From Aquabacterium humicola (GTDB taxonomy: Bacteria > Pseudomonadota > Gammaproteobacteria > Burkholderiales > Burkholderiaceae_C): a stretch of 64,000 bases of DNA. The DNA lies in contig NZ_JARGNB010000003.1 in assembly GCF_030167915.1 (NCBI RefSeq), forward strand, positions 496,001 to 560,000, given 5' to 3'. The notes below the pieces were generated by a model, which had not been told where the DNA came from, did not search any database, and saw only the letters and a program-made list of their open reading frames with translations. Shown here piece after piece: positions 1 through 64,000 of this stretch (within the stretch, counting starts at the first letter, position 1; every line of letters starts with the position of its first letter). The translations under genes were made by a program, and so were the position numbers.

Positions 1-535
1 TGCACGCGCCTGCGGCCACGTAGACCACCATCGCGCAGATCAGCAGCGCGTCGCCGGCGCCGTTGAAGCGCAGGTCCACGCCGCTGCGGCTCAGCACGAC
101 GATGGCCGCACCGACCAGGCCGAGCAGCACGCCCGCCGCGCCGGCCAGGCGCAGCCGCTCGCCGAACAGCAGCGCGCCCAGCAGCACCGACAGCAGCGGG
201 TTCAGGCTGAGCGCCAGCGCGCCGTTGGTGGCGGTGGACCAGGCCAGGCCCTGGGTCAACATCAGTTGGTGCGCATAGATCATCAGCGCGCCGGCGGCGG
301 CCACCCAGCCCAGCTGGCTGCGCGTGGGGCGCGGAATGTGCCGGCCGGTGGCCTTGCAGATCGCCGCGATGCAGACGAATGCGGCGGCCATGCGGATGGC
401 CGACAGGTGCACGGTGTGGAAGTGCTCGGTCATCATCTTCATCATGACGACGTTCGCACCCCAGATGCCGACCGTGTAGAGCAGCAGCGCGACGATCCAG
501 CGCTCGCGGCGGGCCTCGCGGCGGGCATCAGGCAA
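1..535 (-). CDS. DMT/EamA-family permease (3' end outside window)
   Basis: About 178 codons of an inner-membrane transporter of the drug/metabolite transporter (EamA) superfamily; its C-terminal part lies beyond the left edge. The translation is rich in hydrophobic helices, beginning near residue 12 with WIVALLLYTVGIWGANVV and continuing with segments such as ALALSLNPLLSVLLGALLFG, the typical EamA repeat with a conserved G-E pair after the helix. No ATG opens this frame. The best start is TTG at 535, which overlaps the stop of the MaoC gene by 8 bases; an in-frame stop lies just upstream. It is the last gene of the catabolic operon, so it may export or import a pathway metabolite, but the substrate cannot be told from sequence. 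Confidence 0.8.
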   Translation of the reverse strand, partial: MPDARREARRERWIVALLLYTVGIWGANVVMMKMMTEHFHTVHLSAIRMAAAFVCIAAICKATGRHIPRPTRSQLGWVAAAGALMIYAHQLMLTQGLAWSTATNGALALSLNPLLSVLLGALLFGERLRLAGAAGVLLGLVGAAIVVLSRSGVDLRFNGAGDALLICAMVVYVAAGAC

Positions 536-959
536 ACCGCAGTTCCTTCAGCGCCGACAGGCCGACGAGCACGGCATCGCCGCTCTGCTTGCGCACCATG
601 GTGTCGAGAATCAGGATGCGCTTGGCCGGCTTCTTCCCGACCACCGTCACTTCCACGTTCAGCGTGTCGCCGATGAACACCGGGCCCATGAAGCGCAGTT
701 CCTGGCCGACGTAGGCGAAGCCCGGACCGGTCAGCTGCGTGTGCGTGGTGGACACCAGCGCGCCGGTCAGCATGCCGTGCACCACACGGCGCTTGAACGG
801 CGTGCGCCTGGCGAATTCCTCGTCCATGTGCAGCGGATTCAGGTCGCCCGACAAATGCGCGAAGGCATCGACGTCGGCCGCGCTGATGGTGCGTGCGATC
901 GTGTGCTTGCGCCCGATCGGCACGTCGTCGAAGGTCAGCACCTCGATCGTGGCGGTCAT
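528..959 (-). CDS. MaoC-family (R)-specific enoyl-CoA hydratase
   Basis: 143 aa hot-dog-fold hydratase of the PhaJ/MaoC type, expected to add water to a 2-enoyl-CoA in the cytoplasm. The family catalytic D-x4-H signature is intact in SGDLNPLHMD (near residues 38-47), followed by the usual R-x-V-V-H-G segment. The ATG at 959 overlaps the TGA of the CoA-transferase gene by 4 bases (ATGA), so the two are likely translationally coupled. It is the second MaoC gene of the operon; the other is at 4182-4607. Together with the crotonase-type hydratase this gives three hydratases in one pathway cluster. Substrate unknown; family assignment is firm. Confidence 0.88.
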   Translation of the reverse strand: MTATIEVLTFDDVPIGRKHTIARTISAADVDAFAHLSGDLNPLHMDEEFARRTPFKRRVVHGMLTGALVSTTHTQLTGPGFAYVGQELRFMGPVFIGDTLNVEVTVVGKKPAKRILILDTMVRKQSGDAVLVGLSALKELRFA

Positions 960-2152
960 CGCTTCGCCTCCCCGTGTGCCATGGCCGCGCCTTCGCTCAC
1001 GAGCGCGTCGATCTCGTGATCGGAATAGCCGGCCTCGACCAGCACCTCGCGGGTATGCTCGCCCGGCCGCGGCGGCAGCCGGCGCACCGGCGGCGCCTTG
1101 CCGTCGTAGCGCACCGGGTGCGCCATCAGCTTCACCGCGCCGGCGTCCGGGTGGTCGATGGTGACGATGATCTCGTTGTGCCGGACCTGCGGATCGGCCT
1201 CGACCTCTTGGTAGTCGTTGACCGGGGCGAACCAGATGTCCTGCGCGTCGAAGGCCTCCATCACCGCTGCCGTGCTGCGCTGGCGCAGCGCTTCGCAGAC
1301 GATGGCGTGGATCTGCTCGCGGTGGCGCACGGGGTCCTTCGGGTGGTCGTACTTCGCCAGGTCGGGGCGGTCCAGCGCGGCCGCCAGCTTGGCCGTCGTG
1401 GTCAGCGAGAGCGCGATCCAGCCGTCGGCCGTGCGGTACACGCCGTAGGGTGCCGGATGGAACCGGCTGCCCATGGCCGGGCTGCTGCGCTTCCACAGCG
1501 GCCCCTTGTTCAGGTAATAGGTGAAGGGCTCGATCTGCAGGTCGAGCGCCGCATTCAGCAGGTTGCTCTCGACCATGCGGCCCTGGCCGGTGCGCTCGCG
1601 TTCCTGCAGCGCAGCGACGACGCCGAAAGCGGCCAACACCGCGGCATGCTGGTCGACCACGGCCGAGCCGACCGGCGTCGGCGCCGATTCACCATCGCCC
1701 GACAACATCGCCATGCCGCTCATCGCCTGCAGCAGCAGGTCCTGTCCCGGACGCTTCTGGTAGGGACCGGTGGAGCCGTAACCCGTGCAGGAGCAATACA
1801 CCAGGCGCGGATTGAGCAGCTTGACCTGCTCGTAGCCGAAACCCAGCTTGGCCATCACGCCCGGGCGGTAGTTCTCGACCAGCACGTCGGCTTCTGCGAC
1901 CAGGCGGCGCACGATCTCCTTCGCCTTCTCATGGCGAAGGTCCAGTTGAATGCCGCGCTGGTTGCGGTTGCCCAGCAGGAAGAAGATGGACACGCCCTCG
2001 GCGAACGCGTCGAAGCCGGCCCAGCCGCGCTCGAAGGCGCCCTGCGGTGGCTCGATCTTGATGACGTCGGCGCCGACGTCGGCCAGCATCTGCACGGCCG
2101 ACGGGCCCTGCAGGAAGTGGGTGAAGCTGAGGACTTTGACGCCTTCGAGCAT
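956..2152 (-). CDS. CaiB/BaiF (class III) CoA-transferase
   Basis: 398 aa, full length for formyl-CoA/succinyl-CoA type class III transferases, which move CoA from a donor thioester onto a free acid. The N-terminal LEGVKVLSF and GADVIKIEPP segments are typical. Asp138, in RPGQDLLLQAMSG, sits where the catalytic aspartate that carries the acyl anhydride is found in this family. It probably activates the acid imported by the adjacent TRAP transporter. The ATG at 2152 is the only sensible start. A 113-bp gap that contains a dispersed repeat separates it from the upstream acyl-CoA dehydrogenase; downstream it overlaps the MaoC start by 4 bases. Confidence 0.92.
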   Translation of the reverse strand: MLEGVKVLSFTHFLQGPSAVQMLADVGADVIKIEPPQGAFERGWAGFDAFAEGVSIFFLLGNRNQRGIQLDLRHEKAKEIVRRLVAEADVLVENYRPGVMAKLGFGYEQVKLLNPRLVYCSCTGYGSTGPYQKRPGQDLLLQAMSGMAMLSGDGESAPTPVGSAVVDQHAAVLAAFGVVAALQERERTGQGRMVESNLLNAALDLQIEPFTYYLNKGPLWKRSSPAMGSRFHPAPYGVYRTADGWIALSLTTTAKLAAALDRPDLAKYDHPKDPVRHREQIHAIVCEALRQRSTAAVMEAFDAQDIWFAPVNDYQEVEADPQVRHNEIIVTIDHPDAGAVKLMAHPVRYDGKAPPVRRLPPRPGEHTREVLVEAGYSDHEIDALVSEGAAMAHGEAKR

Positions 2153-2180
2153 GATGTTCTTCCTTGGTCGTATGGACTAT

Positions 2181-2265
2181 CAAGCGGACGCCGTGGATCC
2201 GGCTTTGCCGGTCCACTGGCGTCGCCCCCTTGAGGGGGAGGCGCCGAAGGCGCTTCGGGGGTGGG
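2181..2265. repeat. dispersed intergenic repeat, copy A
   Basis: An 85-bp element that closely matches 35951-36061. Both begin with CAAGCGNACGCCGTGGATCC, continue through a CCCCCTTGAGGGGG hairpin and end in CTTCGGGGGTGGG. Each copy lies directly after the stop codon of the minus-strand gene transcribed into it. Copy A also contains a GCGCC-GAA-GGCGC hairpin, so it may act as a transcript end or processing site. Similar elements are known to me from Burkholderiales genomes; that part is recollection. Confidence 0.8.
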
Positions 2266-3414
2266 TCATCCCGCGAGAAGCTCTCGCGAAATGATCATTC
2301 GCTGGATCTCGGAGGTGCCCTCGACGATCTCCAGCACCTTGGCGTCGCCGAATGCGCGCGACACCGGGTACTCGCTGATGATTCCGTAGCCGCCATGGAT
2401 CTGCACTGCCTGGTGGGCCGCTTCCATCGCGCGTTCGGTGGTGAACAGCTTGGCCATCGAGGCCTGCTGGTCGAAGCGCTGGCCCGCGTCCTTGCGGGCG
2501 GCGGCGTCGTACAGCATCAGCCGCGCGGCGTGCGCATGCGTGGCCATGTCGGCCACCTTGAACTGCAGCGCCTGGAATTCGGTCAGCGGCTTGCCGAAGG
2601 CGCGCCGCTCCTTCATGTAGGCGATCGAGCGGTCGATCGAGCCTTGCAGGATGCCGAGGCCCAGCGCGCCGATCAGGATGCGGCCGGTGCTGATCTGCGC
2701 CAGCGTCTGGCGCAGGCCCGCGCCGCGCTCGCCCAGCAGGTTCGCAGCCGGAATGCGACAGCCTTCGAAGAACAGCTCGTGCGTCGCCGACGCGCGCCAG
2801 CCGATCTTCTTCAGCTTGCGGCCGGTGCCGAAGCCCGGCGTGCCGGTGGGCACGATGAAGCTGGAGATCTCCTTGCGACCGTCCGGGCGGGCGCCGGTCA
2901 CGGCGGCGATCACCACCGGTCCGGTGATCCGCGTGCCCGTGTTGCTGATGAAGGTCTTGGCGCCGTCGATGACCCATTCATCGCCGTCCAGCGTCGCCTT
3001 GGTGCAGATGTTCGCGGCATCCGAACCGGCATTGGGCTCGGTCAGGCCGATGGCGCCGATGCGCGTGCCGTCGAGAATGGGGCGCAGGAATTGGCGCTTC
3101 TGCGCATCGGTGCCGTAATTGGACAGCAGGCTCGCCACCGATGAATTGGCCATCAATGAATTGGCAATGGCGCAATCCACCCGCGCCAGTTCTTCCAGCA
3201 CGATGACGAACGACAGCCACGAGCCGCCGCCGCCGGCATACGCCTCGGGATACGGCAGGCCGGTGAAGCCCAGTTCCGCCGCCTGTTTCCAGGTCTCGTA
3301 CGGAAAGCCCTCTTCTTCCCACAGCCGCTCGGAAATCGGGGCCACGTGGTCCTCGGCAAAGCGGCGCACCGCGTCGCGGATCATCGTGTGTTCGTCGTTC
3401 AGCCAATGCGCCAT
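2266..3414 (-). CDS. acyl-CoA dehydrogenase
   Basis: 382 aa flavoprotein of the short/medium-chain acyl-CoA dehydrogenase family, which introduces a 2,3 double bond and passes electrons to ETF. The FAD/substrate signature GLTEPNAGSDAA is near residue 124. The C-terminal VEGTSEIQR carries the expected catalytic glutamate, and IHGGYGIISEYPV precedes it as usual. The ATG at 3414 is preferred to the GTG one codon upstream. It starts 7 bases after the enoyl-CoA hydratase stop. In the pathway it would act after CoA activation and before the hydratases. The chain length and branching of its substrate cannot be read from the sequence. Confidence 0.92.
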   Translation of the reverse strand: MAHWLNDEHTMIRDAVRRFAEDHVAPISERLWEEEGFPYETWKQAAELGFTGLPYPEAYAGGGGSWLSFVIVLEELARVDCAIANSLMANSSVASLLSNYGTDAQKRQFLRPILDGTRIGAIGLTEPNAGSDAANICTKATLDGDEWVIDGAKTFISNTGTRITGPVVIAAVTGARPDGRKEISSFIVPTGTPGFGTGRKLKKIGWRASATHELFFEGCRIPAANLLGERGAGLRQTLAQISTGRILIGALGLGILQGSIDRSIAYMKERRAFGKPLTEFQALQFKVADMATHAHAARLMLYDAAARKDAGQRFDQQASMAKLFTTERAMEAAHQAVQIHGGYGIISEYPVSRAFGDAKVLEIVEGTSEIQRMIISRELLAG

Positions 3415-3421
3415 CACGGTC

Positions 3422-4180
3422 TCACTTGCTCAGGAATCGGTGGAAGCCGGCACGCGCATGCGGCGTGCCGAAGTTCAATGCGTAGCTGGTCGCCTCGAAG
3501 GCCAGGCCGGCCTGCAGCGGCAACTCGGCAGCGCGATTGACCGCGCGCTTGGCCATCTCCAGCGCGAAGGGGTGGTGCCCGGCCAGCGACTCGGCCAGCG
3601 CCAGGGTCTCGTCACGCAGCGCTGCCGGCTCCGCCACGCGGGTGATGAAGCCGAACTCGCGGCATTCATCCACCTTGTAGTGGCGGCCCGTCAGCACCAT
3701 TTCCTTGGCGCGCGCCAGGCCCATCTTCACGACGGCGAGCTGTGTGCCGCCCCAGCCGGGCATGGTGTCGAGCGCGATCTCCGGAAAGCCGAAGCGCGCG
3801 GTGCTGGAAGCGACGATGAAGTCGCAGGCCAGCGCCAGCTCGAAGCCGCCACCCAGCGCATAGCCATTGACCATGGCGATGGTGGGCTTGGCGAATTCGT
3901 GCAGGCGCTGCATCAGGCGGTGGCCGGCCTCCATGTCGCGGTAGGCCGCCACCGGGTCCAGCGCGGCCAGTGAAGCCACGTCGTTGCCGGCGACGAACGA
4001 GCGCGCGCCGGCACCGGTGATCACCACCACCCGCGTGTCCGCGTCCGCATGGGCGGCGTCCAGCGCGGCGTCCATCAGCCCCAGCAGGCCGGGCGCGAAG
4101 GCGTTCAGCTTGTCGGGGCGATTGATGGTGAGCAGGCGCACCGCGCCCACCCGTTCCGTCAGCAACATCGGCTCGGTCAC
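3422..4180 (-). CDS. enoyl-CoA hydratase/isomerase (crotonase family)
   Basis: 252 aa cytoplasmic crotonase-fold enzyme, normal length. Both residues that act as acid/base in crotonase are in place: a glutamate in NGYALGGGFELALACDF and another in FGFPEIALDTMPGWGGTQ. The oxyanion-hole segment FVAGNDVASLA is also recognisable. It is therefore probably a true hydratase and not a diverged isomerase. The start is GTG at 4180, one base after the stop of the MaoC gene; an ATG five codons in is the alternative. Middle gene of the minus-strand catabolic operon. Confidence 0.92.
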   Translation of the reverse strand: MTEPMLLTERVGAVRLLTINRPDKLNAFAPGLLGLMDAALDAAHADADTRVVVITGAGARSFVAGNDVASLAALDPVAAYRDMEAGHRLMQRLHEFAKPTIAMVNGYALGGGFELALACDFIVASSTARFGFPEIALDTMPGWGGTQLAVVKMGLARAKEMVLTGRHYKVDECREFGFITRVAEPAALRDETLALAESLAGHHPFALEMAKRAVNRAAELPLQAGLAFEATSYALNFGTPHARAGFHRFLSK

Positions 4181-4181
4181 G

Positions 4182-4607
4182 TCACAGCACCTTCAGGTAG
4201 GTCGTGCCGCTGGCCACCACGGTGCCGGCCTGGTTGGTCACCGTCGCGGCGAAGACGCAGGTGTTGCGCTCCTCGTCCTTCTCGGCCAACTGCAGGCGGG
4301 CCGTCACCGTGTCGCCGATGTAGACCGGCGCCTTGAAGGTGATGTCGTAGCGGTACGACACGGCGCCCGGGTTCGGCGCCTTCGCGGCCATCAATCCCAT
4401 GACCGTGGAAAGGAATCCGACCGACAACGCGCCTTGCGCAATGCGACGCTCGAAGCGCGTGGTCTTGGCGTATTCCTCGTTGACGTGCACGCCGAAGAAA
4501 TCACCGACGATGCCGGCGAATCCATAGACGTCGAAGTCGGTCACCGTCTTCGCGAACTCGGCGTGGTCGCCGATCGCGTAGCAGTCCATGTGGGGGCGCT
4601 TGACCAT
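4182..4607 (-). CDS. MaoC-family hydratase/dehydratase
   Basis: 141 aa hot-dog-fold protein. The D-x4-H catalytic pair is present in GDFFGVHVNEEYA (near residues 36-48), but the N-P-L stretch usual in PhaJ-type enzymes is replaced by F-G-V, so its substrate range may differ from that of the first MaoC protein. The start MVKRPHMDCY at 4607 lies 11 bases after the dctP stop. It is the first enzyme gene downstream of the substrate-binding protein gene in the operon. Confidence 0.85.
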   Translation of the reverse strand: MVKRPHMDCYAIGDHAEFAKTVTDFDVYGFAGIVGDFFGVHVNEEYAKTTRFERRIAQGALSVGFLSTVMGLMAAKAPNPGAVSYRYDITFKAPVYIGDTVTARLQLAEKDEERNTCVFAATVTNQAGTVVASGTTYLKVL

Positions 4608-4618
4608 GGCGGGTTCCC

Positions 4619-5596
4619 TCAGCCCTTCTTCGCGGCCTGGACCTTGTCGTACAGCTTCTTGCCGTCCGGGATGTTCGCCAGCAGGTCCGCATCCACCTTG
4701 CTGCTGGTCTGCTTCATCGGCGCCAGGTTCGGCTCGACCACGGTCACGCCGGCCTTCTTCATGCGCTCGATCGAGTCGGCATAGGACTTCTTGTAGTACG
4801 CGCGGCTGTCGGCCAGCGCCTCGTCGGCCGACGACTTCACGATGGCCTGCTGCTGCGGCGTCAGCTTGTCCCACTTCGGCTTGCTGACGATCAGCAGCGC
4901 GGGCAGGTAGTGCACCTTGGTCAGGTTGTAGAACTTCGAGACTTCGACGAACTTGTCCATCACGAACTGGTCGGGCGACGTGTCCGCACCGTCGACCACG
5001 CCCTGCTGCAGGGACATGTAGACATCGCCATAGGCCATCGGGGTCGGCTGCGCGCCGAACGATTCGTAGGCCTTCACGTAGCCCGGCGACTGCATCACGC
5101 GCAGCTTCATGCCCGCCATGTCGGCGCCACTGTTGATCGGCTTGGACGAGAACACGTTGCGCTCCATCACCGACAGGAAGCCCAGGCCGACCAGGTTGTA
5201 CTTGGGCAGCATGTCGAGGAATTCCTTGCCGACCGGGCCCGACAGCACCTTGTTGGCCTGGTCGACGCTGTCGAACAGGTAAGGCATGTCGAACAGGCTG
5301 TAGGCCTTGACGGTGTTGACCAGCGGCGCCTGCGCGGTGATGAACATGTCGAGCCCACCGGTGCGCGCGGCCTGGATCATCTTGACCTCGCCGCCCAGCT
5401 GCGACTGGGGAAAGACATTGATCTTGATCTGGCCATTCGACTTCTTCGCGGCCAGCTCGGCCATGCGGGTCGTGGCCACCTGGTAGTGGCTGTCCGGCGC
5501 CAGCGTGTGCCCGACGTTGAGCTCGAGCGTCTGGGCATGCACGGGCAGCACAGCGAAGGCGATGGCGGTCAAGCTTGCTTGGAGGATGGTTTTCAC
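4619..5596 (-). CDS. dctP: TRAP transporter solute-binding protein, DctP family
   Basis: 325 aa periplasmic receptor for a carboxylate. A Sec signal peptide covers residues 1-22 (hydrophobic ASLTAIAFAVLPVHA, probable cleavage after HAQ). Family landmarks are FPQSQLGGE near 62-70 and MKLRVMQSPGY, whose Arg166 corresponds to the arginine that binds the substrate carboxylate. MAYGDVYMSLQQGVVDGAD follows as usual. The start is GTG at 5596 with an AGGAG six bases upstream. It is split from its membrane subunits: dctQ and dctM lie divergently across a 247-bp promoter region, while this gene leads the catabolic operon. Confidence 0.95.
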   Translation of the reverse strand: MKTILQASLTAIAFAVLPVHAQTLELNVGHTLAPDSHYQVATTRMAELAAKKSNGQIKINVFPQSQLGGEVKMIQAARTGGLDMFITAQAPLVNTVKAYSLFDMPYLFDSVDQANKVLSGPVGKEFLDMLPKYNLVGLGFLSVMERNVFSSKPINSGADMAGMKLRVMQSPGYVKAYESFGAQPTPMAYGDVYMSLQQGVVDGADTSPDQFVMDKFVEVSKFYNLTKVHYLPALLIVSKPKWDKLTPQQQAIVKSSADEALADSRAYYKKSYADSIERMKKAGVTVVEPNLAPMKQTSSKVDADLLANIPDGKKLYDKVQAAKKG

Positions 5597-5843
5597 GAAG
5601 TCTCCTGATCAGTGATCGGTGGGGGTGAGTGAATGTAGGAACCGGGGCCCGCCAGGCGTTAGGACGGTTCGGCGCAATGCTTGGACTTTCTGGCCGGACA
5701 TTCGCCGGCGCACGGATGAGCTGCCGGGGTGCCGAAAGCCGCGCCGCGGCAGAAAGTGCAAGAAGAACGCGGATTCGTCCTAACGGACGCGGGAGGCAAC
5801 TCCTAGCATCCGCCGGTCGTTCTCACACACACATGGAGGCTCC
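5597..5843. promoter_or_regulatory. mirrored divergent promoter region of dctP and dctQM
   Basis: The gap holds a 36-bp element at 5657-5692 and its inverted copy at 5750-5785, agreeing at 28 of 36 positions. The outer 10 bp (CGTTAGGACG / CGTCCTAACG) are identical and the inner 13 bp (CTTGSACTTTCTG) differ at one base. Each copy ends about 60 bases from the nearer start codon (5596 and 5844) and has the same orientation relative to its gene. In both directions the outer block is followed after 15-16 bases by TCCTA. This suggests two equivalent operator-promoter units bound by one regulator, which is not encoded nearby. Confidence 0.6.
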
Positions 5844-6413
5844 ATGCGGTCGCTCATCCGGATCGTCGACAAGGCCAACAAGGCCTTGGAGGTCCTGGTC
5901 GGAATCGCCCTCGCCGCGATGACCCTCCTGATCTTCGTGCAGGTGCTGGTTCGCTTCGTGTTCGCGAAGCTCAACATCCAGTTCAGCGTCCCGTGGACCG
6001 AAGAGCTCTCGCGCTACCTGATGATCTGGGCGATCTTCATCGGCGCGGCCATCGTCGCCCGCCGTGCCGATGCGCTGGCGGTCGAGGCGCTGGTGCAGGC
6101 CGTGCCGGCGGTCGCCGGGCGCGCCATCAAGTTCACCGCCCACGGGATGGCGCTGGTGTTCTACGGCTGCATCTTCTACGTCGGCCTGCAATGGGCCGAG
6201 TTCGGCCAGTCCGAGACGGCGCCCGTGCTCGGCGTGCCGATGCTGTGGGTCTATTCGTCGATGTCGGTCGGCGCGGCCCTGACCATCGTCAACGCGGTGG
6301 TGCTGCTGCTGGAGACCGTGCTGGAGAAGAAGGACATCCTCGAGGTCATCGACTACGAGATGGAAGAGGCGTTGCACGACGCCGAACTGGCGCTCGCCGA
6401 GCGAAAGGCCTGA
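5844..6413 (+). CDS. dctQ: TRAP transporter small permease, DctQ family
   Basis: 189 aa inner-membrane protein with four predicted helices (about residues 17-39, 57-76, 95-118, 135-158). The family motif PWTEELSRYLMIW lies in the second quarter. The C-terminal ~30 residues are an acidic, charged cytoplasmic tail (LEVIDYEMEEALHDAELALAE), longer than usual. The ATG at 5844 has GGAGGC just upstream. It pairs with DctM, 5 bases downstream, to form the Na+-driven permease served by the divergently encoded DctP. Confidence 0.93.
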   Translation: MRSLIRIVDKANKALEVLVGIALAAMTLLIFVQVLVRFVFAKLNIQFSVPWTEELSRYLMIWAIFIGAAIVARRADALAVEALVQAVPAVAGRAIKFTAHGMALVFYGCIFYVGLQWAEFGQSETAPVLGVPMLWVYSSMSVGAALTIVNAVVLLLETVLEKKDILEVIDYEMEEALHDAELALAERKA

Positions 6414-6418
6414 AGATC

Positions 6419-7702
6419 ATGATCACCGCATTGCTCATCGCCGTCGTCGTCCTGCTGTTCTTCAGCGTCCCGGTCGCGGTCTGTCTCGGTTTCGCCTCGC
6501 TGATCGCGCTGTACGTGAAAGGCATTCCGGTCGTCAACCTGGCCCAGTCGGTCTACGAGGCGCTGGACTCGTTCGCGCTGATGGCCGTGCCCTTCTTCAT
6601 CCTGGCCGGCAGCCTGATGCAGACCGGCGGCATCTCGCGCCGCCTGATCGCGCTGGCCAATGCACTGGTCGGCTGGTTCCGCGGCGGGCTGGGCTCGGCG
6701 TCGGTGCTGGCATCGATGTTCTTCGCGACGATCTCCGGTTCGTCGTCCGCCACCACCGCGGCCATCGGCTCCACGCTGATCCCGGCGATGGAGAAGAAGG
6801 GCTATCCCAAGCCGTTCGCCGCCGCGACCTGCGCCGCCGCCGGTGAACTCGGCGTCATCATTCCGCCGTCGATCCCGATGGTCGTCTACGGCCTGGTGGC
6901 CAACGTGTCGATCGGCAGCCTGTTCATCGCAGGCTTCCTTCCCGGGCTGATGATCGGCCTGTCGCTCGTCGCGACGATCGTCGTCGTGGCGCGCTGGAAG
7001 GGCTTCGACCTGGTGCCGGTCGTGTCGGGCCGCGAATGGCTGTCGCAGCTGCGGAAGGCCTTCGTCGACGCCTTCTGGGCGCTGCTGATGCCCGTCATCA
7101 TCCTCGGCGGCATCTACACCGGGCTGTTCACGCCGACCGAGGCATCGGTGATCGCCGTGGTGTACGGCTTCGCCGTCGGCAAGTTCGTCTACCGCGAGCT
7201 GAAGTGGAGCGACCTGCTGCCGATCTTCTCGAAGTCGATGGTCGCCACATCGCTGATCATGCTGATCGTCGGTTATGCCGCCATCTTCGGCTACGTGCTG
7301 GCGATCGAGCAGGTGCCGCAGAACCTGGGCAAGGCGATCGGGTCGTTCTCGACCAACCCGATCGTGTTCATGCTGCTGGTGAACGTGCTGCTGTTCGTGG
7401 TCGGCACGCTGCTGGAGGCGCTGGTGACGATCATCCTGGTGGCGCCGATCCTCGCGCCCGTGGCCGCGACCTTCGGCATCGACCCGACCCACTTCGGCAT
7501 CATCATGATCGTGAACGTCGCGATCGGCATGCTGACGCCGCCGGTGGCCGTGAACCTGGTGGTCGCCTGCAAGGTGGCCAACCTGCGCATGAGCCAGCTG
7601 ACACGGCCGGTGTGCCTGTACCTGGCCGTGCTGACACTCGATGTGCTCATCATCAGCTACGTGCCGGCCATCTCCACCTGGCTGCCGTCGGTGCTGAAGT
7701 AA
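6419..7702 (+). CDS. dctM: TRAP transporter large permease, DctM family
   Basis: 427 aa, standard length, with 12 or more hydrophobic helices. Typical DctM features are FFATISGSSSATTAAIGS near residues 101-118, the GELGVIIPPSIPMVVYG loop and GMLTPPVAVNLVVAC near the C-terminus. It forms the ion and substrate channel together with DctQ. The start MITALLIAVVVLLFF at 6419 follows the dctQ stop by 5 bases. The long upstream extension of the same open frame overlaps dctQ and has no membrane character, so it was not used. Confidence 0.95.
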   Translation: MITALLIAVVVLLFFSVPVAVCLGFASLIALYVKGIPVVNLAQSVYEALDSFALMAVPFFILAGSLMQTGGISRRLIALANALVGWFRGGLGSASVLASMFFATISGSSSATTAAIGSTLIPAMEKKGYPKPFAAATCAAAGELGVIIPPSIPMVVYGLVANVSIGSLFIAGFLPGLMIGLSLVATIVVVARWKGFDLVPVVSGREWLSQLRKAFVDAFWALLMPVIILGGIYTGLFTPTEASVIAVVYGFAVGKFVYRELKWSDLLPIFSKSMVATSLIMLIVGYAAIFGYVLAIEQVPQNLGKAIGSFSTNPIVFMLLVNVLLFVVGTLLEALVTIILVAPILAPVAATFGIDPTHFGIIMIVNVAIGMLTPPVAVNLVVACKVANLRMSQLTRPVCLYLAVLTLDVLIISYVPAISTWLPSVLK

Positions 7703-7713
7703 CCCTCGGGCGG

Positions 7714-8298
7714 TCAGGCACCCGCGCCACTGGCTCTGGACCGTGACAAGCGCGCGATCTCCATTCCGGAAGGATGGCGAGTCACGCCCACCATGAACGT
7801 AACGACCTGGCATGGCTCGGCGCTCTTGTTTCTCCAAACGTGGCGGGTGCCGTTCTGCACCACGGTGTCGCCGGCACGAAGGAGCACCGAAGCGCCGTCA
7901 TCCAGCTCCAGCCAGACCTCGCCTGAGACGATGTATTCGAAGTCAACCGTGTCGCTCGTGTGCATGCCTTGCGCGTTGTGCTCCATGTGTGCGGCCAGCC
8001 CCGGCAACCTTGCCTTGAATTCATTCATGTGTGTTCGCGGGTCGCCTTCAGGTTGAGAGGCGGTCTGCGGCATGAGTGTGAACATGCCAAAACGATAGCC
8101 GCCCAGCGGCGGGAAGTAGGCCGGCGCCACCGGCTGCGAGCCATCGTCCGGGAAGCTTTGCGGACTGTCTGCGCCCCAAAGCTTGTGGAACTCGGAGCCT
8201 CGCATTGCAGCGATCGTGTCGGGCTCGACTTCGGTATCGCTCACAACGATCGCCCTGCCCGCTGCGTTGTGACCTGTGCTGACTCGCCGCATCTTCAT
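7714..8298 (-). CDS. cupin-domain protein
   Basis: 194 aa. The C-terminal half is a single cupin barrel: MEHNAQGMHTSDTVDFEYIVSGEVWLELDDG resembles cupin motif 1 with H and E residues, and the segment from LLRAGDTVVQNGTRHVWRN resembles motif 2. The N-terminal half is uncharacterised. The start MKMRRVSTGH at 8298 has GGAGC upstream; a longer frame to 8406 lacks support. It is convergent with dctM, with only 11 bp between the stops. Possible roles are metal-dependent dioxygenase-like activity or ligand binding. Base composition is a little less GC-rich than in the catabolic cluster. Confidence 0.75.
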   Translation of the reverse strand: MKMRRVSTGHNAAGRAIVVSDTEVEPDTIAAMRGSEFHKLWGADSPQSFPDDGSQPVAPAYFPPLGGYRFGMFTLMPQTASQPEGDPRTHMNEFKARLPGLAAHMEHNAQGMHTSDTVDFEYIVSGEVWLELDDGASVLLRAGDTVVQNGTRHVWRNKSAEPCQVVTFMVGVTRHPSGMEIARLSRSRASGAGA

Positions 8299-8323
8299 GA
8301 TCTTGCTCCATGGAAAAGTGGAT

Positions 8324-8803
8324 CTATGGTGACAGGCGATCCTCGCGCTCGCGAAGCAGCCAGTAGACGACGCCCAGAACCAGCGTGGCAAATGCCAGTG
8401 CGGCAATGGTCTCCGCGCCAGTGGCCTTGCTGTCCAGAACGATGAATTTCCTCGACAGGGCCAGTAGTGCGATCAGCACCACCGTCTTGACCTGAACGAT
8501 GCTCTCGCGGCGCAGCGCCACCCGAATGATTGAATGCTTGAATTCGAGCGCGATCAGCAAGGTCATGATCATCCCGAACAAGCCTTGAAATACTTCGTGG
8601 TCCAGCGGATCGATCGCGCCGCTGAGCAGCACGGGCACCACGCGCGCGAGCAACTGGAGCATGGCGAGCGCGATGACCACGGCGATGATCAGGCTCAGGA
8701 TGAATGCGACCACGTGCTCGAATCGCTCGTAGTGGTTCATCAGCGGCCAATGCTCGCGCGTTTCCTGGAGCAACGGGACCGAGCTTCGACGAGGTGACGG
8801 CAT
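8324..8803 (-). CDS. PsiE-like (phosphate-starvation-inducible E family) membrane protein
   Basis: 159 aa inner-membrane protein with four hydrophobic helices: FEHVVAFILSLIIAVVIAL, the following VVPVLLSGAI region, GLFGMIMTLLIALEF and VVLIALLALSRKFIVLD. The order GMIMTLLIALEFKHSI then RREKIVQVKTVV-like sequence matches the PsiE family, whose function is poorly known. The ATG at 8803 is preceded by GGGAGAG and is favoured over the ATG at 8869. It lies 25 bases upstream of the cupin gene on the same strand, so the two may be cotranscribed. Confidence 0.75.
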   Translation of the reverse strand: MPSPRRSSVPLLQETREHWPLMNHYERFEHVVAFILSLIIAVVIALAMLQLLARVVPVLLSGAIDPLDHEVFQGLFGMIMTLLIALEFKHSIIRVALRRESIVQVKTVVLIALLALSRKFIVLDSKATGAETIAALAFATLVLGVVYWLLREREDRLSP

Positions 8804-8917
8804 GGCGCTCTCCCGGCCCTGGTTGACGCGCATTCTGCGCCCTGACAGGGAAACGCCGACACTTTCCATGCGTTGAATGGTTCACCCAAGGGGTGCGGTG
8901 CCTGCGCCGCGGCTGGC

Positions 8918-9433
8918 TCACAACTCGCCGGGGCGCGTCGGCAGGTGGCCTGGCATCAGCACCTCGCCATTCGGGCCCCATTCGACCTGCGTGATGCCAG
9001 GCTCCAGCGCCTCGAGCCGGCGCCGTTCCAGCTCGTCGGCGCTCGGGACGGCGCAGGGGTCGAAGGCCAGTGCGGCACCCAGGTCTGCCACCAGCTGCGG
9101 CTCGCTCCACGGCTTCGGGATGTAGCGGAAGACGCCGGCCCGATTCACCGCGGCCAGCACGGTGCCGAAGTCGGCCGCTGCGCTGAGCATCATGCGCACC
9201 GTGCGCGGGTCCAGCTCCCTGGCGTGGGCAAGCAGCGTCACGCCGTCCAGCTGCGGCATGCGGTAGTCGCTGATCAGCACGTCGAAGCGCGCCTGCTGCA
9301 GACGCTGCAAGGCCTGCAGCGGGTCGGCGCAGACCTCCACGTCGAGCTGCTGCGGCCTGAAGTGCCGCAGCAGCATCCGGCGCAGGGCGTGCAGCACCGG
9401 TGTCTCGTCGTCGACGATCAGCAGGCGCTTCAC
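8918..9433 (-). CDS. response regulator, REC domain with short C-terminal tail
   Basis: 171 aa. Residues 2-125 form a receiver domain with the acidic pocket (VDDE near residue 8), phospho-acceptor Asp56 in LISDYRMPQLDG and the conserved lysine 107 in YIPKPW. The tail of about 45 residues is not a known output domain. The start is GTG at 9433, overlapping the stop of the HD-GYP gene by 4 bases (GTGA). It is the last gene of the signalling operon and may act as a phosphate sink or adaptor. Its receiver is of the same KPW subtype as those in the next two regulators of the operon. Confidence 0.85.
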   Translation of the reverse strand: MKRLLIVDDETPVLHALRRMLLRHFRPQQLDVEVCADPLQALQRLQQARFDVLISDYRMPQLDGVTLLAHARELDPRTVRMMLSAAADFGTVLAAVNRAGVFRYIPKPWSEPQLVADLGAALAFDPCAVPSADELERRRLEALEPGITQVEWGPNGEVLMPGHLPTRPGEL

Positions 9434-10721
9434 CGGCCGCCCTCCTGCGGCATCTGAACGTCCAGCGTCAGTGCCAGACCGTGCTTGCGCTCGAAGGTGC
9501 GGATGCGGCCGATCAGGTCGTCGTTCAGCCGCTGGCCAGCCGACAGCAGCAGCACGCCCTCCGGGGACACGAAGTCCCGCATCAGGGTCTGGCCGTCGTG
9601 CAGCTCCAAGGTGCGCAGCCGCAGTGTCTTCACGCTCGGCTGGAGGGGCGCGGCCGAGAACAGGCTCGCGAAGGCATCGACGACCGTTGGGTCGAACTGG
9701 CTGCCCCGCCCGGCGAGCACCGTGCGGCGGGCATCGGGCGTGCTCAGGGCCTGCCCGTCGATGCGGCCGCTGCGCAGGTCCTCGAAGGCGTCGGCCACCG
9801 CGAGGATGCGGGCACCGAGCGGGATCGCCGCGCCGCGCAGGCCGTCGGGGAACCCCTGCCCGTCCCAGCGCTCGTGGTGCGCGCGGATCAGCGGGGCGAC
9901 GCCCTGCATGTCGTCGCTGGCCAGCAACGCCTGCTCGCCGAGCACCGGGTGCAGCCGGTAGCGGCGCAGTTCGTCGCCGTCGAGCCGGTTCAGCGGCCGC
10001 GCCAGCAGCGCATCGCTGAGGCCGATGTGGCCGATGTCGTGCAGCAGCGCGGCAATCGCCAGATCGTGCGCGGTGCCGGCATCCAGCGTCATCGCCTGCC
10101 CGATGCGCCGCGCCAGCTCGGCAACCTGGCGCGCATGGCCGACCTGGGCGCTGCCACGCAGCTCGATCAGCGCGGTGAAGGCCTTGATCGAGGTCAGGTA
10201 GTTGCGCTTGAGCCGGTCGTTGGCGGCGGCCAGCTCCTCCGTGCGCAAGGCCACGCGGGCCTCCAGCCCCGCGTTCAGCGCCTTCAGCTCGTCGTTCTGC
10301 TGTTGCGTCAGCCGCTCCAGCGCCTGCTTGTCGGCTTCGAGCGCCTGCCGCTCGGCGACCTGGCGCAGCGTCAGCAGCAGCTCGTCGTCGTTCCACGGCT
10401 TGGTGATGTAGCGGTGCAGCCGGCCGCGGTTGATGGCGGCGATCGTCGAGCCCAGGTCGGCCTGGCCCGTCAGCAGCAGCCTGGCGGTACGCGGCCAGCC
10501 CTGGCTGATGCGTTCGAGCAGCTGCACGCCGTCCATGCCCGGCATGCGCATGTCCGACAGGACGGCGTCGACGGGTTCGGCGGCGAGCAGCGCCAGCGCC
10601 TCTTCGGCATGCCCGGCCGTCAGGATGCGCCAGCCCGTGGGGCGGAACAGCCGCCGCAGCGCGGCCAGGATGTTCGGCTCGTCGTCGACGGCCAGCAGGG
10701 TCCAGGCCGGGTTGGCCGCCG

Positions 10722-10725
<4 letters not shown>
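9430..10725 (-). CDS. REC-HD-GYP response regulator, c-di-GMP phosphodiesterase (RpfG type)
   Basis: 431 aa. A receiver (residues 8-120, Asp58 in LSDMRMPGMDG, lysine in ITKPW) is joined by a coiled coil (about 122-172) to an HD-GYP domain (about 175-370). The metal-binding HD is His229-Asp230 in LLHDIGHIGL and the second signature reads HHERWDGQGFPDGLRG, i.e. GFP in place of GYP. A further ~60-residue extension follows. It should hydrolyse cyclic di-GMP when phosphorylated. ATG at 10725 overlaps the kinase stop by 4 bases, which makes that kinase the obvious partner. Confidence 0.93.
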
Positions 10726-11618
<893 letters not shown>

Positions 11619-11623
11619 GGCCT

Positions 11624-12475
11624 TCAGTGAAGCAGCGTTTCGCAGAGGGTCTGGAACTGCACCTCGGTCTGCGCAAACACCCGCATGCAGGCGGCGTCGT
11701 CCAGGCGGCAGGCGGCCCAGACCGGCAGCACCAGCGTCGGCACCGCCTCGTCCGGGTCACCGGCCAGGCCGAGGGCGTGGGCGATGGCGTCGGCCACATG
11801 GGCGATGCCCGTCAGCGTGAGCCCGGCGTCGGCCGCAGGTGCGTGGTGCTCGCGGATGGCATCGACGATGGCCGGTGCGAAGTTCCACTGCCGTGCGATC
11901 AGCCCGCCGACCTCGGCGTGATCGATGCCGAGCACGGCGCGCTCGGCTTCGGAGGCGGGGCAGTCCTTGTCGCGCCGCCACCGGTCGGCCTCGGCATAGG
12001 CCGGCGCAAACGCGCTGGCCAGCGCCAGCCGGCCGATGTCGTGCAGCAGCCCGACCGTGAACGCCATGTCGGCGTCTTCCCGCCGCAGTTCACCGGCCAG
12101 CGTCTGAGCGCACAGGGCACTGCCGATCGAGTGGCGCCAGAAGGCGTCGTGGTCGAAGCCGGGGTGCCGCCGAAAGCTGCCGGACAGACCGGCCGCCGTG
12201 ACGACACCGCGCACGGTGCGCAGGCCCAGCACGCCGATCGCCTCCGCCACCGATCGCACCTGCCGGCCGCGCCCGTAGAACGAGGAGTTGGCCAGCCGCA
12301 GCGTCTTGGCGGCCAATGCCTGGTCGCGCGAGATCTTGGCCGCGTACTGCGCGGCGCTGAGCTCCTCGTGGCCGAGCGACTCGACCAGTTCGAGCACGAC
12401 CGAAGGCAGCGGGGGCAGGTCGCGCAGCGCGGCGAGCAGCTCGTCGCGGTCAATCTGCCGAAGGGCCGTGGTCAT
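11624..12475 (-). CDS. HDOD-domain signalling protein
   Basis: 283 aa. The HDOD domain fills residues 10-210: [15 protein letters not shown] opens it, [18 protein letters not shown] is the diagnostic helix, and [11 protein letters not shown] holds a histidine-aspartate pair. HDOD proteins lack proven nucleotide hydrolysis and usually serve as scaffolds in kinase and c-di-GMP pathways. The start [12 protein letters not shown] at 12475 lies 26 bases inside the 3' end of the chemoreceptor gene; the longer frame to 12562 lies wholly within that gene and is unlikely. Confidence 0.88.
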
Positions 12476-14117
12476 CGGAGCGATTCCTGGCGATGGCGCT
12501 GCCTGCGGTCGCCGTCGGCCGCGAAGTCGCGGCAGCGGCGGGAACGATCGTGTCCTGGGCACTGCCCGAGAGCCGGAACACGGAGACCATCCGGGCCAGC
12601 CGCCCGGCCTGGTGCTTCAGGCTCTCCGCAGCCGCGGCACTTTCCTCGACGAGCGCGGCGTTCTGCTGCGTGACCTGATCCAGCTGCATCACTGCGTCGC
12701 CGATCTGGCCGATGCCGGTGCTCTGCTCCATGCTCGCCGAGCTGATCTCGCCGATGAGGTCGTTGACGCGTTTGACCTGATTCACGATGTTGGCCATGGA
12801 CTGACCGGCCTCGTCGACAAGCCTGGAGCCACTCTCGACCTTGTCGACGCTCTCGCTGATGAGCGTCTTGATCTCCTTGGCCGCGCCTGCGGAGCGCTGC
12901 GCGAGGCTTCGGACCTCGCTCGCGACAACGGCGAAGCCGCGTCCCTGTTCACCTGCGCGCGCCGCTTCGACAGCTGCGTTCAGCGCCAGGATGTTGGTCT
13001 GGAAGGCAATGCCGTCGATGACGCCGATGATGTCGGCGATCTTGCGCGACGACTGGGCGATGTCGTCCATCGTGGCGACGACCCGACCGACCACGCGCCC
13101 ACCCTCAGCCGCTGCATCCGACGCGCTGCCGGCGAGTTGGGTGGCCTGGCGCGCGGTATCGGCGTTCTGCTTGACCGTGACGGTGAGCTCTTCCATCGAT
13201 GCTGCCGTCTGCTGCAGGTTGCTGGCCTGCTCCTCGGTGCGCTGGCTGAGGTCGGCGTTGCCGGTGGCGATCTGCGTCGAGCCGGTCGCGATCGAGTCCG
13301 AGCTGCCCCGGACCTGGCTGACGATGGACACCAGGCTGTCGTTCATCTTCTTGAGTGCCGCCAGCAGTTGCCCCGTTTCGTCGGTGCTGTGGACGCGCAC
13401 GTCGGACGTCAGGTCGCCGGCGGCCACGGTCTCGGCCACCTTCACCGCCCTTGCAATCGGCTCGGTGATTGAACGCGTGAGGAACAGAGCCAACGCGGCA
13501 CCGATGCCCAGTGCGGCAACCAGCAGACCGATCACCGCGTTTCGGGTGCTGGCAAACACCTCTTGCGAGCTCGCATACGCTTCATCGCCGCGCTTGATCT
13601 GAAACTCGATGTCGGCGTCGAGGGCCTTCGAGAGGGCATCGAAGGCTGGGCGCGAGGTGATGTCGTAGTGGGTCCGGCCCGCGTCGAAGAAGCCCGGGTC
13701 CGAGCGGTTCATCGCAACCAGCGTCTTGACGGCGGTGCTGTAGCTCGCCAGCGCCGCTTCGATGTCGCCGGCAAGCTGCTTCTCGTCCGCCGTCGTGATG
13801 GTCTTGAGGTATTGCCTCCATGTCACATCGGCCATCCCCAGGACTTCCTCGACCCGCTGGATCTGGGCTGCGGCCATTTCCGGTCTGTTGGTCATGATGT
13901 AGCGGGCTTCGACGCGTCGCACGGTGGCGATCTGCTGGCCGAACTTCCCCAGCAGCCGCGTGGCGGGCAGCCAGTTGGTCGCCAACTCGCCCGTCGCATC
14001 GTTGACCTTGCCCAGGCTGACGATCGAGAAGATGCCCATGACCAAGGTCAATGCGAGCACGCTGGCAAATCCCAGCATCAGCCGGGGGCCGATCTTCAGG
14101 CGGCTGAGGTGTTTCAT
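12450..14117 (-). CDS. methyl-accepting chemotaxis protein
   Basis: 555 aa. TM1 is at about residues 12-34, then a periplasmic four-helix-bundle sensor with the motif [12 protein letters not shown]2 at about 190-212, a HAMP linker, and a signalling coiled coil whose tip carries the hallmark [20 protein letters not shown] and [18 protein letters not shown]. The C-terminus lacks a CheR/CheB-tethering pentapeptide. The start [13 protein letters not shown] at 14117 follows GAAGGAACT; the frame to 14186 adds unsupported residues. No cheA or cheW lies in the window, so it may feed the neighbouring kinase instead of, or as well as, a flagellar pathway. Confidence 0.92.
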
Positions 14118-14148
14118 CGGGAGTTCCTTCGTGAGGGAGTGGGTGAGG

Positions 14149-14289
14149 TCATCGCGGCGGCTCCTGGCGATAGCGCTGCAGGACATGCAGCAGCGGATGC
14201 ACGCGCCCGTCGCGCAGGCTGTGGCGAAACAGGTGCGTCAGCGCCACCGGCACCACCGGTGGCGTGTCGGGAACGGCCGGGGCGCTCAC
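14149..14289 (-). CDS. possible 46-aa peptide in the signalling operon
   Basis: A GTG at 14289 overlaps the stop of the GGDEF-EAL gene as GTGA and opens a 46-codon frame ending at 14149, 31 bases before the chemoreceptor start. The product is Pro- and Val-rich at the N-terminus and basic afterwards ([16 protein letters not shown]). No family is recognised. The GTGA junction is the same arrangement as between the HD-GYP and REC genes of this operon, which is the main argument in its favour. It may equally be a chance frame. Confidence 0.3.
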
Positions 14290-17186
14290 GTCGAAGCCCC
14301 GGCTTGCGGCAGCAGCACCAGCAGGCGGCCGCGGGCGTTGCCGTTCAAGACCCGGCTCATCGCCCACCAGCGGCGCTCCGCCAGCGTGACCAGCATGGGA
14401 TCGCCCTGCAGCGCCTGCCGCAAGGCCTGCGGCAGCTGCTCGGTCGCAGGCGCACCCAGCAAGTCTCCCCCCCGTCCGCACAGCGCCTGGGCCGGTGCGT
14501 TGGCGAACACCAGCAGGCCTTCGTCGTCGATGCCGAACACGGGCACCGGCACGGCATCCAGCAGTTCCTGCGCCGCCTCGCGGCTGCCGACCTCGCGCTG
14601 GTTCTGTTCGCGCTGTGCGCTCAGCAGCGACTGCAGCCGCCCGTTCAGCTCGGCCAGTTCCCGGTTGGCGACCTGCACTTCGCGGTCGAGGCGGCGGTTC
14701 TGGTCGCCCATCTCCTTCAACCCGAAGGCTTCGCGCAGGTGGGCCCGCAGCTGCTCGTCATCCCAGGGCTTGGCGAGGAACTTGTAGATCGCCCCCTCGT
14801 TGATCGCGTCGGTGATCGACTGCAGCTCGGTGTAGCCCGACAGCACCAGCCGGATCGTGTCCGGGTACAGCGCCTTCGCCCGGCGCAGCAGCTCGACGCC
14901 GGTCATGCCCGGCATGCGCTGGTCGGACAGGATCACGTCGACCTCGTGCCGTGCCATCAGCTGCAGCGCCTGCTCGGCGCTGGTGGCACTGAGCACCAGC
15001 CAGCCTTCGGCACGCAGCAGCCGGCGCAGCGCAGCGAGGATGTTCTCTTCGTCGTCGACCAGCAGCAGGGTGCGCTGCCGCGACCGCCGGCCCAGGAGCG
15101 CCGGATCGATCTGCCGGCCATCGCGCAGCATCGCCTCGAGCGCTGGCGCCGGCAGTGCGGCGCTGAACCAGTAGCCCTGCATCTGGTCGCACTGGTTGGC
15201 CGCCAGCAGCGCCGCCTGGCCTTCGCTCTCGACGCCCTCGGCGAGCACCTTCATCTGCAGCTGGTGCGCCATCGTGATGATGGCGCGCGTGATCGACACG
15301 TCCGCCGCCGGCGCGGTGACGTCGGGCACCAGCGAGCGGTCGATCTTGACCACGTCCACCGGCAGCCGGCGCAGGTAGCTCAGGCTCGAGTAGCCGGTGC
15401 CGAAGTCGTCGAGCGAGATCTCGACGCCGAGCGCACGCAGCGATCGAAGCTGCTGCACCGCCTGATCGAAGTTGGCGATCAGCATGCTCTCGGTGACCTC
15501 GACACCGAACAGTCGCGGGTCGAGGCCGGCCGCGGCGAGCAGGCCTTCGATGCGCCGCGCGAGGTCCGGCTGCAGCAGCTGGCGCGCCGACAGGTTGACC
15601 GCCATGCGCAGCGGTGGCAGCCCCGCACGCTGCCAGGCCGCTGCCTGCTCGATGGCGCGCCGCAGCACCCAGTCGCCGAGGACGACGATCAGGCCGGTCT
15701 CTTCGGCGATCGGGATGAAGCGATCCGGCGCGATGCGACCCAGCGTCGGGTGCTGCCAGCGCAGCAAGGCTTCGACGCCGACGATGCGGCCATGCACGAG
15801 ATCGATCTGCGGCTGGTAGTGCAGATCGAGCTGCTCGTCGCGCACGGCATGGCGCAGCGCGGCCTCCAGCGCCAGCCGTTCGGGGTCGTCGTCATGCGGC
15901 GCGCCGGCATAGACGCTGACCTGGTTGCGGCCCAGCAGCCTGGCCTGGTGCAGCGCGGAGTTGGCGCGGCGCAGCAGGATGTCGGAGCGGTCGCCGTCAG
16001 CGGGTGCCGCGGCGATGCCGATGCTGCAGGTGACGTGGATTTCGTGCCCCTCGATCGACATCGGTCGGGCGATGCCTTCCAGCAGGGCCTGCGCCGTGTG
16101 CAGCGCCGGCACCGACGGGGCCGGCATCACGATCACGAACTCGTCGCCGCCACGGCGCGCCACCAGGTCGGTGCTGCGCACGGTGGCGGCGATGCGCTCG
16201 GCCGCCTCGCGCAGCACCGCATCGCCAATGTGATGGCCGAGGCCGTCGTTGATGCGCTTGAAGCGGTCGAGCTCCAGCACCAGCACCGCGGTCTGGGTGC
16301 TGGTCTGCAAGGTCGCGCCCAGCCGTTCGAACAGCAACTGGCGGTTCGGCAGCCCGGTGAGTTCGTCGAACTGCTGCAGCTGCCGGATGCGGCGCTCCGC
16401 GGCGCGGCGTTCGCGCAGATCGTCGATGCAGACATGGGCGAAGATCTCACCGTCGCTCGTGACGAAGCTGACGGAGACATCGACCGGAATCTCGTGGCCC
16501 TCCTGGTGGCGGACGCTGGTCTCGAAACGCAAGCAGCCGCGTTCGTACAACTCGCGCCAGCGATCCGGCCACTGCGCGTCGTCGATCTGCGTGTCGATGT
16601 CGGGCACCCGCAGCCGCAGCAGCTGCTCGCGTTCCAGGCCGAGCAGCCGGCAGGCAGCCGCATTGGCATCGCGAAAGGCGCCGTCGGGCCCGACCTGCAA
16701 CAACGCGTCGTTGGCCTGTTCGACGGCATGGCGGGTCAGCAACAGCTGGTTTTGTGCCTGCTCCCGTTCGGTCACGTCGCGCGCCGACGGGATCAGCCAG
16801 GCCACCTGGCCGTCTGCGCCGTAGAGCGGCAGCAGCGAGAAATCCATCGCCAGCATCGCGCCACTGCTGGTGGCCAGGCGCACGTCGAAGCGAGAGGCCT
16901 CACCGCGCAAGGCGCTTGCCAGCGCCTGCTTCAGCCGCCGCTGCGACGGCTCGCAGGCCTGCCACCAGGGGGTGGACTCGAAGGGCGTGCCGACCACTTG
17001 CTCCAGCGTGCTGCCGATGGCCTGCAGCGCCGCCCGGTTGGCATAGCGCAGCACACCCTCGGTGTCGAGCAGGCCGGCGAAGATGGAAGGCCCCAGCCGG
17101 TCCAGAACCTCATGCAGGGCGCTTTCGACGTTGGGTGGCTCGGGGTTGGCCGCCACCAACTTCAGCGCGGCGTGGCGGTGGGGCAT
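14286..17186 (-). CDS. PAS-PAS-GGDEF-EAL-REC-PAS c-di-GMP signalling protein
   Basis: 966 aa, no membrane segments. Order: PAS (about 30-140), PAS (about 150-265), GGDEF (about 270-430), EAL (about 435-690), receiver (about 705-815), coiled coil and a PAS-like end (about 865-960). The cyclase signature RGGDEF (346-350) is intact, with an RxxD inhibitory site (RSTD, 337-340) five residues before it. The EAL motif (472-474) and DDFGTGYSSL are also intact, so both making and degrading c-di-GMP are possible. Receiver Asp755 lies in LSDQRMPGMTG. Start MPHRHAALKL at 17186. A receiver placed after the EAL domain is unusual. Confidence 0.92.
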   Translation of the reverse strand: MPHRHAALKLVAANPEPPNVESALHEVLDRLGPSIFAGLLDTEGVLRYANRAALQAIGSTLEQVVGTPFESTPWWQACEPSQRRLKQALASALRGEASRFDVRLATSSGAMLAMDFSLLPLYGADGQVAWLIPSARDVTEREQAQNQLLLTRHAVEQANDALLQVGPDGAFRDANAAACRLLGLEREQLLRLRVPDIDTQIDDAQWPDRWRELYERGCLRFETSVRHQEGHEIPVDVSVSFVTSDGEIFAHVCIDDLRERRAAERRIRQLQQFDELTGLPNRQLLFERLGATLQTSTQTAVLVLELDRFKRINDGLGHHIGDAVLREAAERIAATVRSTDLVARRGGDEFVIVMPAPSVPALHTAQALLEGIARPMSIEGHEIHVTCSIGIAAAPADGDRSDILLRRANSALHQARLLGRNQVSVYAGAPHDDDPERLALEAALRHAVRDEQLDLHYQPQIDLVHGRIVGVEALLRWQHPTLGRIAPDRFIPIAEETGLIVVLGDWVLRRAIEQAAAWQRAGLPPLRMAVNLSARQLLQPDLARRIEGLLAAAGLDPRLFGVEVTESMLIANFDQAVQQLRSLRALGVEISLDDFGTGYSSLSYLRRLPVDVVKIDRSLVPDVTAPAADVSITRAIITMAHQLQMKVLAEGVESEGQAALLAANQCDQMQGYWFSAALPAPALEAMLRDGRQIDPALLGRRSRQRTLLLVDDEENILAALRRLLRAEGWLVLSATSAEQALQLMARHEVDVILSDQRMPGMTGVELLRRAKALYPDTIRLVLSGYTELQSITDAINEGAIYKFLAKPWDDEQLRAHLREAFGLKEMGDQNRRLDREVQVANRELAELNGRLQSLLSAQREQNQREVGSREAAQELLDAVPVPVFGIDDEGLLVFANAPAQALCGRGGDLLGAPATEQLPQALRQALQGDPMLVTLAERRWWAMSRVLNGNARGRLLVLLPQAGAST

Positions 17187-17275
17187 GGGCGGGGCGGCGT
17201 GAATATCGACATGCCCGCACTCTGCCGGGCAGCCTGGAGTGACGGCGTGAGCAGTTGCGGGCCCGGGAGACCGGA

Positions 17276-18748
17276 TCAGATCGATGCTTGCGCAGTTGTG
17301 CCTGAGCGTGCTGCGTCGTCGACCAGCCGCGCCAGTGTGCGCGTGGCGCGTTCGAGCGTCGCGTCCCAGGGCTGGCCGCAGGTCAGCCGGATGTGGTGCT
17401 GGAACTCGGCACGCGCCGAGAACATCGGCCCCGGGGCCAGGCTGATGCGTTGTGCCAGCGCGGCACGGTGCAGCGCCATCGCGTCGACCCCGGCGGGCAT
17501 TTCGACCCACACGAAGTAGCCGCCCGCCGGCCGCACCACCCGCGTTCCGTCCGGAAAGTGCCGGTTCACGGCGTCGAAGAGGCTGTCGCGCTGCACTTGC
17601 AGAGACTGGCGCAGGCTGCGCAGGTGGCGGTCGTAGCCGCCTTCCTGCAGATACTCGGCCAGCGCCGCCTGCACCGGGATCGATCCGGACAGGCTCGTCA
17701 TCAGCTTCAGCCGTTCGACCTCGCGTGCCCACCGCCCGGGTGCGGCCCAGCCGACGCGGTAGCCAGGGGCCAGGCACTTCGAGAACGACGAGCAGTGCAG
17801 CACCAGGCCGCGACGGTCGTAGGCCTTGGCTGGCAGCGGTGCCGCGTTGACTTCGTAGAGCTCGGAATACACGTCGTCTTCGATCAGCGGCAGCTCGTGG
17901 CGGGCGAGCAGGTCGACGAGGTCGCGCTTCTTCGTCTCGGGCATCAGGCTGCCGAGCGGGTTCTGGAACGTCGTCATCAGCCAGCACGCCTTTGGGCGGT
18001 AGAGCTCGACCACCTCTGCCAGGCGGCCGAGATCGATGCCCTCGCGCACATGGGTCGGCACCTCGATGGCGCGCAGGCCCAGGCGCTGCAGCGCCTGCAG
18101 CGCCACGTAGAAGGTCGGTGACTCGACCACCACCGCATCACCCGGCCTGGTCACCGCGTTCAGGCACAGGTTCAACGCCTCCATCGCGCCGTGGGTCAGC
18201 ACGATCTCGTCGGTGGGCACGGCCAGACCCTGACGCAGGTAGCGCTTGGCAATCTCACGCTTCAGGCGCAGGTTGCCTGGCGGCAGGTCCTCGACCATGC
18301 TCCAGGGTTCGAGCCGCCGTGTGCTCGAAACCAGCGCGCGGCGCAATCGATCGAGAGGAAACAGCGTGGGGCTCGGAAACGCGGAACCGAAGGGCACGAT
18401 GTCGCGAGCGCGCGCGGCGCCAAGGCACGCGTAGATCAGGTCGTTGATCTCGACGGGCTGGGACCCGGACTGGGGCTGCGAAGTTTGCGGCTCGGCGAGC
18501 AGCACGCCGTCGGCACGTGCGGTGACGAAGTAACCCGACCTGGGTGCCGCGCGAACCAGGCCACGGGATTCGAGCTGGTAGTAGGCCTGGAAGACCGTGC
18601 TCGGGCTCAAGCCCCGGCTGGCACAAGCCTGGCGCACGGAAGGCAGGCGATCCCCGGGGCGCAGCACCCCGGCGGCGATCTGTTGCTCGAGTTCGCGAGC
18701 CAGCAGGTCGTACCTCGCAACGGAGGCGGCGGTTGGACGATCACGCAT
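17276..18748 (-). CDS. MocR-family transcriptional regulator (GntR HTH fused to aminotransferase fold)
   Basis: 490 aa. Residues 10-80 are a GntR winged helix (LRPGDRLPSVRQ, then SPSTVFQAYYQLESRGLV). Residues 115-480 are a fold-type I aminotransferase domain with the PLP lysine Lys324 in CSSFSKCLAPGYRVGW and the FQNPLG motif at 261-266. Such proteins sense PLP or an amino-acid adduct and are usually local regulators. The 198-bp upstream region up to the DksA-like gene would hold its promoter; no clear operator was seen. No target can be named from context. Confidence 0.93.
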   Translation of the reverse strand: MRDRPTAASVARYDLLARELEQQIAAGVLRPGDRLPSVRQACASRGLSPSTVFQAYYQLESRGLVRAAPRSGYFVTARADGVLLAEPQTSQPQSGSQPVEINDLIYACLGAARARDIVPFGSAFPSPTLFPLDRLRRALVSSTRRLEPWSMVEDLPPGNLRLKREIAKRYLRQGLAVPTDEIVLTHGAMEALNLCLNAVTRPGDAVVVESPTFYVALQALQRLGLRAIEVPTHVREGIDLGRLAEVVELYRPKACWLMTTFQNPLGSLMPETKKRDLVDLLARHELPLIEDDVYSELYEVNAAPLPAKAYDRRGLVLHCSSFSKCLAPGYRVGWAAPGRWAREVERLKLMTSLSGSIPVQAALAEYLQEGGYDRHLRSLRQSLQVQRDSLFDAVNRHFPDGTRVVRPAGGYFVWVEMPAGVDAMALHRAALAQRISLAPGPMFSARAEFQHHIRLTCGQPWDATLERATRTLARLVDDAARSGTTAQASI

Positions 18749-18946
18749 GGTGTCGGCACCGCGCCTCGGTCGACTGCCGGAGGGGTGGGGTGGCGTTCGC
18801 GCAGTCTAGGGGTTGGGCGCTGCAATGCAAGCAGCGGCTCCGAGGGGCGTGTGCAGGAGGCTGCAGCGCGCATCGCCGAGGTGCTCGACACCCGCCTAAC
18901 TCCGTCGCACAGCCCGTTCATCGGGCGAAGGTCGCCCGAACGCCGA

Positions 18947-19351
18947 TCAAGGCCGCGCGCGCGGCACGCTGGACGCCTGGGCCGTCGGAGGGTGCTTCTC
19001 GGCCTGCGTCTGGCACGGCGCGCAGCGGGCACTCCAGGGCTGCACCTGCAGCCGCGCCAGCGGGATGTCGCGGCCGCAGTCGATGCATTCGCCGTAGCTG
19101 CCCTGCGCGATGCGCTGGCGCGCCGCCTCGATCTGGCGCAGCTCCTCGATGTCGCGCTCGCGCTCGGCGTGGCGCACGGTCTCGCGGCGTTCCTGCTCGC
19201 CCAGTTCGCCGGCGTCCTCGACCTGGTTGTGCGGGTTCTTGCTCGGCGCGTCGTCATCGGCGTCGACCTCGCGCACCTCGCGCTGCAGCTCGGCCTCGCG
19301 GGCATCGAGCTGCCGGCGCAGGCTGTCGATCGTGGTGTCGTCGAGCGGCAT
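18947..19351 (-). CDS. TraR/DksA-family zinc-finger protein
   Basis: 134 aa. The zinc finger C-x2-C-x17-C-x2-C starts at YGECIDCGRDIP and ends at CAPC. Upstream is the usual acidic coiled coil with NQVEDAGELGEQERRE. The N-terminus is shorter and the C-terminus longer (SSVPRARP-type tail) than in housekeeping DksA, and the family's DxxDxA tip is not obvious, so direct action on RNA polymerase is uncertain. The start MPLDDTTIDSL at 19351 is preceded by AGGGGA. Confidence 0.88.
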   Translation of the reverse strand: MPLDDTTIDSLRRQLDAREAELQREVREVDADDDAPSKNPHNQVEDAGELGEQERRETVRHAERERDIEELRQIEAARQRIAQGSYGECIDCGRDIPLARLQVQPWSARCAPCQTQAEKHPPTAQASSVPRARP

Positions 19352-19480
19352 GGCGTCCCCTGCTGAAGCGTGCTCAAGCGTGCTCGAGCGTGCGGATGCG
19401 CCGGATCGGCAAGGCATGTGCCCGTGCCCCGCCGCGGCCGACAATGCGGCCTTCCGCCGACACGCCGCGACCCCTGCCCG

Positions 19481-20413
19481 ATGCCCGATCCCTTCGGCAC
19501 ACCCGATGCTCCTGCCGTGCCGGCCGAGCCGGTGGACTGCCCCAACTGCGCGCGGCCGATGCGGCTGTTCACGCTGCGTGGCCATTACGGCCGGCAGGTG
19601 GTGGTCGACCTCTGCGAGCCGTGCCGGCTGGTGTGGTTCGACACGCTGGAGTCGGTGAACCTCGCCGGGCGGGGCTGGATCGAGCTGCTGCGGCGGCTGG
19701 AACGCGCGCCGGCGGCCGAAGCGCCGTGGCAGGGCCGGCCGCTGGGCTGCCCGCGCTGCCGCGCGCCGCTGCAGCCGGTGCACAACCTGACGCGCTTCGG
19801 CCGCTTCGCCGCGCTGGAATGCCAGGCCGACGGCCATGGCCACCTGCAGAGCTTCGCGCTGCTGCTGGCCGAGCGTGGGCTGGTGCGGCCGCTGCTGCCG
19901 CCGGAGCGCGCGGCACTGGCTGCCGGCCCGCCCCTGAGCTGCCTGAATTGCGGCGCGCCGCTCGCCGACAGCGACGGCGAGGCCTGCACGCACTGCAGCA
20001 GCCCGCTGGTGATGATCGACCCGCCGCGCCTGGCCGCCGCGCTGCGGCCACGCCCCGGTGAACCGCTGCCCACCCCGGACGGCCGGCTCGCGGCCTGGCA
20101 CTGCGCCGGCTGCGGCCAGGCGATCGAGCCGACGCGGCGCACCGACTGCGACCGCTGCGGCCAGCTGGTCGTCGTGCCCAGCCTGCTGGCGCTGGCGCCG
20201 CTGCTGGACGTCTGCGAGGCGGAATGGTGGAAGCACGAGCAGGCGCCGGCGCCGCGGCCACCGCGCAACCGCCGCGCCGCCGACCCCGAGCCGTGGCGCA
20301 CGACCAGCTTCGCGCGCCTGCTCGGCCACGTCGGGCTGCGCGGGCCGGCGCCGGTCGGCTGGATCGCGCTTGGCCTCGTCGCGCTGCTGGCGCGGTGGTG
20401 GTGGCGGCGCTGA
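19481..20413 (+). CDS. multi-zinc-ribbon membrane-anchored protein of unknown function
   Basis: 310 aa. Seven CxxC knuckles (residues 20-23, 45-48, 90-93, 154-157, 169-172, 208-211, 223-226) plus Cys114 with a nearby His make up about four zinc ribbons. The first resembles the TFIIB-type ribbon family. A C-terminal helix (GPAPVGWIALGLVALLARWWW, about 288-307) suggests membrane anchoring, with the ribbons in the cytoplasm. It starts at 19481, divergent from the DksA-like gene with 129 bp between them. No function can be assigned; metal binding is likely. Confidence 0.75.
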   Translation: MPDPFGTPDAPAVPAEPVDCPNCARPMRLFTLRGHYGRQVVVDLCEPCRLVWFDTLESVNLAGRGWIELLRRLERAPAAEAPWQGRPLGCPRCRAPLQPVHNLTRFGRFAALECQADGHGHLQSFALLLAERGLVRPLLPPERAALAAGPPLSCLNCGAPLADSDGEACTHCSSPLVMIDPPRLAAALRPRPGEPLPTPDGRLAAWHCAGCGQAIEPTRRTDCDRCGQLVVVPSLLALAPLLDVCEAEWWKHEQAPAPRPPRNRRAADPEPWRTTSFARLLGHVGLRGPAPVGWIALGLVALLARWWWRR

Positions 20414-20452
20414 TGCGTGCCCGCCGACCGCCCGCGGCGACCGCGTGCCGCG

Positions 20453-20926
20453 TCAACCGCCTTCCGGCATGGTCCTCATGCCCTCGGCGATCTGCTGCGG
20501 CGTCAGGTCCTGCATGTGCGTGGCGATCGACCAGCGGTGGCCAAACGGGTCCTTGACCTGGCCGTAGCGGTCGCCCCAGAACATGTCGGTGACCGGCATC
20601 GTCGGCTCCGCGCCGGCGGCGACGGCCTGCGCGTAGGTCGCGTCGACGTCCGGCACGTACAGGTGCAGCGTCACCGCGCTGCCCTCGAGCTTCTTCGGGC
20701 CCAGCGCGCCCATCTCCGGGAACTCGTCGACCAGCATCAGCGGCGAGTCGCCGATGCGTAGCTGCGCGTGCATCAGGCGGCCGTCCGGCCCCGGCAGGCG
20801 GCTTTCCTCGACCGCGTCGAAGGCCTGCTTGTAGAACTCGATCGCCTTCGCGGCACCGTCGCAGACGAGGTGCGGCGTCAGGCTGTGCATGCCATCGGGA
20901 ATCGGCTGGACCTTCGAAGCGGGCAT
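20453..20926 (-). CDS. VOC-family (PhnB-like) protein
   Basis: 157 aa glyoxalase/bleomycin-resistance fold protein of the PhnB/YhdN-type subgroup. Paired beta-alpha-beta modules are visible: SLTPHLVCDGAAKAIEFYKQ at the start, and a second module with AVTLHLYVPDVDATYAQAV followed by WGDRYGQVKDPFGHRW, the common VOC C-terminal motif. The substrate is unknown. It is convergent with the zinc-ribbon gene, with only 39 bp between stops, and probably monocistronic. Confidence 0.88.
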   Translation of the reverse strand: MPASKVQPIPDGMHSLTPHLVCDGAAKAIEFYKQAFDAVEESRLPGPDGRLMHAQLRIGDSPLMLVDEFPEMGALGPKKLEGSAVTLHLYVPDVDATYAQAVAAGAEPTMPVTDMFWGDRYGQVKDPFGHRWSIATHMQDLTPQQIAEGMRTMPEGG

Positions 20927-21018
20927 CGTCAGCTCCCATCGGGTGGATGAAGTCCGGCATTGGCGCGCGGCCGGCAGGCCGCGGCCATCCCTACACCGTC
21001 GACGACGCGGGCATCGGT

Positions 21019-21054
21019 GCGGTCATCGACGCGGTCATCGCCACGGTCATCGCC
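21019..21054. repeat. three tandem 12-bp repeats
   Basis: Three adjacent copies of a 12-mer close to GCGGTCATCGMC occupy 21019-21054. The GNAT gene stop codon (21047-21049) falls inside the third copy. Such an array can change length by slippage, which here would move the gene's stop context but not its coding part. Confidence 0.6.
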
Positions 21055-21583
21055 GCATCGTGGCGCGCCGCAGCCACGCCGCCCGATCGATCTGGTAGAC
21101 CGCCGCGTCCTCGCCGTACCACTGCTCGACGCCGCGCCAGACCATGCCCAGGCGCTGCATCACCCTGGCCGATGCCGCGTTGTCGACATGGCAGGTGGCG
21201 ACCAGCAGCGGTGCGGCGAGGTCGTCGAAGGCGAACGCCGCCATGCGTTCGGCGGCCTCCGACGCCAGGCCGCGCCCCCAGCGGTCCTGGCGCAGCCGCC
21301 AGCCGATCTCCAGCGGGTTGCTGCGCTCGCGCCCCAGGTGCTGGATGCAGCCGGCGCCGACCAGCTCGCCGCCGTCGTGCTCGAAGAAGCTCCACCACGA
21401 GTAGCCCCACTCGGCCCAGCGGGCCTTGACGCGGTCGATCGCCGCCCGGGTCTCCTCGCGGGTCTCGGCGCGGCCGCCCAGGTAGCGCATCACCTCGGGA
21501 TCGCTGTTCATGCGCTGCAACCCATCGAGGTGCGCGTCGGCGAAGGGTTCGAGGCGCAGCCGCGCGGTGGTCAGGATCGTCAT
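21047..21583 (-). CDS. GNAT-family N-acetyltransferase (RimJ/RimL-like)
   Basis: 178 aa. TARLRLEPFADAHLDGL at the N-terminus and the acetyl-CoA loop region RWGRGLASEAAERMAAFAF are typical of the RimJ/RimL branch. Further matches are NAASARVMQRLGM and the closing YGEDAAVYQIDRAAW. It would acetylate a protein N-terminus or a small amine; the target is unknown. ATG at 21583 is preferred over the TTG at 21601. A good sigma70 promoter lies at 21646-21674 on the same strand. Confidence 0.9.
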   Translation of the reverse strand: MTILTTARLRLEPFADAHLDGLQRMNSDPEVMRYLGGRAETREETRAAIDRVKARWAEWGYSWWSFFEHDGGELVGAGCIQHLGRERSNPLEIGWRLRQDRWGRGLASEAAERMAAFAFDDLAAPLLVATCHVDNAASARVMQRLGMVWRGVEQWYGEDAAVYQIDRAAWLRRATMRR

Positions 21584-21645
21584 CGCCGTATTGGAGCGCA
21601 ACGCCAGTGCGGCATCCCGGCCTGCCTCGCCGAACAGACAAAAGT

Positions 21646-21674
21646 GATAAATGTGTGAAATTGACAGCTTTCAA
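21646..21674 (-). promoter_or_regulatory. sigma70-type promoter for the GNAT gene
   Basis: On the minus strand TTGAAA (21674-21669) and TTTATC (21651-21646) are separated by 17 bases, in a short AT-rich patch within otherwise GC-rich DNA. The -10 box ends 63 bases before the ATG at 21583. Confidence 0.5.
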
Positions 21675-21723
21675 GGTCGGCCAGCCTCAACGGCTGCCCG
21701 TTGCCCGTCGATACCCGACTCAC

Positions 21724-23466
21724 ATGGACCCTGCGCCTTCGCCTTTGCCCTCGCCGCCGCCGCCGGCGGCGTCCCGCCGCGCCGCCTTCGCCGCGGCGCT
21801 GCAGTCGCTGAAGTGGCGCCTGACCGCCGGCACGCTGCTGGCGTTGACGCTCGGGCTGCTGGCGCTGGGCGCGGCGCTGCTCGGGCGCGCGGGGCAGGAC
21901 ACGGTCGACGCCCAGCGGGTCTACGAGATCGGCGATGCCGCGCAGACCGCCGCGGTGCTGTCGCGCCGGGTGATCGAGCAGCAGCGTGCGCTGCAGGCGG
22001 TGGCGGGCCGGCTCGACGCCCGGATGCTCGACGACGATACGAGGCTCTTCGGATTCTTCGCCGACCAGCCGCTGCTGCTGTCGATGTTCCACCAGCTCGC
22101 GGTCACCGGCGTCGACGGCCACGCGCGGCTGCGCCACGATGCGCGCGGCCTGCACCGCGCGCCGCTGTACCTGGGCGACAGCGACCAGCTGCGCCAGACC
22201 GTCGCCGAAGGCCGCCCGCTGATCTCGCCGCCGCTGCCCGGCAGGATGAGCCGGCGCGCGCCGCCCGAAGGCGACGAAGGCACCGGCGAGCCGATCGTCG
22301 TGCTGACGCAGCCGCTGGCCAACGCCTCAGGGGTGTACGGCGTGATGGTCGGCACCGTGCAGCTGGTGCATCGCGAGCTGCTGGCGGACCTGGTGGACTT
22401 CAAGCGCGAGGACGGCCGCGCGCTGATGGTCGTCACCGATGGCGAGGGCCGCATCCTGGTGCACCCGGATTCGACGCGGCTGCTGAAGCCGCTGGCCGAC
22501 GAACCACACTTCGCGCAGGCCCATGCGCGCTGGGTGGCCGCCGGCCGTCCGATCGAGCCGGCCGGACTGAGCTTCGAGCAGCCGGGCGCGCTGGTCACCG
22601 CCGCCGGCGTCGCCGGCCCCGACTGGGTGGTGTGGCGCGCGCTGCCGGAAGACCAGCTGCTGGCGCCGCTGCAGGCCGCGCGCGGCTTCGCGCTGGCCTG
22701 GGGCGGCGGCCTGCTGGCCGCGATGGCGCTGATGATCCTGGGCCTGATCGGACTCGAGCTGCGGCCGCTGGCGCGACTGGAGCGCCGCGCGAGGCTGCTG
22801 TTCGACGGCGCGCTGCCGCCCGGCGCCGGCTGGCCCGCCGCACGCGGCGAGATCGGCAGCCTGGCCGCGGTGCTGAAGCAGGCGGCGATCGACCGTGCCG
22901 AGCTCGAGGCCCGCAACCGCCAGACGCTGCGCCGGCTGGAGTGGTCGGCGACCCACGACGCACTGACCGGCCTGGCCAACCGAGAAGCCCTCGACGCGCG
23001 CCTGGCGCAGCTGTTCGAGGCCCGCGCGCTAGCAGCCGATGGCGATGAGCCGCCCGCCCGGACGGCCCTGGTGGCCATCGACCTCGACCGCTTCAAGCCG
23101 ATCAACGACCACGCCGGCCATGCCGCCGGCGACGAGGTGCTGAAGGCGGTGGCGACGGCGATCGCCGGTTGCGTGCGCGCGGGCGACCTGGTCGCGCGCA
23201 CCGGCGGCGACGAGTTCGCGGTGTTGCTCGAGCGCTGCGGCGGCGACGGCGCACAGCGCGTCGCCGACGAGATCCGGCGCGCGATCGTGCGCCTGGCGGT
23301 GCCCTGGCAGCAGCGCGTGCTGCACGTGGGCGCGAGCGTCGGCGTGGCGCCGCTGGAGGACGACATCACCGACACCGACCACTGGAAGCAGGCCGCGGAC
23401 ATCGCGTGTTATGCAGCGAAGGCCGCCGGACGCGGCGGTCATCGGACCAGCCCGATCACGCGGTGA
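21724..23466 (+). CDS. membrane-bound diguanylate cyclase with periplasmic sensor
   Basis: 580 aa. TM1 is near residues 32-52, a ~280-residue periplasmic region of Cache type lies between (VVLTQPLANASGVYGVMVGT, then VTDGEGRILVHPDS), TM2 is near 320-342, and a GGDEF domain fills about 400-575. The catalytic signature GGDEF is intact in ARTGGDEFAVL, and the inhibitory RxxD site (RAGD) lies five residues before it. It should make cyclic di-GMP in response to a small external ligand. Start ATG at 21724. Its 3' end overlaps the convergent PAP2 gene by 11 bases. Confidence 0.92.
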   Translation: MDPAPSPLPSPPPPAASRRAAFAAALQSLKWRLTAGTLLALTLGLLALGAALLGRAGQDTVDAQRVYEIGDAAQTAAVLSRRVIEQQRALQAVAGRLDARMLDDDTRLFGFFADQPLLLSMFHQLAVTGVDGHARLRHDARGLHRAPLYLGDSDQLRQTVAEGRPLISPPLPGRMSRRAPPEGDEGTGEPIVVLTQPLANASGVYGVMVGTVQLVHRELLADLVDFKREDGRALMVVTDGEGRILVHPDSTRLLKPLADEPHFAQAHARWVAAGRPIEPAGLSFEQPGALVTAAGVAGPDWVVWRALPEDQLLAPLQAARGFALAWGGGLLAAMALMILGLIGLELRPLARLERRARLLFDGALPPGAGWPAARGEIGSLAAVLKQAAIDRAELEARNRQTLRRLEWSATHDALTGLANREALDARLAQLFEARALAADGDEPPARTALVAIDLDRFKPINDHAGHAAGDEVLKAVATAIAGCVRAGDLVARTGGDEFAVLLERCGGDGAQRVADEIRRAIVRLAVPWQQRVLHVGASVGVAPLEDDITDTDHWKQAADIACYAAKAAGRGGHRTSPITR

Positions 23467-24283
23467 AGCTCGCGCTGGCGCCGCACGATACCGCGCTGCT
23501 GCCCTCCGACCGGCTGCCCGCGCCGGTGCCGGCCTGAGCGGTCGCCCGCGCCGTGAAGCGCCGCAGGCCTTGCTGCGGCGCGAATCGCCGCGTGCCGTGG
23601 TGAAGCGCCGCGCTCAGCGTCCAGCAGATCCACGCCGTCCACAGCGGGTGGCTCGGGAAGTGCGCGCCGCGCACCACCTGCACGCCACCCAGCAGCAGGC
23701 CGGCGAGCACCGTGGCGCCAAGCCAGCGCCGCGCGGCCCGCGGCGCATGGCCGCGCAGCGCGAACCAGCCGCCGACGAAGCTGAAGGCGGTCGACGCATG
23801 GCCTGACGGGAAACAGCCGCCGGGTCCGCCGTCGACCCGGCCCGGCCACCAGTGCGGCACATGGCGCAGCACGGTGCCGCCGAACTCGGCCAGTGTCCAC
23901 GGGCAGCTCGTCGCGCTGGCATGTTTCATCAGCGGCACCACCACCGCGCACGACAGCGTGGCGGCCAGCCAGCGCAGGCGTTCGCTGCGGCTGAGGCCGC
24001 GTGCGAATGGCCACGGCTTCCAGACGTTGGCGGCCAGGGCCGCGACGGCCAGCCAGCCGGCGCCGCGCGCGCCGTCGTGCAGCACGGTCGACAGCAGCCA
24101 GTGCTCGCGCCACGGGAAACCGTGCGCCGAGCCGAAGTGCCGCATCACCGCGAGGTCCACGCCCGCGAGGTCCCAGGCGCCGATCAGCAGCGCGGCGACG
24201 AGCGCGATCGCCGCGTCGCGCCCTGCGGCGGCGGACGGACCGGCGCTTCCCGGCGGCGGGGCGGCCGGGCTCAGTGCCGGCAT
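23456..24283 (-). CDS. PAP2-family membrane phosphatase
   Basis: 275 aa with about five to six membrane helices. The three phosphatase motifs are recognisable: KHASATSCPW (first, with Cys in place of the usual Arg before Pro), CFPSGHASTAFSF (second) and RGAHFPSHPLWTAW (third). LpxT- or LpxE-like enzymes of this family act on lipid A or undecaprenyl phosphates at the periplasmic face. Start MPALSPAAPP at 24283 overlaps the EptA-like gene by 13 bases, so the two are cotranscribed, which supports a role in lipid A or polyprenyl-phosphate remodelling. Confidence 0.88.
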   Translation of the reverse strand: MPALSPAAPPPGSAGPSAAAGRDAAIALVAALLIGAWDLAGVDLAVMRHFGSAHGFPWREHWLLSTVLHDGARGAGWLAVAALAANVWKPWPFARGLSRSERLRWLAATLSCAVVVPLMKHASATSCPWTLAEFGGTVLRHVPHWWPGRVDGGPGGCFPSGHASTAFSFVGGWFALRGHAPRAARRWLGATVLAGLLLGGVQVVRGAHFPSHPLWTAWICWTLSAALHHGTRRFAPQQGLRRFTARATAQAGTGAGSRSEGSSAVSCGASASFTA

Positions 24284-25971
24284 GGCGCCGCGATGTCCAG
24301 CGCCGGCTCGTAGGCCGTGGTCCGCACGTCCAGCAGCCCGAGCGTGGTGTGGAACAGGTCGTCGTGCGTCCACGGCCGCGCCGTCTGCGCCGCGAGGCAG
24401 CCGCGGTCGAGTCCGGTGCTGGCCAGCAGCCCGGGCGACAGCCACCAGACCATCGGCACCCGCGTCTGCACGTCGGGCGCGATGGCGTAGGGCACCCCGT
24501 GCAGGTACAGGCCGTTCTCGCCCAGCGATTCGCCGTGGTCCGACAGGTACACGAGGCCGGTGTCGAAACGCGCCTGCTGCGAGACCAGCCAGCGCACGGT
24601 CTGCGCGAGCACCTGGTCGGTGTAGAGCAGCGCGTTGTCGTAGGCGTTGACGATCTGCTCGCGGCTGCAGCGGCGCAGCTCCGGGGTCTCGCAGGCCGGC
24701 TCGAAGCGGCGCAGCGCAGCGGGATAACGCGCGTGGTACGCGGGTCCGTGGTTGCCCAGCATGTGCAGCACCACCAGCTGGTCGCCGCGCGCCGGATCGG
24801 CCCCGGCCTGCAGCGCCGGCAGCAGCGCCTCGTCGAGGCAGCGGTCGCCGTCGCACAGCGCCGGCTGCGACGCCGCGTCGAGCCGCTGCTGCGCCAGGCC
24901 TTCGCAGACGCCTTTGCAGCCGGACTGGTTGTCGATCCAGCGCACCTGCACGCCGGCGCGCGCGGCCACGTGCAGCAGCGAGTCGCTGCCGCGGATGCGC
25001 GCCTCGTCGTAGTCGCGCCGGCCGATCGCCGCGAACATGCAGGGCAGCGAGGTCTCGGTATTGGTGCCGCAGGCGCGCACGTCGCGGAAGTTCAGCACGT
25101 CCAGCGCCGCCAGCTCTGGCGTGGTCTGGCGGGCATAACCGCTCAGCCCCCAGTTGGCCGCGCGCGCGGTCTCGCCGACCACCAGCACCAGCAGCAGCGG
25201 CTTCGAGCGCGCGGCGGCGATCGGCCCGCGGTGGGCGTCGGCGCCGACCACCCGGCGCGCGGCCGGCGCGGCGGCCGCCGGCGTCGCGAGCGCGCGGCCG
25301 GCGGAGTACAGCAGGTTGGCCGGCGTCACCCGGTAGCGCAGCTCGCGCTGGTTGCGCATCAGCGCCGCGACGTCGCCGAAGCTGGCCCACAGCGGCAGCA
25401 GCAGCGCCAGCAGCGCCAGCGCCGCGAGCGCCGCGCGCGCGGCCAACGCGCGCCGCCAGGGCCGCACCACGAGCTCGACGCGCGCCAGCAGCAGCAGCGG
25501 CAGGCCGGCGGTCAGTAGCAGGTGACCCAGCAGGTCGGCGCCGAGCAGCTCGCGGGCCTCGGCCCAGTTGGTGTGCAGCACGTTGCGCAGCATCGTCGGG
25601 TCGAGGTAGCTGCCGAAGCGGTCGATGGCATGCCCGGCCACCGCCGCGGCGACCACCAGCAGCGCCAGCAGCGGCCGCGCCAGGCGCCGGTGCAGCAGCG
25701 GCGCCAGCAGCAGCGCGTGCAGCGCGGCGAGCATCGTCACCAGCGCGAGCGCAAAACCCCAGGTGCCCGGCTGCGACGCCGTCCGGCCGGCCAGCGCATC
25801 GGCCAGGAAGCGGGTGTTGCAGGCCAGCGCGAAATACAGCGCCACCGCCAGCAGCAGCTGGTCGCTCGACAGGCGCAGCCGGCGTCGCCACCAGGACGGC
25901 AGCCACGTGCTGCCGGCAGGCCGGGCGGGCGTTTCGGGCGCCAGCGGCGCGGAGAACGGGGAGGCGGGCAT
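24271..25971 (-). CDS. eptA: phosphoethanolamine transferase, EptA/MCR type
   Basis: 566 aa. Residues 1-195 hold five hydrophobic segments; the rest is a periplasmic alkaline-phosphatase-fold domain. The nucleophile is Thr305 in ACGTNTETSLPCMF. Metal-ligand landmarks are VLVVGETARAANWGL, LGNHGPAY and YLSDHGESLGENG. The family transfers phosphoethanolamine from phosphatidylethanolamine to lipid A, lowering negative charge. Start ATG at 25971; a PmrA-type box sits only 25 bases upstream, implying a very short leader or a start further in. Downstream it overlaps the PAP2 phosphatase gene. Confidence 0.9.
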   Translation of the reverse strand: MPASPFSAPLAPETPARPAGSTWLPSWWRRRLRLSSDQLLLAVALYFALACNTRFLADALAGRTASQPGTWGFALALVTMLAALHALLLAPLLHRRLARPLLALLVVAAAVAGHAIDRFGSYLDPTMLRNVLHTNWAEARELLGADLLGHLLLTAGLPLLLLARVELVVRPWRRALAARAALAALALLALLLPLWASFGDVAALMRNQRELRYRVTPANLLYSAGRALATPAAAAPAARRVVGADAHRGPIAAARSKPLLLVLVVGETARAANWGLSGYARQTTPELAALDVLNFRDVRACGTNTETSLPCMFAAIGRRDYDEARIRGSDSLLHVAARAGVQVRWIDNQSGCKGVCEGLAQQRLDAASQPALCDGDRCLDEALLPALQAGADPARGDQLVVLHMLGNHGPAYHARYPAALRRFEPACETPELRRCSREQIVNAYDNALLYTDQVLAQTVRWLVSQQARFDTGLVYLSDHGESLGENGLYLHGVPYAIAPDVQTRVPMVWWLSPGLLASTGLDRGCLAAQTARPWTHDDLFHTTLGLLDVRTTAYEPALDIAAPCRH

Positions 25972-25995
25972 CGGCCGGTATCGTCGGCCCCCGGG

Positions 25996-26012
25996 CTTAA
26001 GGCCGGATTAAG
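25996..26012 (-). promoter_or_regulatory. PmrA-type direct-repeat box before eptA
   Basis: On the minus strand the sequence reads CTTAAT-CCGGC-CTTAAG, two hexamers spaced 11 bp apart, which fits the published PmrA box (YTTAAK-N5-YTTAAK) of lipid A modification genes. It ends 25 bases before the eptA start. No pmrAB genes are visible in this window. Confidence 0.55.
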
Positions 26013-26075
26013 CGTCGTCAGACGGCCGCCCGCGGCGCCTTGACATCGCGCAATCGCGGCCGCTCCGTGCGGTGG

Positions 26076-26094
26076 CTTGATGTTGTCTTGATGC
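26076..26094 (+). promoter_or_regulatory. direct-repeat box before the kdp leader relic
   Basis: CTTGATG-TTGT-CTTGATGC, two identical heptamers with an 11-bp period, about 80 bases upstream of the ATG at 26176. Spacing and sequence resemble the boxes before kup (28153-28172) and the kdpD-like gene (30566-30585). Probably the operator of the lost operon. Confidence 0.4.
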
Positions 26095-26175
26095 GCGACC
26101 CCGGTCATTTATCGCCATCTTGAGACGCCGGTTCCTGGTATCCCGGCCATCGGAATCCAGATGGAAGGGTGTGAC

Positions 26176-26215
26176 ATGGACCTGGCCTGCATCGCGCTGT
26201 TCGCCGTGCTCTGGC
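26176..26215 (+). pseudogene. 5' relic of a kdp-operon leader gene
   Basis: An ATG with upstream GAAGGG opens [14 protein letters not shown], a short hydrophobic start like the tiny membrane peptides that precede or form KdpF. The hydrophobic stretch ends at the point where the kup stop codon begins on the other strand (26216-26218). After that the frame runs 17 more codons through antisense kup sequence and stops at 26268. It looks like the 5' stump of a plus-strand kdp operon. The resemblance to KdpF-type peptides is from memory and the piece is short, so this is tentative. Confidence 0.4.
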
Positions 26216-28108
26216 TCAGATCTGCACACGCGATCCGAGCTCGACCACCGCGTTGTCCGGCAGCCTGAAGAACTCGGCCACGCTGCTCGCGTTGCGGCTC
26301 ATCGCGGCAAACAGCCGCTCGCGCCACCCCGCCATCCCGGTGCCGCGTGTCGGCACCACGGTTTCGCGGCTGAGGAAGTAGCTCGTCTCGAACGGCGGCA
26401 CCTGCAGGCCGTGCGCTTCGGCGAGCGCGAGCGCCTTCGGCACGTCCGGCGACTGCATGAACCCGAAGTGCAGCGTGACGCGCCAGAACCCGCGCCCCAG
26501 CGGCGCGACTTCGATGCGGTCGTCCAGGCCAACCCACGGCACGTCGCGGAAGTTCACCGTCAGGACGACGTTGCGCTCGTGCAGCACCTGGTTGTGCTTG
26601 AGGTTGTGCAGCAACGCCTGCGGAACGGTCTGCGCGTCGGCCACCGGGTAGACCGCGGTCCGGCCGGCGCGCGACACGCTCGCCGGATCGAGCGAGTCGA
26701 CGAAGTCCTGCAGTTCCACGCCGTCGCTGCGCAGGCTCTGCAGCAGCAGGCTGCGCCCGCGCGCCCAGGTGCTCATCAGCGCGAACAAGGCCAGGCCCAG
26801 CGCGATCGGGAACCAGCCGCCGTCGATGAACTTCGCCGCGCAGCTGATGAACAGCACCAGATCGATGGCGAGGAAGAAGCTCGTCGAGGCGATCGCCAGC
26901 GGGCGCGGCAACCTCCAGCTTTCACGAATCACGACGTACGTCAGCGCCGTCGTGATCACCATGGTCAGCGTGACGGCGATGCCGTAGGCACCGGCGAGGG
27001 CGGATGTGCTGCCGAAGGCCGTCACGACCGCCGCGACACCGGCCAGCAAGGCCCAGTTGACCGCCGGCATATAGATCTGGCCGGCCTCCCGGGCCGACGT
27101 GTAGCGCAGCGCCATACGGGGCAGGAAGCCGAGTTGGATCGCCTGCTTGGTCACCGAGTACGCGCCCGAGATGACCGCCTGTGACGCGATGATCGCCGCC
27201 AGAGTGGCCAGCACGATCGCGGCCGGTACCCACGACGACGGGAACTGGCGGAAGAAGGGATTCTCTGCGGCGGTCGGATCGGCCAGCAGCAGCGCGCCCT
27301 GGCCGAGGTAGTTCAGGGCCAGCGATGGCAACACCAGGCCGCTCCAGGCCAGGCGGATCGGGCGCCGCCCGAAGTGCCCCATGTCGGCGTACAGCGCCTC
27401 GGCGCCGGTGATCGCGAGCACGATCGCCCCGACCGCGGCAAAGAAGTGCCAGCCACGCGTCGACAGGAACTGCCAGGCGTGCAGCGGGTTCAGCGCGGCC
27501 AGGATGGCCGGCTCGCGCGCGATGTGCACGATGCCGCTGACGGCGAGCGTGGCGAACCACAGCACGATGATCGGACCGAAGGCCTTGCCGACTTGTGCGG
27601 TGCCGAAGCGCTGGACCGCGAACAGCGCGACCAGGATCGCCAGTGCGGCCGGCACGACATAGGGCTCGAGCCCTGGCGCGACGACCTCGAGGCCCTCCAT
27701 TGCGCCGAGCACCGAGATCGCCGGGGTGATCACGCCGTCGCCGTAGAACAGCGTCGCGCCGAACAGCCCGAGGATCAGCAGCACGCGCCGCAGCGCCGGC
27801 TTGTGCTGGACCGCGTGCGCAGCCAGCGCGGTCAGCGCGAGCACCCCGCCTTCGCCGCGGTTGTCCGCGCGCAGCACGAGGATCACGTACTTGAGGGTGA
27901 CGACGAGCATCAGCGCCCAGAAGATCGTCGAGCAGGCGCCGATCAGGTGCTGCGCATCGATCGGCACGCCGGTGGCGGGGAGAAACACCTCCTTGATCGT
28001 GTACAGCGGGCTGGTGCCGATGTCGCCGTAGACGACGCCGAGCGCAGCCAGCGTCAGCGCGGCGGTGCCTTGACGTGGCGCGTGATCGGCAGTGTTGGCC
28101 GTGGTCAT
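26216..28108 (-). CDS. kup: Kup-family potassium uptake permease
   Basis: 630 aa, the family's normal length. About 12 helices fill residues 15-445, followed by a ~180-residue cytoplasmic domain. Diagnostic stretches are [18 protein letters not shown] at the N-terminus, [18 protein letters not shown] and [19 protein letters not shown]. It imports K+ with protons. ATG at 28108 gives the family-like N-terminus; a frame to 28156 adds 16 unlikely residues. A direct-repeat box lies 45-64 bases upstream. Downstream the stop abuts the kdp leader relic. Neighbouring kdpE/kdpD-like genes imply that it is regulated by potassium need. Confidence 0.95.
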
Positions 28109-28152
28109 TGGTGAGGGTGAGCCGTGAACAGGCGGCCAGCATGCCGTTGGCG

Positions 28153-28172
28153 GCATCAGGAACGCATAAGTG
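28153..28172 (-). promoter_or_regulatory. direct-repeat operator candidate before kup
   Basis: On the minus strand CACTTATGC-GTTC-CTGATGC shows two heptamers with an 11-bp period. Fourteen of the first 15 bases are identical to the element before the kdpD-like gene (CACTTATGCSTTCCT). It lies 45-64 bases before the kup start, a suitable place for an activator of the OmpR/KdpE family. Confidence 0.5.
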
Positions 28173-28201
28173 TTCCTGGTACGCCGCAGCCCTGCCGCTG
28201 A

Positions 28202-28936
28202 TCAGCCGGGCGGCTCGGCGAGCCGGTAGCCGACGCCCGGCTCCGTCAGCAGCCGTTGCGGATCGGCCGGGTCGGCCTCCAACTTCGCGCGCAGCTGCGC
28301 CATGTACAGCCGCAGGTAGTGGGTCTGCTCGACGTGCTCCGGTCCCCACACGTCCTGCAGGAGCTGACGGTGGGTGACCACGCGGCCCGCGCTGCGCACG
28401 AGCCGTGCGAGCAACTTGAACTCGGTCGGCGTCAGGTGCACCGGAGCACCGTCAAGCCGCACCGCATGCGCTGCGATATCGATCTCCAGTCCGGTATGGC
28501 CGTAGTGAGTGACGGCCGGAGCGACCAGCGTGCCCCGGTGGCGCAACGCGACGCGCATGCGAGCCAGCAGCTCGCCGACGCCGAACGGCTTCACCAGGTA
28601 GTCGTCAGCCCCGGCGTCGAGCAGGCGAATCTTCTGCCCGTCGCTCTCGCGCGCCGAGATGACGATGAGCGGCGTACCGTGACGCCGCCGCAGCGCGGCC
28701 AGCAGTGCTTCGCCGTCCCCGTCGGGCAGGCCCAGGTCCAGCAGCACCAGGTCGAGGCCGGGGCGGTCGCCGGGGGCCTGCGCCGCATCGCCGGCGGCGC
28801 GCCGGCCGTTGAGCAGCGCGAAGCCTTCCGACAGGCTGGCCGCGGTGTAGACCACGTAGCCTTCGACGCGCAGCGCGTCGCTCAGCATCGAGCGAAGCTC
28901 GCGATCGTCCTCGACGAGCAGGACTTGCAGGCTCAA
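28202..28936 (-). CDS. KdpE-like response regulator
   Basis: 244 aa OmpR-family regulator. The receiver spans residues 1-135, with Asp67 in LVLLDLGLPDGDG and Lys in YLVKPFGVGELLAR; it contains an extra ~15-residue loop (GDAAQAPGDRPG) after helix 2. The winged-helix output (about 145-242) closely follows KdpE: LTPTEFKLL, VVTHRQLLQDVWGPEHVEQT, HYLRLYMAQLRAKLE and TEPGVGYRL. The start is TTG at 28936 in a TTGA overlap with the kinase stop. It lies 94 bp upstream of kup on the same strand. No kdpABC genes are present, so kup is its most likely target. Confidence 0.85.
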   Translation of the reverse strand: MSLQVLLVEDDRELRSMLSDALRVEGYVVYTAASLSEGFALLNGRRAAGDAAQAPGDRPGLDLVLLDLGLPDGDGEALLAALRRRHGTPLIVISARESDGQKIRLLDAGADDYLVKPFGVGELLARMRVALRHRGTLVAPAVTHYGHTGLEIDIAAHAVRLDGAPVHLTPTEFKLLARLVRSAGRVVTHRQLLQDVWGPEHVEQTHYLRLYMAQLRAKLEADPADPQRLLTEPGVGYRLAEPPG

Positions 28937-30510
28937 GAGCGCTCTTCCTCTTCGACTTGGCCGTTGCCGGGCCGCGGCGGCGGCGCTTCCAGGGCAGGCA
29001 GCCGGCACTCGAAGCTCGCGCCGCCATGGCCACGCGGCCGCAGCGTCAGCTCGCCGCCGTGCGCTCGGGCAATGGCGCGGCACACCGCGAGGCCGACACC
29101 CGCACCGCGGCGTGCGGCGTCGCTGGCGTTGGGCGGACCGCGCTGGAACACCTCGAAGATGCGCTCGCGCTCGGCCGGCGGCACGCCGGGGCCCCGATCG
29201 CGCACCGCGAACGTCACCCCGTCCGCCTGGCCCCGCACCAGCAGCTCGATCGCACCGTCGCTGTACTTCAGCGCGTTGTCGACGAGGTTCTCGAGCAGTT
29301 GCGTCAGCAGCAGTGCGTCGCAGCGCAGCAGCGGCAGGCCGGGCTCGAGCCGCGCCTTCACGCGCCGCGCATGGTCGTGCGTGCGCACGCGGCGCAGCAC
29401 CGCGCCGACGATCTCCTCGGCCGACTCCCAATCGGTGCGCAGCTGCACCCCGGGCGCATCGAGCCGCGCCAGCTGCAACGTGTTGTCGGTCAGGCGCTTG
29501 AGCTGCCCGCACTCGTCGACGATCGCGCGCGCCAGCTTCTGGCGTTGCTCGGGCGCCAGCCGGTCGCCCTGCTCGAGCAGCGACGAGGCCGAGCCGAGGA
29601 TCGTCGCCAGCGGCGTGCGGTAGTCATGCGAGATCGCCGCCAGCAGCGCATTGCGCACGCCCTGAGTCTGCGCCGCCTGGCGGGCCGCGTCGGCGACACG
29701 CTGCGTCTGGACCTGCTCGAGCACGGCGCCCATCTGATCGCACAGCGCCTGTGCCTGCGCGCGCATCTCGTCGTCCGCCGCCACCGGGTCGTCGAGCTCG
29801 ATCGCCACTGCACCAAACGCCCGCGCGCGGCCTCGCAACGGCAGGTACCACTCCGGCAGCTCTGCATAGCGCCCGGTGCCCGGCCCGAACGGCTGGGCCC
29901 GCCTCGTGCAATGCCAGAGTCCCGAACGCTGGTGCGCTGTCGGCGAGCCCACGATCAGCGCAGCATCGTCGTCGTCGCTCGATGGCAGCGCATCCTTGAG
30001 CAACAACATCAGCGGCGCCTTCCCCAGCAACTGCGCAAGCGTCGTGGCAAGGATGTCGGCGCGCCGGGTCGGATCGTCGGTGTCGCGCAGCGCCTGGGCC
30101 AAGCTGCGCAGTTGCTCGGTCCGGCGCGCATGCTGCCGTGCGGCGTCCGCCAGCACGCGCTGGCGAGCCATCACGCCGGCGACGATCCAACAAACGACGA
30201 GCATCGCGGCCAGCAGCAAGGCGTCCTGCCGCAGGTCGACCGAGAACGTGTAGCGCGGGGGCACGAACAGCCAGTTGAATGCGGTGACCGATGCGGCGGA
30301 CATGGCCAGCGAGGCCCAGATCGGCAGCCACAGCGATGCGACGGCGGCCCCAAGCACCAGCACCATCGCGAGGTTGGCAAGGTCCACGTATCCGTCGAGG
30401 GCGAGCATCGCCGTCCACGCACCGATCCATGCGAGCAACGGCAGCAGCAGGCGCGAGACGGAACTCCTCAGCGCCCGAGGGGGAGTTGGCGGGGTCATCG
30501 GTGGTTCCAT
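28933..30510 (-). CDS. KdpD-like histidine kinase lacking the N-terminal KdpD/Usp sensor
   Basis: 525 aa, against ~900 for full KdpD. It begins directly with the four-helix membrane block of KdpD (about residues 20-116, including AFNWLFVPPRYTFSVDLRQD), then a GAF-like region (about 140-270), the H-box with His295 in ISHDYRTPLATILGSASSLL, N-box LLENLVDNALKYS and G-boxes RDRGPGVP and GAGVGLAVCRAIA. The cytoplasmic N-terminal nucleotide-binding KdpD domain and the Usp domain are absent. The start is ATG at 30510 (30498 possible). It overlaps the kdpE-like gene by 4 bases. A direct-repeat box precedes it. Confidence 0.87.
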   Translation of the reverse strand: MEPPMTPPTPPRALRSSVSRLLLPLLAWIGAWTAMLALDGYVDLANLAMVLVLGAAVASLWLPIWASLAMSAASVTAFNWLFVPPRYTFSVDLRQDALLLAAMLVVCWIVAGVMARQRVLADAARQHARRTEQLRSLAQALRDTDDPTRRADILATTLAQLLGKAPLMLLLKDALPSSDDDDAALIVGSPTAHQRSGLWHCTRRAQPFGPGTGRYAELPEWYLPLRGRARAFGAVAIELDDPVAADDEMRAQAQALCDQMGAVLEQVQTQRVADAARQAAQTQGVRNALLAAISHDYRTPLATILGSASSLLEQGDRLAPEQRQKLARAIVDECGQLKRLTDNTLQLARLDAPGVQLRTDWESAEEIVGAVLRRVRTHDHARRVKARLEPGLPLLRCDALLLTQLLENLVDNALKYSDGAIELLVRGQADGVTFAVRDRGPGVPPAERERIFEVFQRGPPNASDAARRGAGVGLAVCRAIARAHGGELTLRPRGHGGASFECRLPALEAPPPRPGNGQVEEEERS

Positions 30511-30565
30511 GTGCGGACGGGCCTCGCGATGCGAGCAACCGTTGCAGTCGACGCTAGCAGGGTCG

Positions 30566-30585
30566 GCGTTAGGAAGGCATAAGTG
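30566..30585 (-). promoter_or_regulatory. direct-repeat operator candidate before the kdpD-like gene
   Basis: Minus-strand CACTTATGC-CTTC-CTAACGC, two heptamers with an 11-bp period, 56-75 bases before the start at 30510. It is nearly identical to the box before kup, which suggests that the system controls itself and kup through the same site. Confidence 0.5.
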
Positions 30586-30908
30586 GAGCGGAGTACCTGA
30601 GTGCCTGCTCGAGGCCGCCGCTCTGGGACGCTTTCCTTGCCCGCGACACCAGCTGCCAGCGGCAGGGACCTCCGCCACTCCTCGGTCGCCGCGAGAACCT
30701 GTGCCCACCGATCAGCACGACAAGGATCGAGGGCGATGAAACCGAACCTCCGCAGGCCTCCGGCACCGGGTGCAGCCCATGCGCAGTCATGTGGGCCCCG
30801 CGTCCGATTCGTGGCCACGACGGCGATCTTCATCACCGGGGCAATTTACACGTAGAACGTGGGTTCAGCCGCAACCTGCATTCCTGCAAGTCTGTCTCAG
30901 AAGGATTC

Positions 30909-30953
30909 TTCCGTCTGACCGAGACCGGCATCGGCTACCGCTTCGTGCCTTGA
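30909..30953 (+). pseudogene. 3' relic of a kdpE gene
   Basis: Plus-strand codons read FRLTETGIGYRFVP and then TGA. TETGIGYRF is the characteristic C-terminal end of KdpE (the E. coli protein ends in TETGIGYRFML). No KdpE-like sequence continues upstream of about 30909 in this frame. It differs from the end of the intact KdpE-like protein nearby (TEPGVGYRLAEPPG) and lies on the opposite strand, so it is not a local duplicate of that gene. It lies 29 bp from the stop of the convergent cation-efflux gene. Confidence 0.5.
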
Positions 30954-30981
30954 GCGGCGCCCAGGCCGCTCGCTTCGTCCG

Positions 30982-31947
30982 CTAGGAAGGCGGGCCCTCG
31001 TGGTCGGCGTCGGGCCGCCGCCAGGGGTCGACATGCGTCATCACGTTGAGCACGCGGTGCCGCTGCATCACGCGGCGCCGCGCCTCGACGGCGATCTGAT
31101 GTCCGTCCTCGACGCTCTGGGTGGCCTCCACCTCGATGTGCGCGTCGACGACGATCATGTCGCCCATCCTGCGCGTGCGCAGGTCGTGCACGCCGTGGAT
31201 GCCCGGCGTGCCTTCCAGCGTGCGCCGGATCGCGGCGGCTTCCTCGTCGTCGATGGCGCGGTCCATCAGGTCGTGCAGCGCATCCCAGCCGAAGCTCCAG
31301 CCCATCCTGGCGACCATGAAGCCGACGATGGCCGCGGCGATCGGGTCGAGGATCGGGTAGCCGGCCAGGTTGCCGGCGATGCCGATGCCCACCACCAGCG
31401 ACGAGGCTGCATCCGAGCGGGCATGCCAGGCGTTGGCGACCAGCATGCCCGAGCGCACCCGCTTGGCCACCGCCAGCATGTAGCGGAACAGCAGCTCCTT
31501 GGCCACCAGCGCCGCGCCGGCCACCCACAGCGCGGCCACGTGCACCGGCTGCACGGCCGACGGCTGTTCCAGCTTCACGAAGGCCGACCACAGCATGCCC
31601 GCCCCGACGGCCAGCAGCAGCGCGCCCAGCACCAGCGAGGCCGCGGTTTCGAAGCGCTGGTGGCCGTAGGGATGGCCGGCGTCGGCATCCTTGCGGCTGT
31701 GGTAGTTGGCCAGCAGCACGACGCCGTCGGCCACCAGGTCCGACAGCGAGTGGATGCCGTCGGCAATCAGCCCCTGCGACTTCGCCAGCACGCCGACGAC
31801 AATCTGCACCGCCGTCAGGACCAGGTTGACGGCGATGCTGACACCGGTGCTGCGCGCCGCGGCGGCGGCGCGCTGCGCCGGCGTGTGTTCGGCATCCTCG
31901 CTGTCATCGACGAGGTCGGGCGGGTCGGGCGCGTCGGACGGGGCCAT
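30982..31947 (-). CDS. cation diffusion facilitator (CDF) metal efflux protein
   Basis: 321 aa. Six membrane helices lie between residues 35 and 225, with the metal-site motifs DGIHSLSDLVADG on helix 2 and NAWHARSDAASS on helix 5, the pattern of the FieF/MMT1 branch. The C-terminal cytoplasmic domain (about 235-310) is of the usual beta-alpha-beta type, with MGDMIVVDAHIEVE. It exports Zn2+, Fe2+, Mn2+ or a similar ion in exchange for protons; the exact metal is not predictable here. Start ATG at 31947. Confidence 0.92.
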   Translation of the reverse strand: MAPSDAPDPPDLVDDSEDAEHTPAQRAAAAARSTGVSIAVNLVLTAVQIVVGVLAKSQGLIADGIHSLSDLVADGVVLLANYHSRKDADAGHPYGHQRFETAASLVLGALLLAVGAGMLWSAFVKLEQPSAVQPVHVAALWVAGAALVAKELLFRYMLAVAKRVRSGMLVANAWHARSDAASSLVVGIGIAGNLAGYPILDPIAAAIVGFMVARMGWSFGWDALHDLMDRAIDDEEAAAIRRTLEGTPGIHGVHDLRTRRMGDMIVVDAHIEVEATQSVEDGHQIAVEARRRVMQRHRVLNVMTHVDPWRRPDADHEGPPS

Positions 31948-32102
31948 GGGTGGGCGAGGCTACCAGCCGGCGTGTTGGCGGCGCTTGCGGCAGGTCACTT
32001 CGGTTGCGTCAGGCGATCTGGTCATGGCAGGCGAGATCAGTGTCGCTGCCAAGGATGGCGCGGCCCGTGAGAAGCTGCGGGATTGCCACGGAGACGAATC
32101 CC

Positions 32103-32492
32103 ATGCCGAGTCCCCAGACCCTGGAAGCCTTCATCGCCCGCGTCGAATCGAACGCCCACGTCGAAGCGGTGCTGGAGTACTACACCGAAGGCGCGTCGAT
32201 GCGCGAGAACCACGAGCCGCCGCGCGTCGGGCGCGAGCACCACGTCGCCAACGAGCGCCGCGTCACCGGCCGCGCGACGCGCATCGAGTCGACCTGCGTG
32301 CGGCCGGTGTTCGTCGCCGGCGACCATGTCGTGATCCGCTGGATCTTCCGCTTCGACTGGCCCGACGGCACGTCCACGCGCATGGAGGAGCTCGCCTACC
32401 AGCGCTGGGACGGCGAGCGCATCGCCGAGGAGCAGTTCTTCTACGACCCGGTGCAGCGCAAGCCGGTGCCGACCGCGCAGCTGGACGCCTAA
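32103..32492 (+). CDS. SnoaL-like (NTF2-fold) protein
   Basis: 129 aa small NTF2-like protein. FIARVESNAHVEAVLEYYTE is the opening helix, followed by the mixed sheet with VFVAGDHVVIRWIFRFDWPD and the closing YQRWDGERIAEEQFFYDP, the usual end of SnoaL_2/polyketide-cyclase-like proteins. The enzymatic role is unknown. The ATG at 32103 follows CGGAG at a suitable distance; the longer open frame upstream has no protein-like sequence. It is convergent with the glycosyltransferase gene. Confidence 0.8.
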   Translation: MPSPQTLEAFIARVESNAHVEAVLEYYTEGASMRENHEPPRVGREHHVANERRVTGRATRIESTCVRPVFVAGDHVVIRWIFRFDWPDGTSTRMEELAYQRWDGERIAEEQFFYDPVQRKPVPTAQLDA

Positions 32493-32507
32493 CCCGCCAA
32501 GGGCGCG

Positions 32508-33749
32508 TCAGGCGGCGATGCGTTCGCCGGCGGCGAGCGCCACCCCCGGCAGCGTCGTCCCCTCGCGCTCCAGCAGCAGCGCCAGGTAGCGCGATTCCCA
32601 CTGCGCCATCACCACCGCCCAGTCGCGCGCGACCGCCCGCGTGCGCGCCGCGGCGGCCCAGGGTGTCGGCTCGTCCTGCAGCACGGCCGCCATCGCCGCC
32701 GCCCAGTCGGCCGCGCCATGTGAACGCACGACGAGGCCGGCGCCTTCGGCCAGCTCCGGCAGCGCGCCGCCGCCGCTGACGATCACCGGCGTGCCGCAGG
32801 CCATCGCCTCGAGCACCGGCAGGCCGAAGGTTTCGCGCTCGCCGGCATGCACGAAGGCATCGACGTTGGCCATCAGCCGCGCGAGGCGGTGTTCCGGCTG
32901 CGGCGCGAGCACGCGCACCTGCTCGCCCTGCGGCGGCTGCGGGCCGCTGCCGACCGCCAGCAGCAGGCAGCGCGGTCCCAGGCGGTGCACGGCCTTGGCC
33001 AGCAGCGCCAGCTGCTTGTCGGCCTCGAAGCGGCCGGCGTAGAGCAGCAGCTTGCAGCCCGGCGGCGCGCCGAGCAGCCGCTCGAGCTGCCAGCGCCATG
33101 CCGGCTCGCGCAGGCGCGGCGTGAACTGCGCGCTGTGCACGCCCAGGCCCTGCAGCCGCACGTTGGGCAGGCCCAGCGCCTGCAGCGCGCGCAGCGTGGC
33201 TTCGCTGGGCGCGAGCACCAGGTCGAACTGCCGGTAGAAGCGCCGCAGGTAGGCCCGGGTGCCCTGCTCGACCCAGCGCGCGACGTGTGCCGAGCCGGTG
33301 TGCTGGCCGAACCAGCCGCCGAGCGCCGTCGGCAGTTCGTACAGGCAGCAGGCCACCGCCGGCACGCGCAGGCGGCGCGCCGCCGCCAGCGCCGCCCAGC
33401 CCAGCATGCCGGTGTCGGCGACCTCGATCAGGTCGGGTTCGGCGCGCTCGATCAGGCGCTGCGCACGGCCCGAATCGACGACGATGCGCCGGCCGTCCGA
33501 CCACGGCGCCGGCACGCTGGCGCAGGACACGACGCCGTGCCCGTGGCCCTGCGGCGCGATGATGGTGTGGCGCCAGCCGGCGGCCTGCAGCCACGCATGC
33601 TTGGCGCCCAGGTAACGCTGGCAGGTGTCGTCCCACAGGGCCGACACGTCGAGCAGGTGGTTGCCCTCCCGCGGCACGGTGGACGGCGGCGGCAGCGTCG
33701 ACGGATCGTCGATGCCGGGCCGGGACAGCAGGGCGGAATCGGTGCGCAT
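32508..33749 (-). CDS. glycosyltransferase family 4 protein
   Basis: 413 aa GT-B-fold retaining glycosyltransferase. The C-terminal nucleotide-sugar site has the family signature GERETFGLPVLEAMACGTPVI with two glutamates, and KLLLYAGRFEADKQLALL marks the start of the second Rossmann half. The N-terminal domain carries LLDVSALWDDTCQRYLGAKH and IEVADTGMLGWAALAAARR. A free-standing member with no polysaccharide cluster around it; likely substrates are a lipid or polysaccharide acceptor. Start MRTDSALLSRPG at 33749, 43 bp after the hybrid kinase stop. Confidence 0.88.
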   Translation of the reverse strand: MRTDSALLSRPGIDDPSTLPPPSTVPREGNHLLDVSALWDDTCQRYLGAKHAWLQAAGWRHTIIAPQGHGHGVVSCASVPAPWSDGRRIVVDSGRAQRLIERAEPDLIEVADTGMLGWAALAAARRLRVPAVACCLYELPTALGGWFGQHTGSAHVARWVEQGTRAYLRRFYRQFDLVLAPSEATLRALQALGLPNVRLQGLGVHSAQFTPRLREPAWRWQLERLLGAPPGCKLLLYAGRFEADKQLALLAKAVHRLGPRCLLLAVGSGPQPPQGEQVRVLAPQPEHRLARLMANVDAFVHAGERETFGLPVLEAMACGTPVIVSGGGALPELAEGAGLVVRSHGAADWAAAMAAVLQDEPTPWAAAARTRAVARDWAVVMAQWESRYLALLLEREGTTLPGVALAAGERIAA

Positions 33750-33792
33750 GGCGCCGGCCCGGCAATCGACGCGCCCGGAGCGGGCACGCCGG

Positions 33793-35925
33793 TCAGGGCC
33801 GCCTGAAGGTGTAGAGCGTCGCCGGTCCGCTGTCGCCGCCGTCGCGTGCATCGCTGCCGGCCGGGCGGGCCAGCTCGTCGTCGCCGAGCGGACCGCGGTC
33901 GATCAGCGCGGCCAGCACCGCGGGGTCGACCGGCTTGAGCACGTGCGCGTCGAAGCCGGCCTCGCGGCCGCGCTGGCGGTCGGCCGGCTGGCCGTAGCCG
34001 GTCAGCGCGACGATGCGCGCGCGCTGCAGCGCCGGCAGCGCGCGCAGCCGCCGTGCCACCTCGTAGCCGTCGAGCAGCGGCAGGCCGATGTCGAGCAGCA
34101 CGATCTCGGGTGCGAACTCGGCCGCGGTGGACAGCGCCTGCATGCCATCGCGCGTCACCCGCACGGTGTGGCCGCTCATCGTCAGCATCAGCGCGGTGGT
34201 GTCGGCGACGTCGACGTTGTCCTCGACCAGCAGGATGCGGCGCCGCGGCGTGCTGTCGCCGGCGGGCGGCGCCTCGGGCGCGGGCAGGTCCTCGACAGCC
34301 TGCAGGCAGGGCAGGTAGACGCGGAACTCGGCCCCGCGCGACGGGCCGGCGCTGAAGGCCTCGACATGGCCGCCGTGCAGCCGCACCAGGCGCTGCACCA
34401 GCGTCAGGCCGACGCCCAGGCCGCCCTGGTTGCGGTCGAGCGTGCGCGGGCCCTGCTCGAACAGGTCGAACACCCGCGGCAGCAGCGCGGCCTCGATGCC
34501 GATGCCGTTGTCGCGCACGGTGACGACCGCGCGGCCCTGCTCCACCGCCAGCGAGATGTGCAGGTTGCCGCCGTCCTGCGTGTACTTGATCGCGTTGCTC
34601 ATCAGGTTGTTGATCACCTGCTGCAGCCGCGCGGCATCGCCCTGCACCCACACCGGCTGCGACGGCAGCCCCTGCGTCAGCGACTGCTGGCGCGCGGCCA
34701 GCTGCGGCCGATGCAGCTCGACGCTCTGCACGATCAGCGCGGACAGGTCGAGCGGCGTCTTCTGCAGCACGATCTTGCCCTGGCTGATGCGCGCGACGTC
34801 GAGAAGCTCGTCGACCAGCCGCGTCAGCTGCCGCACCTGGCGGTCGGTGATGTCGGTGGCCCAGCGCAGCTTGGCATCGTGGCCGCCGATGCGGCGGATC
34901 ACCTCGACGGCGTTGGCGATCGGCGCCAGCGGGTTGCGCAGCTCGTGCGAGAGCATGGCCAGGAACTCGTCCTTGCGGCGGTTGGCCTCCTCCAGCCGCA
35001 CCTCGGCACGGCGGCGCTCGGCAATCTCTTCCTGCAGGTCCTGGTACAGCTGCGCGGTGGCGAAGGCGATGGCCGCGCGTGTGGCGACTTCGTCGAGCAC
35101 CGCGCTGCCCAGCGGCGTGGTACCGGCGGTCAGCAGCACGCCGAGCGGGCGCTCGCCGTCGCGCAGCACGAAGGCATCGTCGGTGGGCGCCTCGACCGCG
35201 GCAGCGAAGCGCGCGCGGTCGGCCTCGGCCAGCGAGGCCGGTTCGACGTCCACCGCCGCCAGCTCGCCGGTGCTGCGGTGCACGATACGCTGCGGCCGCC
35301 GCGCTTCGTCGAACAGCACGACGGTGGCCTGCGCTGCGAGCTCGGGCACCACCATGCCGAGCAGCTTGTGCAGGCCCAGGCGCACGTCGAGCAGGCCCGA
35401 CAGCGCATGGCTCAGGTCGGACAGGCAGGCCGAGCGGCGCGTCGATTCCTCGGCCACCTGCAGCGCGGCGGCCGACGCGGCCAGCGCCACGCGTTCGTCG
35501 GCCTGCTGCGCGATGCGCCGTTGCAGCGCGTGCAGCTCGACGAAGACGCGCACCTTCGAGCGCAGCACCTCCGGCACCACGGGCGACAGGATGTAGTCGA
35601 CCGCGCCCAGCGAGTAACCCCGCACGGTCTGCGGCTCGTCGGCGTAGGCGGTGATGAAGATGATCGGCGTGTGCGCGGAACGCTTGTAGCGGCGGATCAG
35701 GGTCGCCGTCTCGAAGCCGTCGATGTCCGGCATGTTGACGTCGAGCAGGATCACCGCGAACTCGCGCTGCAGCACCTCGCGCAGCGCCTCGGCGCCCGAG
35801 CGCACGAAGACCAGGTTCTGCTGCAGCTCCTCCAGCACGGTGCGGAAGACCAGCAGCTTCTCCGGCAGGTCGTCGACGATCAGGATGTTGGCCTTCTCGA
35901 GCTCGCTGTTTGCAGTTGATGTCAT
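33793..35925 (-). CDS. REC-GAF-HK-REC hybrid histidine kinase
   Basis: 710 aa, soluble. N-terminal receiver (12-130, Asp62 in ILLDVNMPDIDG), coiled coil, GAF-like domain (about 165-290), HisKA with H-box EFLAMLSHELRNPLAPIANA near residue 325, ATPase with NNLMSNAIKYTQDGG and GGLGVGLTLVQRLVRLHGG, then a C-terminal receiver (about 575-690) with LLDIGLPLLDGYEVARR. A receiver at each end suggests control by an upstream kinase and phosphorelay output. The large HAMP kinase gene upstream on the same strand, with a repeat element between them, is a candidate partner. Confidence 0.92.
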   Translation of the reverse strand: MTSTANSELEKANILIVDDLPEKLLVFRTVLEELQQNLVFVRSGAEALREVLQREFAVILLDVNMPDIDGFETATLIRRYKRSAHTPIIFITAYADEPQTVRGYSLGAVDYILSPVVPEVLRSKVRVFVELHALQRRIAQQADERVALAASAAALQVAEESTRRSACLSDLSHALSGLLDVRLGLHKLLGMVVPELAAQATVVLFDEARRPQRIVHRSTGELAAVDVEPASLAEADRARFAAAVEAPTDDAFVLRDGERPLGVLLTAGTTPLGSAVLDEVATRAAIAFATAQLYQDLQEEIAERRRAEVRLEEANRRKDEFLAMLSHELRNPLAPIANAVEVIRRIGGHDAKLRWATDITDRQVRQLTRLVDELLDVARISQGKIVLQKTPLDLSALIVQSVELHRPQLAARQQSLTQGLPSQPVWVQGDAARLQQVINNLMSNAIKYTQDGGNLHISLAVEQGRAVVTVRDNGIGIEAALLPRVFDLFEQGPRTLDRNQGGLGVGLTLVQRLVRLHGGHVEAFSAGPSRGAEFRVYLPCLQAVEDLPAPEAPPAGDSTPRRRILLVEDNVDVADTTALMLTMSGHTVRVTRDGMQALSTAAEFAPEIVLLDIGLPLLDGYEVARRLRALPALQRARIVALTGYGQPADRQRGREAGFDAHVLKPVDPAVLAALIDRGPLGDDELARPAGSDARDGGDSGPATLYTFRRP

Positions 35926-35950
35926 GGCATCGACTCCACGCGGGCCTTTC

Positions 35951-36061
35951 CAAGCGAACGCCGTGGATCCGGCTCTGCCGGGCCACTGGCGTTGCCCCCT
36001 TGAGGGGGAGAGGCCGAAGGCCGAGGGGGCATCGGCCGAAGGACGCTTCGGGGGTGGGCCA
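35951..36061. repeat. dispersed intergenic repeat, copy B
   Basis: Second copy of the element at 2181-2265. The first ~65 bp align base for base with few changes, including the CCCCCTTGAGGGGG hairpin. Copy B then has about 26 extra bases (a duplicated GGCCGAAGG block) before the shared CTTCGGGGGTGGG end. It lies directly after the stop of the HAMP-array kinase, the same position relative to a gene as copy A. Confidence 0.8.
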
Positions 36062-39000
36062 TTACCGGCATAACCATCCCCTGAGCACGCCGAGCAGGTG
36101 CATCGGATCGACCGGCTTGGACAGGTAGTCCCAGGCCCCGGCCTCGATGCACTTCTGGCGGTCGCCCTTCATCGCCTTCGCGGTCACCGCGACCATCGGC
36201 AGCTCCCGCCCGCGCGGCAGCTTGCGGATCTGCTGCATCGTCGCGATGCCGTCCATCTCCGGCATCATGATGTCCATCAGCACGATGTCGATCTCGGGGT
36301 CCTGCTCGACCAGGCGGATCGCGTCGCGGCCGTTGTCGGCCGAGACGATGATCATGCCGACCTCGTCGAGCACGGTGGCCAGCGCGAAGATGTTGCGCAT
36401 GTCGTCGTCGACGATCAGCGCCTTGCGGCCCTTCAGCCCGGCCTGGGCCTCGAGCGCCGCCTCGATCTCGCGCCGCTCGCCGTCGGACAGCGTCGCCGGG
36501 CTGCGGTGCAGCCAGAACGCCACGTGCGTGCGCAGGGCCTGCGGCGAATCGGCGACGCGCAGGCCGAAGCCGCCGGGCTCGCGCGCCCAGACGCTGCCGT
36601 CGAGGCCGCCCCAGCCGCTGGCGCCGTCGCCCGCCGTCGCAGCGCCCTCCGGCGCGTGGTACAGCACCACCGGCAGCTGGCAGACGCCGCGGCGCTCGGC
36701 GATCGCGTCGAGGATGTCCTCGGGGCCGAAGTCGGCCATCGCGGCGTCGGCCACCACGCAGTCCGCGCTGGCCAGCAGCGCACGGGCCGCGGTGGCATCG
36801 TCGGCCACCATCGCCTCGATGCCGCTGTCCAGGCCCTCGAGCAGCTCGCTGCGCACGGCCGACGGCGGCATCACCACCGCCAGGCGACGCACCGGCCGGT
36901 CGACGTAGCGGTAGAGCTGCTCGATCGCCGCATGGGCGACGTCGGCCGACTGCAGCGGCTTGGCGAGGAATCCGATCGCGCCGGCTTGCAGCGCACGGTC
37001 GCGCGCGTCGTCGGTGGACACCACGCAGATCGGGATGTGGCGCGTCACCAGGTCCGTCTTCAGGCGGTCGAGGATGCGCCAGCCTTCCATGTCCGGCAGG
37101 TGGATGTCCAGCGTGATCGCGCTGGGATGGAACTCGCGCGTCAGCGTCAGCGCGCTGGCGCCGGTGCCGGTCACGAGGCCCTTGAAGCCATGCTGGCGCG
37201 CCGCTTCCAGCAGCAGCTTCGCGAAGCCGAGCTCGTTCTCGACGATCAGCAGCACGCGGTCGCCGGCGCTGATCTCGTCGCGGTCGTCGCCGGCCTCGTT
37301 GGCGAAGATCACCGGCGCGCCGGCCGCCGCCGCATCGTCCGGGTAGCGCGGCAACACCGCGGGGATCGTCTCCTCGCGCCGCACCTCGGCGCGGGTCGCG
37401 GCGGCGAGCGCCGTCTCCGCCGCCTCGGCGGTCTTGCGCTTGCGGCGCGAACGCTCGTCGCTGCCGTCGGCCTCCGGCGCGTTGCGGCCGTGGCGCATGG
37501 CGCGCGGCGAACTGTAGGTCTGCGGCAGGTAGAGCGTGAACACGCTGCCCTGCCCCGGCGCGCTGACCAGCTTGATCTCGCCGCCGAGCAGCCGCGACAG
37601 CTCGCGGCTGATCGCCAGGCCCAGGCCCGTGCCGCCGTACTTGCGCGAGGTCGAGCCGTCGGCCTGCTGGAAGGCCTCGAAGATGATCTGCTGCTTGTCC
37701 TGCGAGATGCCGATGCCGGTGTCGGCGACCGAGAAGCCGATCACCTGCGACGCACGGTTCAGCTCCTCGTTGTCCGGCGACCAGCCGCTGGTGGCCTGCG
37801 CGATCGTGAAGCTGACCTGGCCGACATGGGTGAACTTGAAGGCGTTCGACAGCAGGTTCTTGATGATCTGCTGCAGGCGCTTGACGTCGGTGATCAGCGT
37901 CTTCGGCAGCGGCTGCTCCAGCTGCACGACGAAGTCCACGTGCTTCGATTCGGCGAAGTGGCGGAAGCCGCGCTCGATCGAGCGGTGCAGCTCGTCCAGG
38001 CGCAGCTCGCTGATGTCGACCGCGACGGTGCCGGACTCGATCTTCGACAGGTCGAGGATGTCGTTGATCAGCATCAGCAGGTCGTTGCCCGACGAGTGGA
38101 TGGTCTTCGAGAACTCCACCTGCTTCGGGCTCAGGTTGCCGTCGGGGTTCTTGCACAGCTGGTCCGACAGGATCAGCAGCGAGTTCAGCGGCGTGCGCAG
38201 CTCATGCGACATGTTGGCCAGGAACTCGCTCTTGTACTTCGAGGTCAGCGCCAGCTGCTCGGCCTTCTCCTCCAGCGCCTGGCGGGCCTGCTCGACCTCG
38301 GCGTTCTTGCGCTCGACCTCCTGGTTCTGGTGCGCCAGCAGCCGCGCCTTGTTCTGCAGCTCCTGGTTGGTGGCCTGCAGCTCTTCCTGCCGGCTGCCGA
38401 GCTCCTCGGCGAGCGACTGCGACTGCTTCAGCAGGTCTTCGGTGCGGGTGTTGGCCTCGATCGTATTGATCACGATGCCGATCGACTCGGTCAGCTGGTC
38501 GAGGAAGGCCTCGTGCACCGGGTTGAAGTGGTCCAGCGACGCGAGCTCCAGCACGCCGCGCACCTGGCCCTCGAAGATGACCGGCAGCACCAGCACGTCC
38601 ATCGCGGCGTTCTCGGACAGGCCCGAGGCGATGCGGAAGGCCTGCGACGGGATGTTGGTCAGCAGCACCTTGCGCTTGTCGAGCGCGCACTGGCCCACCA
38701 GGCCCTGGCCCAGGTCCACTTCCTTGCCGTGCGCGGCCTGCCCGCCGGACGCATAACTGGCCCGCAGCATCAGCCGCGGCTGTTCGCCGCCGGTGGACAT
38801 CACGTAGAACTCGGCCTGCTGCGCGCCGACCACCGGCGCCAGCTCGGACAGGATCATCTGGCCGACGGTCACCAGGTCGCGCTGGCCCTGCAGCATGCGG
38901 CTGAACTTCGCGAGGTTGGTCTTCAGCCAGTCCTGCTCGGTGTTCTTCTGCGTGGTGTCCTTCAGGTTGCGGATCATCTCGTTGATGGTGTCCTTCAGGG

Positions 39001-42000
39001 CCGCCACCTCGCCCTGCGTCTCGACGGTGATCGAACGCGTCAGGTCGCCCTGCGTCACCGCGGTCGCCACCTCGGCGATCGCGCGCACCTGCGTCGTCAG
39101 GTTGGCCGCGAGCTCGTTGACGTTCTCGGTCAGGCCCTTCCAGGTGCCCGCCGCGCCCGGCACCTTGGCCTGGCCGCCGAGCTTGCCTTCGACGCCCACC
39201 TCGCGCGCCACCGTCGTCACCTGGTCGGCGAAGGTCGCCAGCGTGTCGATCATCGAGTTGATGGTCTCGGCCAGCGCCGCGATCTCGCCCTTGGCCTCCA
39301 CGGTCAGCTTGCGCTTCAGGTCCCCGTTGGCCACCGCGGTCACCACCTTGGCGATGCCGCGTACTTGGGACGTCAGGTTGCCGGCCATGAAGTTGACGTT
39401 GTCCGTCAGGTCCTTCCAGGTGCCCGACACGCCGCGCACCTGGGCCTGGCCGCCGAGCCGGCCTTCGGTGCCCACCTCGCGCGCCACGCGCGTGACTTCC
39501 GCGGCGAAGGACGAGAGCTGGTCGACCATCGTATTGATGGTGTTCTTCAGCTCGAGGATCTCGCCCTTCACGTCCACCGTGATCTTCTTCGACAGCGCAC
39601 CGGCCGCGACCGCCTTGGTCACGTCGGCGATGTTGCGCACCTGGCTGGTCAGGTTCGACGCCATCAGGTTCACGCTGTCGGTCAGGTCCTTCCAGGTGCC
39701 GGCCACGCCCTGCACGTCCGCCTGGCCGCCGAGCTTGCCTTCGGTGCCGACCTCGCGCGCCACCCGCGTCACTTCCGCCGCGAAGGAGCGCAGCTGGTCG
39801 ACCATCGTATTGATGGTGTTCTTCAGCTCGAGGATCTCGCCCTTGACGTCGACGGTGATCTTCTTCGACAGGTCGCCCGCGGCCACCGCGGTGGTGACCT
39901 CGGCGATGTTGCGTACTTGGGACGTTAGGTTGCCGGCCATGAAGTTGACGGATTCCGTCAAGTCCTTCCAGGTGCCGGCCACGCCCTGCACATCGGCCTG
40001 GCCGCCGAGCTTGCCCTCGGTGCCGACCTCGCGCGCCACGCGCGTCACTTCCGCCGCGAACGATCGAAGCTGGTCGACCAGCGTATTGACGGTGTTCTTC
40101 AGCTCGAGGATCTCGCCCTTGCCGTCGACGGTGATCTTCTTGGACAGGTCACCCGCGGCCACCGCCTTGGTCACGTCGGCGATGTTGCGCACCTGCGAGG
40201 TCAGGTTGGAGGCCATCGAGTTCACCGACTCGGTCAGGTCTTTCCACGTGCCGGCCACGCCCTGCACGTCGGCCTGGCCGCCGAGCTTGCCTTCGGTGCC
40301 CACCTCGCGCGCGACGCGCGTCACCTCGGCCGCGAACGACGACAGCTGGTCGACCATCGTATTGATGGTGTTCTTCAGCTCGAGGATCTCGCCCTTGACG
40401 TCGACGGTGATCTTCTTCGACAGGTCGCCCGCCGCCACCGCGGTGGTGACGTCGGCGATGTTGCGCACCTGCGAAGTGAGGTTGCCGGCCATGAAGTTGA
40501 CCGACTCGGTCAGGTCCTTCCAGGTGCCGGCCACGCCCTGCACGTCGGCCTGGCCGCCGAGCTTGCCCTCGGTGCCCACCTCGCGCGCGACGCGCGTCAC
40601 TTCGGCGGCGAAGGATCGCAGCTGGTCGACCATCGTATTGATCGTCGCCTTCAGCTCCAGGATCTCGCCCTTGACGTCGACGGTGATCTTCTTCGACAGG
40701 TCGCCCGCGGCCACCGCCTTCGTCACGTCGGCGATGTTGCGCACCTGGCTCGTCAGGTTGCCGGCCATCGAGTTCACCGAGTCGGTCAGGTCCTTCCAGG
40801 TGCCCGACACGCCCTTGACTTCCGCCTGGCCGCCCAGCCGCCCTTCGGTGCCGACCTCGCGCGCCACCCGCGTCACTTCCGCGGCGAACGACGACAGCTG
40901 GTCGACCATCGTATTGATCGTCGCCTTGAGCTCGAGGATCTCGCCCTTGACGTCGACGGTGATCTTCTTCGACAGGTCGCCCGCGGCCACCGCCTTCGTC
41001 ACGTCGGCGATGTTGCGCACCTGGGACGTCAGGTTCGACGCCATCGAGTTCACGCTGTCGGTCAGGTCCTTCCAGGTGCCGGCCACGCCCTGCACGTCGG
41101 CCTGGCCGCCGAGCTTGCCTTCGGTGCCCACCTCGCGCGCGACGCGCGTCACTTCCGCCGCGAAGGAGCGCAGCTGGTCGACCATCGTATTGATGGTGTT
41201 CTTCAGCTCGAGGATCTCGCCCTTGACGTCGACGGTGATCTTCTTCGACAGGTCGCCTGCGGCCACCGCGGTGGTCACCTCGGCGATGTTGCGCACCTGC
41301 GAAGTCAGGTTGCCGGCCATGAAGTTGACGGATTCCGTCAAGTCCTTCCAGGTGCCGGCAACGCCCTGCACGTCGGCCTGGCCGCCGAGCTTGCCCTCGG
41401 TGCCCACCTCGCGCGCCACCCGCGTCACTTCGGCGGCGAAGGAACGCAGCTGGTCGACCATCGTATTGACGGTGTTCTTCAGCTCCAGGATCTCGCCCTT
41501 GACGTCGACGGTGATCTTCTTGGACAGGTCGCCGGCGGCCACCGCCTTGGTGACGTCGGCGATGTTGCGCACCTGGCTCGTCAGGTTGCCGGCCATCGAG
41601 TTCACCGAGTCGGTCAGGTCCTTCCAGGTGCCCGACACGCCCTCGACCCGCGCCTGGCCGCCCAGCGATCCTTCGGTGCCCACCTCGCGCGCCACCCGCG
41701 TCACTTCCGACGCGAACGAGCGCAGCTGGTCGACCATCGTATTGATGGTGTTCTTCAGCGTCAGGAACTCGCCCTTGACGTCGACCTCGATCTTCTTCGA
41801 CAGGTCGCCCTTGGCCACCGCGGTGGTCACGTCGGCGATGTTGCGCACCTGGTCGGTCAGGTTGCCGGCCATCGAGTTCACCGAGTCGGTCAGGTCCTTC
41901 CAGGTCCCGGCCACGCCCTTCACCGTCGCCTGGCCGCCGAGCTTGCCCTCGGTCCCCACCTCGCGCGCCACCCGCGTGACCTCGGCCGAGAAGTTGCCGA

Positions 42001-42460
42001 GCTGGTCGACCATCTTGTTGATCGTCTCGGCCGCGCGCAGGAATTCGCCTTCCAGCGGCCGGCCGTCGACTTCCAGCGCCATGCTCTTGGACAGGTCACC
42101 CTGCGCCACCGCGCCGATCACCCGCGCCACTTCCGAGGTCGGGTGCACGAGGTCGTCGATCAGCGAGTTGATGCTGTCGATCGATTCGCTCCAGAAGCCG
42201 CGTGCCTCGCGCAGGCTCGCGCGCTGCTTCAGCTTGCCCTGCTTGCCGACCACCTGGCGCAGCCGCGCCAGTTCCTCGGCCATTGCGGCGTTCTGCTCGA
42301 CGACGTCGTTGAACGCATCGGCCACGCGGCCCGCGACCCCCGGCCAGTGCAGCGGCAGGCGCACGCTGGCGTCACCCTTGCGCAGTGCGACCAGCGCGCT
42401 GAGCAGGACCTGCAGTTCATCGGCGGGGCCCACCCGGGTGGGCGATTCCATGACGGTCAT
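36062..42460 (-). CDS. giant soluble hybrid histidine kinase with tandem HAMP array (Nik1-like)
   Basis: 2132 aa. An N-terminal segment (1-85) leads to a HAMP unit and then 11 tandem 92-residue units (about 155-1165). Next come a GAF domain (about 1190-1345), a coiled coil, the HisKA H-box [19 protein letters not shown] near residue 1418, an ATPase with [11 protein letters not shown] and [19 protein letters not shown], a receiver (about 1730-1855), a degenerate receiver-like segment and a full receiver at the end (about 2010-2132, Asp in [12 protein letters not shown]). There is no membrane helix. The layout recalls fungal group III osmosensing kinases. Start ATG at 42460 with AGGAG upstream. 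Confidence 0.93.
38960..42000 (-). repeat. 11-unit, 276-bp tandem repeat coding the HAMP array
   Basis: Units of 276 bp (92 codons), each coding [12 protein letters not shown] followed by GTWKDLT and a GDLSKKI motif. Units 2-9 are nearly identical; the first and the last two are more diverged. Sequence variants alternate (ESVNFMAGN against NSMASN or NLMASN) in units 3/4, 6/7 and 8/9, as if pairs of units (552 bp) were the block copied. Unit 9 has GALSKKI in place of GDLSKKI, and unit 7 has VDGKGE in place of VDVKGE. Confidence 0.9.
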
Positions 42461-42765
42461 GCGCTGCTCCTGTCGGCCCTCCACGTCCAGAGGAAGGCGC
42501 CTTGAGGGTGGGCTGCGTCAGCACCTTCCATGCCACTGACCGGGGCAGGGAATCGGTCACGCCGGCGATGGCGGACTGCGGGTTGGCCCGCATGCGACGG
42601 GACCGACAAGGGTCGCCGCCAATCGGCGCAAGCGCAAGCCTTTGCAAACGCCGGTAATCTTTGCTGCAAACCCGTCGGACATGCAATCCGGTTTCGCAGC
42701 CGGTGTTGCTGGCGGTTTGGCCGCCGGTGTGGCCGCCGGTTCGGCGGCCTGGTTCGCCGCCCGGA
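42461..42765. other. 305-bp region without a supported gene
   Basis: It contains the ribosome-binding site and presumably the promoter of the HAMP kinase gene, a moderately AT-richer stretch near 42645-42690, and two adjacent 12-bp repeats (GGCCGCCGGTGT-like, 42719-42742). A plus-strand Gly/Ala-rich frame runs through it into antisense coding sequence and is not accepted as a gene. Confidence 0.5.
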
Positions 42766-43125
42766 TCAGCGCCGCCGCTGCGGCAGCGTCACGCGGGCAG
42801 GCAGGCGCAGCTGCTCGTGCTGCACGGTCGGCAGGGCCTCGCCGGCCTCCGGGTGGCGCCACGCGCGCAGGGCGCTCCAGGCGCTGGCCAGGCGGTCGGG
42901 CCAGCCGTCGAGGCGGCTGTCCGGCGCGTCCTCGTCCAGGCCCACCGGCCCCTGCAGCGGCTGCAGCGGCCCGCTGGCGCGGGCCAGGCGGTTCTGCACG
43001 CGCTCGCGGCAGGCTTCCAGCCAGTCACGACCGAGCTCGGGCGACCCTTCCGACGGCGATCGCGCCGGTGGCACCAGCCGCAGGTGATCACGCGACGAGG
43101 ACCCGGATGAACCACTGCTCAACAT
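42766..43125 (-). CDS. small hypothetical protein in the kinase cluster
   Basis: 119 aa, start MLSSGSSGSSS at 43125 with GGAG six bases upstream. After a Ser/Gly-rich head it has a helical middle (LGRDWLEACRERVQNRLARA) and an acidic, Trp-containing end region (SRLDGWPDRLASAWSALRAW), then HEQLRLPARVTLPQRRR. No family is recognised. It lies 68 bp after the single-domain response regulator and upstream of the giant kinase gene, all on one strand, so it may be a partner in that signalling group. Confidence 0.55.
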   Translation of the reverse strand: MLSSGSSGSSSRDHLRLVPPARSPSEGSPELGRDWLEACRERVQNRLARASGPLQPLQGPVGLDEDAPDSRLDGWPDRLASAWSALRAWRHPEAGEALPTVQHEQLRLPARVTLPQRRR

Positions 43126-43193
43126 GGCCAGGCTCCGAAGAAAAGCGCCGAAACGGCAGCAGGCAAGGCGCATGCCACCGCGTCGGCCCGGGC

Positions 43194-43562
43194 TCACTCC
43201 ACGCGCGGGAAGAAGCGGCTCAGCATCTCGGGCTGCACCGGCTTCACCAGCACGTAGTCGACGCCGGCGAGCTCCGCCTGCTCCCGGTCTTCCTCGCGCG
43301 ACCACCCGGTCACCGCCAGCAGCGTCAGCTCCGGGCCGTAACGCTGGCGCAGCCGGCGCGCCAGCTCGCAACCATCCATCTCGGGCAGCCCCAGGTCCAG
43401 CAGCACGCAGTGCGGCGAGTGCGCGGCGATGGTGTCGAAGGCCTCGATGGCATCGTGCGCCACCTTCACGTTGTAGCCGTCGAGCTCGAGCAGGGTCTGC
43501 AGCGCCTCGGCCGCATCCGGCTCGTCATCGACCACCACCACCCTGACGTCGTCCTTCGCCAT
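43194..43562 (-). CDS. single-domain response regulator (CheY-like)
   Basis: 122 aa, receiver only. The acidic pocket is VVVDDEPDAAEA, the phospho-acceptor is Asp56 in CVLLDLGLPEMDG, and VTGWSREEDREQA is followed by YVLVKPV with the conserved lysine. This subtype (LDLGLPxMDG, VTGxxxEEDR) usually lies beside hybrid kinases and matches the C-terminal receiver of the 710-aa kinase. The start MAKDDVRVV at 43562 has GGGAG upstream; the frame to 43583 is less likely. Confidence 0.9.
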   Translation of the reverse strand: MAKDDVRVVVVDDEPDAAEALQTLLELDGYNVKVAHDAIEAFDTIAAHSPHCVLLDLGLPEMDGCELARRLRQRYGPELTLLAVTGWSREEDREQAELAGVDYVLVKPVQPEMLSRFFPRVE

Positions 43563-43805
43563 CACCCGCTCCCGTCTTGCCACGGATCAGCCCCGGCCGC
43601 GCCAGGCCCCGCGGGCAGGAAGCCCTTGCAGGATCTGATCGCCGCGGCCGGCGGCTGCCCCGTGCAAGCACATGGCGTGCCGGGTTTGTGAAGCAGCGGC
43701 CGGCACGCCGTCCGGCCCGCCGGATCGGCAGTCCGTCGCAGCACCGCGGCGCGCCGCCGTGGCAACGACTATGCTGCTCGGCTTTCCGACCACCCTCCGC
43801 TCCCC

Positions 43806-45215
43806 ATGCACGTTATCTCGCGCTCTCCGTCGACCCGACGCCTCGCGCTGCTGATGGCCGCGACGGCCGTCGCCCTCACCGCCTGCGGCGGCGGCGGTGG
43901 CGGCGGCGCCGGCAACCCGCCCCCGCCGCCGGCGCCGGTGGCCGTCGCGACGCCGGGCGTCGCCGCCGTCAAGGTGCGCGCCAACGGCAGCGGCTGGGTG
44001 TTGCTGACCGAGAAGCTGCGCGCGCTGGAGAACGTCACGACACCCGACCGCCGCCTGCAGGTCTCGACCGACGGGCGCAGTGCCGGCGCGCCGATCACCG
44101 CGCCGGGCGGCTGGTCGCTCATCGACGTCGCGGTGCATCCGTCGGGCCAGATCAGCGTCGTGCTGGCGACCGACAAGGCGCTGAAGCTGCAGCGCCGGGG
44201 TGCCGACGGCGCCTTGATCGGCGAGTCCGATTTCACCGATCCGCAGGCCGCGACCGATCCGTTCGTCGGCGATCCGATCGTCATCCGCGATTCGCAGTCG
44301 CTGCTGCCGCAGGCCACGCGCGACGCGGTGCGCATCGCGCCGCTCGGCGAAGACCTGGTGCTGGCCGTGCGCACCGGCCGCAACGCGGTGGTGGCGCACC
44401 GGCTGGCGCACGCCGGCAACGGCCAGTTCACCCGCGCCTGGCGCCGGCTGGTCGAGCCGGGCGTGTTCATCGGCGGCCTCGGGCTGACCTCCGGCACCTT
44501 CGATCCGTTCAACAGCCTCGACAACCAGTGGAAGCTGACGCTGGACGTCGATGCGCAAGGCCGCAGCGCGATCGCCGTCAACCTGTACCTGACCGAGCTC
44601 GGCGCCGGCCATGCCGAGCACTTCCAGGAGCCGGCCGCGGCGTTGCCGCAGCACGGCGTGCTGGCGACGCGCCTCGATGCGCAGGGCCAGCGCCTGGGCA
44701 CCACGGTGCTCGACACGTTGCAGCGCTCCGAAGTGCACGTGCTGCGCTGGGCCGGCGACCAGCTGCTGGTGGCCGGCCGCGTGCGCACCGAGCTGCGCGC
44801 CGACGGCTTCGGCTGGGACGGCTGGCTCGCGCGCGTGCCGGCCAACGGTGTCGGCGGCAGCATCCAGGTGCTGGACTTCGACCGCGGCGACGTGATCCTC
44901 GACGTCGCACCCACCGGCGACGGCCGGCTGATGCTGGCCGGCGCCACCGGCTACTGGCAGAACCCGAGCGGCGGCAGCATCTCGGAAGAAGCGCAGCCGC
45001 TGCTGGCCTTCGTGCCGGCCACCGGCGGCCCCGCGACCCGCGCCACCGCGCTGGCGGGCCCGCGCCACAACCAGCTGCGAAGCCTGAGCGCCTGGCAGGG
45101 CCGCTGGCTGGTCGGCGGCTTCGACAACGGGCCCGGCACGCACTCGGCCGATGCCGATCCGGCGAAGCTGACGGCCGATGGCCATCTACGGGACCGCAGT
45201 CTCGCGCCGTTCTGA
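43806..45215 (+). CDS. secreted lipoprotein of unknown function, beta-propeller-like
   Basis: 469 aa. A lipoprotein signal peptide ends in the lipobox LTAC with Cys27, followed by a poly-Gly and Pro-rich linker (residues 28-44). The remainder has repeated blade-like strands such as GGWSLIDVAVHPSGQISVVL and DQLLVAGRVRTELRADGFGW, in the manner of a delta-60/propeller protein. No enzyme motif was seen. Its last ~80 codons recur at 46029-46275 downstream of the metallophosphoesterase gene. Start ATG at 43806; a 222-bp region before it holds the promoter. Confidence 0.78.
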   Translation: MHVISRSPSTRRLALLMAATAVALTACGGGGGGGAGNPPPPPAPVAVATPGVAAVKVRANGSGWVLLTEKLRALENVTTPDRRLQVSTDGRSAGAPITAPGGWSLIDVAVHPSGQISVVLATDKALKLQRRGADGALIGESDFTDPQAATDPFVGDPIVIRDSQSLLPQATRDAVRIAPLGEDLVLAVRTGRNAVVAHRLAHAGNGQFTRAWRRLVEPGVFIGGLGLTSGTFDPFNSLDNQWKLTLDVDAQGRSAIAVNLYLTELGAGHAEHFQEPAAALPQHGVLATRLDAQGQRLGTTVLDTLQRSEVHVLRWAGDQLLVAGRVRTELRADGFGWDGWLARVPANGVGGSIQVLDFDRGDVILDVAPTGDGRLMLAGATGYWQNPSGGSISEEAQPLLAFVPATGGPATRATALAGPRHNQLRSLSAWQGRWLVGGFDNGPGTHSADADPAKLTADGHLRDRSLAPF

Positions 45216-45249
45216 ACGCTGCCATTGCGCAGCCGCTGGAGGAATCGCC

Positions 45250-45999
45250 ATGAAGCTCGCGTTGCTGTCGGACGTGCACGCCAATCTCGTCGCGCTCGAT
45301 GCGGTGCTGGACGAACTGCGGCGCGAAGGCATCACGCAATTGGTGTGCCTCGGCGACATGATCCAGGGCGGCGTGCAGCCGGCGCAGACGGTGCAGCGGC
45401 TGCGCGAGCTCGGCTGTCCGATCGTGATGGGCAACGCCGACGCCTGGCTGCTCAGCGGCCGCATGACCGGCACCGAGGACTTCGAAGACGAGCGGCTCGC
45501 CGCGCTGGACGCCGCCCGGCAATGGACATTGGACCAGTTGGATGCGCAAGACCGCGCGTTCATCGGCGCCTTCCGGCCGACCGTCGAAATCGCGCTCGGC
45601 GGCACGCACCGGCTGCTGGCCTGCCACGGTTCACCGACCGACTTCGACCAGTTCCTGCTGCCGACGACGCCCGAGGAGGAGTTCCAGCGCCACCTCGCGC
45701 CCTGGGCCGACGCGATCGTCGCCGGCGGCCACATGCACCTGCAGTTCATTCGCCGCCTGCGCGACGGCTTCTTCTTCAACCCGGGCAGCGTCGGCGTGGC
45801 CTATCGGCACGCGCAGGCGGGACCCGAGATCCGGCTCGACCCGTGGGCCGAGTACGCGGTGCTGCGACTGCACGAGGGCCGGCCGGCCCTGGAGTTCCGC
45901 CGCGTGCCGTTCGATGTCGAAGCGTTGCGCGCGGCATGGCGGCGCAGCGACCGGCCCGGCGCGGAGCGCGCCCTCGCGCAGTACGACGCCAGCCTGTGA
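45250..45999 (+). CDS. calcineurin-like metallophosphoesterase (YfcE type)
   Basis: 249 aa. All five metal-site motifs are present: LLSDVHAN (Asp8, His10), CLGDMIQGG (Asp36), VMGNADAW (Asn62), ACHGSP and AGGHMHLQF. It is therefore probably an active, cytoplasmic dinuclear metal phosphodiesterase; the substrate is unknown. The start at 45250 lies 34 bases after the lipoprotein gene, with GGAGGAAT upstream. It is sandwiched between the full lipoprotein gene and a duplicate of that gene's 3' end, which suggests that it arrived together with a duplication. Confidence 0.92.
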   Translation: MKLALLSDVHANLVALDAVLDELRREGITQLVCLGDMIQGGVQPAQTVQRLRELGCPIVMGNADAWLLSGRMTGTEDFEDERLAALDAARQWTLDQLDAQDRAFIGAFRPTVEIALGGTHRLLACHGSPTDFDQFLLPTTPEEEFQRHLAPWADAIVAGGHMHLQFIRRLRDGFFFNPGSVGVAYRHAQAGPEIRLDPWAEYAVLRLHEGRPALEFRRVPFDVEALRAAWRRSDRPGAERALAQYDASL

Positions 46000-46005
46000 A
46001 CAGGC

Positions 46006-46023
46006 CGGGCGTTCAGTCGCCCG
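46006..46023 (+). terminator. short hairpin after the metallophosphoesterase gene
   Basis: CGGGCG-TTCAGT-CGCCCG, a 6-bp GC stem with a 6-base loop, 7 bases after the stop codon. There is no T run, so termination would be weak or Rho-assisted. Confidence 0.3.
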
Positions 46024-46028
46024 ACTTG

Positions 46029-46275
46029 CGGCGGCGGCATCTCGGAAGAATTGTTGCCGCTGCTGGCCTTCGTGCCGGCCACCGGCGGCCCCGCGACCCG
46101 CGCCACCGCGCTGGCGGGACCGCGCCACAACCAGCTGCGCAGCATCGCCCCGTGGCAGGGCCGCTGGCTGGTCGGCGGCTTCGAGAACGGCCCCGGCACG
46201 CATTCGGCCGATGCGGATGTGGCGAAGCTGACGGCCGAAGGCTATCTCAGGGACCGGTCGCTGGCGCCGTTCTGA
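46029..46275 (+). pseudogene. duplicated 3' fragment of the lipoprotein gene
   Basis: From GGCGGCATCTCGGAAGAA (about 46031) to the stop at 46275 the sequence matches the last ~80 codons of the lipoprotein gene (44971-45215). Both end in RDRSLAPF and share LLAFVPATGGPATRATALAG exactly. The copy has no start, signal peptide or N-terminal 390 residues. Protein changes are few (SLSAWQ to SIAPWQ, FDNG to FENG, DADPAKL to DADVAKL), so the duplication is fairly recent or was under selection before truncation. Confidence 0.75.
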
Positions 46276-46285
46276 CGGGAGGGGC

Positions 46286-46786
46286 TCAGCCCGGCGCCGG
46301 TCGCCGCAGCGCGATGAAGAAGCCTTCGTCGGGCGCCGGCGCCTCGAAGAACGACGTCACGTGGCGGAAGGTCTCTTCGGTCAGGTGGTGCGAACCTTCC
46401 GGCCGCTCGATGTTGCGCCGGCCGATCTGCTGCAGGCAGATGTCGTCCGGCACGTCGACGTGGTGCAGCACATGGGCGGCGCCGGCGGATTCGAACAGCG
46501 AGCGGAACCACGCGCGCGACGCCCGCGTATTCGCCGGGTAGTCGAGCACGACGTTGTTGCCCGCGGCGAGCAGGTCGATCACCAGCGGCCCCGTCACGGT
46601 CTTCAGGCGCTTCGCGTAGACCAGGTAGTCATCGAAGGTCGTCATGCGGTCGCCGAAGAGCCGCGCCAGCCAGACGTCCTCGCTGATCAGCACCGCGTGG
46701 TGCTGCGCCGCCAGCGCCTTCGCCAGCGTGCTCTTGCCGGCGCCGGCCTTGCCGCAGAGGAAGTGGAGGCAGGCGGGGTCGGGCAT
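46286..46786 (-). CDS. P-loop kinase-like ATP-binding protein (AAA_33 type)
   Basis: 166 aa. Walker A is FLCGKAGAGKSTLAKALAA near residues 9-27, and the segment NNVVLDYPANTRASRAWFRS near the middle resembles the substrate/lid part of small zeta-toxin- or kinase-like NTPases. LHHVDVPDDICLQQI is the usual following strand-helix. It probably phosphorylates a small molecule. No antitoxin-like gene adjoins it, so a toxin role is not supported. Start MPDPACLHFLCG at 46786. It is convergent with the lipoprotein relic. Confidence 0.8.
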   Translation of the reverse strand: MPDPACLHFLCGKAGAGKSTLAKALAAQHHAVLISEDVWLARLFGDRMTTFDDYLVYAKRLKTVTGPLVIDLLAAGNNVVLDYPANTRASRAWFRSLFESAGAAHVLHHVDVPDDICLQQIGRRNIERPEGSHHLTEETFRHVTSFFEAPAPDEGFFIALRRPAPG

Positions 46787-46859
46787 GCGTTTGCTCCGTG
46801 TGCAGCCGGCCCATTGCCAATCCGAATCCGGACGGCGTGCAGGGCCGGCGCCCCGCCGC

Positions 46860-47903
46860 CTACGCCCCGCCCTTGATGCGCGCCACCACCGCCTTCGTGA
46901 ACGCCGCAGTGTTCGCACTGCCCTTCAGGTCGCCGGTGCGCACCTGGTCGATGTTGAAGGTCTCGCTGATCGCGCGGCGCAGGCGGGTCGCCGAGTCGGT
47001 CAGCTTGCAGTGGTCCAGCATCATCGCCGCGGCCAGCATCAGCGCGGTGGGGTTGGCGATGCCCTTGCCGGCGATGTCGGGCGCCGAGCCATGAACGGCT
47101 TCGAAGATCGCCGCGTCGGCGCCGATGTTGGCGCCCGGCGCCATGCCGAGGCCGCCGACGAGGCCGGCGGTGAGGTCGGACAGGATGTCGCCGAACAGGT
47201 TGGTCGTCACCAGCACGTCGAACTGCCACGGGTTCAGCACCAGCTTCATCGCGCAGGCGTCGATGATCACGCTGTCGAGCTCGATCCGGCCCTTGTACTC
47301 GCGTTCCCACAGCTGCTGGCCGGTCTCGAGGAAGATGCCGGTCAGCGCCTTCATGATGTTGGCCTTGTGCACCAGCGTGACCTTCTTGCGGCCGGTGGCG
47401 ATGGCGTGCTCGAAGGCGTAGCGCAGCAGGCGCAGGCTGCCCTGGCGGGTGTTGACGCCGGTGGCCATTGCCACCGCATGCGGGTCGCCGTCGATCGGGA
47501 TGTAGGTCTCGTGGCCGATGTACAGGCCCTCGAGGTTCTCGCGCACGACGACGAGGTCGATGTCGTCGTAGCGTCCGCCGGGGATCAGCGTGCGCGCGGG
47601 GCGCAGGTTGGCGTACAGCTGGAAGGCCTCGCGAAGGCGCACGTTCGACGAGCGGTAGCCGCCGCCGGTGGGCGTCTCCAGCGGGCCCTTCAGCGCCAGC
47701 CGCGTCTTTCGGATGCTATCCAGCGTGGCCGGCGGCAGCGGATCGTTGGCCGCCTGGATGCCGCCCAGGCCCGCGGTTTGGTGGTCCCAGTCGAACGGGG
47801 CGTCCAGCGCGTCCAGCGCGGCCAGCGTGGCGTCCATGATCTCGGGACCGATGCCGTCGCCGGCGATCAGCGTGGCAGGGATGCGGGGCGTGGCAGTGCT
47901 CAT
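46860..47903 (-). CDS. NAD-dependent isocitrate/isopropylmalate dehydrogenase family enzyme
   Basis: 347 aa beta-decarboxylating dehydrogenase. AGDGIGPEIMDATLAAL opens the protein. VRENLEGLYIGHE resembles NAD-dependent isocitrate dehydrogenases, not LeuB, which usually has RELTGGIYFG here. TLVHKANIMK supplies the catalytic lysine, and FGDILSDLTAGLVGGLG and EAVHGSAPDIAGKGIANP are metal and adenine site motifs. It likely oxidises isocitrate or a homologue to the 2-oxoacid. It is a stand-alone gene; the next plus-strand gene is divergent with a 210-bp gap. Confidence 0.88.
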   Translation of the reverse strand: MSTATPRIPATLIAGDGIGPEIMDATLAALDALDAPFDWDHQTAGLGGIQAANDPLPPATLDSIRKTRLALKGPLETPTGGGYRSSNVRLREAFQLYANLRPARTLIPGGRYDDIDLVVVRENLEGLYIGHETYIPIDGDPHAVAMATGVNTRQGSLRLLRYAFEHAIATGRKKVTLVHKANIMKALTGIFLETGQQLWEREYKGRIELDSVIIDACAMKLVLNPWQFDVLVTTNLFGDILSDLTAGLVGGLGMAPGANIGADAAIFEAVHGSAPDIAGKGIANPTALMLAAAMMLDHCKLTDSATRLRRAISETFNIDQVRTGDLKGSANTAAFTKAVVARIKGGA

Positions 47904-48113
47904 GACGGTCGGCGATCGGGGACAACGGGAGGGGCCCGCATGATAGACGGCGGCCCTTTCAGCTCGCTGTCAAGCGCCGAGGCGACAGCCGCCGGCCGTT
48001 CCCGGGCGGCTTGGCCGCACGGCGCCATCCCCTGTCGTGCGCTTGCGCGCCGCCGCCTTCGCGCGGCATGCTTGCCGCCCACCCTGCCGGGCTGACCGTC
48101 GCCCGCCACCGCC

Positions 48114-51100
48114 TTGTCCGCCTTCGAGCTGCAGCTGTTCGGTTACCCGCGCCTCGCGCGCCAGGGCCGGCCGTGTTCGCTCGGCTCGCGCAAGGCGCTG
48201 GCGGTGCTCGCGGTGCTGGCGCTGGAGCCGCGCTGCCCGCGCGACCGGCTGTCGTCCTGGCTCTGGCCGGACATCGACAGCGCGGCGGCGCGGCGCAACC
48301 TGCGGCGCGACCTGTTCCGGCTGCGCGAGTTCGGCCTGCCGGTGTCCGAAGATGCCGATGGCAGCCTGGTGCTCGATGCCGCGGTCGTCGTCGACGTGCG
48401 GCGCTTCCGCCGCTCGCTGGCCGATGGCGACGCCGCCGGCGCGCTGGCGATCGCCGCGCGCACCGTGCTCGAAGGCCTGGACGGGGTCGCCGGTCCGGCC
48501 TTCGACCAGTGGCTGGCCGAGCAGCGCCACGGCCTGCTGCAGCGGCGCCAGCAGGCGCGCCAGGCCGAAGCCGAGCGCCGCGCGGCCGAGGGCGATGGCG
48601 ACGGCGCGTTGCGGCTGTGGCGCGAGGCGCTGGACGAAGACCCGTGCCAGGAATCGGCGCTGCGGGCCGCGATGCAGCGCCTGGCCGCCACCGGCGAACG
48701 CGCGGCGGCGCTGGCGCTGTACGAGCGCAGCGCCGAGGCGCTGCGCTCGGAGCTCGGCGTCGCGCCGTCGCCGGCGGTGCAGCAGCTGGTGCGGCAGCTG
48801 CGCAGCGAGCCGGTCGCCCCGCTGCCGGCGACGCCGCCGAGCGAACCCGCGGCCGCGCCGGCCACCGCGCGCAGCCTGCTCGCCGAGCGCTCGCCCTTCG
48901 TCGGCCGCGGCGCCGCGCAGGCCGCGCTGCGCGCTGCGTGCCGACCCGGGCGACGGGTCTACCTGGCCGGCGTGCCGGGCGTCGGCAAGACCCGGCTGGC
49001 CTGCGAGTGCGCGGCCGCGGACGGCGCCTGGCTGCGCATCGCCTGCCTGGCGCACGACGGCGGCCAGCCTTACTCCACCGCGGTGCGCGCGCTGCGCTCG
49101 CTGCGCGACGCCGCGCCCGACGCGGTGCTGCCCGACTGGGTGCAGCGCGAGCTGGCGCAGCTGATGCCCGAGTTCGGTCCGCCGCCGCACGCGCTGGCCA
49201 CGGCCGAGGCGCGTCGCCGGCTCGAGGCCGCCTGCGCCGAGGCGCTGCGGCGCCAGCTGCAGGACAACTTCAACGTGGTGGTGCTCGACGACTGGCAATG
49301 GTGCGATCCCGACAGCGCCGCGCTGCTCGGCTCGCTGGGCGCGCCCGGCTCGGGCGTGGCCTGCATCGTCGCCTACCGCAGCGCCCAGTTGCCGCTGCCG
49401 CTGCTGGAACAGATGCGGCGCGAGGTGGATGGCGGCAGCGCCGACCTGGTCGAGTTGCCGGGCTTCGACGAGGCCGAGGCGCTGGCGCTGGTGCGGGCGC
49501 TGTCGGGGTCGGCCGCCGGCGAACGTTTTGCGCGCCGCCTGCAGCAGGCCACCGACGGCAACCCCTTCTTCCTGCTCGAGACCCTGCGCTTCCTGTTCGA
49601 GCAAGGGCTGCTGCGCGAGGACGCCGACGGCGGCTGGAGCACACCTTTCGACGAGCGCACGCAGGACTACGCCGAGCTGCCGGTGCCGCCCAGCGTGCGC
49701 GAGGCGGTGTGCGCGCGGGTGCGGGCGCTGGGCGATGGCACGCGCCGGCTGCTGGAGGCGGCGAGCCTGGCCGGCGGTCCGTTCGACGCGGCGCTGTTCG
49801 AAGGCCTCGGGCCGGCGACGGCGGCCGACGCGGTGCCGCTGCTCGAGCTGGCGCAGGCCGCGCGCCTGGTGCTGGCGGAGCCGGGGCCGGCGGGCGGCCT
49901 GCGTTTTGCGCACGACCTGGTGCGCCAGTCGCTCGCCGAGAGCCTGTCGCCCGCGCGCCGGCAGTGGCTGCACGCCCGGCTTGCGCAGCGGCTCACCGAA
50001 CGCGGTGCCGCGCCGGCGCTGATCGCCGCGCAGCACGAGCAGGCGGGTGATGCCGCGGCGGCCGTCGGCTGGCGGCTGCGCGCCGGCGACGCGGCCTGGC
50101 ACGTGCACGCGCTGGCCGAAGCCCGCCAGCAGTACGAACAGGCGCTGGCCGACAAGCCGTCGCCGGACGACGAGGTGCGCGTGCGGCTCGCGCTGTCGCG
50201 GCTGCAGCACCGCCTGGCCAACCGCGCGGCGGCGGTCGCCGAAGTCGATGCGGCCGTCACCGCCGCCAAGCGCGCCGGGCCGGCGCAGCGGCTTGCGGCG
50301 CTGCTGGCGCGGGCCGAGGCCTGGTCGGCCGAGGAGCGCGGCGACGACTGCCTGGCGCTGCTCGACACGCTGGGCGCCGACCTCGCCCAGGCGCCGGCGG
50401 TCGATCGCGCGCGGGCGCTGAACCTGCGCAGCAAGGTGTTGCGCCGCCGCGGTCGCCACGACGAGGCGCAGGCGTTGGACCAGGCCGCCTTCACGTTGCT
50501 GGAAAGTGCGCCCGACGCGCAGCGTGCGCTGGCGCAGGCCCTGGACGGCGCGGCACGGCTGGCGCTGGTCCGCGGCGATGCGCAGGCGGCCGAGGGCCTG
50601 GCCGGGCGCGGCGCCGCGGCGGCCGAGGCGGCCGACGATCCCGGCCTGCTGGCCGAGTCGCTGACCCTGCTCGGCGTGTGCCTGCTGCATGCACGTGCCG
50701 ACCGCGCCGCCGCGCGCACGGTGCTGGAACGCGCACGCCGTGTCGCCGACGCCTGCCGCCACGTGCCGGCACAGCGCTCGGCGATCCTCAACCTGGTGAA
50801 GATCCACACCGATTCCGGCGATGCCGAGGCCGCGCTGGCGCTGCTGCAGGAAGGCGAGGCGCTGGCACCGGGCTTCGAGCACGCGCTCGCGGAGCAGGCC
50901 TTCGCGCAGGCCCGCTACTACGTGCAGTACCTGCGCGGCCAGGTCGCCGAGGCCGACGCCGCCGCGCAGCGCCTGCTCGCGCTGGCGCGGCGGCTCGACA
51001 ACGCGGGCACCTTGCGCATGTCGCTGCTGATGGTGGTCGACCTCTACCTGCAGGTGGGCCGGCTGGAACCGGCGCAGCAACTGCTCGACGAAATGCAGGC

Positions 51101-51551
51101 GGCCGTCGATGCCGAGATGCCCGCCGGCATGCACAGCATGCTCATCGCGAAGCGGGCCTGGCTGGCCCTGGCGCGCGGCGATGCCGCCGGCGCGCGCGCG
51201 CTGATGGCGGGCATCGATCGCTCGGTGAGCTACCGCTTCGAGGACAAGGCGCTGCTCGCCTGGGTCGGCGCCGCCGCGGCGCTGGCCGACGGTGCGGTCG
51301 ACGAAGCTGCGGGCTGGCTGGCCGAGGTCGACATCCAGGCCGAGCTGCCCACCGAGATGCTGGCGATGCTGCTGGTGCAGCACATCGCCTGGGCGCGTGC
51401 GGCCGGCCGGCCCGACGACGCCGCGCGCCAGCGCGCCGAAAGCCTGCTCGGCGCCGGCCGCGTGCCGGCGCTCGAGGCGCGCCAGCTGTGCGAGGCGCTG
51501 GACGCACCGGCCGCGGCGCCGGCCCTGCGCGGCCGCATCGACAGCCGCTGA
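48114..51551 (+). CDS. SARP/BTAD-type ATPase transcriptional regulator
   Basis: 1145 aa. An N-terminal winged-helix-like region (LFGYPRLARQG, then SRKALAVLAVLALEP and LSSWLWPDIDSAAARRNLRRDLFRLR) is followed by a bacterial transcriptional activator domain (about 95-230, ending LRSELGVAPSPAVQQLVRQL), an AAA ATPase with Walker A GVPGVGKTR (286-293) and Walker B VVVLDDWQW, and a long alpha-helical TPR-like C-terminal half (about 560-1140). The start is TTG at 48114, since no ATG or GTG lies nearer. The target is unknown; downstream come an epimerase-like gene and an Imm63 gene. Confidence 0.85.
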   Translation: MSAFELQLFGYPRLARQGRPCSLGSRKALAVLAVLALEPRCPRDRLSSWLWPDIDSAAARRNLRRDLFRLREFGLPVSEDADGSLVLDAAVVVDVRRFRRSLADGDAAGALAIAARTVLEGLDGVAGPAFDQWLAEQRHGLLQRRQQARQAEAERRAAEGDGDGALRLWREALDEDPCQESALRAAMQRLAATGERAAALALYERSAEALRSELGVAPSPAVQQLVRQLRSEPVAPLPATPPSEPAAAPATARSLLAERSPFVGRGAAQAALRAACRPGRRVYLAGVPGVGKTRLACECAAADGAWLRIACLAHDGGQPYSTAVRALRSLRDAAPDAVLPDWVQRELAQLMPEFGPPPHALATAEARRRLEAACAEALRRQLQDNFNVVVLDDWQWCDPDSAALLGSLGAPGSGVACIVAYRSAQLPLPLLEQMRREVDGGSADLVELPGFDEAEALALVRALSGSAAGERFARRLQQATDGNPFFLLETLRFLFEQGLLREDADGGWSTPFDERTQDYAELPVPPSVREAVCARVRALGDGTRRLLEAASLAGGPFDAALFEGLGPATAADAVPLLELAQAARLVLAEPGPAGGLRFAHDLVRQSLAESLSPARRQWLHARLAQRLTERGAAPALIAAQHEQAGDAAAAVGWRLRAGDAAWHVHALAEARQQYEQALADKPSPDDEVRVRLALSRLQHRLANRAAAVAEVDAAVTAAKRAGPAQRLAALLARAEAWSAEERGDDCLALLDTLGADLAQAPAVDRARALNLRSKVLRRRGRHDEAQALDQAAFTLLESAPDAQRALAQALDGAARLALVRGDAQAAEGLAGRGAAAAEAADDPGLLAESLTLLGVCLLHARADRAAARTVLERARRVADACRHVPAQRSAILNLVKIHTDSGDAEAALALLQEGEALAPGFEHALAEQAFAQARYYVQYLRGQVAEADAAAQRLLALARRLDNAGTLRMSLLMVVDLYLQVGRLEPAQQLLDEMQAAVDAEMPAGMHSMLIAKRAWLALARGDAAGARALMAGIDRSVSYRFEDKALLAWVGAAAALADGAVDEAAGWLAEVDIQAELPTEMLAMLLVQHIAWARAAGRPDDAARQRAESLLGAGRVPALEARQLCEALDAPAAAPALRGRIDSR

Positions 51552-51580
51552 AGCCGCGGCGCTCCCGCTACAGTGCACGC

Positions 51581-52270
51581 GTGGCCGCAACTGCCCGCTC
51601 CCCCGCTGCTGTCGACCCCCGACGCGCCTGGCTGGCCGGCGCCAGCGGGCTGGTCGGGCGCGCGTTGCTGCAGCGGCTGCTCGACGATGCGCGCTGGCAG
51701 CACGTCGACCTGCTCGCGCGGCGCGCGCTGCCCGGCCTGCCGGCGCATGCGAAGCTGCAGCCGCACCTCATCGACTTCGCGCAGCCGCCGTCGACGCTGC
51801 CCGCCACCGACGACGTCTTCATCGCGCTCGGCACGACGATCAAGGTGGCCGGCTCGCAGCAAGCCTTCCGCCACGTCGACTTCGATGCCGTCGTGAACAC
51901 CGCGCGGGCAGGGCGAGCGGCCGGCGCGACGCGGCTGGCGGTGGTGTCGGCGCTGGGCGCCGATGCCAGCTCGTCGGTGTTCTACAACCGGGTCAAGGGC
52001 GAAGCCGAAGCGGCGCTGGCGGACCTCGGCTACGAATGCCTGGTGATCGCGCGGCCCTCGCTGCTCGCCGGTGACCGCGCCTCGCTGGGCCAGCCCGAAC
52101 GCGCCGGCGAGGTCTGGGCCCTGCGGCTGCTCGGACCGGTGATGGGCCTGGTGCCGAAAGGCGTGCGGCCGATCCGGGCCGACGATGTCGCGCGTTCGAT
52201 GATCGCCGCGCTGGCGCAGGGCACGCCGGGCCGCCGCGTGCTCAGTTCGGCGCAGATGCAGCCGCGATGA
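51581..52270 (+). CDS. NAD(P)-binding atypical SDR / epimerase-like protein
   Basis: 229 aa Rossmann protein of the HTATIP2/YwnB-like atypical short-chain dehydrogenase group. The dinucleotide motif is WLAGASGLVGRALLQRL near residues 17-33, and VFIALGTTIKVAGSQQAFRHVDFD and YNRVKGEAEAAL contain the typical Y-x3-K pair. It may bind a nucleotide without being a classical dehydrogenase. The start is GTG at 51581, 30 bases after the regulator stop. It overlaps the Imm63 gene by 4 bases (ATGA), so both are cotranslated. Confidence 0.85.
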   Translation: MAATARSPAAVDPRRAWLAGASGLVGRALLQRLLDDARWQHVDLLARRALPGLPAHAKLQPHLIDFAQPPSTLPATDDVFIALGTTIKVAGSQQAFRHVDFDAVVNTARAGRAAGATRLAVVSALGADASSSVFYNRVKGEAEAALADLGYECLVIARPSLLAGDRASLGQPERAGEVWALRLLGPVMGLVPKGVRPIRADDVARSMIAALAQGTPGRRVLSSAQMQPR

Positions 52271-52674
52271 TCGAGTCGCTGCAGCAGATCGAGGCCCGGG
52301 TCGCGGCGCTGGCCGCGCGCATCGATGCGCCGGCCGCTGCGTTGCCGACCTATGGCCGCACGCGCGACGGCGCCCATCCGCACATCGAAGTGCACGGCGG
52401 CGCCTACCACTACGTCGTGGTCGAGCGCGGCATCGAGCAGGAACACCGGCGCACGCCGGCGCTCGACGAGCTGCTGTTCTGGATCTTCGACGATGTCTCG
52501 AGCCAGATGGCCTTCGCGCACGAGCTGCGCCATCGCATCGCCGGCCAGGACTGCCGGCGGCTCGCGTTCGCGAAGAAGCTCGAGCTGATGGGCCGCCTCG
52601 ATCCGGCGTATGCCGAACGCGCGGGCCGCGAGATCACCGCGGTGCTCGCGCGGCACCCTTACCGCGACGGCTGA
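52267..52674 (+). CDS. Imm63-family immunity protein, orphan
   Basis: 135 aa. HIEVHGGAYHYVVVERGIEQ, then TPALDELLFWIFDDVSSQMA, HELRHRIAGQDCRRLAF and KKLELMGRLDP match the conserved pattern of Imm63, a family of immunity proteins found in polymorphic toxin and contact-dependent inhibition loci. No toxin gene, Rhs element or secretion component lies in the window. It overlaps the epimerase-like gene by 4 bases and is followed 13 bases later by a small membrane protein gene. Assignment is by remembered family pattern; I could not run a profile search. Confidence 0.72.
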   Translation: MIESLQQIEARVAALAARIDAPAAALPTYGRTRDGAHPHIEVHGGAYHYVVVERGIEQEHRRTPALDELLFWIFDDVSSQMAFAHELRHRIAGQDCRRLAFAKKLELMGRLDPAYAERAGREITAVLARHPYRDG

Positions 52675-52687
52675 GACCGACCCGCGC

Positions 52688-53020
52688 ATGTCCTCCCCCG
52701 CCTTCGTGATCGCCATCGTCTTCAGCGTCTTCCTGGGCGCGTGGCCGCTCGCCTTTCTGGTCGCGATCGTGTCGCAGGCGATCAAGCAGCGCTGGCGGCG
52801 CGTCGGCCAGCTGGCGCTGCTGCTGCCGGTGTGGTGCGTGGCTGCCTCCATCGGCCTGCTGCAACTGCCGCGCCTGATCGCGGCCCTCGACGGCACGGCG
52901 CCCGGTGGCGGCAAGCCGGCGCTGGCGGCAGTCGCGGTGGGTCTCGCGCTGTGCCTCGGCGCGCTGGTGTGGGCCCTGCTGGTGCAGTCGTTCGGCAAGC
53001 AGGCAGGCGGCGCTCGCTAG
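52688..53020 (+). CDS. small hypothetical membrane protein
   Basis: 110 aa with three hydrophobic helices: FVIAIVFSVFLGAWPLAFLV, VGQLALLLPVWCVAASIGLL and LAAVAVGLALCLGALVWALL. No family recognised. ATG at 52688 starts 13 bases after the Imm63 stop, so it is the likely last gene of that small operon. Confidence 0.6.
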   Translation: MSSPAFVIAIVFSVFLGAWPLAFLVAIVSQAIKQRWRRVGQLALLLPVWCVAASIGLLQLPRLIAALDGTAPGGGKPALAAVAVGLALCLGALVWALLVQSFGKQAGGAR

Positions 53021-53173
53021 TGGCCGAGGTCCTCGAACCGCACGTCGTCGAAAGGCTTCGGGACCCGCACGTCGGCGGCGAGACGCCCTTGGTAGGCGCT
53101 GCGCCGATGGGCGCCATGGCAGAGAGCGTCTTGTAAGCTCGCGCGTTCACACCACTCTTCGTCGCCCACCGCC

Positions 53174-54163
53174 ATGAGCATCTCTCCTGACCGCCGTGCG
53201 CTGCTGCGCGCCGGCGCCGCTGCCGGCCTGCTGGCCTCGATCGCGCCGAGCGCGGTGCTCGCGCAAAGCGGCCGCACCTTGCGCATCCTGGTCGGCTTTC
53301 CACCCGGTGGCGGCACCGACGCGATCGCGCGGTTGCTGGCCGAGGCGCTGAAGGACGAACTCGGCGGCGCGACGGTGATCGTCGAGAACAAGCCGGGCGC
53401 CGGCGGCCAGCTCGCGGCGCAGGCGCTGAAGGCGGCGGCGCCGGACGGCAATACCTTCTTCCTGTCGCACGACCACAGCATCTCGATCCTGCCGCAGGTG
53501 GTGAAGTCGCCCGGCTTCGACCCGGCGACCGACTTCGTGCCGGCAGTCGGCTTCGCGACCTTCGTCAACGCGTTCGCGGTCTCCGGCGGCACGCCGGCCA
53601 AGTCGTTCAACGAGTACGTCGCCTGGGTCAAGGGCCAGGGTGGCAAGGGTGCGGTCGGCGTGCCGGCGCCGGCCTCGGTGCCGGAGTTCCTGGTCAAGCT
53701 GATCGCCGAGAAGTACAAGCTGGACCTCGTCGCCGCGCCCTACCGCGGCAGCGCGCCGATGATGGCCGACATGCTCGGCAACCAGATCGCCGCCGGCGTC
53801 GGCAGCATTCCCGACTTCATCGAGAACCACCGCGCCGGCAAGCTGCGCGTCGTCGGCGTGCTCGGCGGCGCGCGCCAGGCGGTGATGCCCGACGTGCCCA
53901 CCTTCGCCGAGCTCGGCCTCGCCGGCTTCGAGGACGTGCCGTACTACGGCCTGTTCGCGCCCGCCGGCACGCCGCGCGCGGCGATCGACGCGTTCTCGGC
54001 GGCCGTGGCCAAGGTGCTGGCGAAGCCCGCGCTGCGCGATCGCCTGACCGCGATGGGGCTGACGGTGGGCCACATGACGCCGGACCAGCTCGGCCAGCGC
54101 GAGCGCGCCTACACGGCGACCTGGGCGCGCATCATCAAGGCCACGGGCTTCGTGCCGCAGTGA
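53174..54163 (+). CDS. Bug-family (TctC-like) periplasmic binding protein
   Basis: 329 aa. The N-terminus SPDRRALLRAGAAAGLLASI resembles a Tat-type signal (RR followed by a hydrophobic stretch). The family pattern is clear: LRILVGFPPGGGTDAIARLL, VIVENKPGAGGQLAAQAL, then APYRGSAPMMADMLGNQI and MPDVPTFAELGLAGFE. These receptors bind carboxylates or amides for tripartite tricarboxylate transporters. No tctA or tctB genes adjoin it, as is normal for the many orphan Bug proteins of Burkholderiales. Confidence 0.92.
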   Translation: MSISPDRRALLRAGAAAGLLASIAPSAVLAQSGRTLRILVGFPPGGGTDAIARLLAEALKDELGGATVIVENKPGAGGQLAAQALKAAAPDGNTFFLSHDHSISILPQVVKSPGFDPATDFVPAVGFATFVNAFAVSGGTPAKSFNEYVAWVKGQGGKGAVGVPAPASVPEFLVKLIAEKYKLDLVAAPYRGSAPMMADMLGNQIAAGVGSIPDFIENHRAGKLRVVGVLGGARQAVMPDVPTFAELGLAGFEDVPYYGLFAPAGTPRAAIDAFSAAVAKVLAKPALRDRLTAMGLTVGHMTPDQLGQRERAYTATWARIIKATGFVPQ

Positions 54164-54224
54164 GCCGGCACGAGGCGGAGCGAGCGACGGGCCGCACCAA
54201 GCCGGCCCGCCTTGCCTCGGGGGA

Positions 54225-54248
54225 TCGGCCGACGTACCCGTCGGCCGA
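54225..54248. terminator. bidirectional hairpin between convergent genes
   Basis: TCGGCCGACG-TACC-CGTCGGCCGA is a perfect 10-bp stem with a 4-base loop. It lies between the stop of the plus-strand Bug gene (54163) and the stop of the minus-strand DUF3297 gene (54254), and can serve both transcripts. Confidence 0.65.
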
Positions 54249-54253
54249 GGGGC

Positions 54254-54526
54254 TCAGCGGTAGTACGCCTCGACCACGCCCTTCAGCGTGATCAGCAGCG
54301 GGTTGCCCTTGCGATCCTTGGTCTTGCCCGAGGGCACCTTGATCCAGCCGCCGCTGACGCAGTACTCCTCGACGTCGTGGCGCTCCTTGCCGTTGAAGCG
54401 GATGCCGATGTCGTGCTCGAACACGGCGGCCACGTGGTGCGGGCTGCGCGGGTCGACCGAAAGGTGGTCGGGAAGCGGCGGTCGGGTTGCCGGGGCGGCG
54501 GGGGTGCTGGCGTCGGAATCGGTCAT
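54254..54526 (-). CDS. DUF3297 family protein
   Basis: 90 aa. The body follows the conserved DUF3297 pattern: PDHLSVDPRSPHHVAAVFEH, then IGIRFNGKERHDVEEYC and VPSGKTKDRKGNPLL. The N-terminal ~18 residues are a variable Ala/Pro-rich head. A cytoplasmic protein of unknown function, widespread in Proteobacteria. Start ATG at 54526. Confidence 0.88.
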   Translation of the reverse strand: MTDSDASTPAAPATRPPLPDHLSVDPRSPHHVAAVFEHDIGIRFNGKERHDVEEYCVSGGWIKVPSGKTKDRKGNPLLITLKGVVEAYYR

Positions 54527-54605
54527 GGTCGTCGGAAGCAGTCGGGGCGGCCGGAGCGGCCGCTGAGCCGGCGATTTTCCGCGATCGGCGCGTGACCGGC
54601 CGCGC

Positions 54606-55832
54606 TCAGTAGCCCGCCGCCGCCGCCAGCGGCAGCAGGTCCGCCGTCGTGCCGACGAAGAGCAGGCCGCCGAACACGTCGCCGTAGACGACCACCTGGC
54701 CGCCCTGCTCGCCGAGGTAGACCTTGGTGCCGGCGTAATAACGTGCGTTGTAGCCGGAGACCACCTGCGTCTGCGCGCCGGCCGGCGCGAAGAACTGCGG
54801 GTACGCGGCTTCGGCCCAGTTGAAGATGCGGTCGAAGTCGCTCGGCGCGCCGAAGGTGTAGCTGTGGAGCTGGCCGCCCCAGGCGCCGATGACGGTGTCG
54901 CGGTTGACCGGGTCGAGCATCATCGCGTTGACGCCCAGCGGCCCGTTGTTGGCCTCGGTCCAGTTGGCGCCGCCGTCGGTGGACCGGTACAGCCCCTCGG
55001 TCGCGCCGAGGTAGACGATGGCCGGGTTGCCGGGATCGACGATGATGCTCTTGACCCACACGGCGTCCATCGTCAGCGGCGCGCAGCGGCCCTGCGGCAT
55101 GCAGCGGTTGATCGCCTGCCACGTATTGCCGCCGTCGCTGCTCTTGTAGACGCCCGCGCCATTGGTGCCGGCGTAGACGTTCATCGAGTTCTTCGGATCG
55201 ACGACGATCGTCTTCACGCTGGTCAGCTGCGTGCTGACCTGGCTCCAGGTCTTGCCGGCGTCGGTGCTGCGGAAGATGCCCGACGAGACCGCGCGGAACA
55301 CGACCTGCGGATTGCCCGGGTCGACGGTGATCGCGCTGACGGTCAGCGTGCCGGACAGGTATTGCCAGGTCGCCGCGCCGTCGCTGGACTTGTAGACGCC
55401 CGCGTTCGCGCCGGCGTAGACCACGTCGGGGTTCTTCGGGTCGGCCGCCAGCACGAGGGCGAACGGGTTCTCGCTGACCCAGCCGGTGCGCTGCCAGGAC
55501 GCGCCGCCGTCGATGCTCTTCTGCAGGAAGGAGGGCGTGATGTACAGCCTGGAGCCGGCCACCGCGAGGTCGGTGACCGAGTAGTAGCCGGCGGGCGACG
55601 GCGTGATGCCGGTGTTGCTGCGGCTCCAGCTCTGGCCGCCGTCGCGCGAGACGTAGATGCCGGCCTGGGTCGCCGCATAGCGCGTCGACGCATTGGCCGG
55701 GCTGGCGGCGATCACGTTGATCAGCGTGGCATTGCCGCCACCGGGGCTGGGCAGGCTGGTCCAGGCATCGATGCCGGCCCAGGCCGGCCAGGCCGCGAAC
55801 ATGGCCACCAGGCCGGCCAGCACTGCACGCAT
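54606..55832 (-). CDS. secreted BNR/sortilin-type beta-propeller protein
   Basis: 408 aa. A Sec signal peptide spans about residues 1-19 (AGLVAMFAAWPAWAG). Six to seven BNR-like repeats follow, each with the pattern VYAGxxxGVYKSSDGGxxW, for example near residues 60-72, 105-115, 145-158 and 230-245, as in Ycf48/exo-sialidase-like propellers. The last ~80 residues (from FDRIFNWAEAAYPQFFAP) form a separate module with aromatic Tyr/Phe content also seen in other secreted Burkholderiales proteins. Function unknown. Start at 55832; divergent from the next gene across 159 bp. Confidence 0.82.
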   Translation of the reverse strand: MRAVLAGLVAMFAAWPAWAGIDAWTSLPSPGGGNATLINVIAASPANASTRYAATQAGIYVSRDGGQSWSRSNTGITPSPAGYYSVTDLAVAGSRLYITPSFLQKSIDGGASWQRTGWVSENPFALVLAADPKNPDVVYAGANAGVYKSSDGAATWQYLSGTLTVSAITVDPGNPQVVFRAVSSGIFRSTDAGKTWSQVSTQLTSVKTIVVDPKNSMNVYAGTNGAGVYKSSDGGNTWQAINRCMPQGRCAPLTMDAVWVKSIIVDPGNPAIVYLGATEGLYRSTDGGANWTEANNGPLGVNAMMLDPVNRDTVIGAWGGQLHSYTFGAPSDFDRIFNWAEAAYPQFFAPAGAQTQVVSGYNARYYAGTKVYLGEQGGQVVVYGDVFGGLLFVGTTADLLPLAAAAGY

Positions 55833-55991
55833 GAGGTCGCTCCGCCACCGGGTCCACCGCCCGGCATCCCCCTCGATATCGCCGGGCCGCGGGCGCAACT
55901 TGAGGCCGCACCGGCCGGAGCGTGTGCAATGTTGGCGTGCCGGCGCGCGGCGGCATGCACCGCTGCCAGACGGTTCGCAGTAGCCTGCGAC

Positions 55992-57884
55992 ATGCACAAG
56001 CCGCTCCGCCTGCCGCTGTTCGTGCGCCCTGGCGCGCCCTTCATCGCGAGGGCCTGGCTCGCCCCGTGCGCGCTGTTCGCGGCCGCGGCGGCCGCGCAGC
56101 CGGTGCCGCGGCTGGAGCTTGCCGGCGGCGTCTACACGCTGACCCTGCCCTACGTCGAGGTCGCCAGCGGCGGCACGCGGCAGGCCTGGGCGGCCCGCCT
56201 GGGCTCGAGCAACCTGCAGGCCTTCGCGGTCGAGGCCGGTTCGGTTCAGCCGGTCGCGCTGCTCCCGGCGGCCGAGAACCCGGCCAGCGTGGTGGCGACC
56301 GGCGCTGGCTTCCGGCTGGTCCTGCCCTACCTGGAATTCAGCGTCGGTGGTTCCACCCGCGCCTTCGCGGCGGCGCTGAGCAGCAGCGACCTCCAGTCCT
56401 TCCTGGTCGATGCGTCCTCGGTGCAGGAAGTCGCGTTGCGCACCACGCTCACCGCACCGGGCGCCGTCAAGCTGTCGGCGGTGGACGTGCGCACCGTCGG
56501 CGGCGCCAGCTTCGGCTCGTCGAGCCGCCTTCAGGTCGGCTGGACCGCGCCGACGGACTACACCGTCGATCACTACGAGATCACCGCCACCGAGGCGCTG
56601 ATGAATACGCGCATCAGCGCGACCGCCGCCGCCGGCGCACGCAGCGTGACGCTGACGGCGCTGAAGGCCGCGACGGGCTACGCGGTGGTCGTCAAGGCCT
56701 GCGCGGATGCGGCCTGCCATCGCGCCGGCAGCGCCGCGGCGGTCCACACGACGACGGCCGCGGAAGTCTGGCAGCTGCAGGGCAGCGGCAACACCGTGGC
56801 GGGCCTGGGCAGGCCGGTGGCGGACGGCAACGCGCGCCTGTCGGCCACGCGTTTCGGCCCGGGCGCCGGCGCGGCGGCGGACACGGTGCAGCTCTACTAC
56901 GGGCCGATGGGCGTCAGCGGCCAGTCGGTGGCCAGCAGCGGCGTGGTGTCCGCCGCCCACCCGGCCAGCTACCTCGCCGGCTTCACCAGCTTCGCGACGA
57001 CCAGCGGGCTGCGCTCGCCGGCCTCGGCCACCAGCGGCATCAAGAGCATCATGACCGGCCAGGGTGTGCCGCTCGCCGCCGCGCTGGGCGCGAAGGTGCG
57101 CCTGTTCTTCGAGAGCAACGATGCCGACGGCAAGACACGCATCTACGCGGTCGACAGCGTCGACGGCTGGCTCGGCCGCGACTTCAACCGCGGCACGCCC
57201 ACCACCTGCTCGACCAGCGCCGACTACGCCGCCGCCGGCCCCTGCGCAGCCACGCTGGTGCTCGGCGTCGACGGCGATGCGCTCAACCCGGTGCCCAAGG
57301 TGCGCGCGGTGCGCCAGAACAAGGTCGGCTGGCCGACGCTCACCGATTGGCGCTGGGACGGGGCCGCGGGCGGCTTCATGGTCTTCACGATCGACCGCGT
57401 CGACGGCTGCACCACGGCCACTCACAATCAGGGTTATGCCCTGTGGAACGGCACGCGCTTCGTGCCGCAACTCGACGCCTCCGGCTGCCCGAAGGCCTTC
57501 AAGAGCGCGCAGGCCGCAGTGCCGATGCACATCGGCGGCGCCCGCTACAAGCTGTACTTCGGCGACCCGTCGGTCACCGCCGGTCGGCTCGCCGGCAGCC
57601 CGCTGCCCTTCGTCGGGCCGAAGAAGCTGGTTTATGGCGACGGTGCCAGCGGCGGCGATGCGGGCATCCTGGAGTTCGAGGACTGGGAAGCCGTGGCACA
57701 GGCGCGAAGACTGGTCTTCGTCTGGCCGAACGGCGAGCCGCTGAACGACACCGCCGAGGGCTACATCGACGACTTCCACTTCCTCACGCCGACGGGCAGC
57801 CTCGACCTCCAGGTGCTGTACCTGTCGATCACCGACGGCGGCGTCGTTCCTTTCGCCGCTGCCGCGGTGCTGCTGAATCCGTGA
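55992..57884 (+). CDS. secreted protein with fibronectin type III domain
   Basis: 630 aa. A signal peptide covers about residues 1-36 (LAPCALFAAAAAAQ). Two similar ~55-residue blocks follow (YTLTLPYVEVASGGTRQAWA and, later, RLVLPYLEFSVGGSTRAFAA), then a fibronectin III-like domain (about 155-260, with LQVGWTAPTDYTVDHYEITA) and a ~370-residue C-terminal domain with several Cys residues and no recognised fold. It is likely exported or surface-attached. Start ATG at 55992. A hairpin overlaps its stop codon. Confidence 0.78.
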   Translation: MHKPLRLPLFVRPGAPFIARAWLAPCALFAAAAAAQPVPRLELAGGVYTLTLPYVEVASGGTRQAWAARLGSSNLQAFAVEAGSVQPVALLPAAENPASVVATGAGFRLVLPYLEFSVGGSTRAFAAALSSSDLQSFLVDASSVQEVALRTTLTAPGAVKLSAVDVRTVGGASFGSSSRLQVGWTAPTDYTVDHYEITATEALMNTRISATAAAGARSVTLTALKAATGYAVVVKACADAACHRAGSAAAVHTTTAAEVWQLQGSGNTVAGLGRPVADGNARLSATRFGPGAGAAADTVQLYYGPMGVSGQSVASSGVVSAAHPASYLAGFTSFATTSGLRSPASATSGIKSIMTGQGVPLAAALGAKVRLFFESNDADGKTRIYAVDSVDGWLGRDFNRGTPTTCSTSADYAAAGPCAATLVLGVDGDALNPVPKVRAVRQNKVGWPTLTDWRWDGAAGGFMVFTIDRVDGCTTATHNQGYALWNGTRFVPQLDASGCPKAFKSAQAAVPMHIGGARYKLYFGDPSVTAGRLAGSPLPFVGPKKLVYGDGASGGDAGILEFEDWEAVAQARRLVFVWPNGEPLNDTAEGYIDDFHFLTPTGSLDLQVLYLSITDGGVVPFAAAAVLLNP

Positions 57885-57917
57885 GCCCGCACGGCCCGGG
57901 GCGACCGGGGCGGGCTC
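57883..57917. terminator. hairpin between convergent genes
   Basis: GAGCCCGC (57883-57890) pairs with GCGGGCTC (57910-57917) around a 19-base GC-rich loop. It starts within the stop codon of the fibronectin III protein gene and lies 8 bases from the stop of the convergent Bug gene. Confidence 0.5.
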
Positions 57918-57925
57918 GGCATCGA

Positions 57926-58921
57926 TCACTCAATGATCACCTTCGCGTCCTTCACCAGCTTCGCGAACTTCTCGGTCTCGTCCTTGATGCGACGCGCCAT
58001 CGATTCGCTGCTGTCGCCGATCGGCTCGGCGCCGATCTCGTCCATGCGCTTCCTGAACTCCGGCGACTGGATGATCTTCGTCATCTCGGTTTGCAGCTTG
58101 ACGAGAACGTCCTTCGGCGTCGCGGCCGGCGCCAGCACGCCGAACCAGGTGCCGATGTCGAAGCCCTTCAGGCCCGCTTCGGCCAGCGTCGGCACGTCGG
58201 GCAGCGCGGACGAGCGTTTCGCCGTCGTTACCGCCAGCGCGCGCAGCTTGCCGGCCTTGATGTGCTGCAGCACCGGCGTGATGGTGTCGAAGGACATCGC
58301 CACCTGGCCGCCGAGCAGGTCGGTGGTCAGCGGGCCGCTGCCCTTGTAGGGCACGTGCAGCAGCTGCACGCCGGTCAGGTTCTCGAACTGCGTGCCGATC
58401 AGGTGCTGCGCCGTGCCGTTGCCGTTCGAGCCGTAGCTCAGCGGGTCCTTGGCGGCCTTCGCGTACGCCACCAGCTCGGCGACGCTCTTCGCGGGCGTGG
58501 CCGCGTTGATCACCAGCACGTTGGGCACCATCGCGATCGTGGTGACCGGCGCGAAGTCCTTCTGGAAGTCATAGGGCAGCTTCTTGAAGACGCTGCTGGC
58601 GATGGTGTGGTGCACCGCGCCGATCAGCAGTGTGTGGCCGTCGGGCTTCGCCTTCGCGACGAGGTCGGCGCCCAGCGTCGCGCCGGCGCCGGGCTTGCTC
58701 TCGACGATCACCGGCTGGCCGAGCACCGGCTGCAGGCGGTCGGCCAGCGCGCGGGCCAGCACGTCGGTGGTGCCGCCGGCCGGGAACGGCACGACCAGCG
58801 TGACGGGCTTGCTCGGCCAGGCCTGGGCGTGCACGGTGCTCGCGGTGGCCAGGGCGCCGAGCGTCAGCGCCAGCGCGGCCGCAGCGAGCTCGCCGCGGCG
58901 GGGGTTTAAGGTCTTGCGCAT
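57926..58921 (-). CDS. Bug-family (TctC-like) periplasmic binding protein
   Basis: 331 aa. Sec signal peptide to about residue 32 (LGALATASTVHAQ). Family motifs are PVTLVVPFPAGGTTDVLARA, VIVESKPGAGATLGADLVAK, LHVPYKGSGPLTTDLLGGQV and LPDVPTLAEAGLKGFD. Being cotranscribed 31 bases after the tartrate/D-malate dehydrogenase gene, it probably delivers that dicarboxylate or a related one. The membrane subunits must be elsewhere in the genome. Confidence 0.93.
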   Translation of the reverse strand: MRKTLNPRRGELAAAALALTLGALATASTVHAQAWPSKPVTLVVPFPAGGTTDVLARALADRLQPVLGQPVIVESKPGAGATLGADLVAKAKPDGHTLLIGAVHHTIASSVFKKLPYDFQKDFAPVTTIAMVPNVLVINAATPAKSVAELVAYAKAAKDPLSYGSNGNGTAQHLIGTQFENLTGVQLLHVPYKGSGPLTTDLLGGQVAMSFDTITPVLQHIKAGKLRALAVTTAKRSSALPDVPTLAEAGLKGFDIGTWFGVLAPAATPKDVLVKLQTEMTKIIQSPEFRKRMDEIGAEPIGDSSESMARRIKDETEKFAKLVKDAKVIIE

Positions 58922-58952
58922 GGGGTGTCTCCTTTGGGTCCGCGGGTCGCTA

Positions 58953-60047
58953 TCAGCCGATCGACGCGGCCAGCTGGCGGCACACCGCCTGCGTGACCTG
59001 CTCGGTCGTCGCGCGGCCGCCGAGGTCGCGGGTGTGCAGCGCGGTCGTCGCGGTGACGGTCTCGATCGCCGCCATCAGCTTCTTCGCCGCGGCGTGTTCG
59101 CCCAGGTGCTCCAGCAGCATCACCGCCGACCAGAAGGTGCCCACCGGGTTCGCGAGGCCCTGGCCCATGATGTCGAAGGCGGAGCCGTGGATCGGCTCGA
59201 ACATCGACGGATAGCGGCGCTCCGGATCGATGTTGCCGGTCGGGGCGATGCCGAGGCTGCCGGCCAGCGCGGCCGCGAGGTCGCTCAGGATGTCGGCATG
59301 CAGGTTGGTCGCGACGATGGTGTCCAGGCTCGCCGGGCGGTTGACCATGCGCGCGGTCGCCGCGTCGACCAGTTCCTTGTCCCACGTCACGTCCGGGAAG
59401 TCGGCCGACACTTCCTGCGCGATCTGGTCCCACATCACCATCGCATGGCGCTGCGCGTTGCTCTTCGTGATGACGGTCAGCAGCTTGCGCGGCCGCGACT
59501 GCGCGAGCCTGAACGCATAACGCAGGATGCGCTCGACGCCCGTGCGGGTCATGATCGACACGTCGGTCGCCGCTTCGATCGGGTGGCCCTGGTGCACGCG
59601 GCCGCCGACGCCGGAGTACTCGCCCTCGGAGTTCTCGCGCACGATCACCCAGTTCAGGTCCTCGGGCTTGCAGCGCTTCAGCGGCGCGTCGATGCCGGGC
59701 AGGATGCGCGTGGGCCGCACGTTGGCGTACTGGTCGAAGCCCTGGCAGATCTTCAGCCGCAGGCCCCACAGCGTGATGTGGTCCGGGATGTGCGGATCGC
59801 CGGCCGAGCCGAACAGGATCGCGTCCTTGCCGCGCAACTGGTCCAGGCCATCGGCGGGCATCATCTCGCCGTGCGCGCGGTACCAGTCGCCGCCCCAGCC
59901 GAATTCCTCGAACTCGAAGGCGAAGCTGCCGTCGGCCGCCGCCAGCGCTTGCAGCACACGCTGGCCCGCAGGCACGACCTCCTTGCCGATGCCGTCGCCG
60001 GGGATGGCGGCAATGCGGTAGATCTTCTTCGCCGAAGGGGTGTTCAT
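58953..60047 (-). CDS. ttuC: tartrate / D-malate dehydrogenase (TtuC/DmlA family)
   Basis: 364 aa, matching the ~361 of tartrate dehydrogenase/decarboxylase. IPGDGIGKEVVPAGQRVL opens it. FGWGGDWYRAHGEMMPADGL and VIVRENSEGEYSGVGGR are specific for this branch of the beta-decarboxylating dehydrogenases. Metal and cofactor sites are ITKSNAQRH, NLHADILSDLAAAL and EPIHGSAFDIMGQGLANP. It oxidises D-malate or tartrate with NAD+ and Mn2+. ATG at 60047; a divergent LysR gene starts 136 bp away, the same arrangement as dmlA/dmlR in E. coli. It could be named dmlA equally well. Confidence 0.9.
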   Translation of the reverse strand: MNTPSAKKIYRIAAIPGDGIGKEVVPAGQRVLQALAAADGSFAFEFEEFGWGGDWYRAHGEMMPADGLDQLRGKDAILFGSAGDPHIPDHITLWGLRLKICQGFDQYANVRPTRILPGIDAPLKRCKPEDLNWVIVRENSEGEYSGVGGRVHQGHPIEAATDVSIMTRTGVERILRYAFRLAQSRPRKLLTVITKSNAQRHAMVMWDQIAQEVSADFPDVTWDKELVDAATARMVNRPASLDTIVATNLHADILSDLAAALAGSLGIAPTGNIDPERRYPSMFEPIHGSAFDIMGQGLANPVGTFWSAVMLLEHLGEHAAAKKLMAAIETVTATTALHTRDLGGRATTEQVTQAVCRQLAASIG

Positions 60048-60182
60048 GTGCTGGCCTCGTGGAGTGAGAGTGGCCGCGCAGCCGTCGGGCCGCTGCGGTG
60101 GATGGACGATGGCCCACTGTAGGAACGACAGCCGGTGCCGGATCGCGCGTAAAGTGAATGCATCGTCAACCTGAGGTGAACG

Positions 60183-61118
60183 ATGGCCAGCAGTCATTCC
60201 GGCGGCAGTCAGCCCGGCATCCAGGCCGCCGAGCTCGGTTTCGTCGTCGCGCTCGCCGGCAGCGGCAGCCTGAGCGCGGCCGCACGCGAGCTGGGCCTGA
60301 GCAAGGCGGCGGTGAGCAAGCGGCTGGCGCAGATCGAGCAGCGCAGCGGCGTCGTGCTCGTCAACCGCACGACGCGGCGCATGAGCTTGACGCCCGAAGG
60401 CGAGCTGGTGGTCGAGCGCGCGCGCCGCATCCTGGACGACATCGACGAGCTCGCTGCGTTGCTGAAGCAGTCGCACCAGCGGCCGCAGGGGCTGCTGCGG
60501 GTCAACGCGACGCTGGGCTTCGGCCGCAGCCATGTCGCGCCGCTGATCTCGCGCTTCGTCAAGCGCCATCCGGACGTGCAGGTGCAGCTGCAGCTGTCGG
60601 TGAACCCGCCGCCGCTGACCGACGACGCCTTCGACGTCTGCGTGCGCTTCGGCGCGCCGCCGGACACGCGGGTGATCGCACGCCGCATCGCGCCGAACCG
60701 CCGGCTGCTGTGCGCCGCGCCGGCCTACCTGCAGCGCCGCGGCGTGCCGAAGCAGCCCAAGGACCTGGCGCAGCACGACTGCATCGGCATCCGCCAGGGC
60801 GACGAGGCCTACGGAACCTGGCGGCTCGCCAGCGGCAAGGGCGCGCGGCGCCGCACGGAAACCGTCAAGGTGCACGGCAGCCTGGCGACCAACGACGGCG
60901 AGATCGCGGTCAACTGGGCGCTGGAGGGCCACGGCATCCTGATGCGCGCCGAATGGGACATTGCGCGCTACCTGAAGAGCGGGCGGCTGGTGCAGGTGCT
61001 GCCGCAATGGGACACGCCCGAGGCCGATCTCTATGCCGTGTATCCCGAGCGGCTGCGCCTGTCGGCACGCGTGCGGGCCTTCGTCGAGCTGCTGCAGCAG
61101 GGGCTGACACCAGGGTGA
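60183..61118 (+). CDS. LysR-family transcriptional regulator, probable DmlR-like
   Basis: 311 aa. The N-terminal helix-turn-helix reads GSLSAAARELGLSKAAVSKR, followed by the linker helix and a periplasmic-binding-like effector domain (about 95-305, starting LLRVNATLGFGRSHVAPLI). It belongs to the group 'CrgA-like' regulators. Its divergent position suggests that it activates the ttuC-Bug operon when a dicarboxylate is present. The 135-bp intergenic region has a GTGAATGCATCGTCAAC stretch near 60155 with a palindromic ATGCAT core, a possible but weak binding site. Confidence 0.92.
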   Translation: MASSHSGGSQPGIQAAELGFVVALAGSGSLSAAARELGLSKAAVSKRLAQIEQRSGVVLVNRTTRRMSLTPEGELVVERARRILDDIDELAALLKQSHQRPQGLLRVNATLGFGRSHVAPLISRFVKRHPDVQVQLQLSVNPPPLTDDAFDVCVRFGAPPDTRVIARRIAPNRRLLCAAPAYLQRRGVPKQPKDLAQHDCIGIRQGDEAYGTWRLASGKGARRRTETVKVHGSLATNDGEIAVNWALEGHGILMRAEWDIARYLKSGRLVQVLPQWDTPEADLYAVYPERLRLSARVRAFVELLQQGLTPG

Positions 61119-61122
61119 CGCC

Positions 61123-61171
61123 CGCCAGCGGCGATGCACACTCGGCCCACGCCAGCGGCGAGGCACACTCG
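61123..61171. repeat. two direct 22-bp repeats
   Basis: CGCCAGCGGCGAKGCACACT-CG occurs at 61123-61144 and 61150-61171 with one difference and a period of 27 bp. A partial third unit (CGCCAGGAGG) overlaps the ribosome-binding site of the following gene. Confidence 0.55.
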
Positions 61172-61196
61172 ACCTAACGCCAGGAGGACCCGACCG

Positions 61197-61658
61197 ATGA
61201 CCGACCGCCGCCATGCCCTGATCGCCGCCGCGTCGCTGCCCGCGTTCGCCGCCGCCGGCTGCGCAACGCCGCGCGCCACCGCATCGCCCGACGAGCTGCT
61301 GGCGCAGGTGCGCGCCGCCGAGACCGCATTCGCCGACACGATGGCGCGGCGCGATCTCGCCGGCTTCGGCAGCTTCCTCGCCGACGACGCGGTGTTCGTC
61401 AATGGCGGCAAGCCGCTGCGCGGCAAGGCCGCGATCGTCGTGCACTGGACGCGCTTCTACGCCCCCGGCCCGGCGCCCTTCTCGTGGAAGCCTGAGCTCG
61501 CGGAGGTGTCCGGCGAAGGCCGCCTGGGCTATACCGAAGGCCCGGTGATGGACCCGTCGGGCAAGGTCTTCGCGAAGTTCTTCACCACCTGGCAGCTCGG
61601 CGGCGACGGGCGCTGGCGGGTGATCTTCGACAACGGGTACACGGTGTGCAAGGCGTGA
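61197..61658 (+). CDS. DUF4440/SnoaL-like lipoprotein
   Basis: 153 aa. A signal peptide ends in FAAAGC with Cys22 as the lipid-modified residue; the leader also begins with TDRRHAL, so a Tat route is conceivable. The body is an NTF2-like DUF4440 domain: VRAAETAFADTMARRDLAGF, then FLADDAVFVNGGKPLRGKAA and a closing WRVIFDNGYTVCKA. The likely role is ligand binding in the periplasm. Strong ribosome-binding site (AGGAGG) before the ATG at 61197. Confidence 0.82.
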   Translation: MTDRRHALIAAASLPAFAAAGCATPRATASPDELLAQVRAAETAFADTMARRDLAGFGSFLADDAVFVNGGKPLRGKAAIVVHWTRFYAPGPAPFSWKPELAEVSGEGRLGYTEGPVMDPSGKVFAKFFTTWQLGGDGRWRVIFDNGYTVCKA

Positions 61659-61710
61659 GCGCGCGCGCGGTAGCGTCTGCTGGCTAGCTGGGCCGCGCGA
61701 GGCACAGACA

Positions 61711-62910
61711 ATGCAAGCCATGCGACTCCTCGGCCTCCTTGCCCTCTCCTTGCTGACCGCGAGTACCTGCCTTGCGCAGTCGACGGACGCGCCGCCCCCG
61801 GGGGACGAGGCTGCATCTCTGGCAGCCGCCATATCCATTCTCAAGTCAAACTTTTTCCGGCCCCTGACGGACGCGGAATCTGCGTCGCGTTCAATCGAGC
61901 AACTGGTGCAGGCCATTGACCCTGATCTTGGCGAGTACATCGGCCCGCAGGACGTTGCCGCCTTTCGCCAGGGATCGCGCACGAGGGCGAAGGCGCTGGG
62001 AATTTCACTTCGCCGACAACGTGGCGATGTCCTCGTTCTGCCTCTCCCGGATAGCCCCGCTTCATCCGCAGGGCTGCACTTCGGAGACCGGCTCATCGAA
62101 ATCGACGGGCAGCGCATCGACAAACTGCCGCTTTGGCGAGTCCACAAGCTCCTGTCGGATCGGTCGGAGGCAGCCGTGGTGATCGTTGTTGGGCGAGCCG
62201 GACAGCGGCTTTCGTTCACAGTGCGCTCCGCAGCCACGAACGTGGACGCCGGTGCAGTGACCGTCCAACATCCGGCCCCGGGAGTCCTGTGGCTTCGCGT
62301 GCCGGACCTGGCAGAGGCCACTCTGGCGCAGACAGCGGGCTTCATTGCATCCGAGTGGCGAACTGCCCCGCCCAGTGCCCTCATTCTCGACCTCCGCGGC
62401 AACTCGGGCGGGCTCTTTCAGTCGGCCGTCGGACACGCCTCGATCTTCCTCGATTCCACCAAGCTGATCGCTACCCTTCGAAGCCACGCCGCTATCGCAA
62501 GCAATCTGCGCTTCATGGCGCGCCCGGAGTACTACACGCGCCGAAACGAGGTCGATAGCCTGGCCGACCTGCCACCAGCGATCAAGACAATCCCACTCGC
62601 CGTTCTGATCGACGAGGCGACCGCCGCGGGCGCGGAGTTGATCGTCGCAGCGATCAAGGACCACGGTCGCGGCCTCGTCGTGGGTCGCCGAAGCGGCGGA
62701 TTCGCGAGCATTCAGACGATCTCGCTACTGCCCAACGGCGGAGGGATCAAGTACACGAGTGCTCATTGGGAGCCTCCGTCGGCGGTTGCCGTCGACGGCA
62801 TAGGCATCAGTCCCGACATCGATGCAGCAGGCACGGATCACGGCGCATTTCTCGCTGCGGCGCTGCTGGCCATCGAGAAGCAGCGAACCGTCAACGGCGG
62901 CGGCCGATGA
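61711..62910 (+). CDS. S41 (C-terminal processing peptidase) family protein lacking catalytic Ser/Lys
   Basis: 399 aa. Signal peptide to about residue 22, helical pro-region, PDZ domain (about 95-170, with GLHFGDRLIEIDGQRID) and S41 core with LILDLRGNSGGLFQSAV. Aligning the active-site helix by its conserved glutamate (Glu309) puts Ala306 at the nucleophilic serine position of the S-A-S-E motif, and Phe331 25 residues later at the general-base lysine. It is thus probably a non-proteolytic, perhaps peptide-binding, periplasmic protein. Codon use is clearly less GC-rich than in its neighbours, which suggests later acquisition. Start ATG at 61711; 61720 possible. Confidence 0.82.
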   Translation: MQAMRLLGLLALSLLTASTCLAQSTDAPPPGDEAASLAAAISILKSNFFRPLTDAESASRSIEQLVQAIDPDLGEYIGPQDVAAFRQGSRTRAKALGISLRRQRGDVLVLPLPDSPASSAGLHFGDRLIEIDGQRIDKLPLWRVHKLLSDRSEAAVVIVVGRAGQRLSFTVRSAATNVDAGAVTVQHPAPGVLWLRVPDLAEATLAQTAGFIASEWRTAPPSALILDLRGNSGGLFQSAVGHASIFLDSTKLIATLRSHAAIASNLRFMARPEYYTRRNEVDSLADLPPAIKTIPLAVLIDEATAAGAELIVAAIKDHGRGLVVGRRSGGFASIQTISLLPNGGGIKYTSAHWEPPSAVAVDGIGISPDIDAAGTDHGAFLAAALLAIEKQRTVNGGGR

Positions 62911-62911
62911 A

Positions 62912-63193
62912 ATGAAGCACGCCAGTCCCGAGGCCCTCGCCGAGCTGAGCGCGCTGCTCGAGCAGCTGCGCGCATTGCCCGGCCTGATCGAGCGCAAGCC
63001 CGGCATCTTCTATCGCGGCTCGACGGCGTTCCTGCACTTCCACGAGGACCCGGCCGGCCTGTTCGCCGACGCCAAGGTGAACGGCGCCGGCTTCGCGCGC
63101 TGGCCGGTCGACACGGCGGCCCAGCAGCAGTCGCTGCTGCGGGCGGTCCGGCTGTCCATGACGCGCAAGGCGAGCGGAACCCCGCAGAAATGA
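62912..63193 (+). CDS. small conserved hypothetical protein
   Basis: 93 aa. ALAELSALLEQLRALPGLIE is a helical start, and KPGIFYRGSTAFLHFHEDPA then FADAKVNGAGFARWPV looks like a small compact domain that I remember as conserved but unnamed in Proteobacteria. The start ATG at 62912 comes one base after the stop of the S41-like gene. It precedes the methyltransferase gene by 7 bases, so the three form one transcription unit. Confidence 0.7.
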   Translation: MKHASPEALAELSALLEQLRALPGLIERKPGIFYRGSTAFLHFHEDPAGLFADAKVNGAGFARWPVDTAAQQQSLLRAVRLSMTRKASGTPQK

Positions 63194-63200
63194 GGTGCCG

Positions 63201-63902
63201 ATGACGGAGTCGCACAATCCCTGGAGTGCGGCGCTCGACGAGCGCATCGGGCGGCCGGAACAGGCGAAGTGGGCGACGTTCTACGAACGCCGCGACCGGG
63301 CCTGCCCGTTCTTCGTCGATGCGCCCGACGAGAACCTGGTGCGCTGGTTGCGGGCCGGGCGCATCGCGCCGGGCCACGCGCTGGACCTGGGTTGCGGCCA
63401 CGGGCGCAACGCACTGCACCTGGCGCGTGCCGGCTTCCGGGTGCGCGCGGTCGACTACTCGCCGTCGGCGGTGGCCTGGGCACGCGAACGCATTGCCGCC
63501 AGCGGCCTCGACGTGCGGCTGGCGCAGCAATCCGTCTTCGACCTCGACCCCGCGGTCGATGGTGACGCGGACTTCGTCTACGACTCGGGCTGCTTCCACC
63601 ACCTGCCGCCGCATCGGCGGACGTCCTACGTCGACCTGGTCGCGCGACTGCTGAAGCCGGGCGCTCACTTCGGGTTGGTGTGCTTCAGGCCCGAAGGCGG
63701 CAGTGGCTTGACCGACGACGAGGTGCTCGAACGCGGCCACGTCGGCGGCGGGCTGGGCTACACCGAACGGCAGCTGCGGGACATCTGGTCGCGGGGTTTC
63801 GACGTGCTGGACGTCACGCCGATGGAGGAGCACCCTCCGGGCTCGGACCGCTTCGGCAGAAGCTTCCTGTGGGCGGTGCTGGCGTGCAGGTTGGGTGGAT
63901 AG
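63201..63902 (+). CDS. class I SAM-dependent methyltransferase
   Basis: 233 aa. Motif I is ALDLGCGHGRNALHLA near residues 59-74, motif II acidic end VRAVDYSPSAV, motif IV VYDSGCFHHLPPHRR, and motif VI LLKPGAHFGLVCF. The arrangement is that of small-molecule methyltransferases of the thiopurine/TehB-like kind, with a long variable C-terminus. The substrate is unknown. ATG at 63201 is chosen with GAGGTG as ribosome-binding site; an in-frame GTG lies two codons upstream. Confidence 0.87.
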   Translation: MTESHNPWSAALDERIGRPEQAKWATFYERRDRACPFFVDAPDENLVRWLRAGRIAPGHALDLGCGHGRNALHLARAGFRVRAVDYSPSAVAWARERIAASGLDVRLAQQSVFDLDPAVDGDADFVYDSGCFHHLPPHRRTSYVDLVARLLKPGAHFGLVCFRPEGGSGLTDDEVLERGHVGGGLGYTERQLRDIWSRGFDVLDVTPMEEHPPGSDRFGRSFLWAVLACRLGG

Positions 63903-64000
63903 CCTTCGATAAGAGCGTCCATGCAGCGGGAGCAGCGAATGAAGCAATCGTCGGTGTTCGTCGCACGGGTGATGGTGCCGGAGTCAGAGGTCTGATCCCG
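63903..64000 (+). other. right edge, no gene assigned
   Basis: A possible very short frame starts at 63939 (MKQSSVFVARVMVPESEV) and stops at the edge. A small palindrome TCAGA-GG-TCTGA lies at 63984-63995. Neither is enough for a call. Confidence 0.3.

Follow-up and report, generated by a model that had tools for sequence, protein, structure and literature searches.

Remnants of a kdp Operon on Both Sides of a Short kdpD-kdpE-kup Cassette in Aquabacterium humicola

Gene Content of the Locus

The window, that is, the whole stretch of 64,000 nucleotides of Aquabacterium humicola DNA analysed here, contains a potassium uptake locus between an eptA-like gene of the phosphoethanolamine transferase family (24271..25971) and a CDF cation efflux gene (30982..31947), both on the minus strand and both assigned by family and domain matches. 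Within 23456-25971 the eptA-like gene is followed by a PAP2 phosphatase gene, and the same pair was seen at 20 of the 29 other EptA loci examined.

Three genes lie together between these flanks on the minus strand (26216-30510), in the reading order short kdpD, kdpE-like, kup. The kup gene (26216..28156, likely start at 28108) is complete, as judged by Pfam, by TIGR00794 and by a C-terminus like that of its relatives. The kdpE-like response regulator gene (28202..28936, TTG start) was recognised by family and domain matches and by alignment, and the short kdpD-like sensor kinase gene (28933..30510) by family and domain matches. A box, CTTATGCGTTCCTGATG, upstream of kup (28154..28170, minus strand) is a candidate operator by its conservation and position, and a pattern search found a second copy, CTTATGCCTTCCTAACG, upstream of kdpD (30567..30583, minus strand). 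Positions 30584..30914, to which no strand is assigned, form a spacer from the cassette promoter to the right-hand stump, without match to kdp genes.

The two edges of this block read in the opposite direction, so that the cassette lies inverted between them. At the left edge, a relic kdp promoter region (26076..26175, plus strand), recognised by a profile of 49 kdp loci and by a covariance model, leads into the first 13-14 codons of a kdp leader peptide (26176..26217, plus strand), which ends abruptly at the kup stop codon. The right edge carries the last 12 codons of a Kdp-type kdpE, LTETGIGYRFVP, with the stop codon (30915..30953, plus strand), identified by a kdpE-end profile and by residue comparison.

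The sequence-only reading of this DNA had reported kup, a kdpE-like gene and a short kdpD-like gene together on the minus strand with no kdpFABC. This is correct, and kdpA is absent from the entire Aquabacterium humicola genome (0 of 1 genome; 7.39 Mb, rated 100% complete). The gene is present in three of the 21 genomes of the genus (G007, G008 and G009) and in 169 of the 399 genomes of the family sample. Rfam at gathering thresholds gave no match, and neither did a scan with sigma-70 and terminator consensus patterns. Among the repeat families covered, 20 of 28 direct and 25 of 33 inverted ones, no terminal repeats were seen at the cassette edges.

Proteins of the Cassette

In the short KdpD, Pfam finds only DUF4118, HisKA and HATPase_c. 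The membrane part and the histidine kinase domains of KdpD kinases are present, and the N-terminal KdpD domain with its Walker motifs is missing; the score against NF007793, the KdpD sensor kinase family, stays below the cut-off (239 bits, cut-off 1123). The gene had been called truncated; however, it is intact, with a length normal for its subfamily. When residues 1-400 of KdpD from G007, a member of the genus, were searched against the 69 cassette loci, no match came up at E up to 1e-3; six of the frames there run to the edge of their stretch.

The N-terminal domain of E. coli KdpD is reported to inhibit KdpFABC via serine phosphorylation of KdpB (PMC11018627). The missing domain would fit a system that serves Kup, with the caveat that kdpA is present in 12 of the 51 kup-linked genomes described below. 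KdpD derivatives without the N-terminal region are reported to respond to K+ limitation but to fail to repress at high K+ (PMC2714519), and therefore incomplete shut-off arises as a question for the cassette as well.

The KdpE-like protein scores 233.4 bits against NF007820, below the cut-off of 325, and this is still the best of the listed families. Residues R193, R200 and T215, which KdpE needs for DNA binding (PMC3264566), are kept in an alignment to E. coli KdpE (4kny, numbered by hand). Kup contains both K_trans domains (PF02705 and PF22776) and scores 552.1 bits against TIGR00794, above the cut-off of 539.6; it misses the stricter NF008015 (694.7 bits, cut-off 883). The genome holds another Kup, 54% identical to that of the cassette.

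A Conserved Box Upstream of kup and kdpD

An element like CTTATGCGTTCCTGATGC, with a 6-5-6 layout, stands upstream of kup in most cassette-bearing genomes of the family. Within 320 nt upstream of kup at 53 kup-linked loci, the relaxed box TATG[CT]-N5-TGA[TC]G was present 43 times and the strict box TTATGC[CG]TTCCTGA[TC]G 34 times, whereas the reversed relaxed pattern was found at none of the 53. Elsewhere in the linked loci the relaxed box occurred 11 times in 687,246 nt, both strands added. Ten of the 53 loci are without the relaxed box, and most of these show near variants by eye. In the whole Aquabacterium humicola genome, TTATGCSTTCCTRAYGC has two perfect matches, one upstream of kup and one upstream of kdpD, and five matches with two mismatches; its reversed control has none. 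At two loci (L069 of G019 and L075 of G018) about 1 kb of other DNA parts kdpE from kup, and the box remains directly upstream of kup.

The box of the window, CTTATG-CGTTC-CTGATG, shares its 6-5-6 layout with the E. coli KdpE operators, given as TTTATA-N5-TTTACA (PMC3264566). The half-sites of the cassette box start with C, in contrast to those of the E. coli type, which start with a T reported there as invariant (PMC3264566). From its conservation and position we infer that the box may be the operator of the cassette's KdpE-like regulator.

Distribution of the Cassette in the Family

With the short KdpD as query and E up to 1e-90 as limit, matches came from 67 of the 399 genomes of the family, Aquabacterium humicola included. 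We examined 69 cassette loci, namely 67 from the 66 other family genomes (G115 has two) and those of G004 and G017 of the genus. A kup gene follows the short kdpDE within 3 kb on the same strand at 51 of the 67 family loci and at 53 of all 69. This linkage is undercounted, because among the 16 unlinked loci that of G350 stops at a contig edge, and in G152, G012 and G224 the box appears 2-3 kb downstream, close to where the stretch ends.

Away from the present locus, the cassette with its box is found in at least 51 of the 399 family genomes, and therefore the presumed capture of Kup came before the exchange seen here. The earlier suggestion that the exchange itself had created this regulatory capture is not supported; the capture of Kup by a Kdp-like system would be old and widespread.

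As to the relation between the two systems, kdpA is rarer in the kup-linked genomes than in those without a short KdpD (12 of 51 against 149 of 332; p 0.004, a value that ignores shared ancestry), and it accompanies 9 of the 16 unlinked short-KdpD loci (p 0.028, likewise ignoring shared ancestry). A rule that the cassette excludes kdp fails on these 12 genomes, and displacement of kdp by the cassette may be a trend, not a rule.

Two further arrangements were seen. In G130 (L264) a complete kdp operon lies about 3.4 kb from a short-kdpD cassette, on the same strand. In G299 (L358:4843-13881) a kdp operon with kdpA, kdpB, kdpC and kdpD, in which kdpE was not found, is directly followed after kdpD by a broken kup with pieces in different frames; the box is absent there.

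Phylogenetic Position of the Cassette

All trees were calculated with FastTree, and the supports are local. In the RpoB trees, which took in 25 of 30 chosen genomes, the sister of Aquabacterium humicola is G020 (support 0.995 for protein, 1.0 for DNA), followed by G007 (0.971 and 0.989) and G004 (0.912 and 0.986), all of one genus. G007, the nearest RpoB neighbour after G020, still has kdp.

The combined KdpD and KdpE tree (67 tips) groups the cassette proteins with those of G350, G360, G115, G158, G369, G330, G186 and G071 (0.996), which belong to genera g96, g119, g139 and g52; three of these neighbours (G115, G158 and G369) are without kup nearby. The Kup tree (49 tips) groups the cassette Kup with those of G360, G330, G071 and G186 (0.997), away from G020. 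Since RpoB keeps its position in its own genus while KdpDE and Kup group with other genera, the cassette appears to be foreign. The conflict between gene trees and core tree that a xenologous displacement would leave is found here.

Remnants of a kdp Operon at Both Edges

We gathered 63 kdp loci, three from the genus and 60 from the family. A peptide of about 30 residues starting with MD precedes kdpF or kdpA in 49 of them, a count that depends on our filter. It is membrane-like and conserved in this position (for example, L239:11233-11374), and three examples stayed without a match in Pfam or NCBIfam (E up to 1), with the KdpF control matching.

From these 49 loci a profile was built of 105 nt before the leader and the first 42 nt of the leader. 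It matches the window at 26076-26215 with an E value of 3.7e-20, reaching model position 146 of 148, and the promoter part without the leader gives 2.5e-12; the second-best hit in the window (E 0.6) falls on the kup box. The leader match runs as far as 26215, one base short of the kup stop codon (26216-26218). Both the leader start at 26176 and its breaking off at this codon, as first proposed from the letters alone, are borne out. The relic promoter carries a direct repeat, TTGATG-TTGTC-TTGATG, at 26077-26093; TTGATG-N5-TTGATG resembles a KdpE operator and may have had this role.

A sequence-only covariance model, made from 36 of the 49 loci with the window left out, was run over the 21 genomes of the genus and the 399 of the family. 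In the whole Aquabacterium humicola genome it finds the scar with E 1.6e-16, the next match having E 0.06. At E up to 0.01 it matches 154 of the 169 family genomes with kdpA and 10 of the 230 without it, and among the latter the match is strong only in Aquabacterium humicola and in G117 (6.2e-16). Eight genomes without kdpA give weak matches (G052, G101, G178, G213, G227, G286, G358 and G407, E 7.7e-6 to 2.9e-3), which are possible further kdp footprints.

At the right edge, the kdpE-end profile of 57 ends matches 30915-30953 (E 5.8e-10). A KdpE C-terminal end on the plus strand had been noticed before; it begins at 30915 and not at 30909. The same profile matches the end of the resident kdpE-like gene (28252-28219, E 4.7e-8), as expected of paralogues, and because it matches both, the E value alone cannot tell which kind of KdpE the stump comes from.

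Both scars lie on the plus strand in operon order, promoter and leader to the left and kdpE end to the right. A tblastn search for further kdp remnants between them, at E up to 10, gave only the kdpE end above background, and blastn of the spacer against the collected loci returned, apart from copies of the spacer itself, a single match of 24 nt (E 0.002).

If kdp once stood here, an intact kdpFABCDE might be expected between the same flanks in relatives. This was not found among the loci examined, in relatives that lack these flanks altogether. Neither the best 80 of at least 571 CDF matches, followed for up to 10 kb on each side, nor 30 EptA loci with flanks of 1.5 kb, drawn from 261 of 399 genomes with a match, showed kdp between eptA and the CDF gene. 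None of the 63 kdp loci has both flanks around kdp, and none of nine loci whose flanking genes were compared with the window shows kdp in this place. In G079 and G190 eptA and PAP2 lie beside kdp, at the kdpE end and in convergent orientation.

Proposed Displacement of kdp and Alternative Explanations

We interpret the locus as an in-place xenologous displacement of kdp by a foreign short kdpD-kdpE-kup cassette, to which we give a probability of about 0.75. In the ancestor, a plus-strand operon of promoter, leader, kdpFABC, kdpD and kdpE would have stood between the eptA and CDF genes. The cassette would then have settled in the opposite orientation in place of nearly all of the operon, of which the promoter, a leader start of 13-14 codons and the final 12 codons of kdpE were spared. 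The short KdpD would probably sense K+ shortage and phosphorylate its KdpE-like partner, which in this form may bind the 6-5-6 direct repeat and switch on kup together with its own operon. That an old plus-strand kdp operon was exchanged for kup under a related regulator had already been suggested, and it agrees with the match of both scars, by the two profiles and by the KdpE end of G007, to kdp operons of relatives.

The most serious alternative, though clearly the less probable one, is a history of two unrelated events: first a deletion of kdp and then, much later, a chance insertion of the cassette into the scar, without functional replacement. Loss of kdp alone does occur. G117 has retained the whole kdp promoter and leader peptide (L357:12127-12257, minus strand) with no kdp gene after the leader within the 19.5 kb examined and without the cassette; the gene after the leader, on the other strand, presumably resembles a sugar kinase. 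This is a second, independent kdp footprint of a different make. The occurrence of the cassette at many other loci also agrees with a chance landing. Such a history, however, makes it a coincidence that the cassette sits precisely between the stumps and that its left junction falls on the kup stop codon, and kdp and the cassette both import K+.

It would be quite improbable that the promoter is the sole genuine kdp relic and that the right stump was copied from the end of the cassette's own kdpE. The 39-nt stump does resemble that end (81% over 31 nt, inverted), and the end profile matches both; the frequent ending TETGVGYRL is common to both kinds (13 Kdp-operon ends and 13 cassette ends). 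The stump itself, however, reads TETGIGYRF, present in two of 57 Kdp-operon ends and none of 69 cassette ends, and the ending YRF occurs in 13 of the 57 against one of the 69. Moreover, 11 of its 12 residues are identical to the last 12 of G007 KdpE, and its profile score is 34.9 bits against 28.9 for the cassette kdpE end.

A misassembly that fused unrelated sequences where the cassette begins and ends is very improbable, as the window is an internal part of a 601,538-base contig and a false join would not leave the two kdp ends flanking the cassette in operon order. Chance similarity in a GC-rich genome can be practically dismissed. The coding stumps are both short, and the relatives examined show no intact kdp in synteny, but the promoter and leader stand far above their runners-up in the window and genome-wide.

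Relation to Known Systems and Biological Meaning

Xenologous in situ gene displacement puts a foreign functional analogue at the place of native genes. The displacement favoured here likewise has a foreign functional analogue at the native site; it differs in that a whole operon would have been replaced by a non-homologous transporter with a paralogous regulator, inverted and with scars at both edges. The scarred in-place exchange of two potassium systems is what is distinctive here.

Compared with the KdpFABC operon and its KdpD/KdpE, the scars match the promoter, leader and kdpE end of that operon, and the cassette has a related regulator and a box of the same 6-5-6 layout; its transporter, however, is Kup, and its KdpD is without the N-terminal domain. 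The cassette Kup shares family and domains with E. coli Kup (TrkD). Unlike the latter, which to our knowledge is not linked to a two-component system, it is the second Kup of its genome and has such a link. Kup is usually regarded as constitutive and of low affinity.

Deinococcus geothermalis is reported to have a KdpD without histidine kinase domains (PMC11018627). Both proteins miss half of the tandem kinase, but the opposite half: the cassette KdpD keeps the histidine kinase and is without the N-terminal serine kinase domain. A natural KdpD of this kind, with no KdpFABC to serve, would be expected from the tandem-kinase model of KdpD (PMC11018627), and the short KdpD makes the model testable by comparison.

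The orphaned kdp promoter might still be active and send transcription into the 3' end of kup from the other strand, although in our estimate this is rather unlikely. If so, and if the cassette KdpE-like regulator recognised the relic repeat, the same regulator would drive kup at the cassette and, at the scar, antisense transcription of kup, kdpE and kdpD, and this loop would be a feedback circuit made by accident in the operon replacement. In such a case the C/T difference in the first base of the half-sites would decide whether the two promoters are insulated from each other.

Word searches of the open-licence PMC literature found no description of a short kdpD-kdpE-kup cassette. The locus of Aquabacterium humicola would be a whole-operon exchange caught with both scars readable, and the family as a whole indicates a widespread regulatory unit, in which Kup stands next to a two-component system of the KdpD/KdpE type that has a conserved candidate operator of its own.
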